Shown piece after piece: positions 1-64,000 of a DNA stretch of 64,000 nucleotides. The translations under genes and the position numbers were made by a program. Origin of the DNA: Erythrobacter litoralis (GTDB lineage Bacteria > Pseudomonadota > Alphaproteobacteria > Sphingomonadales > Sphingomonadaceae); assembly GCF_001719165.1 (NCBI RefSeq), contig NZ_CP017057.1, forward strand, positions 1,922,001 to 1,986,000. Direction: 5' to 3'. Numbering within the stretch: the stretch's first letter is position 1; every line of letters begins with the position of its first letter. The notes under the pieces were generated by a model, which saw nothing but the letters and a program-made list of their open reading frames with translations, was not told where the DNA came from and ran no database searches.

Positions 1-949
1 CGAGTTCGCTTTCGCCCATCACCGAATAGAGTGGCTGTATCTGCCCCCCACGCGAGGAATCGACGATGTTGCGCAGATAGCGCAGGTATTTCTCCATCAC
101 GTCCAGGGCGCCCAGCCGGTTCAGCGCCTGCACGGTGTAATAGGAATCGCGGATCCAGCAGTAGCGGTAGTCCCAGTTGCGCTCCGAATGCGGCGCTTCG
201 GGAATCGACGTGGTGAGCGCGGCGACGATCGCGCCGGTTTCCTCGTGCTGGCACAGCTTGAGCGTGATCGCGCAGCGGATCACTTCCTGCTGCCATTCGA
301 GCGGGATCGCCAGCATCCGGGTCCAGCGCTGCCAGTACTTGCGGCTGCGCTGTTCCATCGCCCGCACGTCCTCGCGCAGGTTTCCGCCGAAAGGCTCGTC
401 TGGGCCAAGGAAGAAATGGGTGTCCTCCTCGATCCGGAAGCTGCGCCCTTCGAGGATGTAGCCGACCGGCGCATCGGTCGACAGGCGCAGCGCCTGATCG
501 CCGACGAGATAGCGGATGTGGTTCGTCCCGTTGGTCGTTTCGGCGGGCCGAGCGCCGTAATCGCGCATGGGTTTGAGCACCACGCGCACCCGCGGATTGC
601 CCCTGACCGGGCGCACGATGCGGACCCAGGCGACCGGGCGATACATCCGGCCCGAACGTTCGTAGCGGGGACAGAAATCGAGGATCTCGATCGCGTCGCC
701 GTTCTTCGATTCGAGCGTGGTGACGAGATGCGGCGTGTTGCGGATATATTCCTGCCGCGCCGAGCATTGCCCCTCGAGTTCGAAGCGCCAGATGCCCTCG
801 CTGCGCTCCTTGCCGTCAAGCAGCGAACAGAAGATCGGATCGCCGTCGACCCGCGGCACGCATCCCCACACGAGCGCGCCGGTCTCGTCGATCAGGCCGG
901 AGACCTGGCAATTGCCGATCGGCCACAGTTCGAGATTCGGTTCCGCCAT
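1..949 (-). CDS. Glycoside hydrolase family 15 protein (glucoamylase/trehalase type), 3' end outside window
   Basis: The reading frame starts at an ATG (947-949) and stays open for 316 codons to the window edge, so the C-terminal part is missing. The translation has the N-terminal beta-rich domain of bacterial GH15 enzymes and then the start of the (alpha/alpha)6 catalytic domain. The family signature SIPEAPHSERNWDYRYCWIR falls near residues 265-284. GH15 members hydrolyse alpha-glucosidic bonds of starch-like glucans or trehalose. The catalytic acid/base glutamates would lie in the missing part. The gene sits 16 bases downstream of otsB on the same strand, which fits trehalose metabolism. 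No signal peptide is seen, so it is probably cytoplasmic. Family assignment is firm; substrate is inferred from context. Confidence 0.85.
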   Translation of the reverse strand, partial: MAEPNLELWPIGNCQVSGLIDETGALVWGCVPRVDGDPIFCSLLDGKERSEGIWRFELEGQCSARQEYIRNTPHLVTTLESKNGDAIEILDFCPRYERSGRMYRPVAWVRIVRPVRGNPRVRVVLKPMRDYGARPAETTNGTNHIRYLVGDQALRLSTDAPVGYILEGRSFRIEEDTHFFLGPDEPFGGNLREDVRAMEQRSRKYWQRWTRMLAIPLEWQQEVIRCAITLKLCQHEETGAIVAALTTSIPEAPHSERNWDYRYCWIRDSYYTVQALNRLGALDVMEKYLRYLRNIVDSSRGGQIQPLYSVMGESEL

Positions 950-965
950 GCTCACTGTCCCCCTC

Positions 966-1709
966 TCAAAGTCCGAGCCAGGCGTGAACCGCGGGAACGC
1001 CGGCGAGGCGATAGGTCGCCGCGGTCGGTTCGCGCTCGCCGACGATTATACCGGCCCCGCCGAGCGCCTCGCAGGCCTCGAAACCCGCTTCGTCGGTGAG
1101 ATCGTCGCCGATGAAGAACGGTCGCGCGCCCGCGAAGGGATCGGCCTGCATGAACGCCTCGACCGCGCCGCCCTTGCTCGCCCCGCGCGCGACCAGCTCG
1201 ACCACGTCCTTGCCGCCCTGCACCTTCCAGCCATGCCTGTCGGCGAGGTCGCTCGCAAAGGCGTGCGCATTCTCGCCGCGTTCGGGCACGGACCGGTAAT
1301 GCAGTGCGCCGCCATGGGGCTTGGCTTCGTAGGAAAGGCCCTCGCGTTCGGCATAACCCCTCAGCGCGGTGGAGATTTCTTCGGGCAGTCCCGCCGGCCC
1401 TTCTCCCAGCGCATCGCCCGATGCGGTACGGATATCGGTGCCATGCGATCCGGCGGCGGCAACATCGAGCGCGCCGATATGCCGCTCGATATCGGCAATC
1501 GCGCGCCCGCTGATCACCGCGAGCCGCCCGTCGAGCCGCCCGGCGAGCGCGCCGAGCGCTGCAGCCAGCCCCGCACGGGGTTCGATCGCGTCAGGTCCGG
1601 GCGCGATCTCGACCAGCGTGCCGTCGAAATCGAGGAAAATCGCGGTCGGGCCGTCGTCCAGCAGGTCGGCGAGCCGGGGTGGAGAGCGCTGTGCGAGACC
1701 GGAATTCAT
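966..1709 (-). CDS. otsB: Trehalose-6-phosphate phosphatase
   Basis: This 247-residue HAD-superfamily phosphatase dephosphorylates trehalose 6-phosphate to trehalose. HAD motif I is seen as FLDFDGTLVEIAP near residue 25, with the nucleophile and acid/base aspartates DFDGT. Motif II is VISGR, and the C-terminal FIGDDLTDEAGF provides the Mg-binding aspartates. The start at the ATG at 1709 places motif I at the usual position. A longer open frame extends upstream but lacks family similarity. The neighbouring GH15 gene is 16 bases downstream, a common trehalose-locus pairing; trehalose-phosphate synthase (otsA) is not in the window and may lie beyond base 1. Confidence 0.92.
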   Translation of the reverse strand: MNSGLAQRSPPRLADLLDDGPTAIFLDFDGTLVEIAPGPDAIEPRAGLAAALGALAGRLDGRLAVISGRAIADIERHIGALDVAAAGSHGTDIRTASGDALGEGPAGLPEEISTALRGYAEREGLSYEAKPHGGALHYRSVPERGENAHAFASDLADRHGWKVQGGKDVVELVARGASKGGAVEAFMQADPFAGARPFFIGDDLTDEAGFEACEALGGAGIIVGEREPTAATYRLAGVPAVHAWLGL

Positions 1710-1720
1710 GGGCCTCGTGC

Positions 1721-1759
1721 ATAAAGGCTTCGCCCCGAGCGTCAACAAAAGCGCGGGGC
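1721..1759 (-). terminator. Candidate terminator hairpin between the acyl-CoA dehydrogenase and otsB
   Basis: GCCCCG (1732-1737) pairs with CGGGGC (1754-1759). On the minus strand the stem is followed by a short T-containing tail (CCTTTAT). The U-tract is weak, so this could be a simple intergenic hairpin. Confidence 0.35.
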
Positions 1760-1774
1760 CGTCACAATGCCGCC

Positions 1775-3454
1775 TCAGGCGCTTTGCCGGACAGGTTCGG
1801 CCTCGCGCGGCGGCGCCTGCGCCGCGAGCAGGCCGCGCGCGATAACCTGCGCCTGGATTTCGGCCGCACCCTCGAAGATGTTGAGAATGCGCGCATCGCA
1901 CAGCACCCGGCTGATTGGATATTCGAGCGCGTAGCCATTCCCGCCATGGATCTGCACCGCATTATCGGCGGCGCTCCAGGCGGTGCGCGCGGCGAGAAGT
2001 TTCGCCATGCCCGCCTCGATGTCGCAGCGCGCACCCCGGTCCTTGGCCCGCGCGGCGTAATAGGTAAGCTCGCGGCTCATCACGGTTTCCGTCGCCATCA
2101 TAGCGAGCTTGTCTGCCACGCGCGGGAAGGCGGTCAGCGGTTCGCTGAACTGCCTGCGACCCATCGCGTAATCGAGCGCCAGGTCGAAAGCGTTCCACGC
2201 AACGCCGACGGCGCGCGCGGCGGTCTGGATGCGCGCCCCCTCGAACGTGCGCATGAGCTGTTTGAAGCCCTGCCCCTCGGCACCGCCTAGCAGGCCGTCC
2301 CCGGCGACCGCGAAACCGTCGAAGCCGAGCGCATATTCCTTCATCCCGCGATAGCCGAGCACTTCGATCTCGCTCCCGTCGATGCCGGGGTCGGGGAACG
2401 GATCGGCGTCACTCCCACGCGTCTTTGCGGCGAGGAACATCGAGAGCCCCTTGTACCCCGGGGCGTCGGGATCGGTTCGGGCAATCAGCGTCATGAGATC
2501 AGCGCGCGCGGCGTGGGTGATCCATGTCTTCGCCCCGTCGACCCGCCAGGTCCCGTCCGCCTGCCGCCGCGCGCGGGTACGCACGCTCGCAAGGTCGGAG
2601 CCGGTGTCGGGCTCGGTAAAGACCGCGGTCGGCAGAACCGAACCGTCGGCGATGCGCGGCAGCCAGTGCGCCTTCTGCGCCTCGGTCCCGTTCTCGCCGA
2701 TCAGCTCGCCCGCGATTTCCGAGCGCGTACCCAGCGACCCCGCGCAGATCCACCCGCGCGAAAGCTCTTCCGAAACCACCGACATGGCGAGCTTGCCGAG
2801 ACCGAGCCCGCCGTACTTTTCGTCGATGCACACGCCGAACACCCCAAGCTGCGCCATTTCAGCGATCACCTCGGCCGGGATCAGCGCATCGGCGAGATGC
2901 CAGCCATGGGCATGGGGCGCGATGCGGTCGGCGGTAAAGGCGCGGAACTGCGCCCGCACGAGGTCGAGCGTTTCGTCGCCCAGGCCCTCATCGGGGCGCG
3001 CGCCTTCGGCCAGCAGGGCGGCGAATTCGGCACGGGTTTCAGGGGTGTTGCCGTCTTTCAGAAAACGCGCGACCGCCGGATCGCTCGCCATGGCAGCCGC
3101 CTCGACCGAGACGCCCAACGCCTGCTGGCGCACGATCTCGCCCGCGCTCATCGGCACCCCGGAGACGAGCTGAACGCAATATTCGCCGAAACCGATGCGC
3201 AGCGTGAGCTCTTCCACGCGTCCGAAATGCCCCTGCGAGCGGGCCCGCTTCGCCCAGTCCACCGTCGCCTCGAGAGCGGCCGTGGTCGCGGCGATCCAGG
3301 CGAAGCCATGGACTGCGTGCTGCTCGAGGGTGACAAGGTCCGCATCAACATGCCCCCCCGGCGCCACCCGTTCGTGGACCCGCAATCGCACGGTTTCCGC
3401 AAAATCCCGCGCCGCCGCAGCGGCATCGTTCGCACATTCGATCCAGTCGCTCAT
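1775..3454 (-). CDS. mcd: Acyl-CoA dehydrogenase, probable (2S)-methylsuccinyl-CoA dehydrogenase
   Basis: This 559-residue protein has a standard acyl-CoA dehydrogenase core (from about residue 160) behind an extra N-terminal domain of roughly 150 residues. That layout is typical of methylsuccinyl-CoA dehydrogenases of the ethylmalonyl-CoA pathway. FAD/substrate signatures include VFTEPDTGSDLAS and the C-terminal QIHGGNGYALEYPISR; the likely catalytic glutamate is in NIFEGAAEIQ. In that pathway the enzyme oxidises methylsuccinyl-CoA to mesaconyl-CoA. The N-terminal segment with LEQHAVHGFAWIAAT resembles what I know of the Mcd family. No other ethylmalonyl-CoA gene is in this window, so the specific name rests on domain architecture only; a general long acyl-CoA dehydrogenase is the alternative. 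Confidence 0.7.
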   Translation of the reverse strand: MSDWIECANDAAAAARDFAETVRLRVHERVAPGGHVDADLVTLEQHAVHGFAWIAATTAALEATVDWAKRARSQGHFGRVEELTLRIGFGEYCVQLVSGVPMSAGEIVRQQALGVSVEAAAMASDPAVARFLKDGNTPETRAEFAALLAEGARPDEGLGDETLDLVRAQFRAFTADRIAPHAHGWHLADALIPAEVIAEMAQLGVFGVCIDEKYGGLGLGKLAMSVVSEELSRGWICAGSLGTRSEIAGELIGENGTEAQKAHWLPRIADGSVLPTAVFTEPDTGSDLASVRTRARRQADGTWRVDGAKTWITHAARADLMTLIARTDPDAPGYKGLSMFLAAKTRGSDADPFPDPGIDGSEIEVLGYRGMKEYALGFDGFAVAGDGLLGGAEGQGFKQLMRTFEGARIQTAARAVGVAWNAFDLALDYAMGRRQFSEPLTAFPRVADKLAMMATETVMSRELTYYAARAKDRGARCDIEAGMAKLLAARTAWSAADNAVQIHGGNGYALEYPISRVLCDARILNIFEGAAEIQAQVIARGLLAAQAPPREAEPVRQSA

Positions 3455-3507
3455 GAGTTCATCAGCTAGCAGAGCCGGCGGGCGGTTGGCACTCCCTTTT
3501 GCGCGAA

Positions 3508-5628
3508 CTATTCCACCATGAATCGAACGGTCAGCGTGAACGACTGCCCGCCGGCGAAGGCTCCCCCGGGGCGGACCCTGAAATCGGTAATCCCGGTATC
3601 GCAGCCATCCCCGTCGGCGCTTGGCGCATAGGACCAGGACGACCCGTCATCGCTCGAGAATTCGAGATCGTCGCCCGTCTGCGCAAGGCCTGAGAAGCTG
3701 TAGGAAAGTCCCGATGCCCCGCCGCTGTCGGCGAAGATGACCGGACCTGCCGAACGCGCCATCAGGCACATCTTGGCATCGGCCGGGCCGTTGTCGATCA
3801 CCACGACACTGTCCGCATCGGCCGGATCGGTCCCGGTATTGGCGACAGTGATGAGATATTCGACCATCGCACCGGGGATCGCCTTGGGATTGGTGGTGCC
3901 GTTGACCGGATCGGACAGCACCGAACTCACCTTGCTGACCGAAAGCCGGGCAAAGGGATTGCACACGGCAATGTCATGGATCGCGATCGCCTGCTGGCCG
4001 GGGTCGCCCGGCGCGGTGTTCGTATTGCCGTAGCGGATCACGATCGTGTCGACCGCCTGGTTGAAGGTGACGACGGCATTGCCCAGCGCCTCGTCGGTGT
4101 CGGAGCCGCCGTCGCCGGTTATGACATTGCCACTGACGAAATTGGCGTTGCCGTTTGTAAGCGTGGGCAGAACCGAGCTTCCTGCGAGCTGCCCGATGAC
4201 GGTGACATTGTCGGCGAACTGGCCGCCGAAGAAGTCGATGTCGAAGATGTTGAACTGGATTCCGGTAAAGGCGCGCGGCAGCGTGATCACAAGCTCCACC
4301 TCGCCCGCAAGGTTCGCCTGGTCGGCAAGCATGACGAGGCTCCCCTCGGGCACTGAAAGCCCGCCGGTAAAGGCATCGTCGACGGTCGGCGACTGACCTC
4401 CGAAAGTCGGGTTGTTTAGAAACACGCCGTCATTGCTCAGTGCAAAGGCGATCGTGCCGAACGATCCGAAGGCGTATGAATTGCTCAGGCTGCCCGGCGT
4501 CCAGCCGGCGATCGTGTCCCAGTCGAAAATGGCCGATCCGGCCGGGCAGGACAGCATCGGCGGGACCCCGGGCGCGCGCCCGCTCTGCACGGTGAAGCTC
4601 GAGACAGCGTAGTCGTCCTCCGAAGTGAGCGCGTTGCCGGGCGTGGAATCGATGTCGATCACCGAACTTGCCGTGATTTCCGCGGTGTTCGTGACAAGGC
4701 TTCCCGCTCCCGCGGCAATCGTGCCCGAAAGGGTCAGGAGCGCGCTCTGCCCCGGGGCAAGCGTTCCCACCGTCCAGTCGCCCGTCACCGCATTGAAACT
4801 GCCATCCCCGCTCGCGCTGGCGAAGGCGAAGCCGCCCGGCAGGGTGTCGCGCACGACGATCCCGCTCGCCGATACGGGCGAGCCGGCCGCGTTGGTCACG
4901 GTCAGCCGCCACGTCGCGGTCCCGCCCGAGACCGGCGGCGCACCAAGAAGCGACTTGGTCAGTGAAAGGTCGGCGAAATCGTCCGGCAGCGAGGTCAGCC
5001 GCAGTTCGGCGTAACGAAAGCGTCCGTCATCCGCGCCCGGGAAGACGTCGCACACCTCCATCCGCCACGTCCCCGCGCTGGACACGCCGATGAAAGCGGC
5101 GAGCGGCGAATTCGGGCTGAACGTGTTGGCAAAGGGCGGCGGGTTGGTGGTCGACTGGTTTCCGGTCGGATCGGTCGAATTGACCTCCACCACAGCGTCA
5201 TCGTCGAGCAGGGCATTGAGATTGTTGCCGCTCGTGGAAGTGGCATCCCCGTCGACCAGTTGAACCCGGGTGCCATCGGGCGCCTCGAGAGTGACGCGGA
5301 TGTCCCCGCGCCAGGAATGGCGGGCGAAAAAGCCGAAATCGACATCGCCGACGATGAAGCTGTCGGTGACGGAGAAAGTCCGCACGAGCGGCGAACTGCA
5401 GGGCGTGTCCTCGTTGAGCGCGGCGTTGTCGTTCACTGAATAGGTGAACACGGCCTGCGCCATTACGGGCTGCGCGAACGCCATGCAAAGGGCCACCACC
5501 AGGATACGCAGCGCGCCCCTGACGAGCATTTCGATACGGCGTTGCCAGCCCTCCCGGTCCATTCGCCCGGCATAGGAGGACATGGTAAACGCCCGGTTTA
5601 CCTCGTTGGCGCCGCTCCCCCGCTTCAT
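3508..5628 (-). CDS. Exported P-domain / DUF11 repeat protein
   Basis: This 706-residue exported protein is the last gene of the five-gene surface cluster. Its ATG overlaps the stop of the 1729-residue gene (ATGA). A second ATG at residue 34 begins a cleaner signal peptide (MLVRGALRILVVALCMAFAQ, cleavage near MAQA), so the true start may be 5529. Residues about 58-215 form a proprotein-convertase P-domain (SWRGDIRVTLEAPDGT, then SAGTWRMEVCDVFPGADDG), with no protease domain. A first DUF11-type repeat follows at about 220-330, then a beta-rich stretch, then a second DUF11 repeat from about 561. The second repeat contains SDPVNGTTNPKAIPGA, also found almost unchanged in the 343-residue protein of the same cluster. 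Role unknown; an adhesive or structural surface protein is inferred. Confidence 0.75.
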   Translation of the reverse strand: MKRGSGANEVNRAFTMSSYAGRMDREGWQRRIEMLVRGALRILVVALCMAFAQPVMAQAVFTYSVNDNAALNEDTPCSSPLVRTFSVTDSFIVGDVDFGFFARHSWRGDIRVTLEAPDGTRVQLVDGDATSTSGNNLNALLDDDAVVEVNSTDPTGNQSTTNPPPFANTFSPNSPLAAFIGVSSAGTWRMEVCDVFPGADDGRFRYAELRLTSLPDDFADLSLTKSLLGAPPVSGGTATWRLTVTNAAGSPVSASGIVVRDTLPGGFAFASASGDGSFNAVTGDWTVGTLAPGQSALLTLSGTIAAGAGSLVTNTAEITASSVIDIDSTPGNALTSEDDYAVSSFTVQSGRAPGVPPMLSCPAGSAIFDWDTIAGWTPGSLSNSYAFGSFGTIAFALSNDGVFLNNPTFGGQSPTVDDAFTGGLSVPEGSLVMLADQANLAGEVELVITLPRAFTGIQFNIFDIDFFGGQFADNVTVIGQLAGSSVLPTLTNGNANFVSGNVITGDGGSDTDEALGNAVVTFNQAVDTIVIRYGNTNTAPGDPGQQAIAIHDIAVCNPFARLSVSKVSSVLSDPVNGTTNPKAIPGAMVEYLITVANTGTDPADADSVVVIDNGPADAKMCLMARSAGPVIFADSGGASGLSYSFSGLAQTGDDLEFSSDDGSSWSYAPSADGDGCDTGITDFRVRPGGAFAGGQSFTLTVRFMVE
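3841..3928. repeat. Repeat copy A shared by two DUF11 genes
   Basis: These 88 bases match 11075-11162 with about eleven differences. The central 51 bases (3867-3917 against 11101-11151) differ at only two positions. Both copies encode the same stretch of a DUF11 repeat. Confidence 0.8.
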
Positions 5629-8600
5629 CGCCGCCCCCCGATGCCGAGAGCGTTGCCGAGCGAGGCGAAGAGATCGTTGTCGAACTTCATTCGCACCGCC
5701 GCGAACACGCCCTTGTCGGTGTTGCGAGCGGCGGCGAAATCGCCGTCGCGAAAGCCGTCGACATTGTAGCCCACGGTGAGCAGCATGCCTTCCACCGGCG
5801 AGAAACCGATCGTCGGACCATAGGCGAAATCGGTCACTTCGTCTTCGATGTTGGTCCGCACGCTCGCGCTCGCGCCGAGCTCGAAACTTTCACCGAGTCC
5901 GATCCGCGCATCGAGCCCCGCGATCAGCGTCGTGCCTGAAAATTCGGTCTCCTCGAAGCGGTCGAAATTGTAGCGCGCGCCCAGGAACAGCGTGTATTCG
6001 TCGCGGCGGACCTGTTGACGCAGGCCGCTTTCATCCGCTTCCCAGCCGCGCGGCGACCAGTTGGTCGAAACGCTCCCGACAAGCCTGCGCGTCACCGAGT
6101 TCCCGTCCACCACAAGGGCGGTGCGCCCGGCCGCCCCCGCCTGCCCGGCCACCGCATCCTCGATCGCGTCGCTGCGGAATTCGAGCTTGCCGAGCATGGC
6201 AACTTCGGACGCATCGGGACGATGGGCGAAGGCGATGCTGGCATCGAAGATCTCGCTCGACGCGCCATTGCGGGTTTCAGCCATGGTCCAGGTTGCGCCC
6301 GAACCGACGATGCTGCCCGCGCCCAGCTGGCGGATCGCGCCGAAGGTCACGCCCATCCGGTCGGCCTGTTCGCCGTCGCGGTATTCGCCGCGCGCGACGA
6401 GGCTCCAGCGATCCTTGCGCCATGCCCCGCCAAAAGTGACGGCGGTGAAATCCTCGAATTGCTGCCCCCCGGTAAGCTGCCCCCCGCTTGCCGCGGGCTG
6501 GAGCGGATTGACCAGATCGCTCGTATCCGGCGCGCCGTTCAGCGTCCGGTTGCCGTCGAGAGTCGCATCCAGCGTCAGTTCGGGCGTCACCTGCAGCGTC
6601 TGCGAAAGGCCGAAGGCGGCAAAGGAGCGCACGCCGAGCTCGCCGATGGTCTGTTGTCCGATGGACGTAACGACCTGGCCGCCGCGCCACGGGGTCGTCT
6701 CGATCCCGCCGAGTAGCTGGCGCGAATCGATATTCGCTCCGTCGGCGATTTCGTAAGTTCCCACGATCCTGACATCCTGGGTGATGGCATAGCGCACGCC
6801 CACCCGGTGGCGGGCGGGCAGATCGATGCTTTCCGCGTCGTCCAGCGCAATGGCGGTCGCGGCCGACAGTTCGAGCCGGTTATCCATCAGGCGCTGCGTC
6901 GCGCCGGCTTCGAGCACAGTCGACGTGTTGTTCGTCCCGTCGGCAAGCCGGTCGTCGAAATGGGTGATGCCGATGCGCAGATCGGTCGAACGCCGCGTCA
7001 GGTTGATCTGCCCCTGGGCGGCGCGGCGCCGGCTGGCATCGATCAGGCTGTCATCCTGCCACATGCTTGAGAGCAGGGTAAGATCCTCGGCCAGCCGCAC
7101 GCGCCCGTCGAGACCGACCTTGCGGCGACCGACCTCGGCCCCGTTCTGCTGGCCGACGCCGTAATCGGCCTCGACCTCGCGGGCGTAGGCGAGCAGGTCG
7201 AGGCTGCCGGTCTGGTGCTGGGCTTCGATCAGCCAGCCCGTGGCATTGTCGCCCTCGCGGCGGCTGACGCCGAGTTCGGCGCGCACTTCCGTGCCGGTCC
7301 CGATCCGGGCGAGCACATCGAGCGCGCCGATATCGGTCCGCGCTTCGCCCGTCGCGCCCGACCCCGCATCGCTGATCGCGCTCGCACCGATCCGCACGCT
7401 CCCGTCCGCGCTCGTCCAATCGGCGCGAAGCCCCGCATTGAGCCTCGCCTCGCCCTGCCCGGCGGTCTCGTATTCGATCACGATGAACTGCGGATTGAGA
7501 TTTTCGTCGCGGCTCAGGATCGGTTCGCGAAAAGTGATCGTGCCCGAAAGGAGGTCGATGTCGTAATCGATGAAGCGCGACAGTTCGGTCTCCGAAACAA
7601 TCAGTTCAGAACGGAACCTGTCACGGACCTGCAGCACGACGCGCTCCGAATTGGGAAGTATCCGGCGGCTGCCGATTTCATAGGGGCCGGTGATGCCCTG
7701 GCCCTGGATTTCCTCGCGGCGCAGGAGGCTCGCGATTTCGGCGGCAAAGCCCTGCGCCTTCACCTGACCTAGCCGCGCCTCACCCTTCACGCCGGTCGCG
7801 GTGCGGTTGTAGCGGGCGAGCCGAGTCTGGTTGAACGCGGTCTGGAAATCTCCGTAGAGGGCATAGAAGGTCAAGGTCTCGATACGAACATAGAGCTTCT
7901 CGCGGCTCGCCGCATCGAACCGGCGCGCGGAGGCATCGGCGAAAACGGTGTAATAGGCCTGCGGGTCGAGCGTGCCGAGCAGGCGCTGGTCCTCGCGCTG
8001 CTTGGCGCTGTCATAGGCGAGCGTCAGCAGATATTTCCCAAGCACCCTGCCCTTAGCATAAAGCGCCACACGGGCGTTGTCGCCAAGGTCGCTGTCGAAA
8101 CGCCCGCTGCGCTCCATGTTGTCCGCCACCGAGCGCGCACCGGCCGTGCCTTCGGCAAGGCCGACGATGGTCCATTCGATGTCGCCCGGTTCGATCCAGG
8201 CCTCGAGCTCCTGCCGGCGCGCGATCTCGCCATCGTCGAAGGTGAAATCGAGCTGCAGCGACCCGCTCACCATCGTGGGCGCGAGTTCGATTCGCGCGAT
8301 CCCGTCATCGCCTTCGACCACCCAGCGCGCCTGGCCCGGCGCGATGCCGGTGAGCTGGTTCAATTGCTGGCGGTCGAGCTGATCGGCGCTTTCATAGGGC
8401 GCATTGAGAGTGAAATTGCCCGATACGCCTTCGCGCAAGGGGCGGTTGTTGCGGTCGAGCACCCGCACCGCGACGACCGGACGCGTGCGGCCGTCGGCGA
8501 CAAGGCTGCTTTGCCCGGGCACCAGTTCGACCCGCGCGGGCCGCGTGGTGAAGAAGACTTCGCGGGTGAAGCTCTTGGACGGCATCCCGAAGGAATTGAT

Positions 8601-10814
8601 GATCTGCGCCTCGAGCACGGTGCGCTCGTTGACCAGCGGCACGCCGCGCCACAGGCTGACCGCATACTTCCCGCTTTCGGGCGTCTCGGTCCCGTCGAAG
8701 GAGAGCGGGTCGACGTCCTTGCCGTCGATCTTGAGGACGACCTTCTGACCGCGCCGGTGACGCACGGCGACGCGGATCGCGGGCGCGCGCGGATTGGCGT
8801 CGACGGCGGGGGCAAGAAAGCCGTCCTCCCCGTCGCCCAGAGCGAGCCATTTGTCGCCCGGATCGGAGGCGGCGGCTGCAGCGATCTCGGGCCCGGTCGG
8901 GACAGGTTCGCCGCTTTCCGCGCCCTCGCCGCGCACACGCGCGACCAGCTCGACCGGGGGAGCGGTTTCCTCGATCGATCCAGCGGGCAGAACCGCGTGG
9001 AAATCGGCCACGACAAGGCTGCCGCCCTGCCCGATGGCAAAGCGCGAGGAGGCGCTGCCGGCGTTACGCGTCGAGCCGATGCAATCGACCAGCTTCGCGC
9101 CCTCGGGCAGTGTCATGCGCGAGACGGCGACGACGTGCGTGCCGGGCACGACGCCTTCGAAATGGTAGCGCCCGTCGGCATCGGTCACGGCGAAGCTGCC
9201 GTCCTCGAGCATCACGCGAACCCCTGGCATTCCGCGCCTTTCCCGATCGGTGAGAGTGCACTCGCCTGCGGTGACCCGGCCGATGATGGTCATGCGATCG
9301 GCGATCGTCTCGCGCTCGATATCCACCGCGGCGCTGGCTCGCGCGATGCGGCCGAGCGCGTCTTCGACCTTCGCTGCGTTGACCGCCCGGCCCGGAGGCG
9401 CATCGGGCCTGACACTGACCGCGTAGACGATCCGCGCCGTCTCACCCCCGGCAAGATCGCCGAGCGCGATGGTGAGAGCGCTTCCATCGGGCGCGAAACC
9501 GACCGCGTCCTCTCGCGCTTCGCCGTTGATCCGCACGCTGCCTGCCCGCAGTCTCAGCCAGCGCGAGGGCGTGTCCGTGACGACGACATCACGCTTGATC
9601 CGAGAGGGGTCCGCATTGCGCACATTGAGCGTGTAGAACACGACGTCGCCCGGCATCGCCCGCTGGCGCGAAGCGGTCTTCGTGAGAGCGAGTTCGAGGC
9701 TCGGCGCGTCGAGCGGAATGTCGACCTCGAGAGCGCTTTCATTGCCGAGCGCGAAAGCTGCTCCGTAGGAAGCTTCGCTCACCGCGAAACTGCCTCCGCC
9801 GGGCCGCGTGAGCCGGGCGATCAGGTCCGGCGGCACCGCCGAGGGCGCGGCATAGGGTGCGGGCGGCTCGACCTCGATGCGGTATCGTCCCGGCTCGGTA
9901 AGCGGAAACCAGAATTCCCCCGGCCCCATTTGCGTCACCCGTCCCGCCCCATCGGCAAGCGGGGCGCCGGAAACGACGCTCGAGGGCCAGGGCGTGACGC
10001 CATCAGACGCGAAGACGGTCGCGGGCTGCCCGGTCGCATCATCGATCAGCGTGACGCGGGCGCCATCCACCGGCTCGCCCGTCTCGCTGTCGAAGACCAC
10101 GCCGAACGGATCGGCCAGAACCGTCAGAGCCGTGCTAACGAAGACCGTTTCCGACCCGGAAAGCAGGGCCGCGATCTCGATTTCGGTACCATCCTCGATC
10201 GAAAGACGGCAATCGCCCGCGATCGGTGCGGGCGGCATCCGCCGCGTTTCGATCTGCCCCACGAAGACACCCGTGTCGGGCCCGGTTTCGAAGACGACCA
10301 CGCGCTCGGTATCGCCGCTTGAGGTGGTTATGGTGACATCGATCTGTTCGACGGCGCCGGAGTCGGTGTTGGCAGCGCTGGCGCGCACTTCGAAGAACAG
10401 GTCCTGCCCGGCTCGCAGCACTTGTGTCTGTTCGACCTGAACGCTGAGCGGAGCGGCATTCCCGCTCGCCACGCCCGAGCCGACGCTCGAGGCGTCCTGT
10501 GCGCCCTCTCCCGCGACATTGCAGACCGGCGTTCGGAACGTGAGTTCCACGGCGCTTCCCGAGGAGTCGCGAAAGGCGCGGATTTCAGGAGGCGACAGGG
10601 TGACTTCGACGGTCACCTCATTGCTTTGCGTGCCTGCCGTAACGCCGCGAATGCGCCAGTTGGCTTCAGCGATATTGGTTACGGTCCGGATCGTCTCGGC
10701 GGTTTCGCCGCCAGCGCGATCCTGCGCGCGTGTCCCCTCTCCGGGCACGACGAATGGCAGCAGCACCAATGCGAGTGCTGCTGCCAGACGCCTCAGAGAG
10801 GGGACACCACGCAA
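5625..10814 (-). CDS. Very large exported DUF11/SdrD-like protein with C-terminal outer-membrane beta-barrel
   Basis: This 1729-residue protein starts with a signal peptide (LAAALALVLLPFVVPGEGTRA). The N-terminal module reads VTNIAEANW...SNEVTVEV, the same opening theme as two smaller proteins of the cluster. A DUF11 repeat lies at about 375-500 (LALTKTASRQRAMPGDVVFY) and a carboxypeptidase-regulatory/SdrD-B-like fold at about 508-565 (MPGVRVMLEDGSFAVTDADG). Ig-like segments follow to about 890. From about 905 to the end the sequence is strongly amphipathic beta, with alternating aromatic and hydrophobic residues and Gly/Asp/Asn turns, as in an outer-membrane barrel. A conserved-looking block, YALYGDFQTAFNQTRLARYN, marks the barrel start. 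The C-terminus is GIGGRR rather than the usual terminal Phe. It probably anchors the cluster's secreted partners; function unknown. Confidence 0.75.
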   Translation of the reverse strand: MRGVPSLRRLAAALALVLLPFVVPGEGTRAQDRAGGETAETIRTVTNIAEANWRIRGVTAGTQSNEVTVEVTLSPPEIRAFRDSSGSAVELTFRTPVCNVAGEGAQDASSVGSGVASGNAAPLSVQVEQTQVLRAGQDLFFEVRASAANTDSGAVEQIDVTITTSSGDTERVVVFETGPDTGVFVGQIETRRMPPAPIAGDCRLSIEDGTEIEIAALLSGSETVFVSTALTVLADPFGVVFDSETGEPVDGARVTLIDDATGQPATVFASDGVTPWPSSVVSGAPLADGAGRVTQMGPGEFWFPLTEPGRYRIEVEPPAPYAAPSAVPPDLIARLTRPGGGSFAVSEASYGAAFALGNESALEVDIPLDAPSLELALTKTASRQRAMPGDVVFYTLNVRNADPSRIKRDVVVTDTPSRWLRLRAGSVRINGEAREDAVGFAPDGSALTIALGDLAGGETARIVYAVSVRPDAPPGRAVNAAKVEDALGRIARASAAVDIERETIADRMTIIGRVTAGECTLTDRERRGMPGVRVMLEDGSFAVTDADGRYHFEGVVPGTHVVAVSRMTLPEGAKLVDCIGSTRNAGSASSRFAIGQGGSLVVADFHAVLPAGSIEETAPPVELVARVRGEGAESGEPVPTGPEIAAAAASDPGDKWLALGDGEDGFLAPAVDANPRAPAIRVAVRHRRGQKVVLKIDGKDVDPLSFDGTETPESGKYAVSLWRGVPLVNERTVLEAQIINSFGMPSKSFTREVFFTTRPARVELVPGQSSLVADGRTRPVVAVRVLDRNNRPLREGVSGNFTLNAPYESADQLDRQQLNQLTGIAPGQARWVVEGDDGIARIELAPTMVSGSLQLDFTFDDGEIARRQELEAWIEPGDIEWTIVGLAEGTAGARSVADNMERSGRFDSDLGDNARVALYAKGRVLGKYLLTLAYDSAKQREDQRLLGTLDPQAYYTVFADASARRFDAASREKLYVRIETLTFYALYGDFQTAFNQTRLARYNRTATGVKGEARLGQVKAQGFAAEIASLLRREEIQGQGITGPYEIGSRRILPNSERVVLQVRDRFRSELIVSETELSRFIDYDIDLLSGTITFREPILSRDENLNPQFIVIEYETAGQGEARLNAGLRADWTSADGSVRIGASAISDAGSGATGEARTDIGALDVLARIGTGTEVRAELGVSRREGDNATGWLIEAQHQTGSLDLLAYAREVEADYGVGQQNGAEVGRRKVGLDGRVRLAEDLTLLSSMWQDDSLIDASRRRAAQGQINLTRRSTDLRIGITHFDDRLADGTNNTSTVLEAGATQRLMDNRLELSAATAIALDDAESIDLPARHRVGVRYAITQDVRIVGTYEIADGANIDSRQLLGGIETTPWRGGQVVTSIGQQTIGELGVRSFAAFGLSQTLQVTPELTLDATLDGNRTLNGAPDTSDLVNPLQPAASGGQLTGGQQFEDFTAVTFGGAWRKDRWSLVARGEYRDGEQADRMGVTFGAIRQLGAGSIVGSGATWTMAETRNGASSEIFDASIAFAHRPDASEVAMLGKLEFRSDAIEDAVAGQAGAAGRTALVVDGNSVTRRLVGSVSTNWSPRGWEADESGLRQQVRRDEYTLFLGARYNFDRFEETEFSGTTLIAGLDARIGLGESFELGASASVRTNIEDEVTDFAYGPTIGFSPVEGMLLTVGYNVDGFRDGDFAAARNTDKGVFAAVRMKFDNDLFASLGNALGIGGRR

Positions 10815-10834
10815 AGTCTAGGTCCGGATCGGGA

Positions 10835-11866
10835 TCAGTTGATCGTGACCCGGAAATAGAGCGAGCGTGTGCCGCCCGCCGCGATGTCGCTGAGCGAGCC
10901 GGTTACCTGATCGAGACCGCCCGGACCCGTGCCGGCGCTGAACGCGCCGCCCGACGTGCCGTTCTCGCAGTTCGCATCACCATCGACGAAGGTCGAACCG
11001 GTGACATAGCTCACATCCGCGGGCAGATCGTCGATCACGTCGACATCGGTCGCTGTCGCACCGCCGGCCGCATTGGCGACGGTGATGCAGTATTCGATCG
11101 TCGCACCGGGGATTGCCTTGGGATTGGTGGTCCCGTTGACCGGATCGGACACGACCGAGCTCGACTTGGCCACCGTCACCAGCGCACCGGCGACTTCATA
11201 GGTTCCGAGCGCCGAGAAGGCACCGTCATTGGCAGCGTCGGTTTCGCCCGCGCCGTCGAACAGGACGGTATCGATGCCCGAAGTGTTGGCCCCGGCGGTA
11301 TCGACGAGCGGATTGCCCGAATCGTCGGTCGCATCGGCGGTCAGCACGACATCGAACAGGTCGCCATTGACCGCGTCGAGACCGATATCGGCCACCACGA
11401 GAACCGCGACGGTTTCATCCTCGGCGACGTCATCGAGCGTCGTGATCGCACCGGCGGTCAGTTCTGCCGCATCGAGCACGCCGTTGTCATTGCTGTCGAG
11501 ATAGATCTCGAAACTGCCGATATTGGCTCCCGTCCCGCCGGTCAGCGCGGTCGTGAGATCGAGGTCGACCTCATCGTTCGACAGGTTGGTGACGTCGAAA
11601 GCCAGCACGGCGTTCTCTTCGCCCGGCGTGACCGATGTGTTGCCCGCGCCGGTAAAGGCGACCGTGACATTGACCCGGCGGTCGACCGTGAAGGTGTCGG
11701 AATCCGTTTCGTCGTTCTGCTGGACGCCGCCGACCTGGTACTGGACGGTGACGGTGTTGGTGATGTCGACGCCGGCGGATGTGCCGGCGGCGATTGCCGG
11801 AGCGCTGGACATTGCGACAAGCGCAAACGCGCTCACCGCACCCAGCAATTGGGCGGTTGGTCTCAT
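10835..11866 (-). CDS. Secreted DUF11 repeat protein with EF-hand-like loop
   Basis: This 343-residue protein has a clear signal peptide (MRPTAQLLGAVSAFALVAMS, cleavage after APAIAA). The mature N-terminus opens with VDITNTVTVQYQVGG, matching the start modules of its neighbours. A 12-residue loop, DSNDNGVLDAAE (11462-11497), fits the EF-hand pattern D-x-N-x-N-G-x-L-x-x-x-E. The C-terminal half is a DUF11 repeat carrying VVSDPVNGTTNPKAIPGA from about residue 237. The protein ends abruptly in a beta-strand, YFRVTIN. The composition is acidic and rich in Gly, Thr, Asp and Asn, typical of calcium-stabilised surface proteins. It is co-directional with the large barrel protein 20 bases downstream. 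Role inferred only: surface-displayed structural or adhesive protein. Confidence 0.75.
   Translation of the reverse strand: MRPTAQLLGAVSAFALVAMSSAPAIAAGTSAGVDITNTVTVQYQVGGVQQNDETDSDTFTVDRRVNVTVAFTGAGNTSVTPGEENAVLAFDVTNLSNDEVDLDLTTALTGGTGANIGSFEIYLDSNDNGVLDAAELTAGAITTLDDVAEDETVAVLVVADIGLDAVNGDLFDVVLTADATDDSGNPLVDTAGANTSGIDTVLFDGAGETDAANDGAFSALGTYEVAGALVTVAKSSSVVSDPVNGTTNPKAIPGATIEYCITVANAAGGATATDVDVIDDLPADVSYVTGSTFVDGDANCENGTSGGAFSAGTGPGGLDQVTGSLSDIAAGGTRSLYFRVTIN
11075..11162. repeat. Repeat copy B shared by two DUF11 genes
   Basis: This is the partner of 3841-3928, lying about 7.2 kb away in the same orientation. The central 51 bases carry two differences. Confidence 0.8.
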
Positions 11867-11904
11867 TTCTACTGGTCCTCTGCGTGTGCCCCGCGTCGAT
11901 TACG

Positions 11905-11947
11905 CCGCCCGCAAGGCTTGGCGGCTGGCATCCGCCCTTGCGGGCGG
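11905..11947 (-). promoter_or_regulatory. Strong intergenic hairpin inside the DUF11 cluster
   Basis: CCGCCCGCAAG (11905-11915) is perfectly complementary to CTTGCGGGCGG (11937-11947). Five further pairs, GGCGG/CCGCC, lie inside after a four-base bulge. It lies between the 172- and 343-residue genes. No T-run follows on the minus strand, so it looks more like an RNA-processing, stability or partial-termination element than a classic terminator. Confidence 0.5.
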
Positions 11948-11967
11948 AAGATCTCGTGCCTGCCTCG

Positions 11968-12486
11968 TCAGCGAATGATCGCCGGATATTCCAGCCGCCC
12001 GGTCTCGCCCGGCGCGATGCGTTCGAGCGTCCAGCGGACATGGGTGACGTCGGCATGGGTGGCGGCCCGCGCCGTTCCGTCCTCGCCCCGACTGGTCAGG
12101 TCGGCGAGCACGCCCCAGCTCTTGCCCCCGTCGACCGAGACGACCAGCGCCGGATCGGCATCGGGGGCAAGGCGCACGGCGCCCGGAACGGCGTTGGTGA
12201 CGACGAAATCGGTCACCGGCTCGGCACCGTCATTGGCGTAGCCGGTCCCGAAGATCACCCGGTCCCCGGGCACGATGACCTCGGGTTGTACGAGCTGCAC
12301 GGTTTCGATGCCGTTCGCATCGGTGACCGTCTTCACCGCTTTCACGTCACCGGTAAGCGTGACCGGATTGGCCTTGGCCGGGGCCGCCTGCGCTGCGGCT
12401 GTGCCCTGGTCATCCTGCGCTGCGACAGGTGCCGACAGAGCCGCGATGACGGCCAGCGACATCATAATGTTTCCAAGCAATTTCAT
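11968..12486 (-). CDS. Small exported DUF11-like protein
   Basis: This 172-residue protein has a signal peptide (MKLLGNIMMSLAVIAALSAP, cleavage after VAAQ or nearby). The mature part has one beta-sandwich-like domain: an opening VTLTGDVKAVKTV, then PGDRVIFGTGYANDG and FVVTNAVPGAVRL. This resembles the stripped-down core of a DUF11 repeat, in which a pro-gly-asp turn is followed by an xNxG strand. It ends in RLEYPAIIR. It is the second gene of the surface cluster, 30 bases after the 330-residue gene. I do not recognise a characterised family, and no catalytic motif is visible. A subunit or adaptor of the same surface assembly is the most economical inference. Confidence 0.7.
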   Translation of the reverse strand: MKLLGNIMMSLAVIAALSAPVAAQDDQGTAAAQAAPAKANPVTLTGDVKAVKTVTDANGIETVQLVQPEVIVPGDRVIFGTGYANDGAEPVTDFVVTNAVPGAVRLAPDADPALVVSVDGGKSWGVLADLTSRGEDGTARAATHADVTHVRWTLERIAPGETGRLEYPAIIR

Positions 12487-12516
12487 GGTCCTGAGCCTTT
12501 ATCTTTCCAAGCATTA

Positions 12517-13509
12517 TCAATTGATTGCGACATCGAACGCGATGGTGTGGCCGGTCCCGGCGGCGACCGTGCCGAGATCGACCCGCACGCCGTCCGCGTC
12601 GGAGGCGCTGCCGGCGTCGGCGTCGCTCGCATCGGTCAGCGGGGCCCCGTCGAGCGTGAGGGTTCCGGCCGCGTAGGTCGTGCCTGCGGGAATCGCGTCG
12701 CTGACGACGAGTTCGTCGACCGAACCGCTTCCCGAAACATTCGCGGTGATGGTGAATGTCGCGATCGAGCCCGCGACGGCGCTGGTCCCGCCGAATGGGT
12801 CCGACACACTCACCGCCTTGGTCAGCTCGACGCTCGCCACTCCCGCCTGCATCCGGCCGAGCGCCGGGGCCGAGGCGCCGGTCGTGCCGACGACGGCATC
12901 CCCGCCCCCGTCGCCCGCACCCGCGAATACGGTGCCCGCAGCACCGCTACCCGTCGCGGCATTGGCGGTGAGTTCGACTTCACTCTCGGCCGTGTCGGGG
13001 ATGCCGTCCGGCACGGTCGCGAGCACGAAAACGGTGATGGCTTCGCCCGGTGCCAGCTCGCGCGTGGTCTCGGGAGCGGTGAGGATCTCGTCGACACCCG
13101 GATCGTAGGTGCCGTTGCCGTTGGTATCCACGGCAAGCCCGTCGATCCTGACGTCGAAATCATTGCCGGCCACCGCCGGATTGGCGATCAGTTCGAAGCT
13201 TTCCGGGCCATTTCCCGTATTGGTCAGTTCAAAAGCGAGCACCGCTTCGCCCGGCCCTACGTCGAGAGCGCCAGAATCGAGCGAAGTAAGGGTGACCTCG
13301 AGCAGTTCGTCGACGCGCAGCGATACGGTGTTCGAGCTGATCGTGCGCGGACCGCCCGCATCTTCGTACGTGGCCTGCGCGGTGTTCTCGATCAGGGTCC
13401 CGGCGCTGACCGATTGTGCGCGTGCGGCAGAAGTTGGAACAAGCGCGAGCACGATCGGCACCGCAAGCATGGCGGCGAAGATCCGGCGGTAGCCGTGCTT
13501 GGTATTCAT
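12517..13509 (-). CDS. Secreted DUF11 repeat protein, first gene of surface cluster
   Basis: This 330-residue protein has a positively charged n-region (MNTKHGYRR) and a hydrophobic core ending near TSAARAQ, a good Sec signal. An ATG at residue 14 would leave no basic n-region, so the ATG at 13509 is preferred. The mature N-terminus carries LIENTAQATYEDAGG and SNTVSLRV, the same opening as in its neighbours. DTNGNGTYDPGVDE (from 13128 leftwards) is a DxNxNG calcium-binding-type loop. A DUF11 repeat follows from about residue 225 (VELTKAVSVSDPFGGTSA), and the protein stops in a terminal strand, IAFDVAIN. Its ribosome-binding site and start codon lie within a 41-base hairpin. Role: probably a structural surface protein (inference). 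Confidence 0.75.
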   Translation of the reverse strand: MNTKHGYRRIFAAMLAVPIVLALVPTSAARAQSVSAGTLIENTAQATYEDAGGPRTISSNTVSLRVDELLEVTLTSLDSGALDVGPGEAVLAFELTNTGNGPESFELIANPAVAGNDFDVRIDGLAVDTNGNGTYDPGVDEILTAPETTRELAPGEAITVFVLATVPDGIPDTAESEVELTANAATGSGAAGTVFAGAGDGGGDAVVGTTGASAPALGRMQAGVASVELTKAVSVSDPFGGTSAVAGSIATFTITANVSGSGSVDELVVSDAIPAGTTYAAGTLTLDGAPLTDASDADAGSASDADGVRVDLGTVAAGTGHTIAFDVAIN

Positions 13510-13527
13510 ACCTAAGCACGGCTACCG
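13487..13527 (-). promoter_or_regulatory. 41-base hairpin enclosing the ribosome-binding site and start codon of the first DUF11 gene
   Basis: CGGTAGCCGTGCTT (13487-13500) and AAGCACGGCTACCG (13514-13527) are perfect 14-base complements. The 13-base interior contains AGGT and the ATG (13507-13509) and can add four more pairs (GGTA/TACC) around a tetraloop. In mRNA the Shine-Dalgarno and AUG would be sequestered; in DNA it is a near-perfect palindrome. The predicted transcript start lies immediately outside it. Confidence 0.75.
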
Positions 13528-13564
13528 AGAATTGGTTAGTAACCCGTTAGCCAATGCCGCTCAA
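13528..13564 (-). promoter_or_regulatory. Candidate promoter and operator of the DUF11 surface cluster
   Basis: On the minus strand TTGAGC (13559-13564) and TACTAA (13536-13541) are 17 bases apart, a reasonable -35/-10 pair. Initiation would fall near 13528-13530, at the foot of the hairpin. An inverted repeat, ATTGGTTA (13531-13538) against TAGCCAAT (13548-13555) with one mismatch, covers the -10 and spacer and could bind a repressor. ATTGGTTA recurs at 13611-13618. Based on sequence only. Confidence 0.45.
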
Positions 13565-13657
13565 ATGGCGGGAAACCTGGATTTCCGATGCCTGACTCAG
13601 CCTCTAGGGGATTGGTTAAGGGGTTGCACCGCCTGCTTATTTTGCGTTTCGCTCATG

Positions 13658-13694
13658 AAAAATGCCCCGCAAGACGACAGGCCTTGCGGAGCAT
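13658..13694 (-). terminator. Intrinsic terminator of proB
   Basis: ATGCCCCGCAAG (13662-13673) pairs with CTTGCGGAGCAT (13683-13694) with one mismatch across a nine-base loop. On the minus strand it is followed by a run of T residues (complement of 13658-13662). It lies about 50 bases after the proB stop and separates proB from the DUF11 cluster promoter. Confidence 0.75.
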
Positions 13695-13743
13695 CCCTTG
13701 AATGGCAGGGTAGCTTTCGGCGTCCCGGGGATTTGCGCGAAAC

Positions 13744-14928
13744 CTAGCTGGTTGCAACGCTGCTCGGCGTTTCCCAGGGCAGATGGCGGTTTTCCAGCAC
13801 GACGAGGTTTTCCGGCCTGATGATCTCGCCGCTCGTCTGGTAGCCTAGCAGCTTGTCGGCGGGCATGTCCTGGTTGTTGATCATCACCCGCGTCTCGTCC
13901 GAAGTGAAATCCGACAGGCCGCGAGCAAGTTCGTTGCCTTCCCTGTCGTAAATATGGAGCACGTCACCGCGGGAGAAATCGCCGTCCATCTCGACCACGT
14001 CCTCGCGCTTGATCGGTTCGTTCTGATCGATCCGCGCAGTCGCCTCGTCGGTGATGACGAGCAGGCCCGCCCGCTGAAGCCGGTCGGCGAGCCACGTCTC
14101 CCACAGCGAATCCGGGGCGGCATTGGCGATGCAGACCGTGCAGCGCCGCTCCCCATGCATCACCGAGGTAATCGGGTAATCGGCCTCGCCATTAGCGATG
14201 TAGGTCGTACAACCCGCATTCTGCGCCATGTTGGCGGCCTGCAGCTTGGTCAGCATCCCGCCCGAACCGAGTGCGGAAATGCCCGAGGCGGCCTCGAGGT
14301 AGTCGTTCACGTCGGTCAGTTCCTCGACCAGCTGCGATCCTTCCTCGGAAGGATCGCGGTCATACAGGCCGTCGACGCTGGTGAGCATGATGAAATGATC
14401 CGCCTCGACCATCTGCGCGATCTTGGCCGCGAGCCGGTCATTGTCGCCGACACGGATTTCCTCGGTCGTGATCGTGTCGTTCTCGTTCACGATCGGCATG
14501 ATCCGCGACTTGAGCAGCCGGTTGACCGTATTGCGGGTGTTGAGAAAACGGCGATGATCCTCGAAATCGCCCAACGTCAGCAGGATCTGCGCGATCTCGA
14601 GGCCGTATTCGTGACCGACCTGCTTGTAGGCGTTAAGCAGGAGCGGCATCCCGCAGGCGGCTGCGGCCTGCTTGTCGCTGACGCCTGCCTTTTCCCGGGT
14701 CACCCCGACCGTGTTGAGCCCGAGCGCGACCGCGCCCGAAGAGGTCAGGATCACATCATAGCCTTCGTCGCGCAGCCGCGCGATGTCTTCGAGCAGGCGC
14801 TGCATGAACCCGAAACGCGGCGTGAGCCGATCCTCATTCGCGAGCAGGCTCGATCCGACCTTGACGACAACTCTCTTTCTTCCTGACACGCATGCCCTCA
14901 TTTCTGCTTGAAATTCCGTGCGCTCCAT
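13744..14928 (-). CDS. proB: Glutamate 5-kinase
   Basis: This 394-residue enzyme catalyses the first step of proline synthesis, ATP-dependent phosphorylation of glutamate to gamma-glutamyl phosphate. The amino-acid kinase domain is visible in VVVKVGSSLLANED near residue 20, in PIVNENDTITTEEIRVGDND, and in ALGSGGMLTKLQAA, the usual Gly-rich nucleotide motif. A C-terminal PUA domain occupies about residues 290-375 (DEATARIDQNEPIKREDVV). The length matches PUA-containing ProB enzymes. An ATG at residue 10 is an alternative start. It is divergent from proC across 164 bases that contain two operator-like dyads, and an intrinsic terminator follows it. ProB enzymes are usually feedback-inhibited by proline. 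Confidence 0.93.
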   Translation of the reverse strand: MERTEFQAEMRACVSGRKRVVVKVGSSLLANEDRLTPRFGFMQRLLEDIARLRDEGYDVILTSSGAVALGLNTVGVTREKAGVSDKQAAAACGMPLLLNAYKQVGHEYGLEIAQILLTLGDFEDHRRFLNTRNTVNRLLKSRIMPIVNENDTITTEEIRVGDNDRLAAKIAQMVEADHFIMLTSVDGLYDRDPSEEGSQLVEELTDVNDYLEAASGISALGSGGMLTKLQAANMAQNAGCTTYIANGEADYPITSVMHGERRCTVCIANAAPDSLWETWLADRLQRAGLLVITDEATARIDQNEPIKREDVVEMDGDFSRGDVLHIYDREGNELARGLSDFTSDETRVMINNQDMPADKLLGYQTSGEIIRPENLVVLENRHLPWETPSSVATS

Positions 14929-14939
14929 CTAGTTACAAA

Positions 14940-14954
14940 TTGTGCAACGCACAA
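14940..14954. promoter_or_regulatory. Operator-like dyad 1 between proB and proC
   Basis: TTGTGC-AAC-GCACAA is a perfect 6-3-6 inverted repeat, 12 bases upstream of the proB start codon. Its position suggests a repressor site for the divergent proline genes (inference). Confidence 0.4.
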
Positions 14955-14962
14955 CCGGATGC

Positions 14963-14977
14963 GCAAAACAATTTTGC
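14963..14977. promoter_or_regulatory. Operator-like dyad 2 between proB and proC
   Basis: GCAAAA-CAA-TTTTGC is a second perfect 6-3-6 inverted repeat. Its centre is 23 bases from that of dyad 1, about two helical turns, which would place both on one DNA face. A TATAAA at 15052-15057 in the AT-rich stretch further right may be a proC -10 element. Confidence 0.4.
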
Positions 14978-15092
14978 AACAGCAGGCTCGCGCGATGCAT
15001 CTAGGATGATTTTCTTACGGTTCCGTGAAGGTTAACCTGTTCGTCATCTGATATAAAATTTAAAATCTAATACTTGAGGGCTAATAAACGCT

Positions 15093-15869
15093 GTGAACAT
15101 TTTACTTGTCGGATGTGGAAAGATGGGCGGGGCGCTGCTCGAAAACTGGAAACGCGGGGACGAGGCATTCGCAATCGTCGACCCCTTCCTCGACAGCGCG
15201 CCCGAAGGCGTTGCGCTCCACGAAAAGCGCGAAGAGGTCGCTGATCGCCAGTTCGACGTCATCGTCGCCGCGATCAAGCCGCAGATGATCGACGAGGTCA
15301 TGCCCGACTATTCCGACATGTTCACAAGCAAAGGCTATCTCCTGTCGATTGCCGCCGGCTGTTCGATCGCCCGGCTCAAGAAAGTGTCGGGCGGCAAGCC
15401 CGTCATCCGCATCATGCCCAATCTGCCCGCCGCGATCGGCGCAGGCGTCAGCGCGCTGTGCGCCAGCGAGGACGCGACCGAAGCCCAGCTCGCCCATGCA
15501 CGCGCCATGATGGAGCGCACCGGCACCGTCATAACGGTGGAGGACGAGGATGCGATCGACCGTTTCACGGCGGTCGCAGGCTCGGGGCCGGGCTATGTCT
15601 TCGAACTTGCCCGCGCCTATACCGAGGCGGCGATGGCCCTGGGCTTCGACGAGGATCAGGCCCGCGCAATGGTGCTCGGCACGCTGCAGGGCACCGTCGC
15701 GATGGCTGCAGGCAGCGGGGAAAAACTCGAAACCCTGCGGAATTCGGTGACAAGCAAGGGCGGCACGACCGCCGCCGGGCTCAATGCTCTCAACGGCAAG
15801 GGCGAATTATCCGCCCTCCTTTCCGCAACTCTCGAAGCGGCCTATGATCGCGCGGTCGAACTGCGCTGA
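15093..15869 (+). CDS. proC: Pyrroline-5-carboxylate reductase
   Basis: This 258-residue enzyme performs the last step of proline synthesis, NAD(P)H-dependent reduction of pyrroline-5-carboxylate. The N-terminal Rossmann motif is LLVGCGKMGGALL. The C-terminal family signature is seen as GTTAAGLNALNGKGELSALL, with AGSGPGYVFELARAYTEAA before it. It starts at GTG (15093), giving the Rossmann strand the usual position at residue 3. Transcribed divergently from proB and followed 45 bases later by proA, it completes a compact proline locus. Slightly shorter than the E. coli enzyme (269 residues) but all core motifs are present. Confidence 0.92.
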   Translation: MNILLVGCGKMGGALLENWKRGDEAFAIVDPFLDSAPEGVALHEKREEVADRQFDVIVAAIKPQMIDEVMPDYSDMFTSKGYLLSIAAGCSIARLKKVSGGKPVIRIMPNLPAAIGAGVSALCASEDATEAQLAHARAMMERTGTVITVEDEDAIDRFTAVAGSGPGYVFELARAYTEAAMALGFDEDQARAMVLGTLQGTVAMAAGSGEKLETLRNSVTSKGGTTAAGLNALNGKGELSALLSATLEAAYDRAVELR

Positions 15870-15914
15870 GAACGAAGGCCGCCCCACCCCCATAAAGACA
15901 CAAGGATAGACGAC

Positions 15915-17177
15915 ATGACCGGCCAGGATCTCGATCCCCGCATCCACATCACCCAGCTCGGCAACAACGCACAAACCGCCTCGCGACAGCTGCGCGCCGC
16001 CTCGACCGAGGCGAAGAACACCGCGCTGCGCGAGGCGGCGAAGGCTTTGCGCGAGGCGACCTCCGAACTGATCGACGCGAATGCGAAAGACGTCGAGAGC
16101 GTGCGTGGGAAAAAGCCCGACAGCTTCATCGATCGCCTGATGCTTGACGAAGGCCGGATCGAGGGCATGGCCAAGGCGCTCGAGGAAATCGCCGAGCTGT
16201 CCGATCCGGTCGGCCGCGTGCTCGCCACGTTCGAGCGTCCCAACGGCCTCCACATCGAGCGGATCGCCGTTCCCATCGGGGTCATCGGCATGATTTACGA
16301 ATCGCGCCCCAATGTCGGCGCCGATGCGAGCGCGCTGTGCCTCAAATCGGGCAATGCGGTGATCCTGCGCGGCGGTTCGGAAAGCCGCCATTCGACGCGA
16401 AAAATCGTCGCCTGCATGCAGGCCGGACTCGAAGCGGCGAACCTTCCGGTCGAGGCGGTCCAGACCGTCCAGACCACTTCGCGCGAGGCGGTGGCCGAAC
16501 TCCTTCGCGCCGTCGGCCTCGTCGATCTCGTCATACCGCGCGGCGGGCGCGGTCTCGTCGAACTGGTGCGTGACCAGGCCAAGGTTCCGACGCTCCTCCA
16601 CCTTGACGGCAATTGCCACAGCTACATTCACGAAGCCGCCGACCTCGAAAAGGCGGTCGCGGTTACGAAGAACGCCAAGCTGCGCCGCACCGGCATCTGC
16701 GGTGCGACGGAAAGCGTGGTGGTGGACGAGGCAGTGGCCGAAAAGGCGATCCCGATGCTGCTCGACGCCATGCCCGATTGCGAATTCCGCGGCGATGCGA
16801 CTGCGGTCGGCATCGATGCCCGCGTCAAGCCGGCCACCGAAGAAGATTTCGACACCGAATTCCTTGACAAGATCGCCTCGATCAAGGTCGTGCCCGGCCT
16901 TGAGCAGGGGATCGAATGGGTTGCCTCGCACACATCTGGCCACACCGATGCGATCCTGACCGAAGACGAGGGCGCTGCACGCGCTTTCCTCACCGCGATC
17001 GACAGCGCGGTGGTTATGCACAACGCCTCGACCCAGTTTTCCGACGGCGGCGAATTCGGCATGGGCGCGGAAATCGGCATCGCGACGGGCAAAATGCACG
17101 CGCGCGGCCCTGTCGGGCTCGAGCAATTGTGCAGCTTCAAATATGTCGTGAAGGGCGACGGTCAGACCCGGCCCTAA
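15915..17177 (+). CDS. proA: Gamma-glutamyl phosphate reductase
   Basis: This 420-residue aldehyde-dehydrogenase-superfamily enzyme reduces gamma-glutamyl phosphate to glutamate semialdehyde with NADPH, the second step of proline synthesis. The catalytic cysteine is about residue 262 in [11 protein letters not shown]. Other family motifs are [28 protein letters not shown], and the C-terminal [20 protein letters not shown]. It starts with ATG 45 bases after proC on the same strand, so co-transcription is likely. The stop overlaps the end of the convergent acetyltransferase gene by four bases. Confidence 0.95.
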
Positions 17178-17758
17178 CCCTCCCGCGCGAACGCATCGAA
17201 TACCGCGCCGAGGCCCTGCGGCGCCCCGTCGCGGCGCAGGCTTTCGAGCGCTTCGTCGATATCGATGTCGAATTCGGCGACTTCGCCCCGCGGATCGGTC
17301 CGGTGCCCGCCAAGCAGGCGGGTGAGCCGGATCGCTCCGGCGTTCTCGGGCAGGATGCTGACCGAAAGCGTCTCCAGCCCCTCGGCCTTGCAGGCATGAA
17401 GCAGCGTTGCGGTCAGAAGGCGCGCGAGGCCGAGCCCGTGATACTCGTCGATCACCGCGACTGAAAACTCCGCCCGATCGGGCCGGTCCGCATCGCGAAA
17501 GGCATGGACCACGCCGAGCGCGGGGCGATCGGCAAGGTCGGTCCGGATCGCGCCCCAGGCGATATGGCGGTGCCCGTCGACCTCCAGCAGCGCATCGATC
17601 ACCGGCTGAGGCGGCTCACGCATCCCCGAAAAGAAGCGCAGGTAGCGCGAATGAGCGGACAGGCGCGCAATGCCCGACCGCAGCCGCGCCTCGTCCTCTC
17701 GGGTGACGGTGCGGATGCAGATCGGCGTGCCGTCGTTAAGCTTCGTCTCGATGATCAC
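17174..17758 (-). CDS. GNAT family N-acetyltransferase
   Basis: This 194-residue GNAT-fold protein would transfer an acetyl group from acetyl-CoA to an unknown amine or protein lysine. The acetyl-CoA pyrophosphate loop is seen in [19 protein letters not shown] near residue 110, after a strand AEFSVAV. The C-terminal part, [20 protein letters not shown], is typical. The GTG at 17758 is chosen because similarity begins there ([18 protein letters not shown]); an open frame continues upstream with Arg-rich, non-protein-like composition. It is divergent from the kinase fragment with only 80 bases between, which would be a short promoter space and may mark an old deletion. Substrate unknown. Confidence 0.75.
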
Positions 17759-17838
17759 CGGGCAAGCCTCCCGCGCCGGATGGGCGCAGCCGCGAGGATG
17801 CCGCCGACGCGCGCCGCATTCAAGCAGGCTCAGTCGGG

Positions 17839-18894
17839 ATGAGGAGCGTCGTTGCCGCATCGGGCTCGTCGCGCGAGAGGGCGAGACCCTGTGCCGACTG
17901 GCCCGCCGCCGGGCTCGTCGGCAAGATGCTCTCGCTCGGGCGGCGCGAATCCGAACCCAAGCTGGTGGACCTGCGGGTGATTCTTGCAAGCGTGCGCGAT
18001 CTCGTCGCGCCCAGCATGGCCGATCCGCTCCACCGCATCGCCTTCGAGGCGCCCGAGGAGCCGGTCCTCGTCCATGCCGACGCGACCGAAGTCATGCAGG
18101 TCGCGTTGAACCTGGCGCTCAATGCCCGCGACGCGCTTGTGCCGGGCCAAGAAGGAAACATCGCGCTCACCATCGCGCCGGTTGGTGCGATCGGGCCGGA
18201 AGGAAAGCTCATGGTCGGTGAAATGCCCGAAGAGGCCGCGCTCATCCGGGTCCGGGACACGGGCTGCGGCATCGCCTCGAACGATTTCGCGCAGGTGTTC
18301 GAACCGTTCTATACCCGCAAGGGAGAAGCCGGGACCGGGCTCGGCCTCGCGGTGGTCGCAGGGATCGTTGCAGGTGCAGGCGGCGCGATCACGGTCGAGA
18401 GCACGCCGGGCGAAGGCACTCTGTTCGAAGTCTTCTGGCCGCCCAAGCCGCGAGCCGAGGAACCCAACACGCTCGCCGCCCCCGGCCCGCTCGACGGGCA
18501 CATGCTCGCGGGCAAGGCCGTGCTGGTGGTCGACGACAACCCGGCCGTGGTCGACACCATCGTCGCGATGCTCGAACGCGCGGGCGCCGAGCCCGCCCCG
18601 TGCCTCGATCCCGATGACGCGATCGCCGCAATCGAGGAAGACCCGCAGGCCTTCGACCTCGTCGTGACCGATTACGACATGCCGGGCATGAACGGGCCCG
18701 ACCTCGCCCGCGCGCTGCGCGCTATCCGCGAGGATCTTCCGCTGCTCCTGCTCACCGCGATACCGCTTGCCTATGGCAGGCGCGCGGGCGAGGCGGAACC
18801 GTTCGATGTGGTTCTGGGCAAGCCCGCCAACATGGATTCGCTTGTCGCCTCGGCGCGGCTTGCCATCGCCAATGCTCGCAGGAGGACGCCATGA
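17839..18894 (+). CDS. Hybrid histidine kinase lacking the phospho-acceptor helix (truncated or degenerate)
   Basis: The 351-residue product begins in what should be the second dimerisation helix (LVGKMLSLGRRESEPK). It then has a full HATPase domain: N-box NLALNARDAL near residue 92, G1 DTGCGI, F-box FEPFYTRK and G2 GTGLGLAVV. A receiver domain follows from about residue 230 (VLVVDDNPAVVD), with phospho-acceptor Asp about 278 (VVTDYDMPGMNG), LLTAIP and the conserved Lys in LGKPAN. No H-box helix, sensor or membrane segment is encoded; the in-frame stop at 17752-17754 leaves no room for one, and neither other forward frame supplies it. The stop overlaps the next gene's start (ATGA). It is either a 5'-deleted gene or a regulator working by receiver and ATP domain alone. 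Confidence 0.75.
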   Translation: MRSVVAASGSSRERARPCADWPAAGLVGKMLSLGRRESEPKLVDLRVILASVRDLVAPSMADPLHRIAFEAPEEPVLVHADATEVMQVALNLALNARDALVPGQEGNIALTIAPVGAIGPEGKLMVGEMPEEAALIRVRDTGCGIASNDFAQVFEPFYTRKGEAGTGLGLAVVAGIVAGAGGAITVESTPGEGTLFEVFWPPKPRAEEPNTLAAPGPLDGHMLAGKAVLVVDDNPAVVDTIVAMLERAGAEPAPCLDPDDAIAAIEEDPQAFDLVVTDYDMPGMNGPDLARALRAIREDLPLLLLTAIPLAYGRRAGEAEPFDVVLGKPANMDSLVASARLAIANARRRTP

Positions 18895-19502
18895 CCCGCG
18901 TGCTGATCGCAGACGATCACGATTTGCTGCGCGATGTTCTGCGCTCTTACCTGGAAGCGGAGGGCGGCTTTTCGGTCGTTACCGCCGCCGACCTTCCCTC
19001 CGCGCTGGAATTGGTCGCGGGGGAGGAGGGCTTCGACCTGCTGCTGCTCGACTATGCGATGCCTGGCATGAACGGCTTTGACGGGCTGGCAAAGGCGATC
19101 GCGGCAGTACCCGGCACTCCGGTCGCGCTGATGAGCGGCATGGCCCCGGTGGGCGTCGCGGAAAAGGTGCTCGCCTGCGGGGCCGCGGGATTCCTGCCCA
19201 AGACCCTCCCCGCGCGCTCGGTCGTCAATGCGATCCGTTTCATGGCGGCGGGCGAGACCTACATGCCGCTCGACATGATCCGGCAGCAGCCCGACCAGGG
19301 CAGCCCCGATATCGGCCTTTCCCCGCGCGAGCGCGAAGTACTCTCGCGCCTGTGCGAGGGCCTTGCGAACAAGGAAATCGCGCGCGACCTGGGCCTGCGC
19401 GAGCCGACGATCAAGCTCCACGTCAAGACGATCTGCCGCAAGCTTGGCGCGCGCAACCGGACCCATGCCGCAATGCTCGCGCGCGAGCGGGCGCTGTGCT
19501 GA
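18891..19502 (+). CDS. NarL/LuxR family response regulator
   Basis: This 203-residue protein has an N-terminal receiver domain (VLIADDHDLLRDVLRSYLEA) with phospho-acceptor Asp near residue 54 in LLLLDYAMPGMNG. The conserved Ser/Thr and Lys are in VALMSGM and GFLPKTLP. The C-terminal LuxR-type helix-turn-helix is ALSPREREVLSRL-like (GLSPREREVLSRLCEGLANK), then EIARDLGLREPTIKLHVKTI. It is translationally coupled (ATGA) to the kinase fragment, so the pair was a two-component system. Targets cannot be deduced. If the kinase is defective, this regulator would need another phosphodonor or act unphosphorylated. Confidence 0.9.
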   Translation: MTRVLIADDHDLLRDVLRSYLEAEGGFSVVTAADLPSALELVAGEEGFDLLLLDYAMPGMNGFDGLAKAIAAVPGTPVALMSGMAPVGVAEKVLACGAAGFLPKTLPARSVVNAIRFMAAGETYMPLDMIRQQPDQGSPDIGLSPREREVLSRLCEGLANKEIARDLGLREPTIKLHVKTICRKLGARNRTHAAMLARERALC

Positions 19503-19503
19503 A

Positions 19504-20208
19504 CTAGACGCTCACCCCGAAAAGCGAGCCGATCGCGGCGGTCACGGCCATGGCGATCACGCCCCACACCACGACCCGCACCACTGCGGGCAAGACCGGC
19601 GCCCCCCCGGCCCGCGCGCCGAGCGCGCCGAGCAGCGCCAGCGCGAACACCGACACGCCGAGGACGACCGGGATGATCACGCCCACCGGCGAAAGCCAGC
19701 CCGCGAGTAATGGGATGGCAGCGGCGCTGCTGAAAGTGAGCCCCGACGCCAGCGCCGCCTGCAACGGATTAGCGCTCATCGCATCGCTCAGCCCAAGCTC
19801 ATCGCGCAGATGCGCATCGAGCGCATCGTGCTCGGTCAGTTCGCGCGCGACGAGGTCGGCGGTCTCGTTCGTCAGGCCGCGCCCCTCGTAGATCGCCCTG
19901 AGCTCGGCAAATTCCTCCTCGGGCATGCGTTTAAGAGCGACTTTCTCGCGGCGGATATCGGCCTGTTCGAGATCGGCCTGCGAGGAAACCGAGATATATT
20001 CGCCAGCCGCCATCGACAGCGCGCCCGCGACAAGCCCTGCAACGCCAGCGACCAGCACCGCATCACGAGACGGCGAGGCGGAGGCGACCCCGACGATCAG
20101 CGAGGCGACCGAAACGATCCCGTCATTCGCTCCCAGCACCGCGGCACGCAACCAGCCGGTGCGGTTGACGAAATGCGGATCGTCGGGATGCGAACTGGTA
20201 TCGGTCAT
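19504..20208 (-). CDS. VIT1/CCC1 family Fe/Mn transporter
   Basis: This 234-residue membrane protein belongs to the VIT1/CCC1 family, which moves Fe2+ or Mn2+ across membranes. The N-terminal signature is GWLRAAVLGANDGIVSVASL followed by GLVAGALSMAAGEYISVSSQ. A charged cytoplasmic metal-binding segment lies at about residues 80-130 (DLEQADIRREKVALKRMPEE). Three further hydrophobic helices fill the C-terminal part, giving the usual five. Neighbouring genes do not indicate a specific role. It ends one base from the convergent regulator gene. Confidence 0.85.
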   Translation of the reverse strand: MTDTSSHPDDPHFVNRTGWLRAAVLGANDGIVSVASLIVGVASASPSRDAVLVAGVAGLVAGALSMAAGEYISVSSQADLEQADIRREKVALKRMPEEEFAELRAIYEGRGLTNETADLVARELTEHDALDAHLRDELGLSDAMSANPLQAALASGLTFSSAAAIPLLAGWLSPVGVIIPVVLGVSVFALALLGALGARAGGAPVLPAVVRVVVWGVIAMAVTAAIGSLFGVSV

Positions 20209-20238
20209 AGTGCATCCGGCCTAGCACGAAGCCGCAAG

Positions 20239-21816
20239 CTAGAGGAGCCATTCAATCGGCAGCAGGCCGAGCGCGCGCATCAGCGTGCGCTGGGCAAGGC
20301 TGCTGTCCGGATCCCGGTAGAGGATCGCGCCCGTTTCCGGGTCTTCCCAGCGCATCCGCCCGCGCTCGTCGAGCGATACGCGATAGGCGATCCGGGTATA
20401 TTCCTGCGCCAGCACCTGCTCGATCTTGCGCGCGATCGGCTCGCTTGCGATGACGAGGCCCATCTCGGTGTTGAGCCAGATAGAGCGGGGATCGAAGTTG
20501 AACGACCCGATGAAGACCGTGCGACTATCGGCGGCGAAGGTCTTGGCATGGAGGCTCGATCCGCTCGACCCGATCGCGCCCGCATCCGATCGCCGCGCAG
20601 GCGGAGAGGAACGCGCCTTGAGTTCGTAGAGTTCGATCCCCCCTTCGAGCAGGCGGCGGCGATACTTGCGATAGCCCGCATGGACGAGCGGCACGTCGTA
20701 GGCGGCAAGCGAATTGGTCAGCACCCGCACCCGCACACCGCGCCGGGCGAGGCGCAGGAATTCGTCGGTGCCCCTCTTGCCCGGGACGAAATAGGGCGAA
20801 ACGAGGTCGAAACTCTCCTCCACCTCGTCAAGCAGCCCGGCGAGCTTTCCCACCAGCAGGTGGCCCGACAGCACACTGCCGAGCGTCTTGTCGGGAATGT
20901 CGCTGACGAGTTTCGCGCGCGCAGGCTCGAGATCGAGCTCGCCTCCGCTGATCGCCCGGATCGCGGGATCGGTTTCGAACGCGCGGGCGTAATCGCGGTA
21001 TTCCTCGCTGTCGCACACGACCTGAAGCGCACGGTCGAGCGCGCCGCGCTGGTGGCGCTCGCCGGGGATGACCCGCTCCAGCCGATAGGCCGAGCGCGAG
21101 GCCCAGTAATCCGCGAAATCGTCCGCCACCGCCTCCGCCGCATCGCCGGCGGCGATTGCGTCGAGATCGACGAAAGCGGGCTCGTCCCCGGTGTCGAAAT
21201 ATTCGTCCCCGATATTCCGTCCGCCGGTGATCGTGAGCACCCGGTCGAAAGTCATCGCCTTGTTGTGCATACGGCGGTTGAGGCGGACGAAATCGAACAG
21301 GTAATTGACCGGAACCGGCCAGCGCAGGCCGAACGGGTTGTAGAGCCGCACCTCGATGTTCGGATGGGCGTTCAGTTCGGCAAGCACCGCGTCGAGCCGG
21401 GACACGCCGAGATCGTCGAGCAGCAGCCGCACCGCAACTCCGCGATCGGCCGCCGCGCGCAGCCGTTCAAGGGTGAGAAGGCCGGTGAGATCGTCGTGCC
21501 AGATGTAATACTGGACGTCGATCGAGCGCTCCGCGCGGTCGATCAGCATGAGCCGCGCGGCAAACGCTATCTTACCCTCGCGCAGCGGCTGGATCGCCGA
21601 GCCATGCTCGTCGTCGCGCATCCCGACTAGCCGGTGAAGCGCGCCATCGGGATCGCCCGACGGGGCGGGTTCGGGCGTTTCGGCGGGCTTGGGCGGCAGC
21701 CCGTAGGCAAGGCGCAGCACGACCACCCCAACCACGACGGCCCCTGCGATTATCGCGAGCTTGCCCAGCACGCCGCCTGCTCCTTTCGCGCGGGGCCCCA
21801 TGCCGCCGCCGTTCAC
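20239..21816 (-). CDS. Phospholipase D-like / cardiolipin synthase-type protein
   Basis: This 525-residue protein has an N-terminal membrane anchor (LAIIAGAVVVGVVVLRLAYG) and two phospholipase D HKD motifs. The first is MHNKAMTFD near residue 183 followed by GGRNIGDEYFD; the second is LHAKTFAAD near 422 followed by FIGSFNFDPRS. Two HKD motifs form one active site that transfers phosphatidyl groups, as in cardiolipin synthases, or cleaves phosphodiesters. IDVQYYIWHDDLTG is also typical of this group. It begins at GTG 21816, with ATG 21801 as an alternative. It may act on membrane lipids at the inner membrane; the exact reaction cannot be told. Confidence 0.85.
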   Translation of the reverse strand: MNGGGMGPRAKGAGGVLGKLAIIAGAVVVGVVVLRLAYGLPPKPAETPEPAPSGDPDGALHRLVGMRDDEHGSAIQPLREGKIAFAARLMLIDRAERSIDVQYYIWHDDLTGLLTLERLRAAADRGVAVRLLLDDLGVSRLDAVLAELNAHPNIEVRLYNPFGLRWPVPVNYLFDFVRLNRRMHNKAMTFDRVLTITGGRNIGDEYFDTGDEPAFVDLDAIAAGDAAEAVADDFADYWASRSAYRLERVIPGERHQRGALDRALQVVCDSEEYRDYARAFETDPAIRAISGGELDLEPARAKLVSDIPDKTLGSVLSGHLLVGKLAGLLDEVEESFDLVSPYFVPGKRGTDEFLRLARRGVRVRVLTNSLAAYDVPLVHAGYRKYRRRLLEGGIELYELKARSSPPARRSDAGAIGSSGSSLHAKTFAADSRTVFIGSFNFDPRSIWLNTEMGLVIASEPIARKIEQVLAQEYTRIAYRVSLDERGRMRWEDPETGAILYRDPDSSLAQRTLMRALGLLPIEWLL

Positions 21817-21934
21817 GCTCGTAGACTCTTAGCGGCGCTCCGGCCAGCGCTCCGGCGAGCGCCCCGGCCAACGCGGATGCAGCTTCGCGCGGGATGTGCT
21901 AGCGCGATCGGCAGGACATGAGCGAGAGGAACGC

Positions 21935-22663
21935 ATGGCCGGCGAGACCACCCGCCCCGGTCCGCACAGGGTCAGGGTCGCGAGCTACAATATCCGCAAG
22001 GGTGTCGGCCTCGACCGCCGCCGCGACCCGCTGCGCATCCTGCGCGTACTGGGTGAAATCGACGCCGATATCGTCGCCCTGCAGGAGGCCGATCGCCGGT
22101 TCGGCCTGCGCGAAAGCGTGCTGCCGCAGGTCCTGATCGAGAACCACACCGATTACGAAGCGGTTCCTCTCGACGTGCAGACCGATTCGATGGGCTGGCA
22201 TGGCAATGCGATCCTCGTGAAGAAGGGGATCGCAATCGAGGCCCACGACATCATCCACATTCCCTGTCTCGAACCGCGCGGCGTGGTCACTGCAACGCTT
22301 TCGGTGCGCGGGCGAAGCCTTGCCGTGTTCGGCATGCATCTCGACCTTTCGGGCCTTTGGCGAACCCGGCAGGCGCGCGCGATCGCCGATCTCGCGGCCG
22401 AGGCCCGGATCGACCATCCGACCGTACTGATGGGCGATCTCAACGAATGGCGCGGCAGCGCGGGCACCTTCCGCGAATTCGGCCGGCATTTCGAGATCCT
22501 CGATTGCGGACCGAGCTTTCACGCGGCGCGTCCCGTCGGGCGGCTCGACCGGATCATGCATTGCGAAAGGCTCATGGCAAAGGACTGCGGCGTGCACCGC
22601 AGCGCGCTCGCCTCGCGCGCTTCGGACCACCTGCCGGTCTGGGCCGATTTCGCCTTCGCCTAG
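21935..22663 (+). CDS. Endonuclease/exonuclease/phosphatase family protein
   Basis: This 242-residue protein has the DNase I-like fold: VASYNIRKGVGLD at the start, VALQEAD with the metal-binding Glu, VFGMHLDLS, MGDLNEW, and the C-terminal SDHLPVWADF. These supply the catalytic Asn, Glu, Asp and His. The family includes nucleases and lipid or sugar phosphodiesterases, so the substrate is open; proximity to the divergent phospholipase D-like gene hints at envelope lipid metabolism. The ATG at 21935 is preferred over upstream starts because GAGAGGA lies 5 bases before it. Its stop overlaps that of the convergent sulfhydrylase gene by four bases. Confidence 0.85.
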   Translation: MAGETTRPGPHRVRVASYNIRKGVGLDRRRDPLRILRVLGEIDADIVALQEADRRFGLRESVLPQVLIENHTDYEAVPLDVQTDSMGWHGNAILVKKGIAIEAHDIIHIPCLEPRGVVTATLSVRGRSLAVFGMHLDLSGLWRTRQARAIADLAAEARIDHPTVLMGDLNEWRGSAGTFREFGRHFEILDCGPSFHAARPVGRLDRIMHCERLMAKDCGVHRSALASRASDHLPVWADFAFA

Positions 22664-23949
22664 AGTTTGGCCAGCCCCCGTTCGAGGTCGGCGATGATAT
22701 CGTCTACATGCTCGATCCCGACCGAGATCCGCACCACGTCAGGCCCCGCGCCCGCCGCGACCAGTTCCGCTTCTCCCAGCTGGCTGTGCGTGGTCGAGGC
22801 CGGGTGGATGATGAGCGAGCGCGTGTCGCCGATATTGGCAAGGTGGCTGAACATCTCGACATTCGAGACGAGCTTCACGCCCGCCTCGTAGCCGCCCTTC
22901 ACCCCGAAGGTGAAGACCGCCCCGCCCTTGCCGCCGAGATACTTGTCGGCGAGCGGCTTGTATGGATTGTCGTCAAGCCCGGCATAGGACACCCATTCGA
23001 TCTTGTCGTGGTCCTTGAGCCACTTCGCCACCGCCAACGCGTTGTCGCAATGCCGCTCCATGCGCAGCGCGAGCGTCTCCATGCCCGTGATCGCGAGCCA
23101 GGCGTTCTGCGGCGCCATGGCAGGGCCAAGGTCGCGCAGGCCGAGCACGCGGCAGGCGGTGATGAAGGCGATCGGGCCGATGGGTTCCAGCGCATCGACC
23201 AGTACCGCGCCGTGATAGGAGCCGTTGGGCTCGGTCAGGCTCGGGAATTTTGACCCTTGCGCCTTCCAGTCGAATTTTCCTGAATCGACGATCACCCCGC
23301 CGACCGCGTTTCCGTGACCATTCAGGAACTTGGTCGTCGAATGCGTGACGATGTCCGCGCCGTGTTCGAACGGGCGGCACAGCATCGGCGTCGCCATCGT
23401 GTTGTCGACGATCAGCGGGACGCCGCCTTCATGGGCGATGTCGGCGATGGCGCGGATGTCGGTCACCACCCCGCCCGGATTGGCGAGGCTCTCGACGAAA
23501 ACGCAGCGGGTCTTCTCGTCCATCGCCTTGCGCACATTCTCGGGATCGTCGGCATCGACGAAGCGCGTTTCCCAACCGAACTTGCGGAACGCCTCGCCCA
23601 TCTGGTTGAGCGAGCCGCCATAGAGCTTCTTCGCCGCGACGATGTTGCAGCCCGGCTCCATCAGCGTGTGGAACGCAACCAATTGCGCCGCGTGGCCGCT
23701 GGCAAGGCCGAGCGCGCCGACACCGCCTTCCATCGCGGCGATCTTCTTTTCCAGCACGTCGTTGGTCGGGTTCATGATGCGCGAATAGATGTTTCCGAAC
23801 TGCTTCAGCGCGAACAGGTCGGCGGCGTGTTCGGCATCGTCGAAGACATAGCTCGCAGTCTGGTAGATCGGCGTGATCCGCGCATTGGTCGTCGGATCGG
23901 GCGCGCAGCCGCCGTGTATGGCGAGCGATTCGAGCTTCATGTCGGTCAT
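22660..23949 (-). CDS. metY: O-acetylhomoserine sulfhydrylase (aminocarboxypropyltransferase)
   Basis: This 429-residue PLP enzyme belongs to the Cys/Met metabolism family. The PLP lysine lies in THSTTKFLNGHG near residue 211. Other marks are TPIYQTASYVFDDAEHAA at the N-terminus, YSRIMNPTNDVLEKKIAALE-type helix, and the C-terminal HPASTTHSQL. The length and the FGNIYSRIMNPT pattern fit O-acetylhomoserine sulfhydrylases, which make homocysteine from O-acetylhomoserine and sulfide, better than the shorter cystathionine enzymes. The leader contains a small GGGTCC/GGACCC inverted repeat just before the start, but I see no recognisable SAM-riboswitch consensus. Confidence 0.88.
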   Translation of the reverse strand: MTDMKLESLAIHGGCAPDPTTNARITPIYQTASYVFDDAEHAADLFALKQFGNIYSRIMNPTNDVLEKKIAAMEGGVGALGLASGHAAQLVAFHTLMEPGCNIVAAKKLYGGSLNQMGEAFRKFGWETRFVDADDPENVRKAMDEKTRCVFVESLANPGGVVTDIRAIADIAHEGGVPLIVDNTMATPMLCRPFEHGADIVTHSTTKFLNGHGNAVGGVIVDSGKFDWKAQGSKFPSLTEPNGSYHGAVLVDALEPIGPIAFITACRVLGLRDLGPAMAPQNAWLAITGMETLALRMERHCDNALAVAKWLKDHDKIEWVSYAGLDDNPYKPLADKYLGGKGGAVFTFGVKGGYEAGVKLVSNVEMFSHLANIGDTRSLIIHPASTTHSQLGEAELVAAGAGPDVVRISVGIEHVDDIIADLERGLAKL

Positions 23950-24019
23950 GGTCGGGTCCTCGGGTCTGTCGGGAAGCGAGCGGGACCCGCATCAACCACA
24001 CGCACAAGGCGGCGTAAAT

Positions 24020-24060
24020 CCCAAAATGAACGGAGGGAGCCGACCCGCCGACCCCCTCCG
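24020..24060 (-). terminator. Candidate terminator after the TonB-dependent receptor
   Basis: CGGAGGG (24031-24037) pairs with CCCTCCG (24054-24060) around a 16-base loop. On the minus strand it is followed by TTCATTTT. It lies about 20 bases past the receptor stop and before metY. Confidence 0.5.
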
Positions 24061-24080
24061 CTTTCAGGGCCGCCTGGCCG

Positions 24081-27041
24081 CTAGAAGCTTGCGCCGACCG
24101 CGACGCCGTAGCGCCTCGGATCGAGCGTGAAGATGTTGGTGAACAGCCCCGAACTCGCATCGGTCACGTAAAGGCCGGTGGTCGAATTGCTGTCGAAGAT
24201 GTTCTGGATGAAGCCGCGCACGAACCAGCCATCGTCCGAATTGAGCTGAACCTGCGCATTCGCCTGCACGAACGGCGCGATGCGGTTCACCCTGCCGTTG
24301 AAGACATTGCCGAACTGCTCGCCCGTCAGCGCTACGTCGAAACGGGGGACCAGGCTGTAGCCATTGCCGAAATCGGCGGTGTACTGGACGCCCGCCGATG
24401 CCTTGATCGTCGGCGCCTGGGGCAGAGTGTTGCCGCGCAGGTTCACCTCGACCCCGGGGCTGAGCACCTCGACCCCGCCAAAGGCCGCCCCTGCGGGCGA
24501 GGAGGCATAGCCCGCCAGCACCTCGCAGATGCTGAACGCGCCCGAGGAGGCGATGCCGCCATCGGCCGGGAATTCGCTCGTCCCCTGAAGCGGCGCCGTT
24601 ACCGGTGCGGAAAGGCCCGGCACATTGCCTGCATTGAGCTCGGAATTGACGAAATTGACGAAGGCATCCGGACCGCCCTCGGACGCCCCGGTCACGGCGC
24701 ACAGAGCGCCATTGGTGATGTCCTTGACAATCACCGCGTTCTCGTCCCCTCCGCCCGGATCGCGCGGATTGGAGAAGAACTGGTCGCCCGCCACCTCGGC
24801 CTTGAGATAGCTGAAATTCACGTTGATGAGCCAATCGGGCGACGGACGGATGATGCTTTCGAGCTCCAGCCCGTAGATATCGGCATCGATCGTATCGTTG
24901 ACCGATGTGCGCGCGATGATCCGGCTGAGCTGCAGGTCCTGATACTTGTAGAAGAACGCGGTCGCATTGAGCTGCAGTGCCCCGTTCGCGAAGGTGTTCT
25001 TGGTGCCGATCTCGAAAGCGTCGATCGTTTCCGGACCGAAGCTTTCGGGCACGTTGAAGATGGGCTGCAGCGGCGGATTGATCCCGCCCGACTTGTAGCC
25101 GCGCGAATAGGACGCATAGAGCAGGTTGTCGGGCGTGATCTGGAAATCGAGCACCGCGCGGCCCGTGATCTCGTTGAAGCTGACCGAACGTTCCTGCGAC
25201 AGCTGGTTGTCGGGTATCCCGGGATCGGCATCGAACAGGCCGACGAAGGGCGAGGTGAACGGATCGCCGTCATTCGAATAGGGATTGAGGAAACTCGCCA
25301 GCGTCGAACGCGCGGTGATCGATTTGGAATCGTCGTTGTAGCGCAGGCCGCCGGTGAATTTCAGCCGATCGGTGATGTCGAAATAGACCTCGCCGAAAAT
25401 GCCCCAGCTTTCGAGATTGTAGTCCTGCGTGTTGTTGCGAAAGAACGAGGTCGCGAGATAGGACGGCGGCAGCCCGGCCGCGAGCGCATTGAACGAGCCC
25501 AGGACGCCGGTGATGTAATCGATCGGGAAGGCATTCACGAAATAGCTGTTCTCGCTCGTGTTGAGATCGGCATAGATGCCGCCCAGCAGGAAATTGAACG
25601 GCCCGTCGAAATCGGATGAGACGATCGCCTCGACCGACCACGCGCGGTCCTCCTGATTGGAGCGGTCGAACTGCTGGCCAGCGGGCGAACCGATCGAAAA
25701 GCCCTCGAAAGCCCCGCGATTGTCGAGCCGCGTGTCCGATGTGCACAGCTCGCCGCCCGGCCCGTTCGGGATGATCGCATCGACGATGGGCTGGAAATAG
25801 GCCGCCGTATCAGGACCCACGATGGCCGGATTGGCGAAGGCGGACAACTGGGCGAGCGCGGGTGCATAGAACGCCGGATCGTTGATCCCGAGATTGTAGT
25901 CCTGGCGCGAATCGACCGAGCTTTCCTGATAGGTGCCGGTCACGCTCAGCGCGACGGCACCGAAATTGTGCTCGAGATGGGCCTGTAGCTGCAATTCATC
26001 GGCGAAATATTCGGGGGTGAACTGGGTGCGGACCTGGCGCACGTCGTTCGGCTCGTCGAAATTCGCATAGCCATCCGGGCCATACAGGCTGTTGAGGCCG
26101 AAGCCGGGCGGCAGGCCGTTCAACTGAAGGAATTCTTCCGAACCCAGCGTGCCGGTAAAGGTCGAATTGCCGTTGAGCTGGTCGAAATCGCGGCGGTTGT
26201 TGAGGCAGCCCAGTACGCCGGTCGGGTCGCGCTGGCACAGCTGCTTCTGGATGCGCAGCCGGTCGTCGTCCTCCTCGAAATAATAGCCCATGATGTCGAG
26301 CGTGGTGTCCGGCCCCGGCTCCCAGCGCAGCGAGCCGCGGATCGCGAATTGTTCGCGTCCGTCGATGTCCTCGCCGTTGAACAGGTTTTCTGTAAAGCCG
26401 TCGCGCTTCAGGAAGATGCCCGCGACCCGCGCGCCCAGCGTATCGCCGATCGGCAGGTTGAGCATGGCCTGCGCGCGGATGCTGTCGAAATTGCCGTATT
26501 CGAACTGCGCGCTGCCGGAAAAGGCGTTGAGGTCGGGCTTGGCGGTGATGATGTTGACCACGCCCGAGGTCGCGTTGCGCCCGAAAAGCGTTCCCTGCGG
26601 CCCGCGCAGCACCTCGATCCGTTCGAGATCGAAATATTCGGTCTCGAACAGGCGGGTGTTGAACAGCGGCGCCGAATTGAGCGCTATGCCCGTCGCGCTG
26701 TCGCAGCTTACCCCCACGCACAGGTCGCCGATGCCGCGGATGGTGAAGCTCGAGCCGGTGAAATTGCCCTTGGTGAAGGACACGTTGGGCAAGGTCAGCT
26801 GGAGATCGCTCGCATTCTCGATCTGCTGCGCCTGCAGCGCTTCGGCATCGAAGGCGGTCACGGCGAGCGGAACTTCCTGGAGGCTCTGCGCCTGACGCTG
26901 CGCGGTGACGATGATGACATTGGCATCGCGCGGGACTTCGGGCAGGTCATCCGGATCGATCTGGTTGGAACTTTGCGAAAACGCCGGCGTCGCCATGGAC
27001 GCAAGACAGATTCCGGCAAGCAGAATGGTTCTGGCCTTCAT
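24081..27041 (-). CDS. TonB-dependent receptor
   Basis: This 986-residue outer-membrane receptor would take up a large substrate using TonB energy. The signal peptide (MKARTILLAGICLASMATPA) begins at 27041 with GGGGGAG upstream; a longer frame to 27194 is unlikely. A TonB-box-like IIVTAQR is followed by the plug domain: LPNVSFTKGNFTGSSFTIRG, RIEVLRGPQGTLFGRNATSG. The barrel ends with the usual terminal aromatic, VAVGASF. Several Gly/Pro-rich loops with cysteines (QKQLCQRDPTGVLGC) are extracellular candidates. Sphingomonad receptors of this type import siderophores, glycans or aromatic compounds. Neighbours give no firm substrate clue. Confidence 0.92.
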   Translation of the reverse strand: MKARTILLAGICLASMATPAFSQSSNQIDPDDLPEVPRDANVIIVTAQRQAQSLQEVPLAVTAFDAEALQAQQIENASDLQLTLPNVSFTKGNFTGSSFTIRGIGDLCVGVSCDSATGIALNSAPLFNTRLFETEYFDLERIEVLRGPQGTLFGRNATSGVVNIITAKPDLNAFSGSAQFEYGNFDSIRAQAMLNLPIGDTLGARVAGIFLKRDGFTENLFNGEDIDGREQFAIRGSLRWEPGPDTTLDIMGYYFEEDDDRLRIQKQLCQRDPTGVLGCLNNRRDFDQLNGNSTFTGTLGSEEFLQLNGLPPGFGLNSLYGPDGYANFDEPNDVRQVRTQFTPEYFADELQLQAHLEHNFGAVALSVTGTYQESSVDSRQDYNLGINDPAFYAPALAQLSAFANPAIVGPDTAAYFQPIVDAIIPNGPGGELCTSDTRLDNRGAFEGFSIGSPAGQQFDRSNQEDRAWSVEAIVSSDFDGPFNFLLGGIYADLNTSENSYFVNAFPIDYITGVLGSFNALAAGLPPSYLATSFFRNNTQDYNLESWGIFGEVYFDITDRLKFTGGLRYNDDSKSITARSTLASFLNPYSNDGDPFTSPFVGLFDADPGIPDNQLSQERSVSFNEITGRAVLDFQITPDNLLYASYSRGYKSGGINPPLQPIFNVPESFGPETIDAFEIGTKNTFANGALQLNATAFFYKYQDLQLSRIIARTSVNDTIDADIYGLELESIIRPSPDWLINVNFSYLKAEVAGDQFFSNPRDPGGGDENAVIVKDITNGALCAVTGASEGGPDAFVNFVNSELNAGNVPGLSAPVTAPLQGTSEFPADGGIASSGAFSICEVLAGYASSPAGAAFGGVEVLSPGVEVNLRGNTLPQAPTIKASAGVQYTADFGNGYSLVPRFDVALTGEQFGNVFNGRVNRIAPFVQANAQVQLNSDDGWFVRGFIQNIFDSNSTTGLYVTDASSGLFTNIFTLDPRRYGVAVGASF

Positions 27042-27246
27042 GATTTTCTCCCCCATTTTCGGCCGCTTGGGCGGCTCTGGGGCAAGAATATACCTCAAAT
27101 TCAGACAACTGGGTAATAAAAATCTCATCCCGCGACGGGCCGCATCATCCGGCCGACAGGGCGCCCGTGGTTGCGCCCCTCTCACAATGGTCATTGCCGC
27201 GCCTTGCCATGGGCCTTAAGCATCGGGGCGGGAGAGGACTTGGAAA

Positions 27247-28326
27247 TTGAACGATTTTCCGGTGCATGCGGATGCCGTGACGGCTGATTGGCTGACGCTG
27301 GCCCTGCGCGAGAATGGCCTTCTTGCAGAGGGCCGGGTGACGGAATTCACATGGGAGGCGATCGGCACCGGACAGGTCGGCGATTCGGTCCGTTTCCACC
27401 TTCGCTACGCCCCTGACCGCGCCGGCCCGCCGACGCTCGCCGCCAAGTTCAGCGCCGAAGACGCTACCAGCCGCGGCACGGCGGCGATGATGGGCCTCTA
27501 TGCCAAGGAAGTGTGCTTCTACCGCGAGGCCGCCCCCCTTCTCGATGTCCGCGTGCCGCGCGTTCTTGCCGCCCATGTGAGTGAGGACGGGACCGGGCAG
27601 GTCATCCTGTTCGAGGATCTCGGCCCCGCGCGCGGCGGAGACCAGATCGCGGGCTGCGGGATCGAGGACGCGCGCGCCGCGATCCGGCAGGCCGCCGCGA
27701 TCCATGCCGGAAGCTGGCAGCGCACGGAACTGCTCGAAGCCGGGTGGATCGCGCCCGCCCCTGAACTCTCGGCGCGCATCGCCGCTATGTATCCGCAGGC
27801 GCAGGCTGTCTTCCGCGAACGCTATGCCGAAACGCTGGAACCCGAATACATGGCGCTGTGCGAGGAACTCGCCGCCACCCCCGCCTTCTTCGAGCGCGAC
27901 AACGCTCGCCCGCAATGCCTCGTCCATGGCGATTTCCGGCTCGACAACATGCTGTTCGATATCAAGGGCGCAGCGGAGCCGATCGCGATCCTCGACTGGC
28001 AGACCGTCACCACCGGCAAGGCCATGACCGATATCGGCTACTTCCTCGGCTGCGGGATCGGCACCGACCTGCGCCGCGAGGCCGAGGGCGAATTGCTCGA
28101 CCTGTGGCTTTGCGAGATGGGCGCGCGCGGCGTCGCCCTGGCACGCGCGGATATCGATCAGGATTATCGCGTCGGCGCCCTGCACGGTGTTTCGACCGCG
28201 GTCTTCAGCGCCGCCTTCGTCGAGCGCACAAAGCGCGGCGATGCCAATTTCCTGTCCATGGCGCGCGGGGCCTGCTCTCTCGTGCTCGAACGAAACAGCC
28301 TAGCAGCCCTGAAGGAGAGCGCCTGA
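27247..28326 (+). CDS. Aminoglycoside phosphotransferase-like kinase family protein
   Basis: This 359-residue protein has a protein-kinase-like fold of the APH/choline kinase type. The catalytic loop is CLVHGDFRLDNMLFD near residue 221 and the metal-binding segment is AILDWQTVTTGKAMTDIGYF. The start is TTG (27247), with GGAGAGGA 8 bases upstream. The downstream gene overlaps by one base (TGATG), so the two are translated together. Members of this branch phosphorylate small molecules and are frequently found in lipid, sterol or CoA-linked catabolic loci of actinobacteria and sphingomonads; antibiotic resistance is not implied. Substrate unknown. Confidence 0.75.
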   Translation: MNDFPVHADAVTADWLTLALRENGLLAEGRVTEFTWEAIGTGQVGDSVRFHLRYAPDRAGPPTLAAKFSAEDATSRGTAAMMGLYAKEVCFYREAAPLLDVRVPRVLAAHVSEDGTGQVILFEDLGPARGGDQIAGCGIEDARAAIRQAAAIHAGSWQRTELLEAGWIAPAPELSARIAAMYPQAQAVFRERYAETLEPEYMALCEELAATPAFFERDNARPQCLVHGDFRLDNMLFDIKGAAEPIAILDWQTVTTGKAMTDIGYFLGCGIGTDLRREAEGELLDLWLCEMGARGVALARADIDQDYRVGALHGVSTAVFSAAFVERTKRGDANFLSMARGACSLVLERNSLAALKESA

Positions 28327-29408
28327 TGGTCCTGACGCGCGGTGACGAATACCCGATCCACCAGACACCCGAACCGGTCGCCTATGCCGGGACCGACCGC
28401 AATTTCTACGACCGGTACTTCTTCAACGGCTACGCGCCTGACGGGAGCGGCTTTTTCGCCGCCGCCTTCGGGGTCTATCCCCATCTCGACGTGGCGGATG
28501 CGCATTTCAGCTTCATCCGGGGCGGCGTGCAGCATTGCCTCCACGCAAGCTGCGAGCTCGGCATGGAGCGGATGGGATTGAAGGTCGGGCCGATTGCGAT
28601 CGAGGTGATCGAGCCCCTGAAGCGGCTGAAGGTCACGATCGAGGAGACCGAGGGACTGGCGGGCGAATTCATCTTCACCGCCCGCGGCGCGCCGATCGAG
28701 GAACCGCGCTTCATCCATCGGATCGGCCCGCGCGCCTTCATGGATTATACCCGCATGACCCAGAACGGCCATTACGAAGGCTGGATCGAGGCCGACGGCG
28801 TGTGCGAGGACATGAACGCGGGCACGATGGGAACGCGCGACCGCAGTTGGGGCGTGCGGCCGGTGGGCGCGCGCGACGAACAGCCGAACCCGAGCGCGCC
28901 GCTGCCCTCCTTCTTCTGGCAATGGACCCCGCTGAACATCGAAGGCGGCTCGTTGTTCTTCCACGTCAATGCCGACCCGGACGGGCGCGCATGGAACACG
29001 CGCGCGGCCTTCGCGCCGGACGGCTGCGGACAGGACGCGGTGGCCGAGGGCGAAGGCTCGCTCACGGCAAGGCTCGAACGGGGTTCGCGTTGGCCGGCGG
29101 GCGCATCGCTCGAAATCGACGTGCCGGGGGCGCCGCGCGCTCTCGAGCTTGCGCCGATAGCGCGTTTCCAGATGAAGGGCATCGGCTACACCCATCCCGA
29201 ATGGGGCCATGGCCTCCATCACGGCCCGCTGCGGGTGGAGCGCGAAGACCTCATGCTGGCCGAACTCGACCCAGCCGCGATGGACAATCTCCACGTCCAG
29301 ATGCTCTGCCGCGTAAGCGGCGAAGCGAACGGCATGGGCGTGTTCGAGCAGCTCGCGATCGGGCCCTACGCGCCGCTCGGCCTTGCAGGCATCGCGGACC
29401 CGGCCTGA
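28326..29408 (+). CDS. Conserved protein of unknown function, coupled to the kinase-like gene
   Basis: This 360-residue protein has no signal peptide or membrane segment. The translation is rich in beta-strands with conserved-looking tryptophans and histidines (FFWQWTPLNIEGGSLFFHVN, THPEWGHGLHHGPLRVERED). Its overall pattern recalls the two-domain beta-barrel group that includes carotenoid hydratase CrtC and AttH, but I cannot confirm this by reading alone. It begins at an ATG overlapping the upstream kinase stop by one base, implying a shared pathway. A function is not assigned. Confidence 0.6.
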   Translation: MVLTRGDEYPIHQTPEPVAYAGTDRNFYDRYFFNGYAPDGSGFFAAAFGVYPHLDVADAHFSFIRGGVQHCLHASCELGMERMGLKVGPIAIEVIEPLKRLKVTIEETEGLAGEFIFTARGAPIEEPRFIHRIGPRAFMDYTRMTQNGHYEGWIEADGVCEDMNAGTMGTRDRSWGVRPVGARDEQPNPSAPLPSFFWQWTPLNIEGGSLFFHVNADPDGRAWNTRAAFAPDGCGQDAVAEGEGSLTARLERGSRWPAGASLEIDVPGAPRALELAPIARFQMKGIGYTHPEWGHGLHHGPLRVEREDLMLAELDPAAMDNLHVQMLCRVSGEANGMGVFEQLAIGPYAPLGLAGIADPA

Positions 29409-29457
29409 GCCCTTTTCGCGGAACGGCGGCCTGCCCCTCCCGTTGGATTCCCTGAAA

Positions 29458-29479
29458 GCGCGCCGCCGGAAAGGCGCGC
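29458..29479 (+). other. GC hairpin downstream of the unknown gene
   Basis: GCGCGCC (29458-29464) and GGCGCGC (29473-29479) are perfect complements with an 8-base loop. No T-run follows, so a terminator role is uncertain. Confidence 0.35.
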
Positions 29480-29508
29480 GAATGGACAATAGAACGAGGA
29501 GGACCACC

Positions 29509-29736
29509 ATGGTCGACCCAAAGAAGCCCGAATCCAGCCGCTCCAAATGGCTCTGGCCGCTCGTCATAGCCGGGCTCGGCATTCTCGCCGTGATCGTCTT
29601 CTTCAACCCTTCGGGCGATCGCGACGGCGATGTCGATACGCCGGTCGAGATCGAACAGATGAACGGTGACGGCGAAGCCACCGACGATGCGACACCCGCG
29701 CCCGCACCCGAACCCTTTGCCCCCGGCGGGGACTAG
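29509..29736 (+). CDS. Small single-pass membrane protein
   Basis: This 75-residue protein starts at an ATG preceded by GAGGAGGA. A short basic N-terminus (PKKPESSRSK) leads into one transmembrane helix (WLWPLVIAGLGILAVIVFF) and then an acidic, Pro/Ala-rich tail facing the periplasm (DRDGDVDTPVEIEQMNGDGE). No family is recognised. It stands 62 bases upstream of PEP carboxylase on the same strand. The topology suggests a small envelope protein; the function is unknown. Confidence 0.6.
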   Translation: MVDPKKPESSRSKWLWPLVIAGLGILAVIVFFNPSGDRDGDVDTPVEIEQMNGDGEATDDATPAPAPEPFAPGGD

Positions 29737-29798
29737 GCGCTAGTACGGCGTACAGACCGGGGCCACGGCCCCTCCCCCTTTTTCACGAGGACATAGCA

Positions 29799-32465
29799 TT
29801 GGCGAGTCGTTCCCCGGTCCAGCAGAATCCGGACATCCGCTTTCTCGGCAAGCTGCTGGGCGACGTGATCCGCGAGCATGGCGGCGAGCGCCTGTTCGAG
29901 CGGACCGAGGAAATTCGCCGCGCCAGCATCGACCGCCATCGGGGCGAGGACATCGCGGACCTCGGGCTCGAAAAGCTCGATCTCGATGAGACGCTCGCGT
30001 TCGTGCGCGGTTTCGGGCTGTTCTCGATGCTCGCCAATCTCGCCGAGGATCGCGCGGCGCCCGTCGCCGAAGGGGCAAGTGATCTCGCCTCGGCGCTGCG
30101 GATGCTTGAAGAGGACGGCATCTCGCGCGAGGATGTCGCGCGGCTGCTCGAAAACGCGCTGATCGCCCCGGTGCTGACCGCTCATCCGACCGAGGTGCGG
30201 CGCAAGAGCGTGCTCGATCACCGCGCCGCCATTGCCCGGCTGATGCAGGAGCGTGACGCGGCAAACGGGGCAGCCGAGCCGGCGGACGCGGTCGAGACGG
30301 CGATCGCCCGCCAGATCGCGCTTTTGTGGCACACCCGCACGCTGCGCCGCGACCGGCTCTACGTCACCGACGAAGTCGACAACGCGATCGACGTAATGCG
30401 CGAAGTATTCCTTCCCGTTCTGCCCACCCTCTTCGAACGCTGGGAAAGCGCGCTCGGGCGCGAGCTTCCGGGGTTCATCCGGCTCGGCAGCTGGATCGGC
30501 GGAGACCGCGACGGTAACCCCCATGTCACCGCCGGGTCGCTCGATTACGCGCTCTCGCGCGCCGCGCGGCTGGTGATCGGGGCCTATCTCGACGCGGTCC
30601 ATGATCTCGGCGCGGAGCTTTCGATCTCGAGCGAGCTTGCCCCGGTCGACCCCGCACTCGAAGCGCTTGCGGAGGCAAGCGGCGATACGTCCGCCCATCG
30701 CCGGGACGAGCCCTATCGCCGCGCGCTCGCCGGGATCTATGCCCGGCTTGCGGCAACCTACCGCGAACTCACCGCAACCGACCCGCCGCGCGCCCCGGTG
30801 GCGGAGCGGCCGGCCTATGCCTCTCCCGAGGAGCTTCTCGGCGAACTGGAGACCATAGCCGCCGCGCTTGAAAGGCTGGGGGGTGCGGGACTTGCCAGCG
30901 GCGACGGGCTCGCCCGGCTGATCCGTACCGTTCGGCTGTTCGGGTTTCACCTCGCCACGCTCGACCTCAGGCAGAACAGCGCGGTGCACGAACGCGTCGT
31001 CGCCGAAATGCTCGCCGCTGCCGGGGTCGAGGAGGATTACGCTGCCCTGGACGAGGAGGAGCGCATCGCGGTCCTGCGCGGCGAACTTGCCGAAGCGCGC
31101 CCGCTGCGCATTTCGTGGCACGATTATTCCGAGGAGACGACCGGCGAGCTCGAGATCATCGACGCGGTCGCGCGCGCGCATCGCCGCTTCGGCGCGGCGG
31201 CGGTCACGCAATATATCGTTTCGATGGCGACGAGCGTTTCGGACCTTCTCGAAGTTCTCGTCCTGCTGCGCGAAGCGGGACTCTACCGCCCGGGCGAGCG
31301 GGCGGAATGCCCCGTCATGCCGGTCCCCCTGTTCGAGACGATCGGCGACCTCGAAGCTGCGCCCGCGATCATGCGAGAGGCGCTGGCCCTCCCCGAACTT
31401 GCCGACCTCGCGGGCACGCGGGGGTTCCAGGAAGTGATGCTGGGCTATTCGGATTCGAACAAGGACGGGGGCTATCTCACCTCCTCCTGGCATCTCGCCA
31501 GCGCGAGCGAGGCCTTGGGCAAGGTCTTTGCCGAGGCGGGCGTCACCATGCAGCTCTTTCACGGGCGCGGCGGGTCGGTCGGGCGCGGCGGAGGCTCGGC
31601 CTTCGATGCGATCCGCGGCCAGCCGCGCGGCACCGTGAACGCGCGCATCCGGATTACCGAACAGGGCGAGGTGATCGCGGCCAAATACGGCAGCCGCGAC
31701 AATGCCGCGCGCAACCTTGAAGCCATCGCAAGCGCGACCGTGCTCGCAACGCTCGAACCGGAACGGATCGCGCCCTCCGACGCGCAGCGTTTCGCATCGG
31801 CGATGGGGGAGATCTCCCGCACCGCTTTCGGGGCCTATCGCGCACTCGTTTACGAGACCGAAGGCTTTGTCGATCTCTTCCGCCAGATGACCCCGATCGC
31901 CGAGATAGCGGGGCTGAAGATCGGCAGCCGCCCGGCGAGCCGCAAGGGCACCGACCGCATCGAGGACCTGCGCGCGATTCCGTGGGTGTTTTCCTGGAGC
32001 CAGGCGCGTGTGATGCTGCCGGGCTGGTACGGGGTCGGCCACGCGCTCGATGCCTTCGACGACAAGGGCCTGCTGCGTGCCATGGCCCGGGAATGGCCAT
32101 TCTTCAGGAACGCGCTCGCCAACATGGAAATGGTGCTGGCGAAATCCGACATGGGGATTGCACGACAATACGCCCTGCTGGCCGAGGACAGCGCCCTGGC
32201 GCAGCGCATCTTCCCGCGCATCGAGAAAGGCTGGAGCCTGACCCATGATGGGCTGCTGGAAGCGACGGGACAGAGCTATCTGCTCGAACATTCGCCCCAG
32301 CTCGACGCCTCGATCCGGCTGCGGCTGCCCTATATCGAACCGCTGAACCTGCTGCAGGTCGAATTGCTGCGCCGCCACCGCAGCGGCGAGGACGATCCGC
32401 GCATCGCCGAAGGCATCCAGCTCTCGATCAACGCCATCGCGACCGCACTTCGCAACAGCGGCTGA
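29799..32465 (+). CDS. ppc: Phosphoenolpyruvate carboxylase
   Basis: This 888-residue enzyme carboxylates phosphoenolpyruvate with bicarbonate to oxaloacetate, replenishing the TCA cycle. The catalytic histidine lies near residue 129 in VLTAHPTEVRRKS. The substrate-binding signatures MLGYSDSNKDGGYLTSSW and FHGRGGSVGRGGG are intact, as is RIDLRAIPWVFSWSQ-like EDLRAIPWVFSWSQARVMLP. The C-terminus RNSG corresponds to the conserved QNTG end. It starts at TTG (29799), with ACGAGGA upstream. Length and motifs are those of bacterial type Ppc. A long open frame on the opposite strand is a codon-bias shadow. Confidence 0.97.
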   Translation: MASRSPVQQNPDIRFLGKLLGDVIREHGGERLFERTEEIRRASIDRHRGEDIADLGLEKLDLDETLAFVRGFGLFSMLANLAEDRAAPVAEGASDLASALRMLEEDGISREDVARLLENALIAPVLTAHPTEVRRKSVLDHRAAIARLMQERDAANGAAEPADAVETAIARQIALLWHTRTLRRDRLYVTDEVDNAIDVMREVFLPVLPTLFERWESALGRELPGFIRLGSWIGGDRDGNPHVTAGSLDYALSRAARLVIGAYLDAVHDLGAELSISSELAPVDPALEALAEASGDTSAHRRDEPYRRALAGIYARLAATYRELTATDPPRAPVAERPAYASPEELLGELETIAAALERLGGAGLASGDGLARLIRTVRLFGFHLATLDLRQNSAVHERVVAEMLAAAGVEEDYAALDEEERIAVLRGELAEARPLRISWHDYSEETTGELEIIDAVARAHRRFGAAAVTQYIVSMATSVSDLLEVLVLLREAGLYRPGERAECPVMPVPLFETIGDLEAAPAIMREALALPELADLAGTRGFQEVMLGYSDSNKDGGYLTSSWHLASASEALGKVFAEAGVTMQLFHGRGGSVGRGGGSAFDAIRGQPRGTVNARIRITEQGEVIAAKYGSRDNAARNLEAIASATVLATLEPERIAPSDAQRFASAMGEISRTAFGAYRALVYETEGFVDLFRQMTPIAEIAGLKIGSRPASRKGTDRIEDLRAIPWVFSWSQARVMLPGWYGVGHALDAFDDKGLLRAMAREWPFFRNALANMEMVLAKSDMGIARQYALLAEDSALAQRIFPRIEKGWSLTHDGLLEATGQSYLLEHSPQLDASIRLRLPYIEPLNLLQVELLRRHRSGEDDPRIAEGIQLSINAIATALRNSG

Positions 32466-32468
32466 CGC

Positions 32469-34037
32469 CTAAAGCCCCAGCGCGCCGGGATTGATGATCG
32501 CATCGGGGTCGAGTTCCCGCTTGAGCGTGCGCACCAGCGCAAGATGCACGGGATCGTGGTCCTTTAGATAGGGATAGGACCGCCCGATCTGGTAATGCAC
32601 CCCGCCATGATCGTGCATGAGCGCGACGACCTCGCGCTTCATTTCCTTCACCAGCGCCTCGGCCTCGGGCGCGGCTTCATAGACGGGAAGGCCCTCGAGA
32701 TGCACGGGTTCGACGGTGCGTTCGTGATAGGCATTGCGCGCATCGGGCCAGTAGAACGTCGGCTCGTAGATGAAGACGCTGGTGCCGATGGCCATGAACA
32801 TCCCGCCGGTATAGATGCCGTGCGAGTCCATGTCGGCGCGGCGCGATTGCCAATAGGCCTGCAGCGCCTCATGAAAGGGGCGCGCGGCGCAATGCGGCAG
32901 CTGGGCGTGCATCGGAAGCCAGCGTTCGCCCTTGGGCCCGACGACATTGTTGAGCGGGGCAAAGGGCATGGCGCGCACGACTTCGGGCACGCTCGCGGAA
33001 ATTTCCTTTCCGTATTCGCGGGCGATGCGCCTGATCTCGGCGATCTTGTGCGCAGCGTCCCTGTCGTCAAAGCCTTCCGCGATGAAGTGCCCGGCGAACT
33101 TGGCCCTGGCGATCCCCTTCGAGCCGGCCAGCGCCATCTTGGCGACCGTCTTCGCCCCCTTGGCGAGCGAGGCGCTGTTTTTCATCACCGCGCCCGCCAT
33201 GTCGAGCTTGTCGGACAGGTCCGCCTCGCCGATCTGGCCCTGCTGGAGCGCTTCGTCGAGCCCGAAATTTTCCTCGGCAAGGCCGCTTGCCGCGACCTGG
33301 CGGAGCGCCCGGTGCAAGTCCTCGAAACGCGCGAAATCGAACGAGGCGGCACCATGCGCCGCCCCCGCCCTTTCAAGCGCGAGGGTGATGCGCACCTTGA
33401 TGCCGAGCGCGCCGCAATCGCCCGTGAACAGGCCCGCAAGGTCGGGTCCGTAATGACGCGAGAACGGAAGCGCCGGGCCGGACAGCGCACTGCCGGTGCA
33501 AAGCATCTCGCCCGTGCCGGTGACGACGGCCAGTGATACCACGCTGTCGGCCGCCGTGCCCTGACCGTGGCTGATCGCGTTCATCGAGACCCCGCCCGCA
33601 ACGGTTGCATTGAGGCCCGAATAGCTCCCCCAGAAACGCGTCTTGAGCCCGCGCGGGCCAAGCGCCTCGCGCAGTTCGGCCCAGGTCACACCGGGCTCGA
33701 CGCTGACAAGGGCATTGTCCTCATCGATATGGATCGCCTTCATGCGCGAGAAATCGAGCGTCACGCCGCCCTGCCGCTGATGGGCATAGGCATCGGTATA
33801 GCTCGCCCCACCGCCGCGCATGACGATCGGCATGGAATGTCCGCGCGCGTGACGCACGATCCGGGCGATCCCCTCGGCGCTGCCGGGCCGCACCACCGCA
33901 AGCGGCAATTCGTGCCGCCGGAACACATCGGTCGCATAGAATTCGAGGGTTTCGGGATCGGTCAGGACATTGTCCGACCCGACGATCGTGGCAAGGCCCG
34001 CCAGCGCGTCCTGCCCGTCCCTGATTGCAGTAGCCAT
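32469..34037 (-). CDS. FAD-binding oxidoreductase (FAD-linked oxidase family)
   Basis: This 522-residue flavoprotein has a VAO/PCMH-type FAD-binding domain: VVRPGSAEGIARIVRHARGH, then PIVMRGGGASYTDAYAHQRQ, and TVAGGVSMNAISHGQGTAAD. The C-terminal oxidase domain ends in LDPDAIINPGALGL, the usual closing motif of D-lactate/glycolate-type oxidases. Such enzymes oxidise alpha-hydroxy acids or phenolic alcohols. Substrate cannot be told from sequence. It converges on ppc with three bases between the stops. Confidence 0.8.
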   Translation of the reverse strand: MATAIRDGQDALAGLATIVGSDNVLTDPETLEFYATDVFRRHELPLAVVRPGSAEGIARIVRHARGHSMPIVMRGGGASYTDAYAHQRQGGVTLDFSRMKAIHIDEDNALVSVEPGVTWAELREALGPRGLKTRFWGSYSGLNATVAGGVSMNAISHGQGTAADSVVSLAVVTGTGEMLCTGSALSGPALPFSRHYGPDLAGLFTGDCGALGIKVRITLALERAGAAHGAASFDFARFEDLHRALRQVAASGLAEENFGLDEALQQGQIGEADLSDKLDMAGAVMKNSASLAKGAKTVAKMALAGSKGIARAKFAGHFIAEGFDDRDAAHKIAEIRRIAREYGKEISASVPEVVRAMPFAPLNNVVGPKGERWLPMHAQLPHCAARPFHEALQAYWQSRRADMDSHGIYTGGMFMAIGTSVFIYEPTFYWPDARNAYHERTVEPVHLEGLPVYEAAPEAEALVKEMKREVVALMHDHGGVHYQIGRSYPYLKDHDPVHLALVRTLKRELDPDAIINPGALGL

Positions 34038-34112
34038 GTGCCCACGATACGCCGGGGCAGGCCCGGGGACCGCTCCGCAAGATCCTCTCTCCGCCCCTCG
34101 GATAGTCGCCCG

Positions 34113-34778
34113 CTAGCTCTGTTTCAGCGACAGCAGCTCGTAATGGCCGTCGAGATAGTCCCAGCGCATGAAGGCGAGCACGTCGAGACTTTCGCAAAGC
34201 CACATCTCGATCGGCGGATAATCGCCATAGGTGACGGTGACGAAACGGCAATCGAACGTGCCCGCCGCGACCTCGCGGCGCTCCTTGCCGTGTTGCTCGA
34301 TCCGCGCCTGCGTCGCGTAAAGCCCCGGGACACCTCCGCCATTGGCGGCCAGCGAATTGGCATGGACGGTGATCGCGGCGATACGATCGCCGGCCAGCGC
34401 GCGCACGATCCAGCCGTCATTGACCAGCGAATGGGTGCCGAAGAAGCGGCAATCCTCCGCCTGCTCGATCCGTTCGGGATTGCCATCAGCGGGGACGATG
34501 TCGGCTAGGATGCGCCCGGCGCCGAACCGGTAATGACCGCTGCCGAGTATTCGCCCGCACTCGACCGTGCGCACGAAGGCTTCGCGCGGCGCTTCGTCGG
34601 GGTCGAGGCAGAGCAGGCAGTCGCGCACCAGCGCATCGTAATCCATCACGCATTGCGCGCGCAGCACGCCCGAACCGTCCGCCTCGCGCGAGACGCTGAA
34701 CAATTCGCTCCCCGTGCGCGCGCCGCCCGCGCCGAAATAGCCGATGGCCCCGTGAAGGTTGTAGCGCGCTCCTGTCAT
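34113..34778 (-). CDS. Conserved hypothetical protein
   Basis: The 221-residue product has no signal peptide, membrane helix or recognised catalytic motif. It reads as a beta-rich single domain with several conserved-looking aromatic stretches (MWLCESLDVLAFMRWDYLDG) and four cysteines, two in a short CLLCLDPDEAP segment. It lies upstream of the FAD-linked oxidase on the same strand with a 75-base gap, so they may be expressed together. It could be a lipocalin-like or other ligand-binding fold; this is a guess and no function is assigned. Confidence 0.55.
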   Translation of the reverse strand: MTGARYNLHGAIGYFGAGGARTGSELFSVSREADGSGVLRAQCVMDYDALVRDCLLCLDPDEAPREAFVRTVECGRILGSGHYRFGAGRILADIVPADGNPERIEQAEDCRFFGTHSLVNDGWIVRALAGDRIAAITVHANSLAANGGGVPGLYATQARIEQHGKERREVAAGTFDCRFVTVTYGDYPPIEMWLCESLDVLAFMRWDYLDGHYELLSLKQS

Positions 34779-34942
34779 GTCCGCACCCTGCCGGGCGGGC
34801 TACCTTTCATCCCGCGCATCTGCGCCGATCCTCGTGGTGCGATCAGGGCCGAGCCGTGCGAGACATGCGCTGCGTGCCCTCACCCTGCCGGATATTCGCG
34901 GCCCGCGCTTCGTTGAAGGCGGACACGACACCGGAGCAGCAC

Positions 34943-35209
34943 ATGAAGAAGACCGCCAGTTCGATCCCCCCCGCCTTTCCCCTCGCCCTCCCCCTGGCCC
35001 TCGCCGCACTTGGCCTCGCCTCCTGCGGATCGCAGCAGGAGAGCAAGGCTTATCCGGAGATCGAGGAACCCGAGTCGGCCGGTTCGCAGGAAACCGCGAT
35101 CGGAGGGATCGCCGAGCCGAACACTCCGGACGAGGCGATCGCCGACGAGACTGCCGGTTCCGTAGAGAACGAACTCACCGACGAGGACGAAGCGGGCATG
35201 GTCGAGTGA
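34943..35209 (+). CDS. Small acidic lipoprotein
   Basis: This 88-residue protein starts at an ATG with CGGAG upstream. The signal peptide (FPLALPLALAALGLASC) ends in a lipobox, LASC, followed by GSQQ, so it is predicted to be lipid-anchored. The mature part is short and highly acidic (DEAIADETAGSVENELTDED) and probably disordered. No family is recognised. It converges on the twin SnoaL-domain gene. Confidence 0.65.
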   Translation: MKKTASSIPPAFPLALPLALAALGLASCGSQQESKAYPEIEEPESAGSQETAIGGIAEPNTPDEAIADETAGSVENELTDEDEAGMVE

Positions 35210-35229
35210 TCGTGCCTGCCCCTGGCGAG

Positions 35230-35245
35230 GCCGGGCACGCCCGGC
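35230..35245. terminator. GC-only hairpin between convergent genes
   Basis: GCCGGGC (35230-35236) and GCCCGGC (35239-35245) are exact complements in the 43-base gap between convergent genes. There is no T-run, so this is a weak terminator candidate. Confidence 0.25.
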
Positions 35246-35252
35246 AGCGGGC

Positions 35253-36206
35253 CTAGCCGGACAGCTGCGCCAGAAGGCGGGCGAATTCCTCGGCGTGCCA
35301 GACATCGGTGACGAGGCCGTCCTCATCGATGCGGATGACATCCATCCCGTTGATGGAAAACCGCTTTCCCGAAGGTGCGACACCCATGAGAAGCGCGCCC
35401 GTATGGGTGCCTGACATGGTCCAGCGATCGCACACCATGTCGCCGTCTATGACATAGCATTCGATCCGCATGGCAAGGTCGGGGACCGCTTCCCTCAGCC
35501 AGCGCAACACGTCGAGAATGCCCTCGATCCCGGGTTTCTGGCCGGGCGCCATGTTGTGATCCACCACCTGCGGGTGATAGATTTCATGGGCAAGTTCGAC
35601 CTTTCCGCCGGCCCACAATTCCTCGATGTGTCGGCGCGCGATCGCAAGATTGCGCCGCTCGCGCGGTGTGAAGCGAGCTTCCCCGGGAACGATCGCATCC
35701 CCACCGGGGCCGGCATCTGGGCCGGGTCCCGCATGTGCAGCCAGTTCGGCAGGCAGTCCTTTCGGTTTCCCGATATCGAGCGTGCCCGCGCCCATCTGGT
35801 CCATCAGCTGCGCCATCTCCTCGACATGCCACAGATCGCTTATCCGGCCCTGCTCCACGCGGACCATGTCGATGCCCGAAATCGAAAGGCGGTTTCCCGT
35901 CGCCGGCACACCGATAAGGTCGCCTGAATGCGTCCCGCTCAAGGTCCAGACATCGACACCGAAATCCCCGGCGACGAGCGTTGCATGGAGGTCCATCGCC
36001 ATGTCCTCGATCCCAGCGCGGAACTGGTCGACCACGTCCTTGAGCGCCTCGCGCCCCGAAGGTTGCCCCGGCACCGGCATGTGATCGGCGATCGAAACGG
36101 CGTAATTCGCATCGACCAGGCCGGTGCGCCCCTTGCCCCAGATTTCCTCGATCTGATCGGTCAGAAGGCGCCTTATCGCGCGCGATTCCGGTCTGTCCCC
36201 GCTCAT
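35253..36206 (-). CDS. Tandem SnoaL-like (NTF2-fold) protein
   Basis: This 317-residue protein is an internal duplication of one SnoaL/ester-cyclase-like domain. The first half contains LSGTHSGDLIGVPATG and ISDLWHVEEMAQLMDQ; the second half repeats it as MSGTHTGALLMGVAPSG and VTDVWHAEEFARLLAQ. Each half carries the family's central aromatic/polar cavity pattern. SnoaL-like proteins act as cyclases, isomerases or hydratases on polyketide or aromatic intermediates. The ATG overlaps the stop of the upstream SDR (ATGA). With SDR and amidohydrolase genes it forms one transcription unit, probably catabolic. Confidence 0.75.
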   Translation of the reverse strand: MSGDRPESRAIRRLLTDQIEEIWGKGRTGLVDANYAVSIADHMPVPGQPSGREALKDVVDQFRAGIEDMAMDLHATLVAGDFGVDVWTLSGTHSGDLIGVPATGNRLSISGIDMVRVEQGRISDLWHVEEMAQLMDQMGAGTLDIGKPKGLPAELAAHAGPGPDAGPGGDAIVPGEARFTPRERRNLAIARRHIEELWAGGKVELAHEIYHPQVVDHNMAPGQKPGIEGILDVLRWLREAVPDLAMRIECYVIDGDMVCDRWTMSGTHTGALLMGVAPSGKRFSINGMDVIRIDEDGLVTDVWHAEEFARLLAQLSG

Positions 36207-36940
36207 CGGGCGGAAAGCCCGCCATCGACCGCGAGGCAATGGCCGGTCACGAAACCGGCCCGGTCGCTGAGCAGCCAGGCGGCGGCTTCCGCGACTTCGC
36301 GCGCCGTGGCGATCCGGCCCATCGGATGCGATGCCGCCGCGCCTTCGGCAAAGCCGGGATTGGCCGCGAAACCCCGCTCGGTCAGCATCGGCGTCTCGAC
36401 CGCGCCGGGAAGTACGGCATTGACCCGCACGCCCGCAGGCGCAGCCTCGAGCGCAGCGGAGCGGGTGAGCCCGATCACCGCGTGTTTGGAGGCGCTGTAG
36501 GCGGCAAGCCCCGGCGCGCCGAGCCAGCCCGTCACGCTCGACGTGTTGACGATCGCCCCGCTCCCGCGCGCGATGAAGCCGGGCAGGAGCGCTTTCAGGC
36601 AGTTCCACAGACCCTCGACATTGACCTGCTGCACCTTGCGGAATTCCTCTTCGGGATAATCCGCGATGGGCACCATGCGCCCGCCCATCCCTTCGGTCCC
36701 CGCATTGTTGAACGCGGCATCGAACGGCCCGTGCCTCTCGAGCGCGTCGGCCAGCGCCGCGCAATCGGTGATGTCGCCGACCAAAGCCGCGCTGCCGGGC
36801 AGGTCGCGGGCCACATCCATCACCGCCTCGTCGCGGTCGAACAGGACGGGGGCCGCGCCATATTCGCGGAACAGGCGGGCCGCTGCGCGGCCGATTCCGC
36901 TCGCAGCGCCGGTGACAAGGATCGTCTTGCCTTCAAGCAT
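36203..36940 (-). CDS. Short-chain dehydrogenase/reductase
   Basis: This 245-residue classical SDR has the nucleotide-binding VTGAASGIGRAAARLF, FNNAG, and the catalytic Ser-Tyr-Lys in NTSSVTGWLGAPGLAAYSAS followed by KHA. The C-terminal VNAVLPGAVETPML segment is standard. The ATG at 36940 overlaps the end of the upstream amidohydrolase gene by eight bases, and its own stop overlaps the next start, indicating tight coupling. It would oxidise or reduce an alcohol/ketone intermediate with NAD(P). Confidence 0.85.
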   Translation of the reverse strand: MLEGKTILVTGAASGIGRAAARLFREYGAAPVLFDRDEAVMDVARDLPGSAALVGDITDCAALADALERHGPFDAAFNNAGTEGMGGRMVPIADYPEEEFRKVQQVNVEGLWNCLKALLPGFIARGSGAIVNTSSVTGWLGAPGLAAYSASKHAVIGLTRSAALEAAPAGVRVNAVLPGAVETPMLTERGFAANPGFAEGAAASHPMGRIATAREVAEAAAWLLSDRAGFVTGHCLAVDGGLSAR

Positions 36941-38456
36941 CGCCCGATCCTCCGCCCCGTTCGGCATACCCGTGCACGCTGTTGTCGGGCGCCCCGCCCG
37001 CTTCGCGATAGGCGGCGACGATGCGGTCGAGATGGCGGCCCTCAACCGCTGCCTTGCGGTAATCCGCCGGATCGACGCCGTAGAGCGGCGCGGCATTCTC
37101 GCCCAGGATCGCCCGCTTGAGATCGCTGTCCGCAGAACCGAGGGGCTGGTAGCCGAAACGCTCGACCAGGTCCTCGGGCATCCGCAGGCGGCGCAGCGCC
37201 TCGATCTGCCATTGGGGCGAGCCGTACCAGACGCTGTCGGTGCCCCACAGCACCTTGTCCGGCCCCAGCCCCTTCACCAGCATCCCGATCATCGCCGCCG
37301 CGAGGCGCGGATGGGTGAGCACGGTGAAGGCGAAGCTCGCCCCGATATCGGCATAGACGTTGCTGACGCCCCATTGCTCGGGGATGGCGACAAGGTCGCT
37401 CACCCAGTCGATCCGCCCGGTCTCCTCGAACCGTTCGAGCTCGGCGATGGTCGGCTGGGGAATGGTGCGATAACCCGCGTGGTAGATCACGAAATTGAGC
37501 TGCGGCCAATCGCGCGCGGCGCGGCCCACGTCGTCGACCCTGGCGAAAGGCTCCGCGCCCGGCATGACTTCGTCCGCGTCTGCGGGCAGCAGACCCTTGT
37601 GGATGCAGACATTGCGCACGCCCGCCTTCGCCATGCGTTCGTAGGCGGGGTACATCAGCGCCTCGTCATCGAGCCGGTAACGCTTGTGCGAAGGCGAGAA
37701 AGGCTCGCCCACGGTATAGCCCTTCCAGCCGTCGGGCTTCAGTTCCTCGTGCGCACGGTCGACCTCGTCGAGCCAGCCGTCCTTCCCCGGCCCCAGCACC
37801 GCATGGGTCAGCAGCCGCCTTTCCCCGACCACCGAATTCACCGCCTCGCGGGCGGCGGCCATCTGGTCGTTGGTGAGCATCGGCACGCCCTCAGAAGGGG
37901 CCCCCGAAAGGAGCGCGACCTTGGTGTCGCTGTCGAGATAGATCGCCTTGATGAAATGGGCGAACTTGATCTGCTCGATCTCGAACGCCCCGGCATGGGG
38001 CAGGCCAAGGATTTCGGCGGACAGCTCGATCAGGCCAGTGAGCGGCTCGAACATGTCGGGATCGGCATCGTCGCGCAGGAAATGCACCTGGTCGTCAAAG
38101 ACGAACTGGTCCTGGAGAGACGCACGCAGGGCCTCCGCTTCGTCCGCATCCTCCGTCTCGCCCTCGCCCACGTCGAAATGCGGGTCGAACACCTCGTTCA
38201 ATGCCGCGAAGGCATTCGCCATGCCGATCGGCGAGGCGAGCCACGAAGCGCGCGCGCCGTTGCTCTCGCTGTCGCCGTCCCGGCAGGCGGCCTGCGACCG
38301 GTTCATCATGAGCGCCTCGTAGCGTCGCAATTGCAGGCTCTGCCCGGGCGGCGTGAATTCCCCGTTGGACACGATCATGGAGGGAACCGGAAGCCGCGCA
38401 AGGCTCTCGCCCGGGGCCAGTCGCCGGCGATGTTCTTCGGTAAGCAGCGTAACCAT
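36933..38456 (-). CDS. Amidohydrolase-2 family protein (ACMSD/LigW-like)
   Basis: This 507-residue protein belongs to the metal-dependent TIM-barrel amidohydrolase group that contains aminocarboxymuconate-semialdehyde, 5-carboxyvanillate and gamma-resorcylate decarboxylases. The usual N-terminal HxH is replaced by VSNGEFTP, where the Glu could be a metal ligand as in LigW-type enzymes. Later ligands are visible in NVCIHKGLL, FVIYHAGYRT and LWGTDSVWYGSPQ. It is larger than typical members (about 330 residues) because of an insertion between about residues 80 and 250. First gene of an operon with SDR and twin-SnoaL genes, divergent from the TonB receptor. A decarboxylase or hydrolase role in aromatic breakdown is inferred. 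Confidence 0.75.
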   Translation of the reverse strand: MVTLLTEEHRRRLAPGESLARLPVPSMIVSNGEFTPPGQSLQLRRYEALMMNRSQAACRDGDSESNGARASWLASPIGMANAFAALNEVFDPHFDVGEGETEDADEAEALRASLQDQFVFDDQVHFLRDDADPDMFEPLTGLIELSAEILGLPHAGAFEIEQIKFAHFIKAIYLDSDTKVALLSGAPSEGVPMLTNDQMAAAREAVNSVVGERRLLTHAVLGPGKDGWLDEVDRAHEELKPDGWKGYTVGEPFSPSHKRYRLDDEALMYPAYERMAKAGVRNVCIHKGLLPADADEVMPGAEPFARVDDVGRAARDWPQLNFVIYHAGYRTIPQPTIAELERFEETGRIDWVSDLVAIPEQWGVSNVYADIGASFAFTVLTHPRLAAAMIGMLVKGLGPDKVLWGTDSVWYGSPQWQIEALRRLRMPEDLVERFGYQPLGSADSDLKRAILGENAAPLYGVDPADYRKAAVEGRHLDRIVAAYREAGGAPDNSVHGYAERGGGSGDA

Positions 38457-38683
38457 GCCACGAGAATGCCCGCCGATGGCCTGCGCGCTTCATGAATAAA
38501 CGTTTGCGCGCCATAACGATCCGTCGAAGGCCGCAGCCCAATACCCAAGGTTATCGTTCGAGTACCAGAAGTCATTGTTCGCTGGCCCCCGGCGCTGGAA
38601 ACCTTCCGTAACTCGAAAGGCGGCGGCACGGCCGGCATCAGCCAAGCCCGCACCCAGCCTCGCCTGCGACGCAAAGGGGAGTA

Positions 38684-40975
38684 ATGAACATGACCAAGCC
38701 AGGGCCCGTGCAGTTCGCGGCATCCATATTGCTGGCATCGACCGCGATGCCGGCCTTCGCGCAGGACCCCGACCGGGCTTCGGGAGATGCACAGGAGATG
38801 CCGCAGGAAAACCCCGAATCCGGGGGCGTGGGCACGATCATGGTCACCGCCGAACGCACCAGCCGTTCGATCCAGGACACTCCGATCTCGGTCACGGCGG
38901 TGAGCGGCGAAACGCTCAAGGCGACGGGCGCGGTCGTTATCAACGATCTGGCCGCGACGGTCCCGAACCTCACCTCCACCACCGGGCCACAGGGTTCGGC
39001 GGACGCAAATTTCTTTATCCGCGGCGTCGGCCAGTTCGATTTCATCGTCACCAATGACCCCGGTGTCGGGCTGTATGTCGACGGCGTCTATCTCGGCCGG
39101 ACGGTCGGCGCGATGCTCGATGCGGGCGACGTCGAACGGGTAGAGGTGCTGCGCGGGCCGCAGGGCACGCTGTTCGGGCGCAACACGCTGGGCGGCGCGG
39201 TGAGCGTGGTGACCAAGCGACCCGAACTCGGCGTCGTTTCGGGCGATGCGCAGGCGACCTATGGCAGCCGCGACCGTATCGATCTCGATGCGAGCCTCAA
39301 CCTGCCGATCGGCGACACCGCCGCAGCGCGCGTCTACGGCTTCTACCGGCAGCAGGACGGGTTCGCCGACAATGTCGTCACCGGCGAGGATTTCGGCCGG
39401 ATCGACCGCTATGGCGCGCGCGCGCAGCTGCGGTTCGAATTCGGACCCGACGTGACCGTCGATTTGTCGGCCGATTATTCGCTCGACAAGTCGAACCCGG
39501 CGCCTTCGGTCCTGCGCTCGATCCTGCCCCTGCCGTTCTTCCCGCCGGCGGCGCTGAACGACGTGCAGGACCCGGACAATTTCTACGACATCTTCGCCTC
39601 GAACAGTCCCGAGGCGAGGAACGAGGTCTATGGCTTCTCCGGCACCGTCACGGTTGACCTTGGCGCAGCCGAGCTGAAGTCGATCACCTCCTACCGCGTA
39701 CTCGACGGGTTCTCGACCTCCGACCCCGACAGCACGCGCTTCCAGCTTTACGATCAGCTGGTGTCGACCGAGCAGGACCAGTTCAGCCAGGAGCTGCAAC
39801 TGACCGGCACCGCCTTCGGCGATGCGCTCGAATACCTTGTCGGCGGCTATTACTTCAGCGAGGACGCAGCCCAGGTGCTCGACCTGTGCTTCGCGCCGAT
39901 CAGCAGCCCGGCCGCCCAGCCGTTCCAGGCGTGCAACACCTGGACGCAGGGCAACGACCAGCAGACCGAAAGCTTCGCCGTGTTCGGACAGGGGCGGCTT
40001 TCGCTGACCGACAGCCTCTCGGTCACGCTGGGCGGGCGTTACACCTGGGATGAAAAGGACATTATTTCGAACCAGTTCTTCGATTTCCGCCCGCAGCTGG
40101 TCGGGCCGGGCGCCGTGTTCGGCTTCGGCCTCCCGCCCGAGCTGATCGGCGAGGCGATCGTGCTGCCGATCGTCACCGACCTGCCGGGCAGCGCGAGCTT
40201 CGAGAAGTTCACGCCCAAGATCGGCGTCGAATATGAACCCAACCCCGATCTTTTGTTCTACGCGTCCTATTCCGAAGGCTTCCGCGCCGGTGGCTTCAAC
40301 GGACGCCTGATCGCCCCGCAGGCGACCATCCCGACCTATGAACCCGACACCAACGAAACCTTCGAGGTGGGCCTGAAATCGGACCTGCTCGATAGGGCAC
40401 TGCGCTTCAACCTCACGCTGTTCCATTCGCAGTACCGCGACATCCAGCAGACCATCGCCGATCCGGCGGTGCAATTCCGGGTCGCGAATGCGGGCGATGC
40501 GACGCTCAAGGGTTTCGAGACCGAAATCGCGATCGTTCCGACCACCGGCCTCAGGTTCGATTTCGCGGTCGGCTACACCGACAGCGAATTCGAGGACGTG
40601 CCCGTCACGGTCGGTCCGATCAACGGCAACCGCCTGCCCTTCAGCCCGGAATGGACCATCTCGGCGGCGGCGCAGTACGACATCTATCTTGCCGGGGGCA
40701 CGCTCACGCCGAGAGTCGATTTCCGTTACCAGTCGGAGGTCTTCTTCACTGCCTTCAACCTGCCGTTCGAGGAGCAGGAGGGCTATGGTCTGCTCAACGG
40801 GCGGATCACCTGGGTCGATCCGTCTGAGACCTTCACGCTCGCAGCCTTCGGGCTCAACCTGTTCGATGTCGAATATTTCACTTTCGGCCAGAACGCGCTC
40901 GCGTCGCAGGGCGTTGCCTATAATTACCTTGGGCGGCCGCGCGAATTCGGCGTGAGCGCGGGAATTCGCTTCTAG
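38684..40975 (+). CDS. TonB-dependent receptor
   Basis: This 763-residue outer-membrane receptor begins with a signal peptide (MNMTKPGPVQFAASILLAST, cleavage near AFAQ) preceded by AAAGGGGAG. The TonB-box-like segment TIMVTAERTSRSIQD is followed by a plug domain with VERVEVLRGPQGTLFGRNTL. The barrel shows repeated aromatic-bounded strands and ends in the terminal Phe of GVSAGIRF. It heads a likely operon with an NAD-binding protein, an Ohr-type protein and a SnoaL-like protein, so uptake of the compound degraded by this region is plausible. Sphingomonads often use such receptors for aromatic or steroid-like substrates. Confidence 0.93.
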   Translation: MNMTKPGPVQFAASILLASTAMPAFAQDPDRASGDAQEMPQENPESGGVGTIMVTAERTSRSIQDTPISVTAVSGETLKATGAVVINDLAATVPNLTSTTGPQGSADANFFIRGVGQFDFIVTNDPGVGLYVDGVYLGRTVGAMLDAGDVERVEVLRGPQGTLFGRNTLGGAVSVVTKRPELGVVSGDAQATYGSRDRIDLDASLNLPIGDTAAARVYGFYRQQDGFADNVVTGEDFGRIDRYGARAQLRFEFGPDVTVDLSADYSLDKSNPAPSVLRSILPLPFFPPAALNDVQDPDNFYDIFASNSPEARNEVYGFSGTVTVDLGAAELKSITSYRVLDGFSTSDPDSTRFQLYDQLVSTEQDQFSQELQLTGTAFGDALEYLVGGYYFSEDAAQVLDLCFAPISSPAAQPFQACNTWTQGNDQQTESFAVFGQGRLSLTDSLSVTLGGRYTWDEKDIISNQFFDFRPQLVGPGAVFGFGLPPELIGEAIVLPIVTDLPGSASFEKFTPKIGVEYEPNPDLLFYASYSEGFRAGGFNGRLIAPQATIPTYEPDTNETFEVGLKSDLLDRALRFNLTLFHSQYRDIQQTIADPAVQFRVANAGDATLKGFETEIAIVPTTGLRFDFAVGYTDSEFEDVPVTVGPINGNRLPFSPEWTISAAAQYDIYLAGGTLTPRVDFRYQSEVFFTAFNLPFEEQEGYGLLNGRITWVDPSETFTLAAFGLNLFDVEYFTFGQNALASQGVAYNYLGRPREFGVSAGIRF

Positions 40976-41000
40976 AGCGCTTCTGGAGAGGTTGGACACC

Positions 41001-41852
41001 ATGCGGATCCTCGTCATCGGCGGAACCGGGAATGTCGGCGGGCGGACCGTGGCGCGGCTGCGTGAGAGCGGGCACGAGGCAGTGCCCGCCGCCCGTAACC
41101 CGGGCCCGGGCCCGGGCGGGCTTGCGCTCGATCTCGGCACGATCGGGGATCGGACGCACGATTTCGAAGGGTTCGACGCCGCTTTCCTGATCACCCCGCT
41201 CGGGCCGGAGGAAACCGAGATCGGCCTTGCCGCGGTCAAGGCGCTGCGCGATGCGGGCGTTGGCCGGATCGTCTATCTCGGCATCCACAATCTCGAGGCG
41301 ATGCGCGCGATCCCCCATTTCGAGACCAAGGTGCCGATCAAGCAGGCCGTGTTCGACCGGGCGAGCGATTGCGTGCTCGAGGCCAATTTCTTCTTCCAGA
41401 ACGACCTCATGGCGCTGCCGGCGATGACCGGGGCCGGAATCTACCCGCTGCCGGTCGGGACGACGGGCGTGTGGAGCGTCGATGCCGCCGACATCGCCCG
41501 CGCGGCGGCGCGCGCGCTGACCCTGCCCGACTGGGCGGGCCGCGCCGTGCCAGTGTGCGGGCCCGAACGCCTCACCGGCCCCGCGATCGCCGCCGACTGG
41601 GGCGCCGCGCTCGGCCGCGAGGTCGCCTATGGCGGCGATGATGTCGAACCCTTCGTCGGGCAGATGCGCGGCGTGATACCCGGCATGACCGACTGGATGG
41701 CTGAGGACATGGCGATCATGATGAAGGTCACGCAGGAAATGGGCTGCCCCGCCACCCCCGACGATCTCGCCGCGAGCGAGAACGTCGTCGGCGCGCCGCT
41801 CACGACCCACCGCGCATTCGTTCACCGCACACTCGAGGAGACCACCCCATGA
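41001..41852 (+). CDS. NmrA/atypical SDR NAD(P)-binding protein
   Basis: This 283-residue protein begins with the Rossmann motif MRILVIGGTGNVGGRTVARL. It lacks the classical Tyr-x-x-x-Lys, as NmrA-type atypical SDRs do, and ends with a helical segment typical of NAD(P)H:quinone oxidoreductase/NmrA proteins. The ATG at 41001 is preferred over an upstream TTG because GGAGAGG is 9 bases before it. Its stop overlaps the start of the Ohr-type gene (ATGA). The role may be reductive or redox-sensing. Confidence 0.78.
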   Translation: MRILVIGGTGNVGGRTVARLRESGHEAVPAARNPGPGPGGLALDLGTIGDRTHDFEGFDAAFLITPLGPEETEIGLAAVKALRDAGVGRIVYLGIHNLEAMRAIPHFETKVPIKQAVFDRASDCVLEANFFFQNDLMALPAMTGAGIYPLPVGTTGVWSVDAADIARAAARALTLPDWAGRAVPVCGPERLTGPAIAADWGAALGREVAYGGDDVEPFVGQMRGVIPGMTDWMAEDMAIMMKVTQEMGCPATPDDLAASENVVGAPLTTHRAFVHRTLEETTP

Positions 41853-42277
41853 AAGCAATGTACACCGCCCATGCCACCGCCACCGGCGGGCGCGCCGGCC
41901 ATGTCGAGACGAACGACGGCATCGTCAGCTTCGACCTTGCCATGCCGCCCGAAATGGGCGGTCCCGGCGGCGGGGCGAACCCCGAACAGCTCTTCGCCGC
42001 CGGCTATTCCGCCTGCTTTCACGGGGCGCTGCAATTCGTTGCGGGGCAGGACAAGACCGACGTTTCGGGGTCGAGCGTGACCGGCCATGTCTCGATCGGC
42101 GAGAACGATGCAGGGCCCGGCTTCAAGCTCGGCGTGGTGCTCGACATCGACGTTCCCGCGCTCTCGCAGGCCGAGGCCGAGGCGCTCGCCGAAAAGACGC
42201 ACCAGGTCTGTCCCTATTCGAACGCGACCAGGGGCAATATCGAAGTCGAACTCAACGTCACGGGAGGAAAGGCATGA
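41849..42277 (+). CDS. Organic hydroperoxide resistance (Ohr/OsmC family) protein
   Basis: This 142-residue thiol peroxidase has the two family cysteines, in YSACFHGALQF near residue 55 and HQVCPYSNATRGN near residue 121. These reduce organic hydroperoxides using lipoylated partners. The pattern NPEQLFAAGYSACF is the Ohr signature. It overlaps both its neighbours by four bases, placing it firmly in the receptor/NAD-binding/SnoaL operon rather than in a stand-alone stress unit. A role in detoxifying peroxides from oxygenase activity is inferred. Confidence 0.9.
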   Translation: MKAMYTAHATATGGRAGHVETNDGIVSFDLAMPPEMGGPGGGANPEQLFAAGYSACFHGALQFVAGQDKTDVSGSSVTGHVSIGENDAGPGFKLGVVLDIDVPALSQAEAEALAEKTHQVCPYSNATRGNIEVELNVTGGKA

Positions 42278-42735
42278 GCACTGGTTACGCATCCGCGCTT
42301 GCCGCGGAACACGACGCGCCGCCGATGCGGCCGCTGACCGACAAGGACCACCCCAACGCCCACATGCTCTACGCCGCGCACAAGGCGTTCCAGAACGGCG
42401 ATCTCGACGGTCTTTTCGCGCATATCGCCGAGGACGCGGTGTGGCACATGCCGGGCGATAACGCGCTCGCCGGGTCATACAAGGGTCATGCCGAGATCAT
42501 GCGCAATTTCGGGATGCTGCAGGAGGCGGTCGATGCCTATTGGGCGCATCCGCTCGACTATTACGGCAGCGATGATCACGTCACGCTGATCGCCGAGGTC
42601 CATGCGCGCAAGGGCGACCGGGAACTCCATACGAAGGAGGCGATGACGTGGCGGGTCGAGGACGGCCAGCTCAAGGAATGCTGGCACCTGTGCCTCGAAC
42701 CCGAAAAGTGGGACGCCTTCTTCAGCGCTGACTGA
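42274..42735 (+). CDS. SnoaL-like (NTF2-fold) protein
   Basis: The 153-residue protein has the NTF2-like alpha+beta cone: LYAAHKAFQNGDLDGLFAHI, then DAVWHMPGDNALAGSYKGH, and a C-terminal strand-rich part ending KECWHLCLEPEKWDAFFSAD. Such proteins are isomerases, hydratases or ligand-binding partners. The start overlaps the Ohr stop (ATGA), and its 3' end overlaps the convergent DUF59 gene by 14 bases. Distinct from the tandem SnoaL protein at 35253, which lacks this tail. Confidence 0.78.
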   Translation: MSTGYASALAAEHDAPPMRPLTDKDHPNAHMLYAAHKAFQNGDLDGLFAHIAEDAVWHMPGDNALAGSYKGHAEIMRNFGMLQEAVDAYWAHPLDYYGSDDHVTLIAEVHARKGDRELHTKEAMTWRVEDGQLKECWHLCLEPEKWDAFFSAD

Positions 42736-43072
42736 CGCCTGCCGCGCGCTTGCGCCACGCCTGGGGCTCGCCCTCCATTTCGACCGTCCTGAGCCCGGCG
42801 GGTCGGCGCCAGATGTGATCGGTGTCGACCCGCGTTTCCACCCGGTCGAATTCGTCGAATTGCTCGAGCGCCTCCCGCGCCGCCTCGATGAAGTGCGGCG
42901 CCATGGTGCATCCGGGGAAGGTCACGCAGAACGTGACGCGGAGCGTGCGGTCCTCGATTTCCCAGCCCAGCACCAGCCCCATCTCGACCAACCCCGTCGG
43001 GCGGCCCGAGGCGACGCTGCACGGGTCCTTTACCCGGTCGAGTTCGATCCTGATCCTGTCGTCGAGCGTCAC
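42722..43072 (-). CDS. DUF59/MIP18 family protein (PaaD/SufT-like)
   Basis: This 116-residue protein shows the DUF59 core: VKDPCSVASGRPTGLVEMGL near residue 14, then VTFCVTFPGCTMAPHFIEAA. DUF59 proteins help assemble or deliver Fe-S clusters; PaaD belongs to a multicomponent oxygenase locus. The GTG at 43072 overlaps the stop of the upstream amidohydrolase gene (GTGA). Two cysteines at about positions 49 and 55 stand in the loop where such proteins bind metal. Its place beside a Rieske dioxygenase operon suggests cluster maturation (inference). Confidence 0.75.
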   Translation of the reverse strand: MTLDDRIRIELDRVKDPCSVASGRPTGLVEMGLVLGWEIEDRTLRVTFCVTFPGCTMAPHFIEAAREALEQFDEFDRVETRVDTDHIWRRPAGLRTVEMEGEPQAWRKRAAGVSQR

Positions 43073-44175
43073 GCTGCCACTCCTTGAGCTTCTCCCTGCC
43101 AGATCGACCAGGCGGGCTTGATGCCCTCCGCGCGTTTGCCTGCGAAGGCGTCTTTCGCTTGGGCCGCACGATAGGCGGCGATGTCGAGCCCCATGGCGCG
43201 CGCGTAATTGCCACCCAGGATCATGCGCTTCATCGTGTCGTCCAATTGCGGGATGCCATGGCGGCTCATGACCTCCTCGCTGAAACGGAAATTCCAGAAC
43301 AGCTCCAGCACGTGCTGAGGATGGATCACGGTGCAGCCCGTCGACCACAGCAGTTTCTCGATCCCGCCCCATTGCATCATCAGCGCCAGCGCCGCCTCGA
43401 ACCGGCCGGGCGCCTGCCATAGCAGCGCGGTCGTCGTTTCCAGATTGGCGTAGACATTGGGAAACCGCCCGATCGCCATCGCCGTCTCCTCGACGAAGGC
43501 CATGCCCGAATGGATGATCTCGAAGTTCATGCCCGGGAAACTGTCGGCGGCCTGCTCGAAATCCTCGCCGATCCGGTAGGGCGCGAGCGGGACCGAGCCA
43601 TTGGGCAGGGCCTTGTGGATCGCGATTGTCCTGAGCCCGCGCTCCTGCGCGCGTTCGATGAGGGCAAGGACCGTATCGTCATTGGCGAGCCAGCGGCGAT
43701 AGGGGTCCATCTGGTGCGGGTAGAGCTTGACCCCGATTGCGCTCGGCAGGTCCTCGTGCTGGCGGTCGAGATCATCGAGCACCTGCGCCTTATCCTGCGT
43801 CGGGTCGAGCCCGATATAGCCGAGGCAGCGTTCGGGATAGGAGCGGCACAGCTCCAGCGTCTTCCATTCCGCTGCGAAACCGTCCTTGAACCAGGTGTCG
43901 AGCCGCAGGGTATGCGTCCCGAACAGGTCGGTGCGGCTTTCCTCCAGCATGGTGCGGGCAAGGACGTGCGGGTCCATGTCGACCATGTAGACGTCCTGCC
44001 GGCAGATCCGGTCGGGCGGGCTCATCGCGGTGTGGAGCCCGTATGACATGAGGTGCAGCTGCTCGCCGTATTTCGACGCGACATTGTCGGGCGACAGGTT
44101 GAGCGCGTGGACCACTGCGTCGATCACGAACACGTCGTCCGGGATCAGCTCGAGGCCCTCTAGAGTGGCTGGCAT
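43069..44175 (-). CDS. Amidohydrolase-family protein with altered metal site
   Basis: This 368-residue protein shares the TIM-barrel amidohydrolase-2 fold with the 36933 gene, seen in ESRTDLFGTHTLRLDTW, AIGVKLYPHQMDPY, RTIAIHKALP and FEIIHSGMAFVEE. The usual GTDS aspartate motif reads LLWSTGCTVIHPQ instead, so the metal-binding Asp is absent. The N-terminal HxH is likewise replaced (VIDAVVHALN). ATG 44175 is preferred to TTG 44202. It is divergent from the dioxygenase operon and coupled (GTGA) to the DUF59 gene. It could be a metal-independent or non-catalytic relative. Confidence 0.7.
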   Translation of the reverse strand: MPATLEGLELIPDDVFVIDAVVHALNLSPDNVASKYGEQLHLMSYGLHTAMSPPDRICRQDVYMVDMDPHVLARTMLEESRTDLFGTHTLRLDTWFKDGFAAEWKTLELCRSYPERCLGYIGLDPTQDKAQVLDDLDRQHEDLPSAIGVKLYPHQMDPYRRWLANDDTVLALIERAQERGLRTIAIHKALPNGSVPLAPYRIGEDFEQAADSFPGMNFEIIHSGMAFVEETAMAIGRFPNVYANLETTTALLWQAPGRFEAALALMMQWGGIEKLLWSTGCTVIHPQHVLELFWNFRFSEEVMSRHGIPQLDDTMKRMILGGNYARAMGLDIAAYRAAQAKDAFAGKRAEGIKPAWSIWQGEAQGVAA

Positions 44176-44318
44176 GGGCGGTGTTCTCCCCTTGGTCTGC
44201 AAGTTCGCCCGGAACCTACAGTTCCACCGCGCGAAGCACAGGGCGTTTCGGTCCGGTTCTCATAACCAACTTTCATGAACTCTTGCCTCTGGGCGATTAT
44301 CGCGCCGGCCCGCTTCGT

Positions 44319-44335
44319 GTTTGACTGCATCAAAC
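44319..44335. promoter_or_regulatory. Perfect dyad at the dioxygenase promoter/leader
   Basis: GTTTGA-CTGCA-TCAAAC is a perfect 6-5-6 inverted repeat ending 11 bases before the alpha-subunit start. It contains a T-N11-A LysR-type core. A LysR gene (49879) ends the same operon, so autoregulation is possible. Regulator identity is inference. Confidence 0.45.
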
Positions 44336-44346
44336 TGGAGAAAACG

Positions 44347-45657
44347 ATGGCAACTCAGCTGCGTGAACCCGACCGGCTTTCGCCCGCCGACCTCGTGCGC
44401 GAGGATGCGGTGCACCGTTCGGTCTACACCGACCCGGCGATCTTCGACCTCGAGATGGAGCGCATCTTCGGCCGCGCCTGGCTCTATCTCGGCCATCGCA
44501 GCGAGTTCAAGGAGGCCGGCGACTACGTCGTGCGGCACATGGGCAAGCAGGCGGTGATCCTGACGCTGGGCAAGGATGGCGACGTCCGCGCGATCTTCAA
44601 TCGCTGCACCCATCGCGGCGCGACCCTGTGCGCCTTCGACAAGGGGTCCGCCCCGCACGGACACCAGTGCCCCTATCACGGCTGGATGTTCAACGCCGAC
44701 GGATCGGTGCGCTTCGTCCCCTACGACAAGGGCTATGGCGAGCGGCTCGACAAGGGGGAAATGGGCATCGAGCAGGTCCGGATCGAGGAATATCGCGGCT
44801 TCCTGTTCGGCAACCTCATGGGCGATGCCGCGCCTCCGCTCGAGCATTTCCTCGGCCACATGAAGACCTCGATCGACGATCTCGTCGATCGTTCGCCCAC
44901 GGGCGAGCTCGAATGCGGACCCTACGTGCTGCGCCACTATTACCGCGCCAACTGGAAGATGACCTTCGAGAACCTGAACGACACGGTCCATCCCGGCTTC
45001 GCCCACGCCGCCTCGGTCGTATCGGCCAAGGCGGTCGCGAACGAGGTCGGCGGGCCGGAAAACATTGTGCCGACCATCGGCATGATGATGGCTAACGGCA
45101 AGCCGATCCAGTTCTTCCAGGATATCGACATGGTGACGGCGCCAGGCGGGCACAGCTATATCGGCGGCCACATGGGGGCGGACTACACGCCTGACACCTC
45201 GGACGCCTACACGGCATCGCTGATCGACTATCACGGCGCGGAAAAGGCGAAGGAGGTGCTCTCGGTCGATCGCCACCTCATGCTGCTCTACCCGTCGAGC
45301 TTCTGGCACGCGCGCTACCAGACGCTGCGCATCATGCGTCCCGTGCGGCACGACCTGACCGAGATGATCGGCTTCGTCTTCCGCCTGAACGGCGCGCCGG
45401 AGGAGACCTATCGCAACGCGATCGAATATTGCACCGGGGCGAACAGCGCGGCCTCTCCCGTGATCTCGGACGATCTGGAAATCTACGAGCGGTGCCTGCT
45501 CGGCAATGGCTTTGGCGAGCGTGAGTGGATCCCGACGAGCCGCGGAATGGACGAGGACCGTGAGCGGACCAACAGCCACGACCGGATGCCCGCGACTTCC
45601 GAAGGCTTCATCCGCAACCAGTTCCGCGCCTGGGCCGATTACATGGGGCAGGCATGA
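44347..45657 (+). CDS. Aromatic ring-hydroxylating dioxygenase, alpha subunit
   Basis: This 436-residue protein has the N-terminal Rieske [2Fe-2S] site: Cys87 and His89 in NRCTHRG, Cys108 and His111 in HQCPYHGWMF. The catalytic mononuclear iron site is visible as FENLNDTVHPGFAH (bridging Asp and two His) with VISDDLEIYERC further on. Such enzymes add O2 to aromatic rings to make cis-dihydrodiols. The ATG at 44347 follows CTGGAG and starts the similarity. The beta-subunit gene overlaps (ATGA). No ferredoxin or reductase gene is in the operon, so electron transfer must come from elsewhere. Substrate unknown. Confidence 0.9.
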   Translation: MATQLREPDRLSPADLVREDAVHRSVYTDPAIFDLEMERIFGRAWLYLGHRSEFKEAGDYVVRHMGKQAVILTLGKDGDVRAIFNRCTHRGATLCAFDKGSAPHGHQCPYHGWMFNADGSVRFVPYDKGYGERLDKGEMGIEQVRIEEYRGFLFGNLMGDAAPPLEHFLGHMKTSIDDLVDRSPTGELECGPYVLRHYYRANWKMTFENLNDTVHPGFAHAASVVSAKAVANEVGGPENIVPTIGMMMANGKPIQFFQDIDMVTAPGGHSYIGGHMGADYTPDTSDAYTASLIDYHGAEKAKEVLSVDRHLMLLYPSSFWHARYQTLRIMRPVRHDLTEMIGFVFRLNGAPEETYRNAIEYCTGANSAASPVISDDLEIYERCLLGNGFGEREWIPTSRGMDEDRERTNSHDRMPATSEGFIRNQFRAWADYMGQA

Positions 45658-46130
45658 CCGACGAGATCCGCCTCTTCGTCGAGCGCGAGGCGCGCCTCCT
45701 TGACCAGATGCGCTACGAGGAATGGGTCGCCCTGTTCCTGCCCGATGCGCGTTACTGGGTGCCGGTCAGCCTCGACCAGCCGAGCCCGGAGGCCGGGCCG
45801 AGCCATTTTCACGACGACATCCAGGTTCTGATGGTGCGCACCCACCGGCTAGCCAATCCGCGCGCCTTCGGGGCCGAACCTTCCCCGCGCACTGTGCACA
45901 TCGTCTCGGGCGTGACCTGGGAAGAGGACGGGGAGGATATCCTCGCGACCTCTTCGCAGATCATGCTCGAATACCGCAATCGCGGCAATTTCGACGATGA
46001 CCTGCGCCTGTTCGGCGGGCAGGTGACCCATCGCCTGCGCCGCGAAGGCGGAGAGCTTCGCATCGCCCGCAAGCGGATCGACCTCGTCAATGCCGAGGGC
46101 GCCTTCAACGCGATGCTGGCGCCGCTGTGA
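45654..46130 (+). CDS. Aromatic ring-hydroxylating dioxygenase, beta subunit
   Basis: The 158-residue small subunit has the typical opening FVEREARLLDQMRYEEWVAL followed by FLPDARYWVP. It then follows the family's NTF2-like fold (TSSQIMLEYRNRGNFDDDLR, then FGGQVTHRLRREGGEL). It has no cofactor and stabilises the alpha3beta3 hexamer. Its start overlaps the alpha-subunit stop (ATGA), and the thiolase gene begins at its stop codon (TGATG). Confidence 0.9.
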   Translation: MTDEIRLFVEREARLLDQMRYEEWVALFLPDARYWVPVSLDQPSPEAGPSHFHDDIQVLMVRTHRLANPRAFGAEPSPRTVHIVSGVTWEEDGEDILATSSQIMLEYRNRGNFDDDLRLFGGQVTHRLRREGGELRIARKRIDLVNAEGAFNAMLAPL

Positions 46131-47347
46131 TGGCCGGCAAGAACGAGCCCATCGCCCACATCGTACCGGGGAGCGGCTGGTCGACCCCCTTCGTGCGCTG
46201 GCAGGGCGCCTTTGCCGAACTGCACAGTCTCGAATTCGCCGCCTGGACGGCGCAGCGCGCTCTCGCAAGGAGGGAAATCCCGCTCGATGCGCTCGATTTC
46301 GGAGTGCTGGGCTTTACCGTCCCCCAGAAGGGTTCGTTTTACGGCCTGCCCTTCGTCACCGGCACGATGGGCGCGGCGCACATCGCCGGGCCGAGCGTGA
46401 TGCAGGCCTGCGCGACTTCGGCCCGCTGCCTCGCCCTTGCCGCCGAAGAAGTCGCGAGCGGGCGGGCGGGCGCAGCGCTGGTCCTTGCAGCCGACCGGGT
46501 CTCGAACGGGCCGCATATCTATTATCCCAGCCCCGGCGGACCCGGCGGCACGGGACGCGCGGAGGACTGGGTGCTCGACAATTTCGCCGGAGACCCCTTC
46601 GCGCGGGTGGCGATGGTGGAAACGGCGGAGAATGTCGCAAGGAAGCACGGCGTCACCCGCGAGGAGCAGGACGACGTTACGCTGATGCGCTATCACCAAT
46701 ATGCCGATGCCATCGCCGAAGACCGCGCCTTTCACCGCCGCTTCATGGACCTGCCGTTCGAAGCGCCCGATCCGCGCTTTCGCAAGGTCATGGGCGAGAT
46801 CGAGGGCGATGCGGGCGTGCAGCCGGCGAACGAGGACAAGCTGCGCTCGCTCAGGCCCGTGATCGAGGGCGGAACCGTGACCTATGGCGGCCAGACCCAT
46901 CCGGCGGACGGGAATGCCGGGCTTGTCGTCGCCGACCGCGAACGGGCGCGCGAACTCGCCCCGGACGCGCGATACGACATCGCGCTCCTCGGCTTCGGCC
47001 AGGCCCGGGTCGAACCCGCCTACATGCCCGAGGCCCCCGTCCCCGCAAGCCGCGCCGCGCTCGATGCCGCCGGCCTCTCCATCGGGGACATCGACGCGGT
47101 CAAGTCGCACAATCCCTTTGCCGTCAACGACATAGTCTTCGCGCGCGAGACCGGTTTCCCGCTGGAACGCATGAACAATTACGGCTGTTCGCTGGTCTGG
47201 GGCCACCCGCAGGGCCCGACGGGTCTTCGCGCGATGATCGAACTGATCGAGGAGCTTGCCGCGCGCGGCGGCGGGCGCGGGCTGTTCCAGGGCTGCGCGG
47301 CGGGCGACAGCGCGATGGCGGTTGTGCTGGAGGTGACGGAGCGATGA
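46130..47347 (+). CDS. Thiolase family acyltransferase
   Basis: This 405-residue thiolase has the nucleophilic Cys near residue 94 in MQACATSARCLALAAEE. The later active-site groups are SHNPFAVNDIVFA, GHPQGPTGLRAM and LFQGCAAGDSAMAV, where the second cysteine stands. It would cleave a 3-ketoacyl-CoA with CoA, or condense acyl-CoAs. An ATG at 46130 overlaps the beta-subunit stop by one base; GTG 46127 is an alternative. The acyl-CoA ligase follows with an ATGA overlap, so ligase and thiolase probably act on the same CoA ester. Confidence 0.88.
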   Translation: MAGKNEPIAHIVPGSGWSTPFVRWQGAFAELHSLEFAAWTAQRALARREIPLDALDFGVLGFTVPQKGSFYGLPFVTGTMGAAHIAGPSVMQACATSARCLALAAEEVASGRAGAALVLAADRVSNGPHIYYPSPGGPGGTGRAEDWVLDNFAGDPFARVAMVETAENVARKHGVTREEQDDVTLMRYHQYADAIAEDRAFHRRFMDLPFEAPDPRFRKVMGEIEGDAGVQPANEDKLRSLRPVIEGGTVTYGGQTHPADGNAGLVVADRERARELAPDARYDIALLGFGQARVEPAYMPEAPVPASRAALDAAGLSIGDIDAVKSHNPFAVNDIVFARETGFPLERMNNYGCSLVWGHPQGPTGLRAMIELIEELAARGGGRGLFQGCAAGDSAMAVVLEVTER

Positions 47348-48936
47348 CGACGATCCTTTCGCATGGAAACGGCAAGGCGGTTTGGGTCCCCGAAACTGTT
47401 CCCGCAATCCTCGAACGGGCGGTGCGCGAGCGCCCGCGGGACATCGCGCTCGTCTCGGACGAATGCGAACTGACCTATGCGCAGTACGGCGATGCGGTCG
47501 CCCGGCTCGCGCGGCGCCTGTCACGGCATGGCAGCCCGGGCGACACCGTCGCGATCATCCTGCCCAACATGGCCGCCACCGCCATCGCGATCTTCGCTGC
47601 GCAGAGCGCCGGGATGGTCGCAGCCACGCTCAATCCCGATTACACCGCCGCCGAACTCGCCCCCATGATCGAGGACTCCGCGCCCGCCTGCGCGATCGTC
47701 GCCTGCGACATCCATCCGCGCATCGCCCATCTCTTCGCGCAGGCGACCGAAATCCTGCTGGTCGACGGCGATGCCGCGATCCTCGAGGATCTCGGTATCG
47801 GCGGGGAGGAGGCGCCGGCCGGTCCTCTCCCTTCGCCCTCGCCCGACGATCTTGCCGTGCTCCAGTTCACCGGCGGCAGCACCGGCCGGCCCAAGGGGGT
47901 GGAACTCACTCACCGCGCGGTCGCCACGAATGTCGCCCAGCGCGAAGCGGTCCTGCCGACGCATTTCGGCGACGAGCGCATTCTTTGCTTCATGCCGATG
48001 TTCCACAGCTTCGCGGCGGCGATGTGCGTCAACCTTGCCGCCTATTGCGCGGGCAAGCTCGTCATCCTGCCGCGCTATCGCCCGGACTGGGTGGTCGAGG
48101 CGATCGGTGGCCACGCGATCACGCGGCTGCCCGCGGGCCCAACCGTATTCAACGGGCTGATCCGTTTTGGCGGGCTCACCCGCGAAGGGGTGGCCAGCCT
48201 CAGATGCGCCTATTCGGGCTCGGCGCCGCTCGGTATCGAGACGCTCGCGCAATGGGACGCGCTGACGGGCGTGCCGATCTACGAAGGCTACGGCCAGAGC
48301 GAGGCGGGCCCGATCCTGACCTATTTCGGCCCTGGGATGAACGTGAAACCCGGCAGCGTCGGCCCGGCCCTTCCCGGCACCGAGGTGCGGATCGTCGATC
48401 CTGAAAATCCCGCGCGCGACCTACCGACGGGCGAAGCGGGAGAGATCGCCGCGCGCGGCCCACAGGTGATGCGCGGCTACCGTTCGCTCGCCAGCGAGAC
48501 GCGCGCGACGCTGCACGGCGGCTGGCTGCACACCGGCGATATCGGCATGCTCGACGAGGACGGGCACCTCACCATCGCGGATCGCAAGAAGGACATGGTG
48601 CTGATTTCGGGCTACAATGTCTTCCCGCGTGAGGTTGACGAGGCGCTGCTCGCCCACCCGGCCGTTGCGGCTGCCGCCTGTGTCGGCGTGCCCGACAGCT
48701 ATCGCGGCGAACGCCTCGTCGCTTTCGTCACCCCGGCGGACGACGGCGAAGTGGACGCAGAGGGCCTCGCCGACTGGCTTGCCGAACGCCTCGTACGCTA
48801 CAAGCGGCCTTCCGAATACCGCGTGCTTCGGTCCCTGCCGCTCACCGCGGCGGGCAAGATCGACAAGCAGGCGCTGAAACGCGCCGCGCTCGAGACGCCT
48901 GCCGCAGCCGACGGGGAGGCACGCCATGTCGCTTGA
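47344..48936 (+). CDS. AMP-forming acyl/aryl-CoA ligase
   Basis: The 530-residue ANL enzyme has the nucleotide loop LQFTGGSTGRPKGVELTH near residue 175, the YEGYGQSEAGP motif and the hinge region TGDIGMLDEDGHLTIADRKK. It ends in TAAGKIDKQALKR with the catalytic Lys. It would convert a carboxylic acid to its CoA thioester via an acyl-adenylate. Translational coupling to thiolase (ATGA) and to the esterase (11-base overlap) shows a common pathway. It is the only ligase in the catabolic region, so it could also supply the minus-strand CoA-dependent monooxygenase. Confidence 0.88.
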   Translation: MTTILSHGNGKAVWVPETVPAILERAVRERPRDIALVSDECELTYAQYGDAVARLARRLSRHGSPGDTVAIILPNMAATAIAIFAAQSAGMVAATLNPDYTAAELAPMIEDSAPACAIVACDIHPRIAHLFAQATEILLVDGDAAILEDLGIGGEEAPAGPLPSPSPDDLAVLQFTGGSTGRPKGVELTHRAVATNVAQREAVLPTHFGDERILCFMPMFHSFAAAMCVNLAAYCAGKLVILPRYRPDWVVEAIGGHAITRLPAGPTVFNGLIRFGGLTREGVASLRCAYSGSAPLGIETLAQWDALTGVPIYEGYGQSEAGPILTYFGPGMNVKPGSVGPALPGTEVRIVDPENPARDLPTGEAGEIAARGPQVMRGYRSLASETRATLHGGWLHTGDIGMLDEDGHLTIADRKKDMVLISGYNVFPREVDEALLAHPAVAAAACVGVPDSYRGERLVAFVTPADDGEVDAEGLADWLAERLVRYKRPSEYRVLRSLPLTAAGKIDKQALKRAALETPAAADGEARHVA

Positions 48937-49834
48937 TCAGGTTGCACCGATCCGCGCGGCGCTGATGGCGCGGCGTGCTGCGCCTGCCCCGCCGGTCGAT
49001 GCCCGCCGGGCCGGGTTCGAGGCGCAGATGGCCGATGTCCCGCTGCCGCCTGATTTCACCGCCACGCGGGTCCAGCTGAGCGAGCATTGCAGCGCGCTGT
49101 TGTGCGGCGTCGAAGACGCGAGCAAGGAGCGGGTGCTGCTCTGGCTGCATGGCGGGGCGTTCATCCTCGGTTCGTCCGAAAGCTACCAGCCGATGGCCGC
49201 CCGCCTGTCGCGCGCCGCCGGGGCGCAGGTGCTGGTGCCCGATTATCGCCTCGCGCCCGAACATCGTTTTCCAGCGCCGGGCGAGGATACTCTGGCCGCG
49301 CTCGACTGGCTCGAAGCGCAGGGTCACACGGTTGAGACCACCGCGATCGGCGGCGACAGCGCGGGAGCCAATCTCGCGCTTGGTGCGATCCAGCGGCGCA
49401 TGGCGGAGCGGGGAGCCAGCCCGGTGCATGCGGCATGGCTGGTCTCGCCCTATCTCGACCTCACCCATTCGGGCGCATCGATCGCGGCGCGCGCGGCCCG
49501 CGATCCCTTCGTCGATCCCGCCGGAATGCCCGAGACCGCGCAGCGCTATCTCGGCGAACACGATCCGGCAGATCCCGCGGCATCGCCGTTGTTCGGCAGC
49601 TTTGAAGGCTTCCCCCCGACACTGATCCAGGTCGGGTCGGACGAGGTCCTGTTCGAAGACGCCGCGCGCGCGCGCGGCGCAATCGAGGCGACGGGCGGGA
49701 CATGCGTCTTCCAGGAATGGGCCGGCATGGTCCATGTCTGGCCGCTCTTCGCGCACCAGGTCGACGAAGGCGGCTGGGCGATCGAGCAGGGCGGGGCCTT
49801 CCTCCGCTCGCAGGCGCCCGAAAACGGCGGCTGA
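48926..49834 (+). CDS. Alpha/beta hydrolase fold-3 (HSL-family) esterase
   Basis: This 302-residue hydrolase has the oxyanion motif WLHGGAFILGS near residue 74, catalytic Ser in IGGDSAGANLAL near 144, Asp in VGSDEVLFED and His in GMVHVWPLF. It lacks a signal peptide, so acts in the cytoplasm on short-chain or aromatic esters. It overlaps the ligase gene by 11 bases and is followed by the LysR gene. A role in releasing an acid that the ligase then activates is plausible. Confidence 0.88.
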   Translation: MSLDQVAPIRAALMARRAAPAPPVDARRAGFEAQMADVPLPPDFTATRVQLSEHCSALLCGVEDASKERVLLWLHGGAFILGSSESYQPMAARLSRAAGAQVLVPDYRLAPEHRFPAPGEDTLAALDWLEAQGHTVETTAIGGDSAGANLALGAIQRRMAERGASPVHAAWLVSPYLDLTHSGASIAARAARDPFVDPAGMPETAQRYLGEHDPADPAASPLFGSFEGFPPTLIQVGSDEVLFEDAARARGAIEATGGTCVFQEWAGMVHVWPLFAHQVDEGGWAIEQGGAFLRSQAPENGG

Positions 49835-49878
49835 CCGCGCGTATTGCCAGTTTCGGGGGGTCTGCTAGTCAGAACGGC

Positions 49879-50820
49879 ATGGAACTGCGCCAGATACGCC
49901 ATTTCCTCGAAATCGTGCGCTGTTCGAGTTTCGGCCAGGCGGCCGAACGCCTGCACGTCACCCAGCCGGCCCTGTCCAAGAGCATCCGCAATCTCGAACA
50001 TTCGCTCGGGGTGAAGCTGCTCGAACGCCATCCCAATGGCGTCGTCCCGACCGATTACGGCGAATTGTTCCTCGAATACGCATCGCTCATCGCTGCCGAG
50101 ATCGACCGCGCCAAGGCCGAGATCGAACAGATGAAGGGGACCGGGCGCGGCGTCGTGCGGGTCGGCGCAGGGGCGACGATCCTGCAATATCTCATCCCGC
50201 AGGCGGTGCGTGCCTTCATGGCGCAGGGCACGGATTCTGCGGTCACGTTCCGCCAGGGCCTGCGCGACGAACTCATCGCCTGCCTCAGGCGCGGCGAGGT
50301 CGATATCATCGTCGGCGCGATCGCCCCGTCTGGCGCCGAGGAGGACGACGAATTCCGCCGCGAACGGGTGCTTCGCGACACGATCGTGGTCGTCGCCAGC
50401 GAAACCCACCCACTTGCCCACGCGCAAAGCGTGAGCATCGCCGACATCGCCGGCTATCGCTGGGTCCTGCCCGAGGGGACCGAGAACGAGCGCGACCGGC
50501 TCGCCCGCGTGCTCCGCTCCGAAGGGTTCGAACAGCCCGATTGCGTCATCACGACGCCATCGTCCAACTTCATGTCGACCATGCTGCAGGGCAGCGACTA
50601 TCTCAGCTACCTGCCCGAGGCGCTGCTGAATGGCGAAGGCAATTACGCCCATCTCAAACGCATCGCGATCGAGCGGCCGATCTGGGATCCGGTGGATGTC
50701 GGAGTGATCTATCGCCGCCGCGGCATCATGCTGCGGCCGGTGCGGCGCTTCATCAACCGCCTGGTCGAAGCCGGCGCGACGATCGAGCAGGAGATGGGGA
50801 CGGCCGAAGCGCGAGCCTAA
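49879..50820 (+). CDS. LysR family transcriptional regulator
   Basis: This 313-residue regulator has an N-terminal winged helix-turn-helix (LRQIRHFLEIVRCSSFGQAA, then LHVTQPALSKSIRNLEHSLG) and the usual periplasmic-binding-like effector domain (VRVGAGATILQYLIPQAVRA). The ATG at 49879 gives the standard short N-terminus. It is downstream of the dioxygenase-thiolase-ligase-esterase genes on the same strand. A dyad with T-N11-A spacing lies 11 bases before the first gene. It converges on the old-yellow-enzyme gene, overlapping by four bases. Confidence 0.88.
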   Translation: MELRQIRHFLEIVRCSSFGQAAERLHVTQPALSKSIRNLEHSLGVKLLERHPNGVVPTDYGELFLEYASLIAAEIDRAKAEIEQMKGTGRGVVRVGAGATILQYLIPQAVRAFMAQGTDSAVTFRQGLRDELIACLRRGEVDIIVGAIAPSGAEEDDEFRRERVLRDTIVVVASETHPLAHAQSVSIADIAGYRWVLPEGTENERDRLARVLRSEGFEQPDCVITTPSSNFMSTMLQGSDYLSYLPEALLNGEGNYAHLKRIAIERPIWDPVDVGVIYRRRGIMLRPVRRFINRLVEAGATIEQEMGTAEARA

Positions 50821-52274
50821 TCGCGATCACGGCCCCATTGCGGAGCCACGGTGCGCCGCTTGCCGTCGGGAGTGCGCGGCGTCTCCTCGTCCAGGGCCTC
50901 GCGGTCCCACAGCTTGCAGGTGACCATCTTGTGCTTCTGGTCGAGCCCTTCGCAGTAATTGGTGTATTCGCACAGACGCACCTTCGAGCCATTGCCGCTG
51001 CGCACCTTTTCGAACCAGTCGGGATCGGCCATCGCCTGCCGCGCCAGCCCGACGATGTCGCCTTCGCCCGCCGACAGGGCGCTTTCGGCCTGATCGAAAT
51101 TGTGGATCCCGCCCGCGACGACGATCGGGGTGTCGAGCCCGCCGGCGCGCAGGCGTTCGCGGATCGCCCGTGCGGGCGCGAGATTGCGGCCGAACGGACC
51201 GCGCGCGTCGGATAGATATTGCGGCATGCATTCATAGCCGCTGCGCCCGGTATAGGGATAGGCCGCCTCGCCCACTTTCGGGCGCTTCGCATCCTCGAAC
51301 TTGCCCCCGCGCGACAGCGAGATGAAGTCCATGCCGGCAAGCGCGAACTTCTCGGCAAAGAACAGCGCGTCGCCAAGGCCCGAGCCGCTCTCGATGCATT
51401 CCTCGGCCAGCATCCGGCAGCCGACCGTGAAACTGTCGCCGACCGCGCCGCGCACCGCGTCGAAGACCTCGAGCGGCAGCCGCACGCGTCCGTCGGGATC
51501 GCCGCCATAGCCGTCGTCGCGCGTGTTGAGTGCAGAGAGAAAGGAGGCCATCGTGTAGGCATGGGCATAGTGCAGTTCGACCCCGTCGAAGCCCGCCGCC
51601 TCCGCCCGGCGCGCGGCATCGGCGAACAGGCCCGGCAGGGTTTCGGGCAGGTCGGCGACATGGGGCAGGTGGATATCGGTCACACGCTCGCGCGAGCCCA
51701 TCGACAGGCTTTCGAATTCGCGCGTGGTGAGGACCGCCTCGAGTTCCTCCTCCGACATCGCGGCGAGCGTTTCGCGAACCTCATCCTCGCTCGCCTCGGT
51801 CATGCCGAGCGCCTCGCGGTGATGGTCTCCGATGGCAAGGAAACGCCGGATGAACTTTTCGGCAGGCTGACGCCGCTTGATCGCCAGAAAGTCGATCAGC
51901 TGGATGAAAAGCTTCGTCTCTCCCCCGCTCGCCTCGCGCACGGCCCGCACGATGTCCTGCAATCCCTCGATATAGCGGTCATGGCTGGCGCGCAGCAGCG
52001 GACCCGAAGGTATGTCGCGGATCCCGGTCGCCTCGACCACGATCGCGCCGGGACGGCCCTGGGCAAAGCGGCGATACCAGTCGATCACGTCGCGCGTGAC
52101 CTCGCCCTCCTCGGTCGCGCGCCAGGGGACCATCGCGGGGATCCAGGTCCGCTGGGCGAGCGAGAGGCGACCATGTTCGAGCGGCTGGAAAAGGCGCGAT
52201 CGCCGCACTTCCCGCTCGCTCGGCCAGTGTCCGCCGCGCGGCGAATAGGCGATCTTCTCGGGCGGCTTCCACAT
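50817..52274 (-). CDS. Old yellow enzyme-family NADH:flavin oxidoreductase with degenerate cysteine cluster
   Basis: This 485-residue flavoenzyme has the OYE/2,4-dienoyl-CoA reductase core: VELHYAHAYTMASFLSALNT (active-site His pair), TRDDGYGG, and VVAGGIHNFDQAESAL. An insertion of about 70 residues (KFIRRFLAIGDHHREALGMT...) precedes the usual helix. A cysteine group, LCEYTNYCEG then KHKMVTC, resembles the 4Fe-4S site of dienoyl-CoA reductases but one of the four cysteines is missing. ATG 52274 lies 6 bases past the upstream stop; TTG 52283 is an alternative. Coupled to the monooxygenase fusion, so it probably reduces a product of it. Confidence 0.82.
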   Translation of the reverse strand: MWKPPEKIAYSPRGGHWPSEREVRRSRLFQPLEHGRLSLAQRTWIPAMVPWRATEEGEVTRDVIDWYRRFAQGRPGAIVVEATGIRDIPSGPLLRASHDRYIEGLQDIVRAVREASGGETKLFIQLIDFLAIKRRQPAEKFIRRFLAIGDHHREALGMTEASEDEVRETLAAMSEEELEAVLTTREFESLSMGSRERVTDIHLPHVADLPETLPGLFADAARRAEAAGFDGVELHYAHAYTMASFLSALNTRDDGYGGDPDGRVRLPLEVFDAVRGAVGDSFTVGCRMLAEECIESGSGLGDALFFAEKFALAGMDFISLSRGGKFEDAKRPKVGEAAYPYTGRSGYECMPQYLSDARGPFGRNLAPARAIRERLRAGGLDTPIVVAGGIHNFDQAESALSAGEGDIVGLARQAMADPDWFEKVRSGNGSKVRLCEYTNYCEGLDQKHKMVTCKLWDREALDEETPRTPDGKRRTVAPQWGRDRD

Positions 52275-52279
52275 CGCCT

Positions 52280-54637
52280 TCAACCGGCACTTTGCTGATA
52301 GTGGCGGCGTTCAGGCCGGGCCTTCAGGGCAAGTTCGCGCGCCTTCTCGTTCGCCTTTTCCGCCTCCCGGTAGAGCTGGTATTCGCCCGAGCGCAGCTGT
52401 TCCGGCCAGCCGAGCGGCTGCCCTGCGACCTTGCGCACGCCGTAATGTCCGGCGGCATGGCGGGTCCAGAACGGGTCGTTGAGATGCGGCCGGGCGAGCG
52501 CGCACAGATCAGCGCGGCCCGCCGCGATGATCGTGTTGACCTGTTCGGGCAGCGAAATGTCGCCCACCGCGATCGTCGGGATGCCGACCTCGTTGCGGAC
52601 GAATTCGGCGAACGGCGTCTGCCACATCCGGCCGAAGACCGGCTTCTGCCAGCGCACCGTCTCGCCGCTGGAGCAATGGATGATGTCGACGCCCGCATCC
52701 TTGAACAGCCCCGCGATGATCGCGAGATCGTCGAGCGTGAGGCCACCCGGCGCCCAGTCGCTTGCCGACAGGCGCACCGACATCGGCCGGTCCTCGGGCC
52801 AGACTTCGCGCATCGCCCGGAACACTTCGAGCGGATAGCGCGCCCGCGCCCGTGCATCGCCGCCATATTCGTCCGAACGTTCGTTCGTCAGCGGCGATAG
52901 GAAGCTCGCCAGCAGGTATCCATGCGCGCAGTGCAATTCGAGCATGTCGAAACCGGCCCGCGCGCCGCGTTCGGTCGCGGCGACGAAATCGGCCTTCACC
53001 TGGTCCATCTGTTCGCGCGAGAGTTCGCCCGGAACCGAGGACACGCCCTCGATATAAGGGATGGGCGAAGCCGAGACGATCGGCCAGTTCCCGTGTTCGA
53101 GCGGCATGTCCATGCCCTTGTCAGGCACGTTGGTCGAACCCTTGCGCCCGGCATGGCCCAGTTGCAGCGCGATTCTGGCCGGGGTGCGGTGGATGTTCGA
53201 GACGAGACGAGTGAAATCGGCCTCCTGCTCGTCATTCCACAGGCCCGTGCAGCCCGGCGTGATCCGCGCATTGGGAGAGGTGCAGGTCATCTCGGTGAAG
53301 ATCAGGCCCGTCCCGCCCAGCGCCCGCGCCATGTAATGGGTGTGATGCCAGTCGTTGAGCCTTCCGTCCTCCGACGAATATTGCGCCATCGGCGCCATCG
53401 CGACGCGGTTGGGCAGGGTCAGACCGCGCAGGTCGAGCGGCGAGAACATCGGCGTCGGCCGATCCGGGCCGAGATCGCGGCCGGTTTGCGCGGCATAGAC
53501 CTCGTAGAACTCGTGTTCGACATCCTCGAGGAACTTCGCATCGCGCAGGCCCACATTGTCCCACGTCACCGACTTCGCGCGGCTCATCAGCGAAAAGGCG
53601 AACTGGAAGCGCGGCTTTTGCCAGTGCATCGCCATGTCTTCGAACCAGCGCAGCGACACCGCGGCGCTGTGCTGCGTAATCTCGACCGGCGTGCGGCGCT
53701 CTTTCTCATAGGCTTCCTGGATCGCCGGGACATCGCCCGGATGGGCGACGACCTGGTCCGACAGGGCGATCGCGCATTCCATAGCGAGCTTCGTGCCCGA
53801 CCCGATCGACCAGTGCGCGGTCGCCTTGGCATCGCCCAGCAGCACCATCTTGCCGTGCGACCATTTCTCGCAGGCGATGACCGGGAAATTGCGCCAGATC
53901 GAACGGTTCGTGATGAGCCCGTGATTGTCGAGACAGTCGGCGAACACGCGCTCGAGATAGCGGGCGCTATCCTCCTCGCTCATCTCGGCAAATCCGGTCG
54001 CTTCCCAGGTTTCGGGCGTCGTTTCGATCACCCAGGTCGAACGCTCTTCATTGTACTGGTAGGAGTGGGCGCAGAAATGGCCGTGCTCGGTCTCGCGGAA
54101 GAAGAAGGTGAAGGCGTCGAGCGGCTTGGTCGATCCCATCCAGGTGAAATAGTTCGGTCGGTCCTGCCGGGTGACGCCGAATTCCTCGGCAAAGCGGTCG
54201 CGCATCGGCGATCCGATGCCGTTGCCGATGACGATGAGGTCGCTGTCCGCGAAACGCTCTTCGAACGTGTCGGGATCGATCGTGGTTTCGAAGTGCAGCT
54301 TCACCCCGACCGCGCGGCAGCGGTCCTGCAGCAAGGTGAGCAGCAATTGCCGGGAACAGCCCGCAAAGCCGTTCCCGCCGATGGTCGAGCGTTCGCCCTC
54401 GCGGTCGACCACGATATCGGTCCAGTAGGCAAGGTGGCCCTGAAGCAGGTCGTAGCTCTCGGGATCGGCGTTGAGGAATTCATCCATCGTCTCATCAGAG
54501 AACACCACGCCGAAGCCGAACGTGTCGTCGGCCCGGTTCTGCTCGAACACCTCGATCTCGCATTCGGGCATGCGCTTCTTGGTCAGGAGGGAGAAATAGA
54601 GGCCGCCCGGCCCGCCTCCGATCACGGTAATCTTCAT
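52280..54637 (-). CDS. Bifunctional flavin monooxygenase/old yellow enzyme, anthraniloyl-CoA or salicylyl-CoA type
   Basis: This 785-residue fusion has an N-terminal FAD monooxygenase domain (ITVIGGGPGGLYFSLLTKKR, GNGIGSPMRD, and LLGDAKATAHWSIGSGTKL) and, from about residue 410, an OYE domain (RVAMAPMAQYSSEDG, LELHCAHGYLLASFLSPLTN, ERSDEYGG). The same architecture occurs in 2-aminobenzoyl-CoA monooxygenase/reductase and in salicylyl-CoA 5-hydroxylase, which hydroxylate and partly reduce the ring of an aryl-CoA. The ATG at 54637 follows GAGGAAGG and begins at the FAD strand. The 16-base motif upstream (54707) is shared with the MarR operon. Confidence 0.88.
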   Translation of the reverse strand: MKITVIGGGPGGLYFSLLTKKRMPECEIEVFEQNRADDTFGFGVVFSDETMDEFLNADPESYDLLQGHLAYWTDIVVDREGERSTIGGNGFAGCSRQLLLTLLQDRCRAVGVKLHFETTIDPDTFEERFADSDLIVIGNGIGSPMRDRFAEEFGVTRQDRPNYFTWMGSTKPLDAFTFFFRETEHGHFCAHSYQYNEERSTWVIETTPETWEATGFAEMSEEDSARYLERVFADCLDNHGLITNRSIWRNFPVIACEKWSHGKMVLLGDAKATAHWSIGSGTKLAMECAIALSDQVVAHPGDVPAIQEAYEKERRTPVEITQHSAAVSLRWFEDMAMHWQKPRFQFAFSLMSRAKSVTWDNVGLRDAKFLEDVEHEFYEVYAAQTGRDLGPDRPTPMFSPLDLRGLTLPNRVAMAPMAQYSSEDGRLNDWHHTHYMARALGGTGLIFTEMTCTSPNARITPGCTGLWNDEQEADFTRLVSNIHRTPARIALQLGHAGRKGSTNVPDKGMDMPLEHGNWPIVSASPIPYIEGVSSVPGELSREQMDQVKADFVAATERGARAGFDMLELHCAHGYLLASFLSPLTNERSDEYGGDARARARYPLEVFRAMREVWPEDRPMSVRLSASDWAPGGLTLDDLAIIAGLFKDAGVDIIHCSSGETVRWQKPVFGRMWQTPFAEFVRNEVGIPTIAVGDISLPEQVNTIIAAGRADLCALARPHLNDPFWTRHAAGHYGVRKVAGQPLGWPEQLRSGEYQLYREAEKANEKARELALKARPERRHYQQSAG

Positions 54638-54706
54638 GGCTTCCTTCCTCGTTGCAAATCGGCCCAAGGGCAGCGAACCGGCCCGGTTCCGCCCGCAGGC
54701 GCAAGA

Positions 54707-54722
54707 TAGTTTAGGGCTAAGG
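54707..54722. promoter_or_regulatory. Candidate MarR operator, copy 1 (monooxygenase gene)
   Basis: TAGTTTAGGGCTAAGG matches the complement of 58436-58451 at 15 of 16 positions. It lies 70 bases upstream of the fusion gene start. Two occurrences at the two minus-strand transcription units of one pathway suggest shared control. Confidence 0.6.
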
Positions 54723-54757
54723 GATCATGCCGCGCGATATTCTCGATCATTGCCGCC

Positions 54758-55171
54758 TTACCCCGTTCCGGCCTGCGGGACGACCGCGGTCACCTCGATC
54801 TCGACCTTGGCCCTTTCCTCCACGAGCGCGCTGACACCGATCACGGCCATGGTCGGGAAGACCTTGCCTAAGCGCGCGCGCCACGCCGCGCCGATCTCCT
54901 TGAGGCCCGTGCGGTAAGCGTCGATGTCGGTGACGTAGCAGGTCATGCGCACGATATGCTCGGGGCCCGCGCCGGCCTCGGCGAGGATCGCGACGATATT
55001 GGTGAGCGCCTGATCGAACTGGCCCGCGAAATCGTCGGCTTCGAAGACCTCGTCCTTGGTCCAGCCGATCACTCCGGCGGTGAAGACCATCCGGCCTTCC
55101 GCCGCGATGCCGTTGGCATAGCCCTTCGGACGCGGCCAGCCGGCGGGCAGGAGCGCGCGATGCATCGTCAT
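54758..55171 (-). CDS. RidA family enamine/imine deaminase
   Basis: This 137-residue RidA-fold protein hydrolyses reactive enamines or imines. It shows [20 protein letters not shown], then [20 protein letters not shown]-type helix ([20 protein letters not shown]), and the C-terminal substrate arginine in [15 protein letters not shown]. It is the last gene of the MarR operon and starts at an ATG overlapping the acyl-CoA dehydrogenase stop. RidA genes accompany the aerobic 2-aminobenzoyl-CoA pathway as I recall it, which supports an aminoaromatic substrate. Confidence 0.88.
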
Positions 55172-56403
55172 GCCACACCCCCCGCTGCGACGAGGGGCGC
55201 AGGTCCGCTCGCCGCCTCTGCATCCCTCTCGGCCAGTTCGCGCTTCAGCCCTTCGAGCAATTGTCGGGCGATCACGATCTTCTGGACCTCGGAGGCGCCT
55301 TCATAGATGCGCAGCGCGCGGATCTCGCGATAGAGTTCCTCGACCTTGACGCCCTTCGTGACGCCGAGCCCGCCGAACAGCTGGACCGCCTTGTCGATCA
55401 CCTGCTGCGCGGCCTCGGTCGCGTGGAGCTTCGCCATCGCCGCCTCTCGCGTGACGCGGCGGCCCTGGGTGTCCTTGACCCAGGCCGAGCGGTAGACGAG
55501 GAGCGCGGCGGCATCGACGTCGAGCGCCATCTCGGCGAGGCTCGCCTGCGCGATCGGCAGGTCGGCAAGCGTCGCGCCGAACATCTCGCGGGTGAGCACG
55601 CGCGTCCCCGCTTCCTCGAGCGCGCGGCGAGCGAGCCCGAGCGCCGCCGCGCCGACTGTGGTGCGGAAGATGTCGAGTACCGAAAGCGCGACCTTGAAGC
55701 CCTTGCCCTCTTCGCCGATCCGCCTTTCGCGGGAGAGCCGGACATTGTCGAACCTGATCCGGGCGAGCGGGTGCGGGGCGATCACGTCGATCCGTTCGGG
55801 CACGCTGAACCCGGGCGCATCGGCATCGACCACGACCGCGCTGACGCCCGCCTCTCCGCGCGCGAAGACACAGTAGAAATCGGCGATCCCGCCATTCGAG
55901 ATCCACAGCTTCTCACCGTTGAGAATGAATTCGCCCCCTTCTTCGCGCAGCGTCGAACGCATCGCGGCAGCATCGGACCCGGCCTCTTCCTCGGACAGGG
56001 CGAAGGCCGCGATCTTCTGTCCCCGCGCGACGGCGGGGAGATATTCGGCGCGCAGCGCCTCGCTGCCGAACACGCTGATCGCGCCCGACCCCAGCCCCTG
56101 CATCGCGAAGGCGAAATCGGCGAGGCCGGAATGGCGCGCCAGCGTCTCACGGATGATCGAAAGCGAGCGCACGTCGAGCGCCTCGTGCATCCCGCCATGC
56201 GATGCCGGGACGCAATAACGCAGCCAGCCGCCTTCGCCCAAGGCCCGCACGAGCGCGCGGCAGGTGTCGTCAAGCCGGTCCTCGGCACCCTCCGCCTCGA
56301 CGATGGGAGGCAGAATGCAGGCGGCCCATTCATCGAGTTCGCGGGCGAGACTTGCGTGATGGGCCTCGAAAAAGGGCCAGTCGAGATAGGTCCGGTCGGC
56401 CAT
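55168..56403 (-). CDS. Acyl-CoA dehydrogenase
   Basis: The 411-residue flavoprotein is a standard acyl-CoA dehydrogenase: [40 protein letters not shown], and [20 protein letters not shown]. The likely catalytic Glu is in [13 protein letters not shown]. It lacks the long N-terminal domain of the 1775 gene. It starts one base after the enoyl-CoA hydratase stop and is coupled to RidA. Within the operon it would dehydrogenate a ring-cleaved or partly reduced CoA intermediate. Confidence 0.9.
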
Positions 56404-56404
56404 G

Positions 56405-57229
56405 TCAGTCCCCCTCGAACTCCGGCTTGCGCTTGTCGACGAAGGCGCGGTAGGCGCGCTCGAAATCGCGGGTCTTCATGCAGATCGCCTGCGCCTGCGC
56501 TTCGGCCTCGATCGCCGCCTCGAGGCTCATGTCCCATTCGTGGTTGAGCTGGTTCTTGGTCATCGCGTTGGCGAAGGTCGGGCCGGAGGCAAGCTTGCGG
56601 GCGAGTTCCAGCACCCGCTCGTCCAGTTCCTCGGCCGGGAAGACGCCGTTGAAATACCCCCAGGCCAGCCCCTCTTCCGCGCCGAGGCTGCGGCCGAAGA
56701 AGAGTAATTCGCTCGCCCGGCCCTGCCCGATGATTCGCGGCAGGATCGCGCAGGCGCCCATGTCGCAGCCGGCGAGGCCGACGCGGTTGAACAGGAACGC
56801 GGTCTTGGCCTCGGGCGAGGCATAGCGCAGGTCGGAAGCCATGGTGATGATCGCGCCCGCGCCGGCGCTGACCCCCTGCACCGCCGACACGATCGTCTGC
56901 GGGCAGGCGCGCATCGCCTTGACTAGATCGCCCGTCATCCGCGTGAATTCGAGCAGGCCCGGCATCTCCATCGCGACCAGCGGTCCGATGATTTCGTGCA
57001 CGTCGCCGCCCGAGCAGAAATTGCCGCCATTGCTGGCGAAGACGACGACGTGGACATCGCCCGCGTAAACGAGAGCGCGAAAGAGGTCGCGCAGTTCGGC
57101 ATAGGATTCGAAGGTCAGCGGGTTCTTGCGCTCGGGCCGGTTCAGCCGGATCGTCGCGACGCCCTCGCTGAATTCCCACAGGAAATGTTCGGGCGCATAG
57201 GTGGCAGGGTCGAAGGTGCGAGTGGTCAT
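56405..57229 (-). CDS. Enoyl-CoA hydratase/isomerase family protein
   Basis: This 274-residue crotonase-fold protein has the oxyanion segments [18 protein letters not shown] and [20 protein letters not shown]. The following region reads [20 protein letters not shown], where classical hydratases have PEVGLGLIPG-like Glu residues. The altered acid/base suggests a different reaction, such as hydrolysis or ring cleavage of an alicyclic CoA ester. The ATG at 57229 overlaps the MarR stop (ATGA). The N-terminal extension in an earlier frame is not used. Confidence 0.85.
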
Positions 57230-57693
57230 GCGGCGGCCCTTTCCCTTGCCTGGCGCGACAGCGGCGCCTCTATTCGGCGGGCGAGCGCCAGCAGCACGCC
57301 CACCTCGTCCTCGGAAAAACCCTCGAAGCGTTCGCACACCCATTCGCGGTGGCGATCGGCCATGCGTTCGAACAGGGCCGAACCCTGCGGCGTCAGCCGG
57401 AACAGGACCGAGCGCCTGTCATTCGGGCACGGCTCGCGCTCGACCAGCCCCTCGCGGATGAGCGGCGGCGTGAGCTGCGAAGTCGCCCCGTCGGTGACCA
57501 GCAGGAATTGCGACAGCTCGCTCGCCCGCAGCCCGTCGGGCCCTACCCGGTGCAAAGCCGAAAGAAGGTCGAAGCGCGACAGCGACTGCCCGAATTCCGA
57601 ACGCAGCCGCGCATCGAGATCCTTCTTGATCGCATTCGATCGGCCGAGCAGCTCGATCCAGAGCCGCAGCACCTGTTTCTGATCCCCACTCAC
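57226..57693 (-). CDS. MarR family transcriptional regulator
   Basis: This 155-residue winged helix-turn-helix regulator has [20 protein letters not shown], the recognition region [20 protein letters not shown], and wing [20 protein letters not shown]. Such proteins are usually repressors relieved by aromatic acids or their CoA esters. It starts at GTG, overlapping the SDR stop, so it is cotranscribed with the operon it probably controls. The shared palindromic sites at 54707 and 58436 are its likely targets (inference). Confidence 0.9.
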
Positions 57694-58427
57694 GCTATCG
57701 TCTCCCCCCCGTCCACGATGATGGATTGCCCGTTGACCGAAGCCGCCTTCGCGCCCGCCAGCCAGAGCGCCGCATCGGCCACTTCGTCGGGGTCGATCAG
57801 CCGCTTCATCGGATTGCCTTTCACGAATTGCGCGACGAGCTCGGCTTCGTCCCGGCCCGTCCTCTCCTTGAGCCCGTCGATCGCGCCTTCAACCAGCGGC
57901 GTATCGGTAAAGCCGGGGCAGATCGCATTCGCGGTCACCCCGGTCCCGGCCAGTTCGATCGCGAGAGAGCGGATCAGACCGAGCACCCCGTGTTTCGCCG
58001 CGCAATAGGCCGCGCTGTAGGCATAGCCCTTGACCGAGGCGGTCGAGGCGACCGCTATGAAGCGCCCCCGACCCCGTTCGACCATGGCCGGAATGACGGC
58101 CCGCGCGCACAGGAACACGCCGGTGAGATTGACCGACAGCATGGCGTTCCACGCTTCGTCCGAGGTCTTCAGCGCAGGCGCGGTGAGAGCGGCGCCGGCA
58201 TTGGCCACGAATATGTCGCAAGGCCCGATCTGCGCCGCGGCCCGTTCGACCGAGGCGCGATCGCCGACATCCATGACGGCATGCGCAAAGCCCGTTCGGC
58301 GGAGCTTTTCCTCATCGCGGCCGGTCACCGTCACACGATAGCCCCCGTCGGCGAGCGCGCGGGCAATCGCAAGCCCGATACCCGAGCCGCCGCCGGTCAC
58401 CACCGCTGTTTCGCCCGCTGCGTTCAT
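57690..58427 (-). CDS. Short-chain dehydrogenase/reductase
   Basis: This 245-residue classical SDR has VVTGGGSGIGLAIARALADG, VANAG, catalytic Ser and Tyr-x-x-x-Lys in AVASTASVKGYAYSAAYCAA followed by K, and VNGQSIIVDGG. First gene of the MarR operon. It may dehydrogenate a 3-hydroxyacyl-CoA or diol intermediate. The start ATG lies only 8 bases after the operator-like site, so leader and promoter are compact. Confidence 0.88.
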   Translation of the reverse strand: MNAAGETAVVTGGGSGIGLAIARALADGGYRVTVTGRDEEKLRRTGFAHAVMDVGDRASVERAAAQIGPCDIFVANAGAALTAPALKTSDEAWNAMLSVNLTGVFLCARAVIPAMVERGRGRFIAVASTASVKGYAYSAAYCAAKHGVLGLIRSLAIELAGTGVTANAICPGFTDTPLVEGAIDGLKERTGRDEAELVAQFVKGNPMKRLIDPDEVADAALWLAGAKAASVNGQSIIVDGGETIA

Positions 58428-58435
58428 GGATAATA

Positions 58436-58451
58436 CCTTAGGCCTAAACTA
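58436..58451. promoter_or_regulatory. Candidate MarR operator, copy 2 (SDR-MarR operon)
   Basis: CCTTAGGCCTAAACTA includes the perfect palindrome TTAGGCCTAA (58438-58447). A minus-strand TTGACT at 58457-58462 is a fair -35 element, putting the site over the promoter just before the operon start at 58427. Confidence 0.62.
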
Positions 58452-58500
58452 ACTCGAGTCAAGCCGCCTTCGCCAAGCAAGAGCGGGCGTTGCCGGCCGG

Positions 58501-59262
58501 CTAGCGGATGCCCTTGCCCTGCCCGCCGTCCACGCCGAGAGCCGCGCCCGTGACCCAGCCGGCGCGCCGGGAGACCAGCCATGCAGCGGCGTCGGCGATC
58601 TCTTCGGGCTTTCCGAGGCGGCCGAAGGGGATGCTCGAGCGGACCATTTCGTATACCGGGGGGTTCTGAGTGCGCATCGCCTCCCACCCGCCACCGGGAA
58701 ATTCGACCGAGCCGGGAAGCAGCGCGTTCGCCCTGATGCCGTTCCTCGCCTCGTTCACGGCGAGCTTCTTGGCATAGGCGTTGAGCGCGGCCTTGGCCGA
58801 GGTGTAGCCGTAATCCTCCATCGGCGACGCCTCGATCGCCGAGACGGAAGATACCAGGAGGATCGAGCCTTCGCCCCGTTCGCGCATGGCCGGCAGAACC
58901 GCCTCGACCAGCCGGACCGCGCCCATCAGGTCGACCGAAAGGCTCCTGTCCCAATCCTCGCGCCCGCCGCCGACGGAAAGCGCGGAGGCATTGCTGACGA
59001 GAATGTCGATGCGTCCGAAGCGTTCGCGAGCGGCCTCCACAAGCCGGGCGACCGATCCGTCATCCGACACGTCGGCGGGCACCGCCAGCACTTCGCCGCC
59101 CGCCGCGCCCACGGTTTCGGCCGCCTTTTCGAGCGCGTCCTGCCCGCGTGCGGCGATGCACAGCTTCGCGCCCTCCGCCGCGAGCGCTTGCGCGATCGCA
59201 AGACCGATCCCGCGGCTCGCCCCGGTCACCAGCGCGACCTTGCCTGAAAGTTCCAGATCCAT
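58501..59262 (-). CDS. Short-chain dehydrogenase/reductase
   Basis: This 253-residue SDR has VALVTGASRGIGLAIAQALA, VSNASALS, the catalytic Ser and Tyr-x-x-x-Lys in VSSVSAIEASPMEDYGYTSA followed by K, and GAALGVDGGQGKGIR. The ATG at 59262 follows a run of G residues acting as Shine-Dalgarno; the longer frame to 59355 has no support. It is upstream of the MarR operon on the same strand with a 73-base gap containing the operator, so it is probably a separate unit. Confidence 0.85.
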   Translation of the reverse strand: MDLELSGKVALVTGASRGIGLAIAQALAAEGAKLCIAARGQDALEKAAETVGAAGGEVLAVPADVSDDGSVARLVEAARERFGRIDILVSNASALSVGGGREDWDRSLSVDLMGAVRLVEAVLPAMRERGEGSILLVSSVSAIEASPMEDYGYTSAKAALNAYAKKLAVNEARNGIRANALLPGSVEFPGGGWEAMRTQNPPVYEMVRSSIPFGRLGKPEEIADAAAWLVSRRAGWVTGAALGVDGGQGKGIR

Positions 59263-59470
59263 GATTCCCCCCCTTTCAAGGACAGGAGAGTGACCCAACC
59301 CGCACGCGCAGTCCAGCATGGACGCCTGCGCCCCATACGCTCGCATGGCAGCCACCGCGCGCCGGCAACGCTTCCCCGCGCTGGCGAAACGATCGTGCCC
59401 GGCCTCGATTGGTCAAGTGAACCAGCCGTTTTCACACGCGGCACTTTCATCAAGCAGGAGGCACGACACC

Positions 59471-60070
59471 ATGAAAATCCTTATCGCAGGCGCCACCGGA
59501 GATACCGGGCTGCGCCTTACCCGCCAGCTTTCGAAGACCGAACACGAACCGATCGCGATGCACCGCGCATCGTCCGACATTTCGGGGCTGCCCGAAGGCG
59601 TTGCGAGGCGCGAAGCGGACCTGACCGCGCTCAAGGGCGATGAATGCGACGGTGTGGATGTCGTCGTCTTCGCCGCCGGATCGGGCGGCGATACCGGCGC
59701 CGAGATGACCGACAAGGTCGATCGCGACGGTGCGCGGCGGCTCGTCGACATCGCCGGGGAGGCGGGCGTGAAACGCTTCGTCATGCTCAGTTCGATCGGT
59801 GCCGGCGATCCCGATCCCGATTCCGAACTCGGCCATTATCTCGAGGCCAAGCACGATGCCGACGAACACCTGATCGCCTCGGGCCTTGCCTATACGATCG
59901 TGCGCCCCGTCGCTCTCACCGACGATGACGGAAGCCGCAATGTGAGGCTCGGCGACGAGGTCGATCCGCAAGGCAAGGCGGCTCGCGGCGATGTCGCCGC
60001 CGTGCTCGCCCGCGCGGCCACCGGGCCCGAACTTGAAGGCAGGGTGTTCCTGATGGAAAGCGCGGGTTAG
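59471..60070 (+). CDS. NAD(P)H-binding atypical SDR protein
   Basis: This 199-residue protein opens with MKILIAGATGDTGLRLTRQL, the Rossmann motif of NmrA/YwnB-type atypical SDRs, and has FVMLSSIGAGDPD and YTIVRPVALTDDD further on. The catalytic Tyr-Lys pair of classical SDRs is not evident, so it may be a reductase or redox sensor. The ATG follows AGGAGG. It is divergent from the SDR at 58501 across a 208-base region where I see no other gene. Confidence 0.82.
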   Translation: MKILIAGATGDTGLRLTRQLSKTEHEPIAMHRASSDISGLPEGVARREADLTALKGDECDGVDVVVFAAGSGGDTGAEMTDKVDRDGARRLVDIAGEAGVKRFVMLSSIGAGDPDPDSELGHYLEAKHDADEHLIASGLAYTIVRPVALTDDDGSRNVRLGDEVDPQGKAARGDVAAVLARAATGPELEGRVFLMESAG

Positions 60071-60101
60071 GCGCGCGCCCCCGGCTGGCCCGGACACCTC
60101 G

Positions 60102-61232
60102 TCAGTTGGCTGTCCCGGCGACAATCCCGCGCTTCGTGACGAGATAGGTCGCGAAGCTCCCCAGCCAGTGGCTTCCTTCGTAGGTTTCCGAGCTGATCGA
60201 GGCGATGCCCGTCTCGCGGTGGCGATCGGCCGAAGCCTGCAATGAAGCGCGCCGCGGATCCGCGGGGGGAAGCGCGGATGCGATCCCCTCCATCGCCCAG
60301 GCGCGCGACAGGTTGACGCCGTCGAGATGGACGAGCTTGCCATCGGTCGGATCGCGCACGATGCCCGGCTCAAGCCAGTCGGCCGATCCATCCAGCGGGA
60401 TGCCGGGCAGGAACCCGCCCAGCCATTCGCCGAAACGGTCGGGCCGCATGACCCGGCGCATCAGATCCGCCTCCATCAGGCAGGGGGAGAGGAAATCCTC
60501 GCCGGACGGCTCATAGCCGATCGGGCAATCGCGGTCGCCTTCGTGGAATTCCAGCGTCTTTTCTACGAGCATTTGCTCCAGTTCTTCGTTGCCGACCTGC
60601 CGGCCGTAATCGAGCATGAGGCCAAACGCGAACGCGCTCTGATTGTGGGTCCCGATGCGGATGGGATAGGCAAGCTTGGGAAGCCAGCTCATCATGTTGG
60701 CCACGATTCCGTCTTCGAGCGGCCGCAGGTTTTCGCGCCATTCGCGCATCTGCGGATCCTCGCTCTCGTCCAGTTCCGCGACCAGTTGGAGGAACCAGGC
60801 AACACCATAGGGCCGCTCGAAGGAAGCGCGATTGCCGCTGGTGTAATAGTCGACCTCACCGGCGATATTCTCCGCCGTCAGGCTGCGGGCGAGCGCTGCG
60901 AGGATCGCGTCGCGCATGGGCGTTTCGGGGTCGGTGCGGGCGATCCGCGTTAGCAGCCAGTGTCCATGCACCGAACTGTGCCAGTCGAAACACCCGTAGA
61001 ATGCGGGCGTAAGCGCGCTGGGCGGACGCGCATCGGCATCGCTCTCGAGCACGTGAGAGATCTTGTTCGGATATTCGCGGTGAACGCATTCCAGCGCCAG
61101 CACGGCGAACCGATCCGTCTGGCTGTCCGGCCGCGGCAGGGGAAGGTCGCGTGCTTCCATCGTTCCTTCGCTTTCCGGCGAACAGGCCGCCAGCAGGATG
61201 GCAGTGATCGAACCGAATACCAGTGCGCGCAT
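60102..61232 (-). CDS. DUF2891 family lipoprotein
   Basis: This 376-residue protein has a lipoprotein signal (MRALVFGSITAILLAACSPE) with lipobox LAAC. The remainder matches DUF2891 by eye: FYGCFDWHSSVHGHWLLTRI, YPIRIGTHNQSAFAFGLMLD, and SGEDFLSPCLMEADLMRRVM. Its alternating alpha-helices suggest an alpha/alpha-toroid fold like that of glycoside-processing proteins, but no activity is established for the family to my knowledge. The ATG at 61232 is chosen for the signal peptide. Function unknown. Confidence 0.8.
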   Translation of the reverse strand: MRALVFGSITAILLAACSPESEGTMEARDLPLPRPDSQTDRFAVLALECVHREYPNKISHVLESDADARPPSALTPAFYGCFDWHSSVHGHWLLTRIARTDPETPMRDAILAALARSLTAENIAGEVDYYTSGNRASFERPYGVAWFLQLVAELDESEDPQMREWRENLRPLEDGIVANMMSWLPKLAYPIRIGTHNQSAFAFGLMLDYGRQVGNEELEQMLVEKTLEFHEGDRDCPIGYEPSGEDFLSPCLMEADLMRRVMRPDRFGEWLGGFLPGIPLDGSADWLEPGIVRDPTDGKLVHLDGVNLSRAWAMEGIASALPPADPRRASLQASADRHRETGIASISSETYEGSHWLGSFATYLVTKRGIVAGTAN

Positions 61233-61376
61233 GCGGCTGCGTATCGGCTTTCGGCGCTGCCGCCAAGTGGTGGCGGGAGATGACGATGCGGACCGCCGCG
61301 GCACATCCCGGCCGCAGTAAGGATCGGGACATATCCGGATGGGCCGGCGCGCTTCGCCGTCCGACACTGCGCGGCG

Positions 61377-62411
61377 ATGGCGGAGTGGGCGATCCCGGTC
61401 CTGTTCGTGCTCGCAGGCGCGGCGGTGTGGTGGGCGGGCAGCCGCCTGCCGCATCATGTCGCTGCGCTTGCCGAGCGGCTGGGGCTCGCACCGGGATTTG
61501 CCGGCATGCTGGTGCTGGGAGGCATCACCTCGCTGCCCGAGCTTGCGACCGGCATTTCCGCGAGCGCGATCGGCGCACCGCTTCTCGCCTTCAACAACAT
61601 ACTGGGCAGTGCGAGCTTCAATCTCCTGCTGCTCGCCCTGTCGGACATGGTGCTTGGCGCAAGACCCCTGACATCGCTCGTCGCGCGGCCCGGCGTGGTC
61701 ATCCAGGGCGTGCTCGGCATGATCCTGTTCGCGCTGGTGGGCGCGGCGATCGGTATCGGCGATGGCGGCTGGGGCGACGACGGCTGGGGCGGGCCTGTCG
61801 GGGCGTGGTCGGCGGCGATCTTCATCGCGGTGATCGCCGCATTGCTCGTCTCGCTAAGAGCCGAGCGCCGTCCGATGTGGCTGGCTCTCGATTTGCCCGG
61901 AGCCAAGCACGCAGAGGCAAAAGAACCGGACGTCAAACCGCCCCGAGCGCCGCTGGCAATGCTTGTCATGCTGTCTGCGATCGTGGTCTTTGCAGGCGGC
62001 GTGCTGGCATGGAGCGGTGAGGCGATCGCGCGCGAGACGGGTCTCACGACGGGGATCGTCGGTTTCCTGCTGGTCGCCATCGCCACCTCGCTGCCCGAAG
62101 CGAGTGCCGTGACGGGGGCGATGAGGCGTGGACATGGCGAACTGGCGATCGGCGAGATCTTCGGCTCGAACATATTCAATCTCGCCATCATCATCGTGAT
62201 CGACCTCGTCGCGCGCGGCGATCCGGTGATCGAACGCGCAGGCGAGGCCGAGATAGCCGCCGCAATGCTGCCGCTGATGCTGACCGGCATCTTCGTCATC
62301 GGCCTTGTCGAGCGGCGCGACCGCACGGTGTTGCGCATGGGGCCGGATTCGATCGCGGTGATCCTCGCCTATGGCGGGGGCCTTGCCCTGCTCCTTTCCC
62401 TCGCGCGATGA
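61377..62411 (+). CDS. Cation/calcium exchanger (CaCA) family transporter
   Basis: This 344-residue membrane protein has the two inverted alpha-repeats of sodium/calcium exchangers. The first is GGITSLPELATGISASAIGA followed by NNILGSASFNLLLL; the second is ATSLPEASAVTGAMRRGHGE followed by GEIFGSNIFNLAII. About ten hydrophobic helices are present, split by a charged loop (about residues 160-185). It probably exchanges Ca2+ or a similar cation for Na+ or H+. The neighbours do not indicate a special role. Confidence 0.88.
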   Translation: MAEWAIPVLFVLAGAAVWWAGSRLPHHVAALAERLGLAPGFAGMLVLGGITSLPELATGISASAIGAPLLAFNNILGSASFNLLLLALSDMVLGARPLTSLVARPGVVIQGVLGMILFALVGAAIGIGDGGWGDDGWGGPVGAWSAAIFIAVIAALLVSLRAERRPMWLALDLPGAKHAEAKEPDVKPPRAPLAMLVMLSAIVVFAGGVLAWSGEAIARETGLTTGIVGFLLVAIATSLPEASAVTGAMRRGHGELAIGEIFGSNIFNLAIIIVIDLVARGDPVIERAGEAEIAAAMLPLMLTGIFVIGLVERRDRTVLRMGPDSIAVILAYGGGLALLLSLAR

Positions 62412-62428
62412 CCGGGCAGCAAGGACCT

Positions 62429-64000
62429 TCAGCCGAGCACGACCCGCGCATCGAGCGCGATTGCGCCGCCGGCATCGGCAAGCAGCGGATTGATGTCGAG
62501 CTCGGAAATTTCCGGCAGCGCGACCGCCAGGCGCGAGACTCCCTCGATCACGCCTGCGATCGCCCCAAGATCGGCTGCGGGCACGTGGCGATAGCCCGAG
62601 AGCAGGCGCGCTATGCGGGTCGCACCGATCATGTCGCGCGCATCCTCCGGCCCGATCGGCGGCAGGCCGGCAGCCTTGTCCGCGACCACCTCGATCGCGG
62701 TGCCGCCTGCACCGAACATCACGACCGGGCCAAAGGCGGGATCGCGCGCGATTCCGATGAACAGCTCGTGGGCGGATTTGCGCGCGATCATCGGCTGCAG
62801 CGCAAAACCCTCGATCCGCGCCTCGGGGAAGGCACGGGCGAGATGCGCGCGCATCGCCTTGCCTGCGCGCTCCACCGCCGCCGCGTCCGACAGGCCGAGC
62901 ACGACGCCGCCGAAATCGGACTTGTGGGTGATGTCGGGCGAGACGATCTTGAGAGCGTAAGGCGCATTGATCGCGCGGCAGGCCGCTTCGGCTTCATCCA
63001 GCGAAGCGATGAAATGCGTCGGCACGACCGGGATGCCGAAGGATTGCAGCAAGCGCTTGGCCTCGATCTCGCTCAGGATCGCGCGACCATCGGCGCGTAT
63101 CCCGGCGAGAACCTCGCGTGCGTCGGCCGTCTCGTCGGGCAGCGCGGGTGCGGGATCCCGGCGCGCGCGCCTGCCCTTTGCCCGGCGCGTCTCGACCAGC
63201 GCGGCAAAACCGGCGACGGCCTGCGATGGCGTTGCAAATACCGGCAGCCCCGCATCCTGCAGCACCGGCGCGGACGCCGCGAGATTGGCATCGCCGAGCC
63301 AGCACGCGAGCACGGGGATCTCGCGGCCGGTCCTGCGTGCCCGCGCAGTCGCGGCAGCGCTCGCGCGGGCCGCTTCGCCCGGCTCGATCAGGCCGGTGGG
63401 GCAATTCATCACCAGCAGCGCATCGACGCCCTCATCCTCAAGCACGGCACGGATCGCCGATTCGTAGCGCACGGCGTCGGCATCGCCGATGATGTCGATC
63501 GGATTGCCGCGCGACCAGCCGGCGGGGCAGGCGCGATCGAGTGCCTCGATCGTGCCCGGGGAAAGCTGCGCGAGATGCCCGCCGGTGCGTGCCAGGGCAT
63601 CGACCGCGAGTATTCCCGCACCCCCGCCATTGGTGAGGATCGCGAGCCGATCGCCCGAACCTTCGGGATGGAGATGCAGCAGGCTTGCAGCGCCGAGCAT
63701 ATCGTCCAGCGTGTCGACCGCGACCACGCCTGCCTTGCGAAAGGCGGCGCGATAGACATCCCACGACCCGGCAAGCGCGCCGGTGTGCGACAACGCCGCC
63801 CGGCCCGCCTCGCGGCTGCGCCCGGCCTTGAGCGCGATGACGGGCTTCGATCCGCTCGCTGCACGAGCCGCTTCGAGGAACCCCGACCCGTCGGCCAGAC
63901 CTTCGATGTAGAGCAGGATCGCGCGGGTCCCGGGATCGCGCGCGAACAGGGCAACAAGCTCGCCTATATCGGTCTGCGCCATGTCGCCGACCGAGACCAC
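62429..64000 (-). CDS. NDP-forming acyl-CoA synthetase, 5' end outside window
   Basis: The open frame (523 codons) runs off the right edge, so the N-terminal CoA-binding domain is missing. What remains is the second ligase domain (AILLYIEGLADGSGFLEAAR, AALSHTGALAGSWDVYRAAF, AILTNGGGAGILAVDALART) and, from about residue 310, an ATP-grasp domain (EIEAKRLLQSFGIPVVPTHF, ALKIVSPDITHKSDFGGVVL, MFGAGGTAIEVVADKA). This fused architecture is seen in ADP-forming acetyl/acyl-CoA synthetases and in Pat-like acetyltransferases without the GNAT domain. No GNAT domain follows here. The substrate acid is unknown. Confidence 0.85.
   Translation of the reverse strand: MVSVGDMAQTDIGELVALFARDPGTRAILLYIEGLADGSGFLEAARAASGSKPVIALKAGRSREAGRAALSHTGALAGSWDVYRAAFRKAGVVAVDTLDDMLGAASLLHLHPEGSGDRLAILTNGGGAGILAVDALARTGGHLAQLSPGTIEALDRACPAGWSRGNPIDIIGDADAVRYESAIRAVLEDEGVDALLVMNCPTGLIEPGEAARASAAATARARRTGREIPVLACWLGDANLAASAPVLQDAGLPVFATPSQAVAGFAALVETRRAKGRRARRDPAPALPDETADAREVLAGIRADGRAILSEIEAKRLLQSFGIPVVPTHFIASLDEAEAACRAINAPYALKIVSPDITHKSDFGGVVLGLSDAAAVERAGKAMRAHLARAFPEARIEGFALQPMIARKSAHELFIGIARDPAFGPVVMFGAGGTAIEVVADKAAGLPPIGPEDARDMIGATRIARLLSGYRHVPAADLGAIAGVIEGVSRLAVALPEISELDINPLLADAGGAIALDARVVLG

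Follow-up and report, generated by a model that had tools for sequence, protein, structure and literature searches.

Organization of the locus

The window, the whole stretch of 64,000 nucleotides from a marine bacterium that was analysed, carries on its minus strand five co-directional open reading frames, A330, B172, C343, D1729 and E706 (Table 1; A to E below). A and B are separated by 30 nt, B and C by 101 nt and C and D by 20 nt, D and E overlap, and a stop codon lies a short way upstream of the TTG start codon of D. A signal-peptide-like N-terminus was recognized in all five products by eye rather than by a predictor, counting E from an internal Met, and together with the reading frames this confirms the five co-directional genes with export signals described in a sequence-only reading of the same DNA. 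The stem-loops possible between B and C are not significant against shuffled sequences (z -1.5).

Conservation was assessed in the best 80 of 133 loci found. The order and strand of A-B-C-D are kept in all 72 of these loci in which the flank upstream of D exceeds 3 kb. Of the 71 whose downstream flank exceeds 1.5 kb, 66 have an assigned E, which in three of them lies upstream of A, and in five E was unassigned. The expectation that all five genes are conserved together therefore holds for A to D, and E is less fixed. Solitary copies of B also exist.

Above the Pfam cut-offs, D matches DUF11 and CarboxypepD_reg, and E matches DUF11 and P-domain. Whole A reaches 21.1 bits against Pfam DUF11, under the cut-off of 24.6, and whole C has sub-threshold Pfam matches only; the isolated terminal domains pass (A, 25.2 bits; C, 33.0 bits), and A, C, D and E all match TIGR01451 above its cut-off, which supports DUF11-type domains in these four proteins. 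B has no family match above cut-off, Pfam DUF11 being reached only at E 0.033.

Table 1. Features of the cassette (window coordinates; counts are rows of the locus alignments)
Feature	Position	Strand	Description
Gene A330	12517..13509	-	Putative exported stalk subunit: donor hairpin at the N-terminus, domain 1 with DxNxNG loop, DUF11 truncated at the C-terminus
A donor hairpin, residues 34-69	13303..13410	-	Asn42; Asn in 69/71
A truncated terminal DUF11, residues 224-330	12520..12840	-	Lys231, Asp271; Lys 70/71, Asp 70/71
Gene B172	11968..12486	-	Putative exported single DUF11-like domain without hairpin; Asn98 at the Asp position, Lys not conserved
B-C intergenic stretch	11867..11967	-	Two stem-loops possible, MFE -41 kcal/mol
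Gene C343	10835..11866	-	Paralogue of A with the same architecture
C donor hairpin, residues 29-64	11675..11782	-	Asn37; Asn in 71/72
C truncated terminal DUF11, residues 228-343	10838..11185	-	Lys234, Asp279; Lys 72/72, Asp 72/72
Gene D1729	5625..10814	-	Putative base and outer-membrane barrel platform
D donor hairpin, residues 42-75	10590..10691	-	Asn47; Asn in 73/75
D internal complete DUF11, residues 371-505	9300..9704	-	Lys379, Asp414, Asn479; Lys 72/75, Asp 74/75, Asn 72/75
D CarboxypepD_reg, residues 520-566	9117..9257	-	Pfam E 5.1e-11
D beta-barrel region, about residues 880-1729	5628..8177	-	Predicted: AF2 and DSSP strands, Foldseek
Gene E706	3508..5628	-	Variable, tip-like: P-domain, complete DUF11, middle region, truncated terminal DUF11; no donor hairpin
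E P-domain, residues 102-206	5011..5325	-	Pfam E 7.9e-9
E terminal DUF11-like domain, residues 562-706	3511..3945	-	Lys566, Asp612; Lys 61/65, Asp 62/65

Open terminal domains and donor hairpins

DUF11 is named simply as a stalk domain in the available text of one study (PMC9210967) and occurs in an anchor protein in that of another (PMC11952670); a further lead, PMC3219624, was rejected because its accessible text concerns DUF115. The portion of PMC12617251 available to us describes DUF11 ("CLIPPER") domains that can close by an Asp-assisted Lys-Asn isopeptide bond, as in crystal structure 9IFR (Lys715-Asp748-Asn806), and states that such bonds are not universal among DUF11 domains. Sequence searches of the PDB returned no credible relative of the present proteins, and 9IFR was not among the matches.

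The internal DUF11 of D, which covers positions 2-98 of the 114 in the Pfam profile, holds Lys, Asp and Asn in one contiguous domain. The terminal domains of A, C and E hold the Lys and the Asp, and their chains stop short of the Asn hairpin, so that none of them contains all three residues; they represent a split form of the DUF11/CLIPPER domain. The terminal domain of A, placed on a 142-position profile for which solely internal DUF11s of D and E that are complete were used, ends at position 99-101 in 72/72 sequences. The chain ends 5-6 residues past the last-strand column in A (71/71), B (73/73), C (68/72) and E (63/65, here 6 residues past the aligned column). Alone, the terminal domain of E scores 20.6 bits against Pfam DUF11, over positions 9-56 of 114. 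Across 78 sequences of A and C, only five alignment columns are invariant, and the Lys and the Asp account for two of them. The DxNxNG loop of A, in domain 1, has its Asp128 and Asn130 in 71/71 rows, and calcium binding by this loop is plausible from its sequence.

By sequence, the opening module shared by A, C and D appears to match what the terminal domain of A and of C lacks at its end. One half of the loci served to train a hairpin HMM; in the other half it exceeded 10 bits in A (36/36), C (39/39) and D (40/40), together 115/115, and it did so in none of 74 B and none of 66 E sequences. The opening module reported earlier as common to the 330-, 343- and 1729-residue proteins is thus real, but to call it a mere motif understates it.

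For A and C, most of the DUF11 profile is recovered once the hairpin is joined to the terminal domain. With the complete-DUF11 profile, the median gain (terminal domain plus hairpin) was 13.5 bits for A+A, 12.2 for C+A, 8.4 for C+C and 8.1 for A+C, as against -0.3 to -2.3 bits with reversed or shuffled hairpins in the same four pairs, and the real hairpin exceeded all 11 controls in 72/72, 58/70, 57/72 and 68/69 cases, respectively. The hairpin of D appears to complete these domains weakly (A+D, 5.5 bits, above controls in 39/70; C+D, 1.0 bit, 30/71), and the terminal domain of E gained nothing from hairpins on this profile. By itself, the C hairpin scores no higher than its own shuffled or reversed forms. 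An earlier join test with Pfam, confined to the proteins of the window, raised the score of the C terminal domain by 7 bits when the C hairpin was attached, by 5.5 with that of A and by 0.4 with that of D; because it was unspecific, the reversed C hairpin also gaining 6 bits, that test was set aside in favour of the complete-DUF11 profile with controls and of joins in two split-type relatives, L049 and L050. The L049 tip scored 26.2 bits alone and 44.7 when joined to the N-terminus of the next gene (reversed, 28.0; shuffled, 26.9), and the L050 tip 67.4 alone and 81.7 joined (reversed, 63.3; shuffled, 66.9); the corresponding stalk-base joins, which had no controls of their own, scored 84.6 and 55.5 bits.

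In an AF2 model of the natural C-D read-through, the hairpin of C has a pLDDT of 91-96 and that of D about 70 (pTM 0.58), scores that, without coordinates, distinguish neither closure in trans nor closure in cis. Foldseek neighbours of this model, informative at the level of class only and of low TM, are Ig-type adhesins, isopeptide pilins (SpaD, BcpA and EbpB), integrins, S-layer proteins and a ciliary protein. Coevolution analysis by MI gave no hairpin-groove signal.

The probable barrel of D

At its C-terminus D most likely forms a membrane barrel, as the sequence-only reading had claimed. AF2 models this region as long beta strands (mean pLDDT 76.9), with 31 predicted strands from residue 1124 onward, and its top Foldseek matches, which again speak for a class only, are mostly outer-membrane barrels, among them LptD, SprA and TonB receptors. 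With this barrel-like end and the conserved gene order, the proposal of a single system survives for A to D on both points at which it had been exposed to refutation. A module homologous to the barrel region is present in 56 of 398 Pseudomonadota genomes. The Foldseek list also holds apolipoprotein B and an axoneme chain.

Membership in two known classes was rejected. D has no Pfam match to the autotransporter barrel domain, which argues against type V secretion. Neither SprA nor CTD families are matched in Pfam or NCBIfam at E up to 1, and the fold resemblance is weak among many barrels (query-normalised TM at most 0.18), which argues against T9SS.

Variable E, divergent B and distant relatives

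The N-terminal half of E differs between loci, as in pilus tips; the putative tip proteins bear P-domain, CshA_NR2, ice-binding or beta-helix domains, including a CshA-type adhesive domain in E of locus L079. The description of E as a P-domain/DUF11 protein is accordingly right for the window, but the P-domain is not fixed across loci. The internal DUF11 of the window's E has Lys, Asp and Asn, which are found across loci in 36/65, 49/65 and 37/65, respectively. Of the three small proteins once grouped as beta-rich, A and C are alike in architecture, but B stands apart, with neither the hairpin nor the isopeptide residues.

The cassette was also found in distant Pseudomonadota, and DUF11 proteins adjoin large barrels in at least 14 of 20 distant regions examined. 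Terminal domains of distant and split relatives have the Asp in 17/17 and the Lys in 15/17 (7 by alignment, 8 by eye). A motif search recognized no hairpin in the distant D of L179 and L185, and the corresponding sequence in the distant A of L183 is VVSSTATV, which has Ser at the expected Asn position. The split operons L048, L049 and L052 show a tip-stalk-base pattern.

A model for assembly

We consider it fairly probable that the cassette encodes an adhesive fibre anchored in the outer membrane and built by exchange of split DUF11 parts, with junctions probably sealed by isopeptide bonds. A and C would be two-domain stalk subunits whose last DUF11 lacks its closing two-strand hairpin; the N-terminal hairpin of one subunit would complete the terminal domain of its neighbour. 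Because Lys and Asp lie on the terminal domains of A, C and E and Asn on the hairpins of A, C and D, the junction is proposed to be sealed by an autocatalytic intermolecular Lys-Asn bond. E, which has an open terminal domain and no hairpin, could occupy only the distal end, its role as acceptor being suggested by its Lys, Asp and chain end; D, which has a hairpin and no open terminal domain, could occupy only the proximal end, where its hairpin, with Asn47 as the predicted anchor point of the fibre, is fused to its own barrel. The chain would thus read E-(A/C)n-D. The open yet chemically disabled domain of B, without a hairpin, may cap donor hairpins unreacted, as a chaperone or terminator. 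The order of A relative to C, export through or beside the barrel, and adhesion are conjectural parts of the model.

A bolder version likens the cassette to SpyTag/SpyCatcher: without any enzyme, the N-terminal Asn hairpin of each subunit would bond by itself to the Lys/Asp groove of the adjoining one, and the resulting covalent polymer, fixed to an outer-membrane barrel in Gram-negative bacteria, would end in interchangeable tips, one machine that would exist in multi-gene and giant-chain forms across Pseudomonadota. This reading as a whole we advance tentatively, as falling just short of an even case.

The covalent seal might be dispensable. Strand complementation, perhaps with calcium, would then hold the fibre, leaving Lys, Asp and Asn as structural remnants, and the non-universality of isopeptide bonds in DUF11 domains, the loss of the Lys/Asp pair from the DUF11-like domain of B and the DxNxNG loop of A with its invariant Asp128 and Asn130 are all consistent with such a fibre; nevertheless we consider it unlikely, because the invariance of Lys and Asp in A and C is hard to explain without chemistry. 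Rather less likely still is that the hairpin of A or C folds onto its own terminal domain, yielding self-closed two-domain proteins and no polymer. Such folding back requires no partner, A+A is the best-scoring of all joins and the C hairpin is modelled with high pLDDT, but closure in cis serves neither D, with its hairpin and no open domain, nor E, with its open domain and no hairpin, and reduces the tip-stalk-base pattern of the split operons to coincidence. The size of the barrel, and LptD, SprA and TonB receptors among its neighbours, would suit a secretion or uptake pore with A, B, C and E as separately secreted soluble or periplasmic partners and the shared module as a family signature; this we regard as very improbable, since the exact truncation, the distribution of the hairpin and the conserved triad are left unexplained.

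If the model of an exchanged, isopeptide-sealed fibre is correct, the cassette represents an uncharacterised appendage system without sortase or chaperone-usher genes, which would explain the DUF11 proteins beside large barrels in distant regions. The rule of donor hairpin and open terminal domain may allow tips, stalks and bases to be named from sequence, and the cassette is a possible source of new self-ligating tag/catcher pairs. The residues to be tested are Asn42, Lys231 and Asp271 of A, Asn37, Lys234 and Asp279 of C, and Asn47 of D.

Comparison with known systems

In chaperone-usher pili (type 1, P), an N-terminal donor completes the next subunit, the two-domain tip lacks a donor, and an outer-membrane barrel serves as platform. 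As read here from sequence, the cassette would work similarly in its donor element, donorless tip and barrel, but its donor is a two-strand hairpin and its domain carries isopeptide residues. Membership was rejected, as in a Pfam scan taken to E 1 none of the five products matched usher, PapD-like chaperone or fimbrial families. The title of a study cited in PMC11952670 presents archaeal cannulae as a chaperone-free case of donor-strand complementation with calcium, and the cassette may resemble them in this respect.

The Gram-positive isopeptide pilins that Foldseek lists for the C-D model have inter-subunit bonds made by sortase, according to the accessible part of PMC9715654. The same text describes archaeal threads of Saci_0406, which resemble the cassette in being filaments built by donor strands and in the covalent isopeptide link that is proposed to join their subunits; there, the N-terminal amine of Asp24 is joined to Asn57, from subunit n to n+2. 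The link predicted here, Lys-Asn with Asp, between neighbours and within DUF11, is set apart from it by description. The grappling-hook-like filament GhlA is likewise a long surface filament of DUF11 beads, but in the available account (PMC13319060) it is one giant chain, and so resembles the giant-protein relatives of the cassette, not its multi-gene form.

The DUF11/CLIPPER fibrillar adhesins (Acinetobacter silvestris B9T28_05395, 9IFR) share with the cassette the domain family and the Lys-Asp-Asn residues and, as Gram-negative surface stalks, bear a CshA-type adhesive domain like that of E in L079; in the text available, domain and Asn hairpin lie on one polypeptide, and the bond is intramolecular (PMC12617251). 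Adhesive domain and stalk are not united in one polypeptide of the cassette in the manner of a fibrillar adhesin, although E alone also has DUF11. By contrast with the CLIPPER adhesin, the cassette has its domain interrupted where genes end, encodes tip, stalk and base apart from one another and brings its own barrel.

A DUF11 domain divided between gene products

A 2025 paper showed that DUF11 is an isopeptide domain, with Lys715, Asp748 and Asn806 in the repeat 708-828, and it also reports that the bond is absent from some DUF11 domains (PMC12617251). Among the five exported proteins of Erythrobacter litoralis (A330, B172, C343, D1729 and E706, genes A to E with lengths in residues), the internal DUF11 domains are complete: on the 114-position Pfam profile the one in E matches positions 1-106 and the one in D positions 2-98. 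In A the terminal DUF11 stops at profile position 82, and in C at 78, where the chain itself ends, and the terminal domain of E matches only over 9-56 and that of B, weakly, over 7-51. These open terminal domains keep the Lys in 70/71 A, 72/72 C and 61/65 E sequences and the Asp in 70/71, 72/72 and 62/65; the Asn is found instead in the donor hairpin, an N-terminal two-strand hairpin, in 69/71 A, 71/72 C and 73/75 D sequences. An alignment of 78 A and C sequences has no more than five invariant columns, and the terminal-domain Lys and Asp are two of them. The domain of B is also open, with Asn at the Asp position in 70 of 73 sequences and Lys candidates that lack conservation (45/73, 48/73).

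Trained on one half of the loci and scored on the other, a hairpin HMM exceeded the threshold of 10 bits in every held-out A (36/36), C (39/39) and D (40/40), and in none of 74 B or 66 E. On a 142-position profile made from the complete DUF11 domains of D and E only, the terminal domain of A ends at position 99-101 in 72/72 cases, and the isolated hairpin of A aligns mostly to 103-137, with a median score of 6.4 bits against 1.0 for shuffles and 2.3 for the reversed form; 35/72 exceed the 99% point of shuffles. The D hairpin alone reaches a median of 3.3 bits (shuffles -0.4, reversed 0.9; 19/76 above that point), and the C hairpin alone is not significant (3.4 bits; shuffles 1.5, reversed 5.1; 0/73). 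Joining terminal domain to hairpin, named in that order, gives median gains of 13.5 bits for A+A, 12.2 for C+A, 8.4 for C+C and 8.1 for A+C, the joined matches reaching median positions 137, 136, 125.5 and 127; reversed and shuffled controls have medians of -0.3 or less. The D hairpin joins more weakly (5.5 bits on A, 1.0 on C), and joins to the terminal domain of E bring no gain (-0.7 to -0.8 bits) because this domain aligns over the first half only.

On the Pfam profile, the gain for the window proteins was not specific; a join from L049, a same-genus operon with a separate barrel gene, rose from 26.2 to 44.7 bits and covered positions 1-113 of 114 (controls 28.0, 26.9). A further operon of this split type in the genus lies at a contig end (L050). 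Its join rose from 67.4 to 81.7 bits on DUF7507 (controls 63.3, 66.9); its tip and stalk end in ...TQADIDNLQ or ...QQADIDNLQ, the next mature proteins start with QIVNTATVTG and DIVNNAVATG, and, put together, ends and starts look like a single domain interrupted by the gene boundary.

For L078, where the C and D genes are in frame across the stop codon, an AF2 model of mature C joined to the N-terminus of D (15 natural C-D rows, 46 single rows) gave a mean pLDDT of 87.7 and a pTM of 0.58, with 91-96 for the hairpin of C itself and about 70 for that of D; these confidence values do not place either hairpin and speak neither for nor against exchange. Foldseek matches of the model are Ig-type adhesins, isopeptide pilins (PrgB, AgI/II, SpaD, BcpA, EbpB), S-layer proteins and integrins. 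Mutual information within and between chains gave no coevolution signal with about 43-55 effective sequences.

Conservation of the cassette

The window's contig spans 3.25 Mb, and the relatives from the named search were mostly Erythrobacter, Porphyrobacter, Qipengyuania and other Sphingomonadales. The minus-strand frames of A330, B172, C343, D1729 and E706 adjoin a putative proB, identified by eye. A terminator-like stem lies between the frames, such stems being no commoner in the region than in shuffled DNA, and the cassette region showed no promoter-like site. Searching the genome for DUF11 at E ≤0.001 returned four matches, all in the cassette, where A, C, D and E have one each. The B-C gap could form two stem-loops that might fix the ratio in which B and C are expressed; this folding is not significant against shuffles.

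Matches to D occur in 25 of 61 related genomes, all of the same genus, and in 61 of 246 genomes of the order, all of the same family, partial and distant ones being included in both counts. Among the best 80 of 133 relatives found on GTDB contigs, A, B, C and D stand in order on one strand in all 72 loci whose sequence extends over 3 kb upstream of D, and E was assigned in 66 of the 71 that extend over 1.5 kb downstream. Of the five loci without an assigned E, in L152 a long frame at the end of the contig was left unassigned; no E-like frame was seen in the sequence after D at L075, L113, L126 and L134. In three of the loci with an assigned E, all from Novosphingobium (L116, L143, L144), E lies upstream of A, not downstream of D. 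Second copies within the genus share about 53% identity and the same A-B-C-D quartet. The D gene is split over two frames in L039 and L041, through assembly error or decay.

Coordinates of features in the window and in relatives' loci
Feature	Locus	Position	Strand	Remark
B-C gap	window	11867-11967		101 nt
Fifth gene of distant cassette	L197	609-1817	minus	tip position; ice-binding domain PF11999
Solitary B-like gene	L203	9074-9553
Solitary B-like gene	L204	8294-8917
Solitary B-like gene	L205	9149-9724
Solitary B-like gene	L207
Solitary B-like gene	L208	9202-9687
Distant split-form regions	L180, L184, L187, L188, L190, L191, L192, L194, L195, L196

Split operons and distant relatives

Of 398 Pseudomonadota genomes, 56 match a profile of the conserved barrel part (alignment A4, eight rows), one of the 56 weakly, and 39 of the 398 match B; by hand comparison of the lists, 30 genomes have both, 9 only B and 26 only the barrel. 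Among 20 regions fetched around distant barrels, four carry subunit genes beside a fused D, with base and barrel on one chain (L183 as A-B-C-D, L197 as A-B-C-D-E, L179 and L185), at least ten have the split form, a DUF11 protein adjoining a barrel with a gene of its own (about 1090-1740 aa), and the remaining six are contig ends, fused D alone or frames that the frame picker did not resolve. D homologues of about 2000-2250 aa occur in L181, L183 and L185. A motif search found no hairpin in D of L179 and L185, and A of L183 has Ser where Asn is expected.

In the same-genus split operons L048, L049 and L052, no hairpin was found in the first protein by motif search, the second has a hairpin and an open end, and the third has a hairpin and an end that, by eye, is not DUF11; the same hairpin and open-end logic thus orders them as tip, stalk, base and barrel. 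In L048 and L049 the operon is followed by two conserved frames whose sequences, inspected by eye, suggest a LysM-like protein and a sensor kinase.

Putative tip and base

Between loci, E varies in its N-terminal half: the 67 proteins fall into four clusters (44, 16, 4 and 3) under a loose linkage by which P-domain proteins share a cluster with other types. The window's E has a P-domain. A domain scan of ten proteins gave, besides the L197 protein (table), a P-domain with DUF11 in L143, CshA_NR2 with SpaA_3/4 in L079, a beta-helix in L139 and L188, the latter also with SpaA and DUF11, and DUF11 in L084 (with a sub-threshold CARDB match), L097, L151, L048 and L049, below cut-off in L151 and L049.

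At the other end, the C-terminal region of D is very likely a barrel, since residues 655-1729 are modelled as long strands (mean pLDDT 76.9, pTM 0.70; 31 strands of at least 7 residues from residue 1124 on) and the best Foldseek matches are mostly outer-membrane barrels (SlpA, Mtr complex, LptD, SprA, FimD, PapC, TonB receptors), at TM of about 0.1-0.3, where apolipoprotein B and an axoneme chain score too.

A proposed chain and its nearest relatives

The case for split DUF11 parts at gene ends is strong for A, C and the split relatives and moderate for D; for E, we infer it from Lys, Asp and the chain end. Since A, C and D have donor hairpins, and A, C and E have open terminal domains that keep the Lys and Asp, the bookkeeping would close as a chain E-(A/C)n-D. 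Judged from sequence, exchange between chains is likely, as is the predicted covalent bond at the junction. The solitary B-like genes, beside which the HMMs used recognised no cassette gene, would be consistent with a protein that acts on its own in the periplasm or as a cap. Three genomes with such genes (G094, G106, G109) hold a D as well.

Among the matches listed from open-licence PMC papers, judged by title and start of abstract, no description of the cassette or of split DUF11 domains was found. The nearest ideas among them are the DUF11 bead filaments (PMC13319060) and the archaeal threads, for which donor strands are reported and an isopeptide bond is proposed (PMC9715654).
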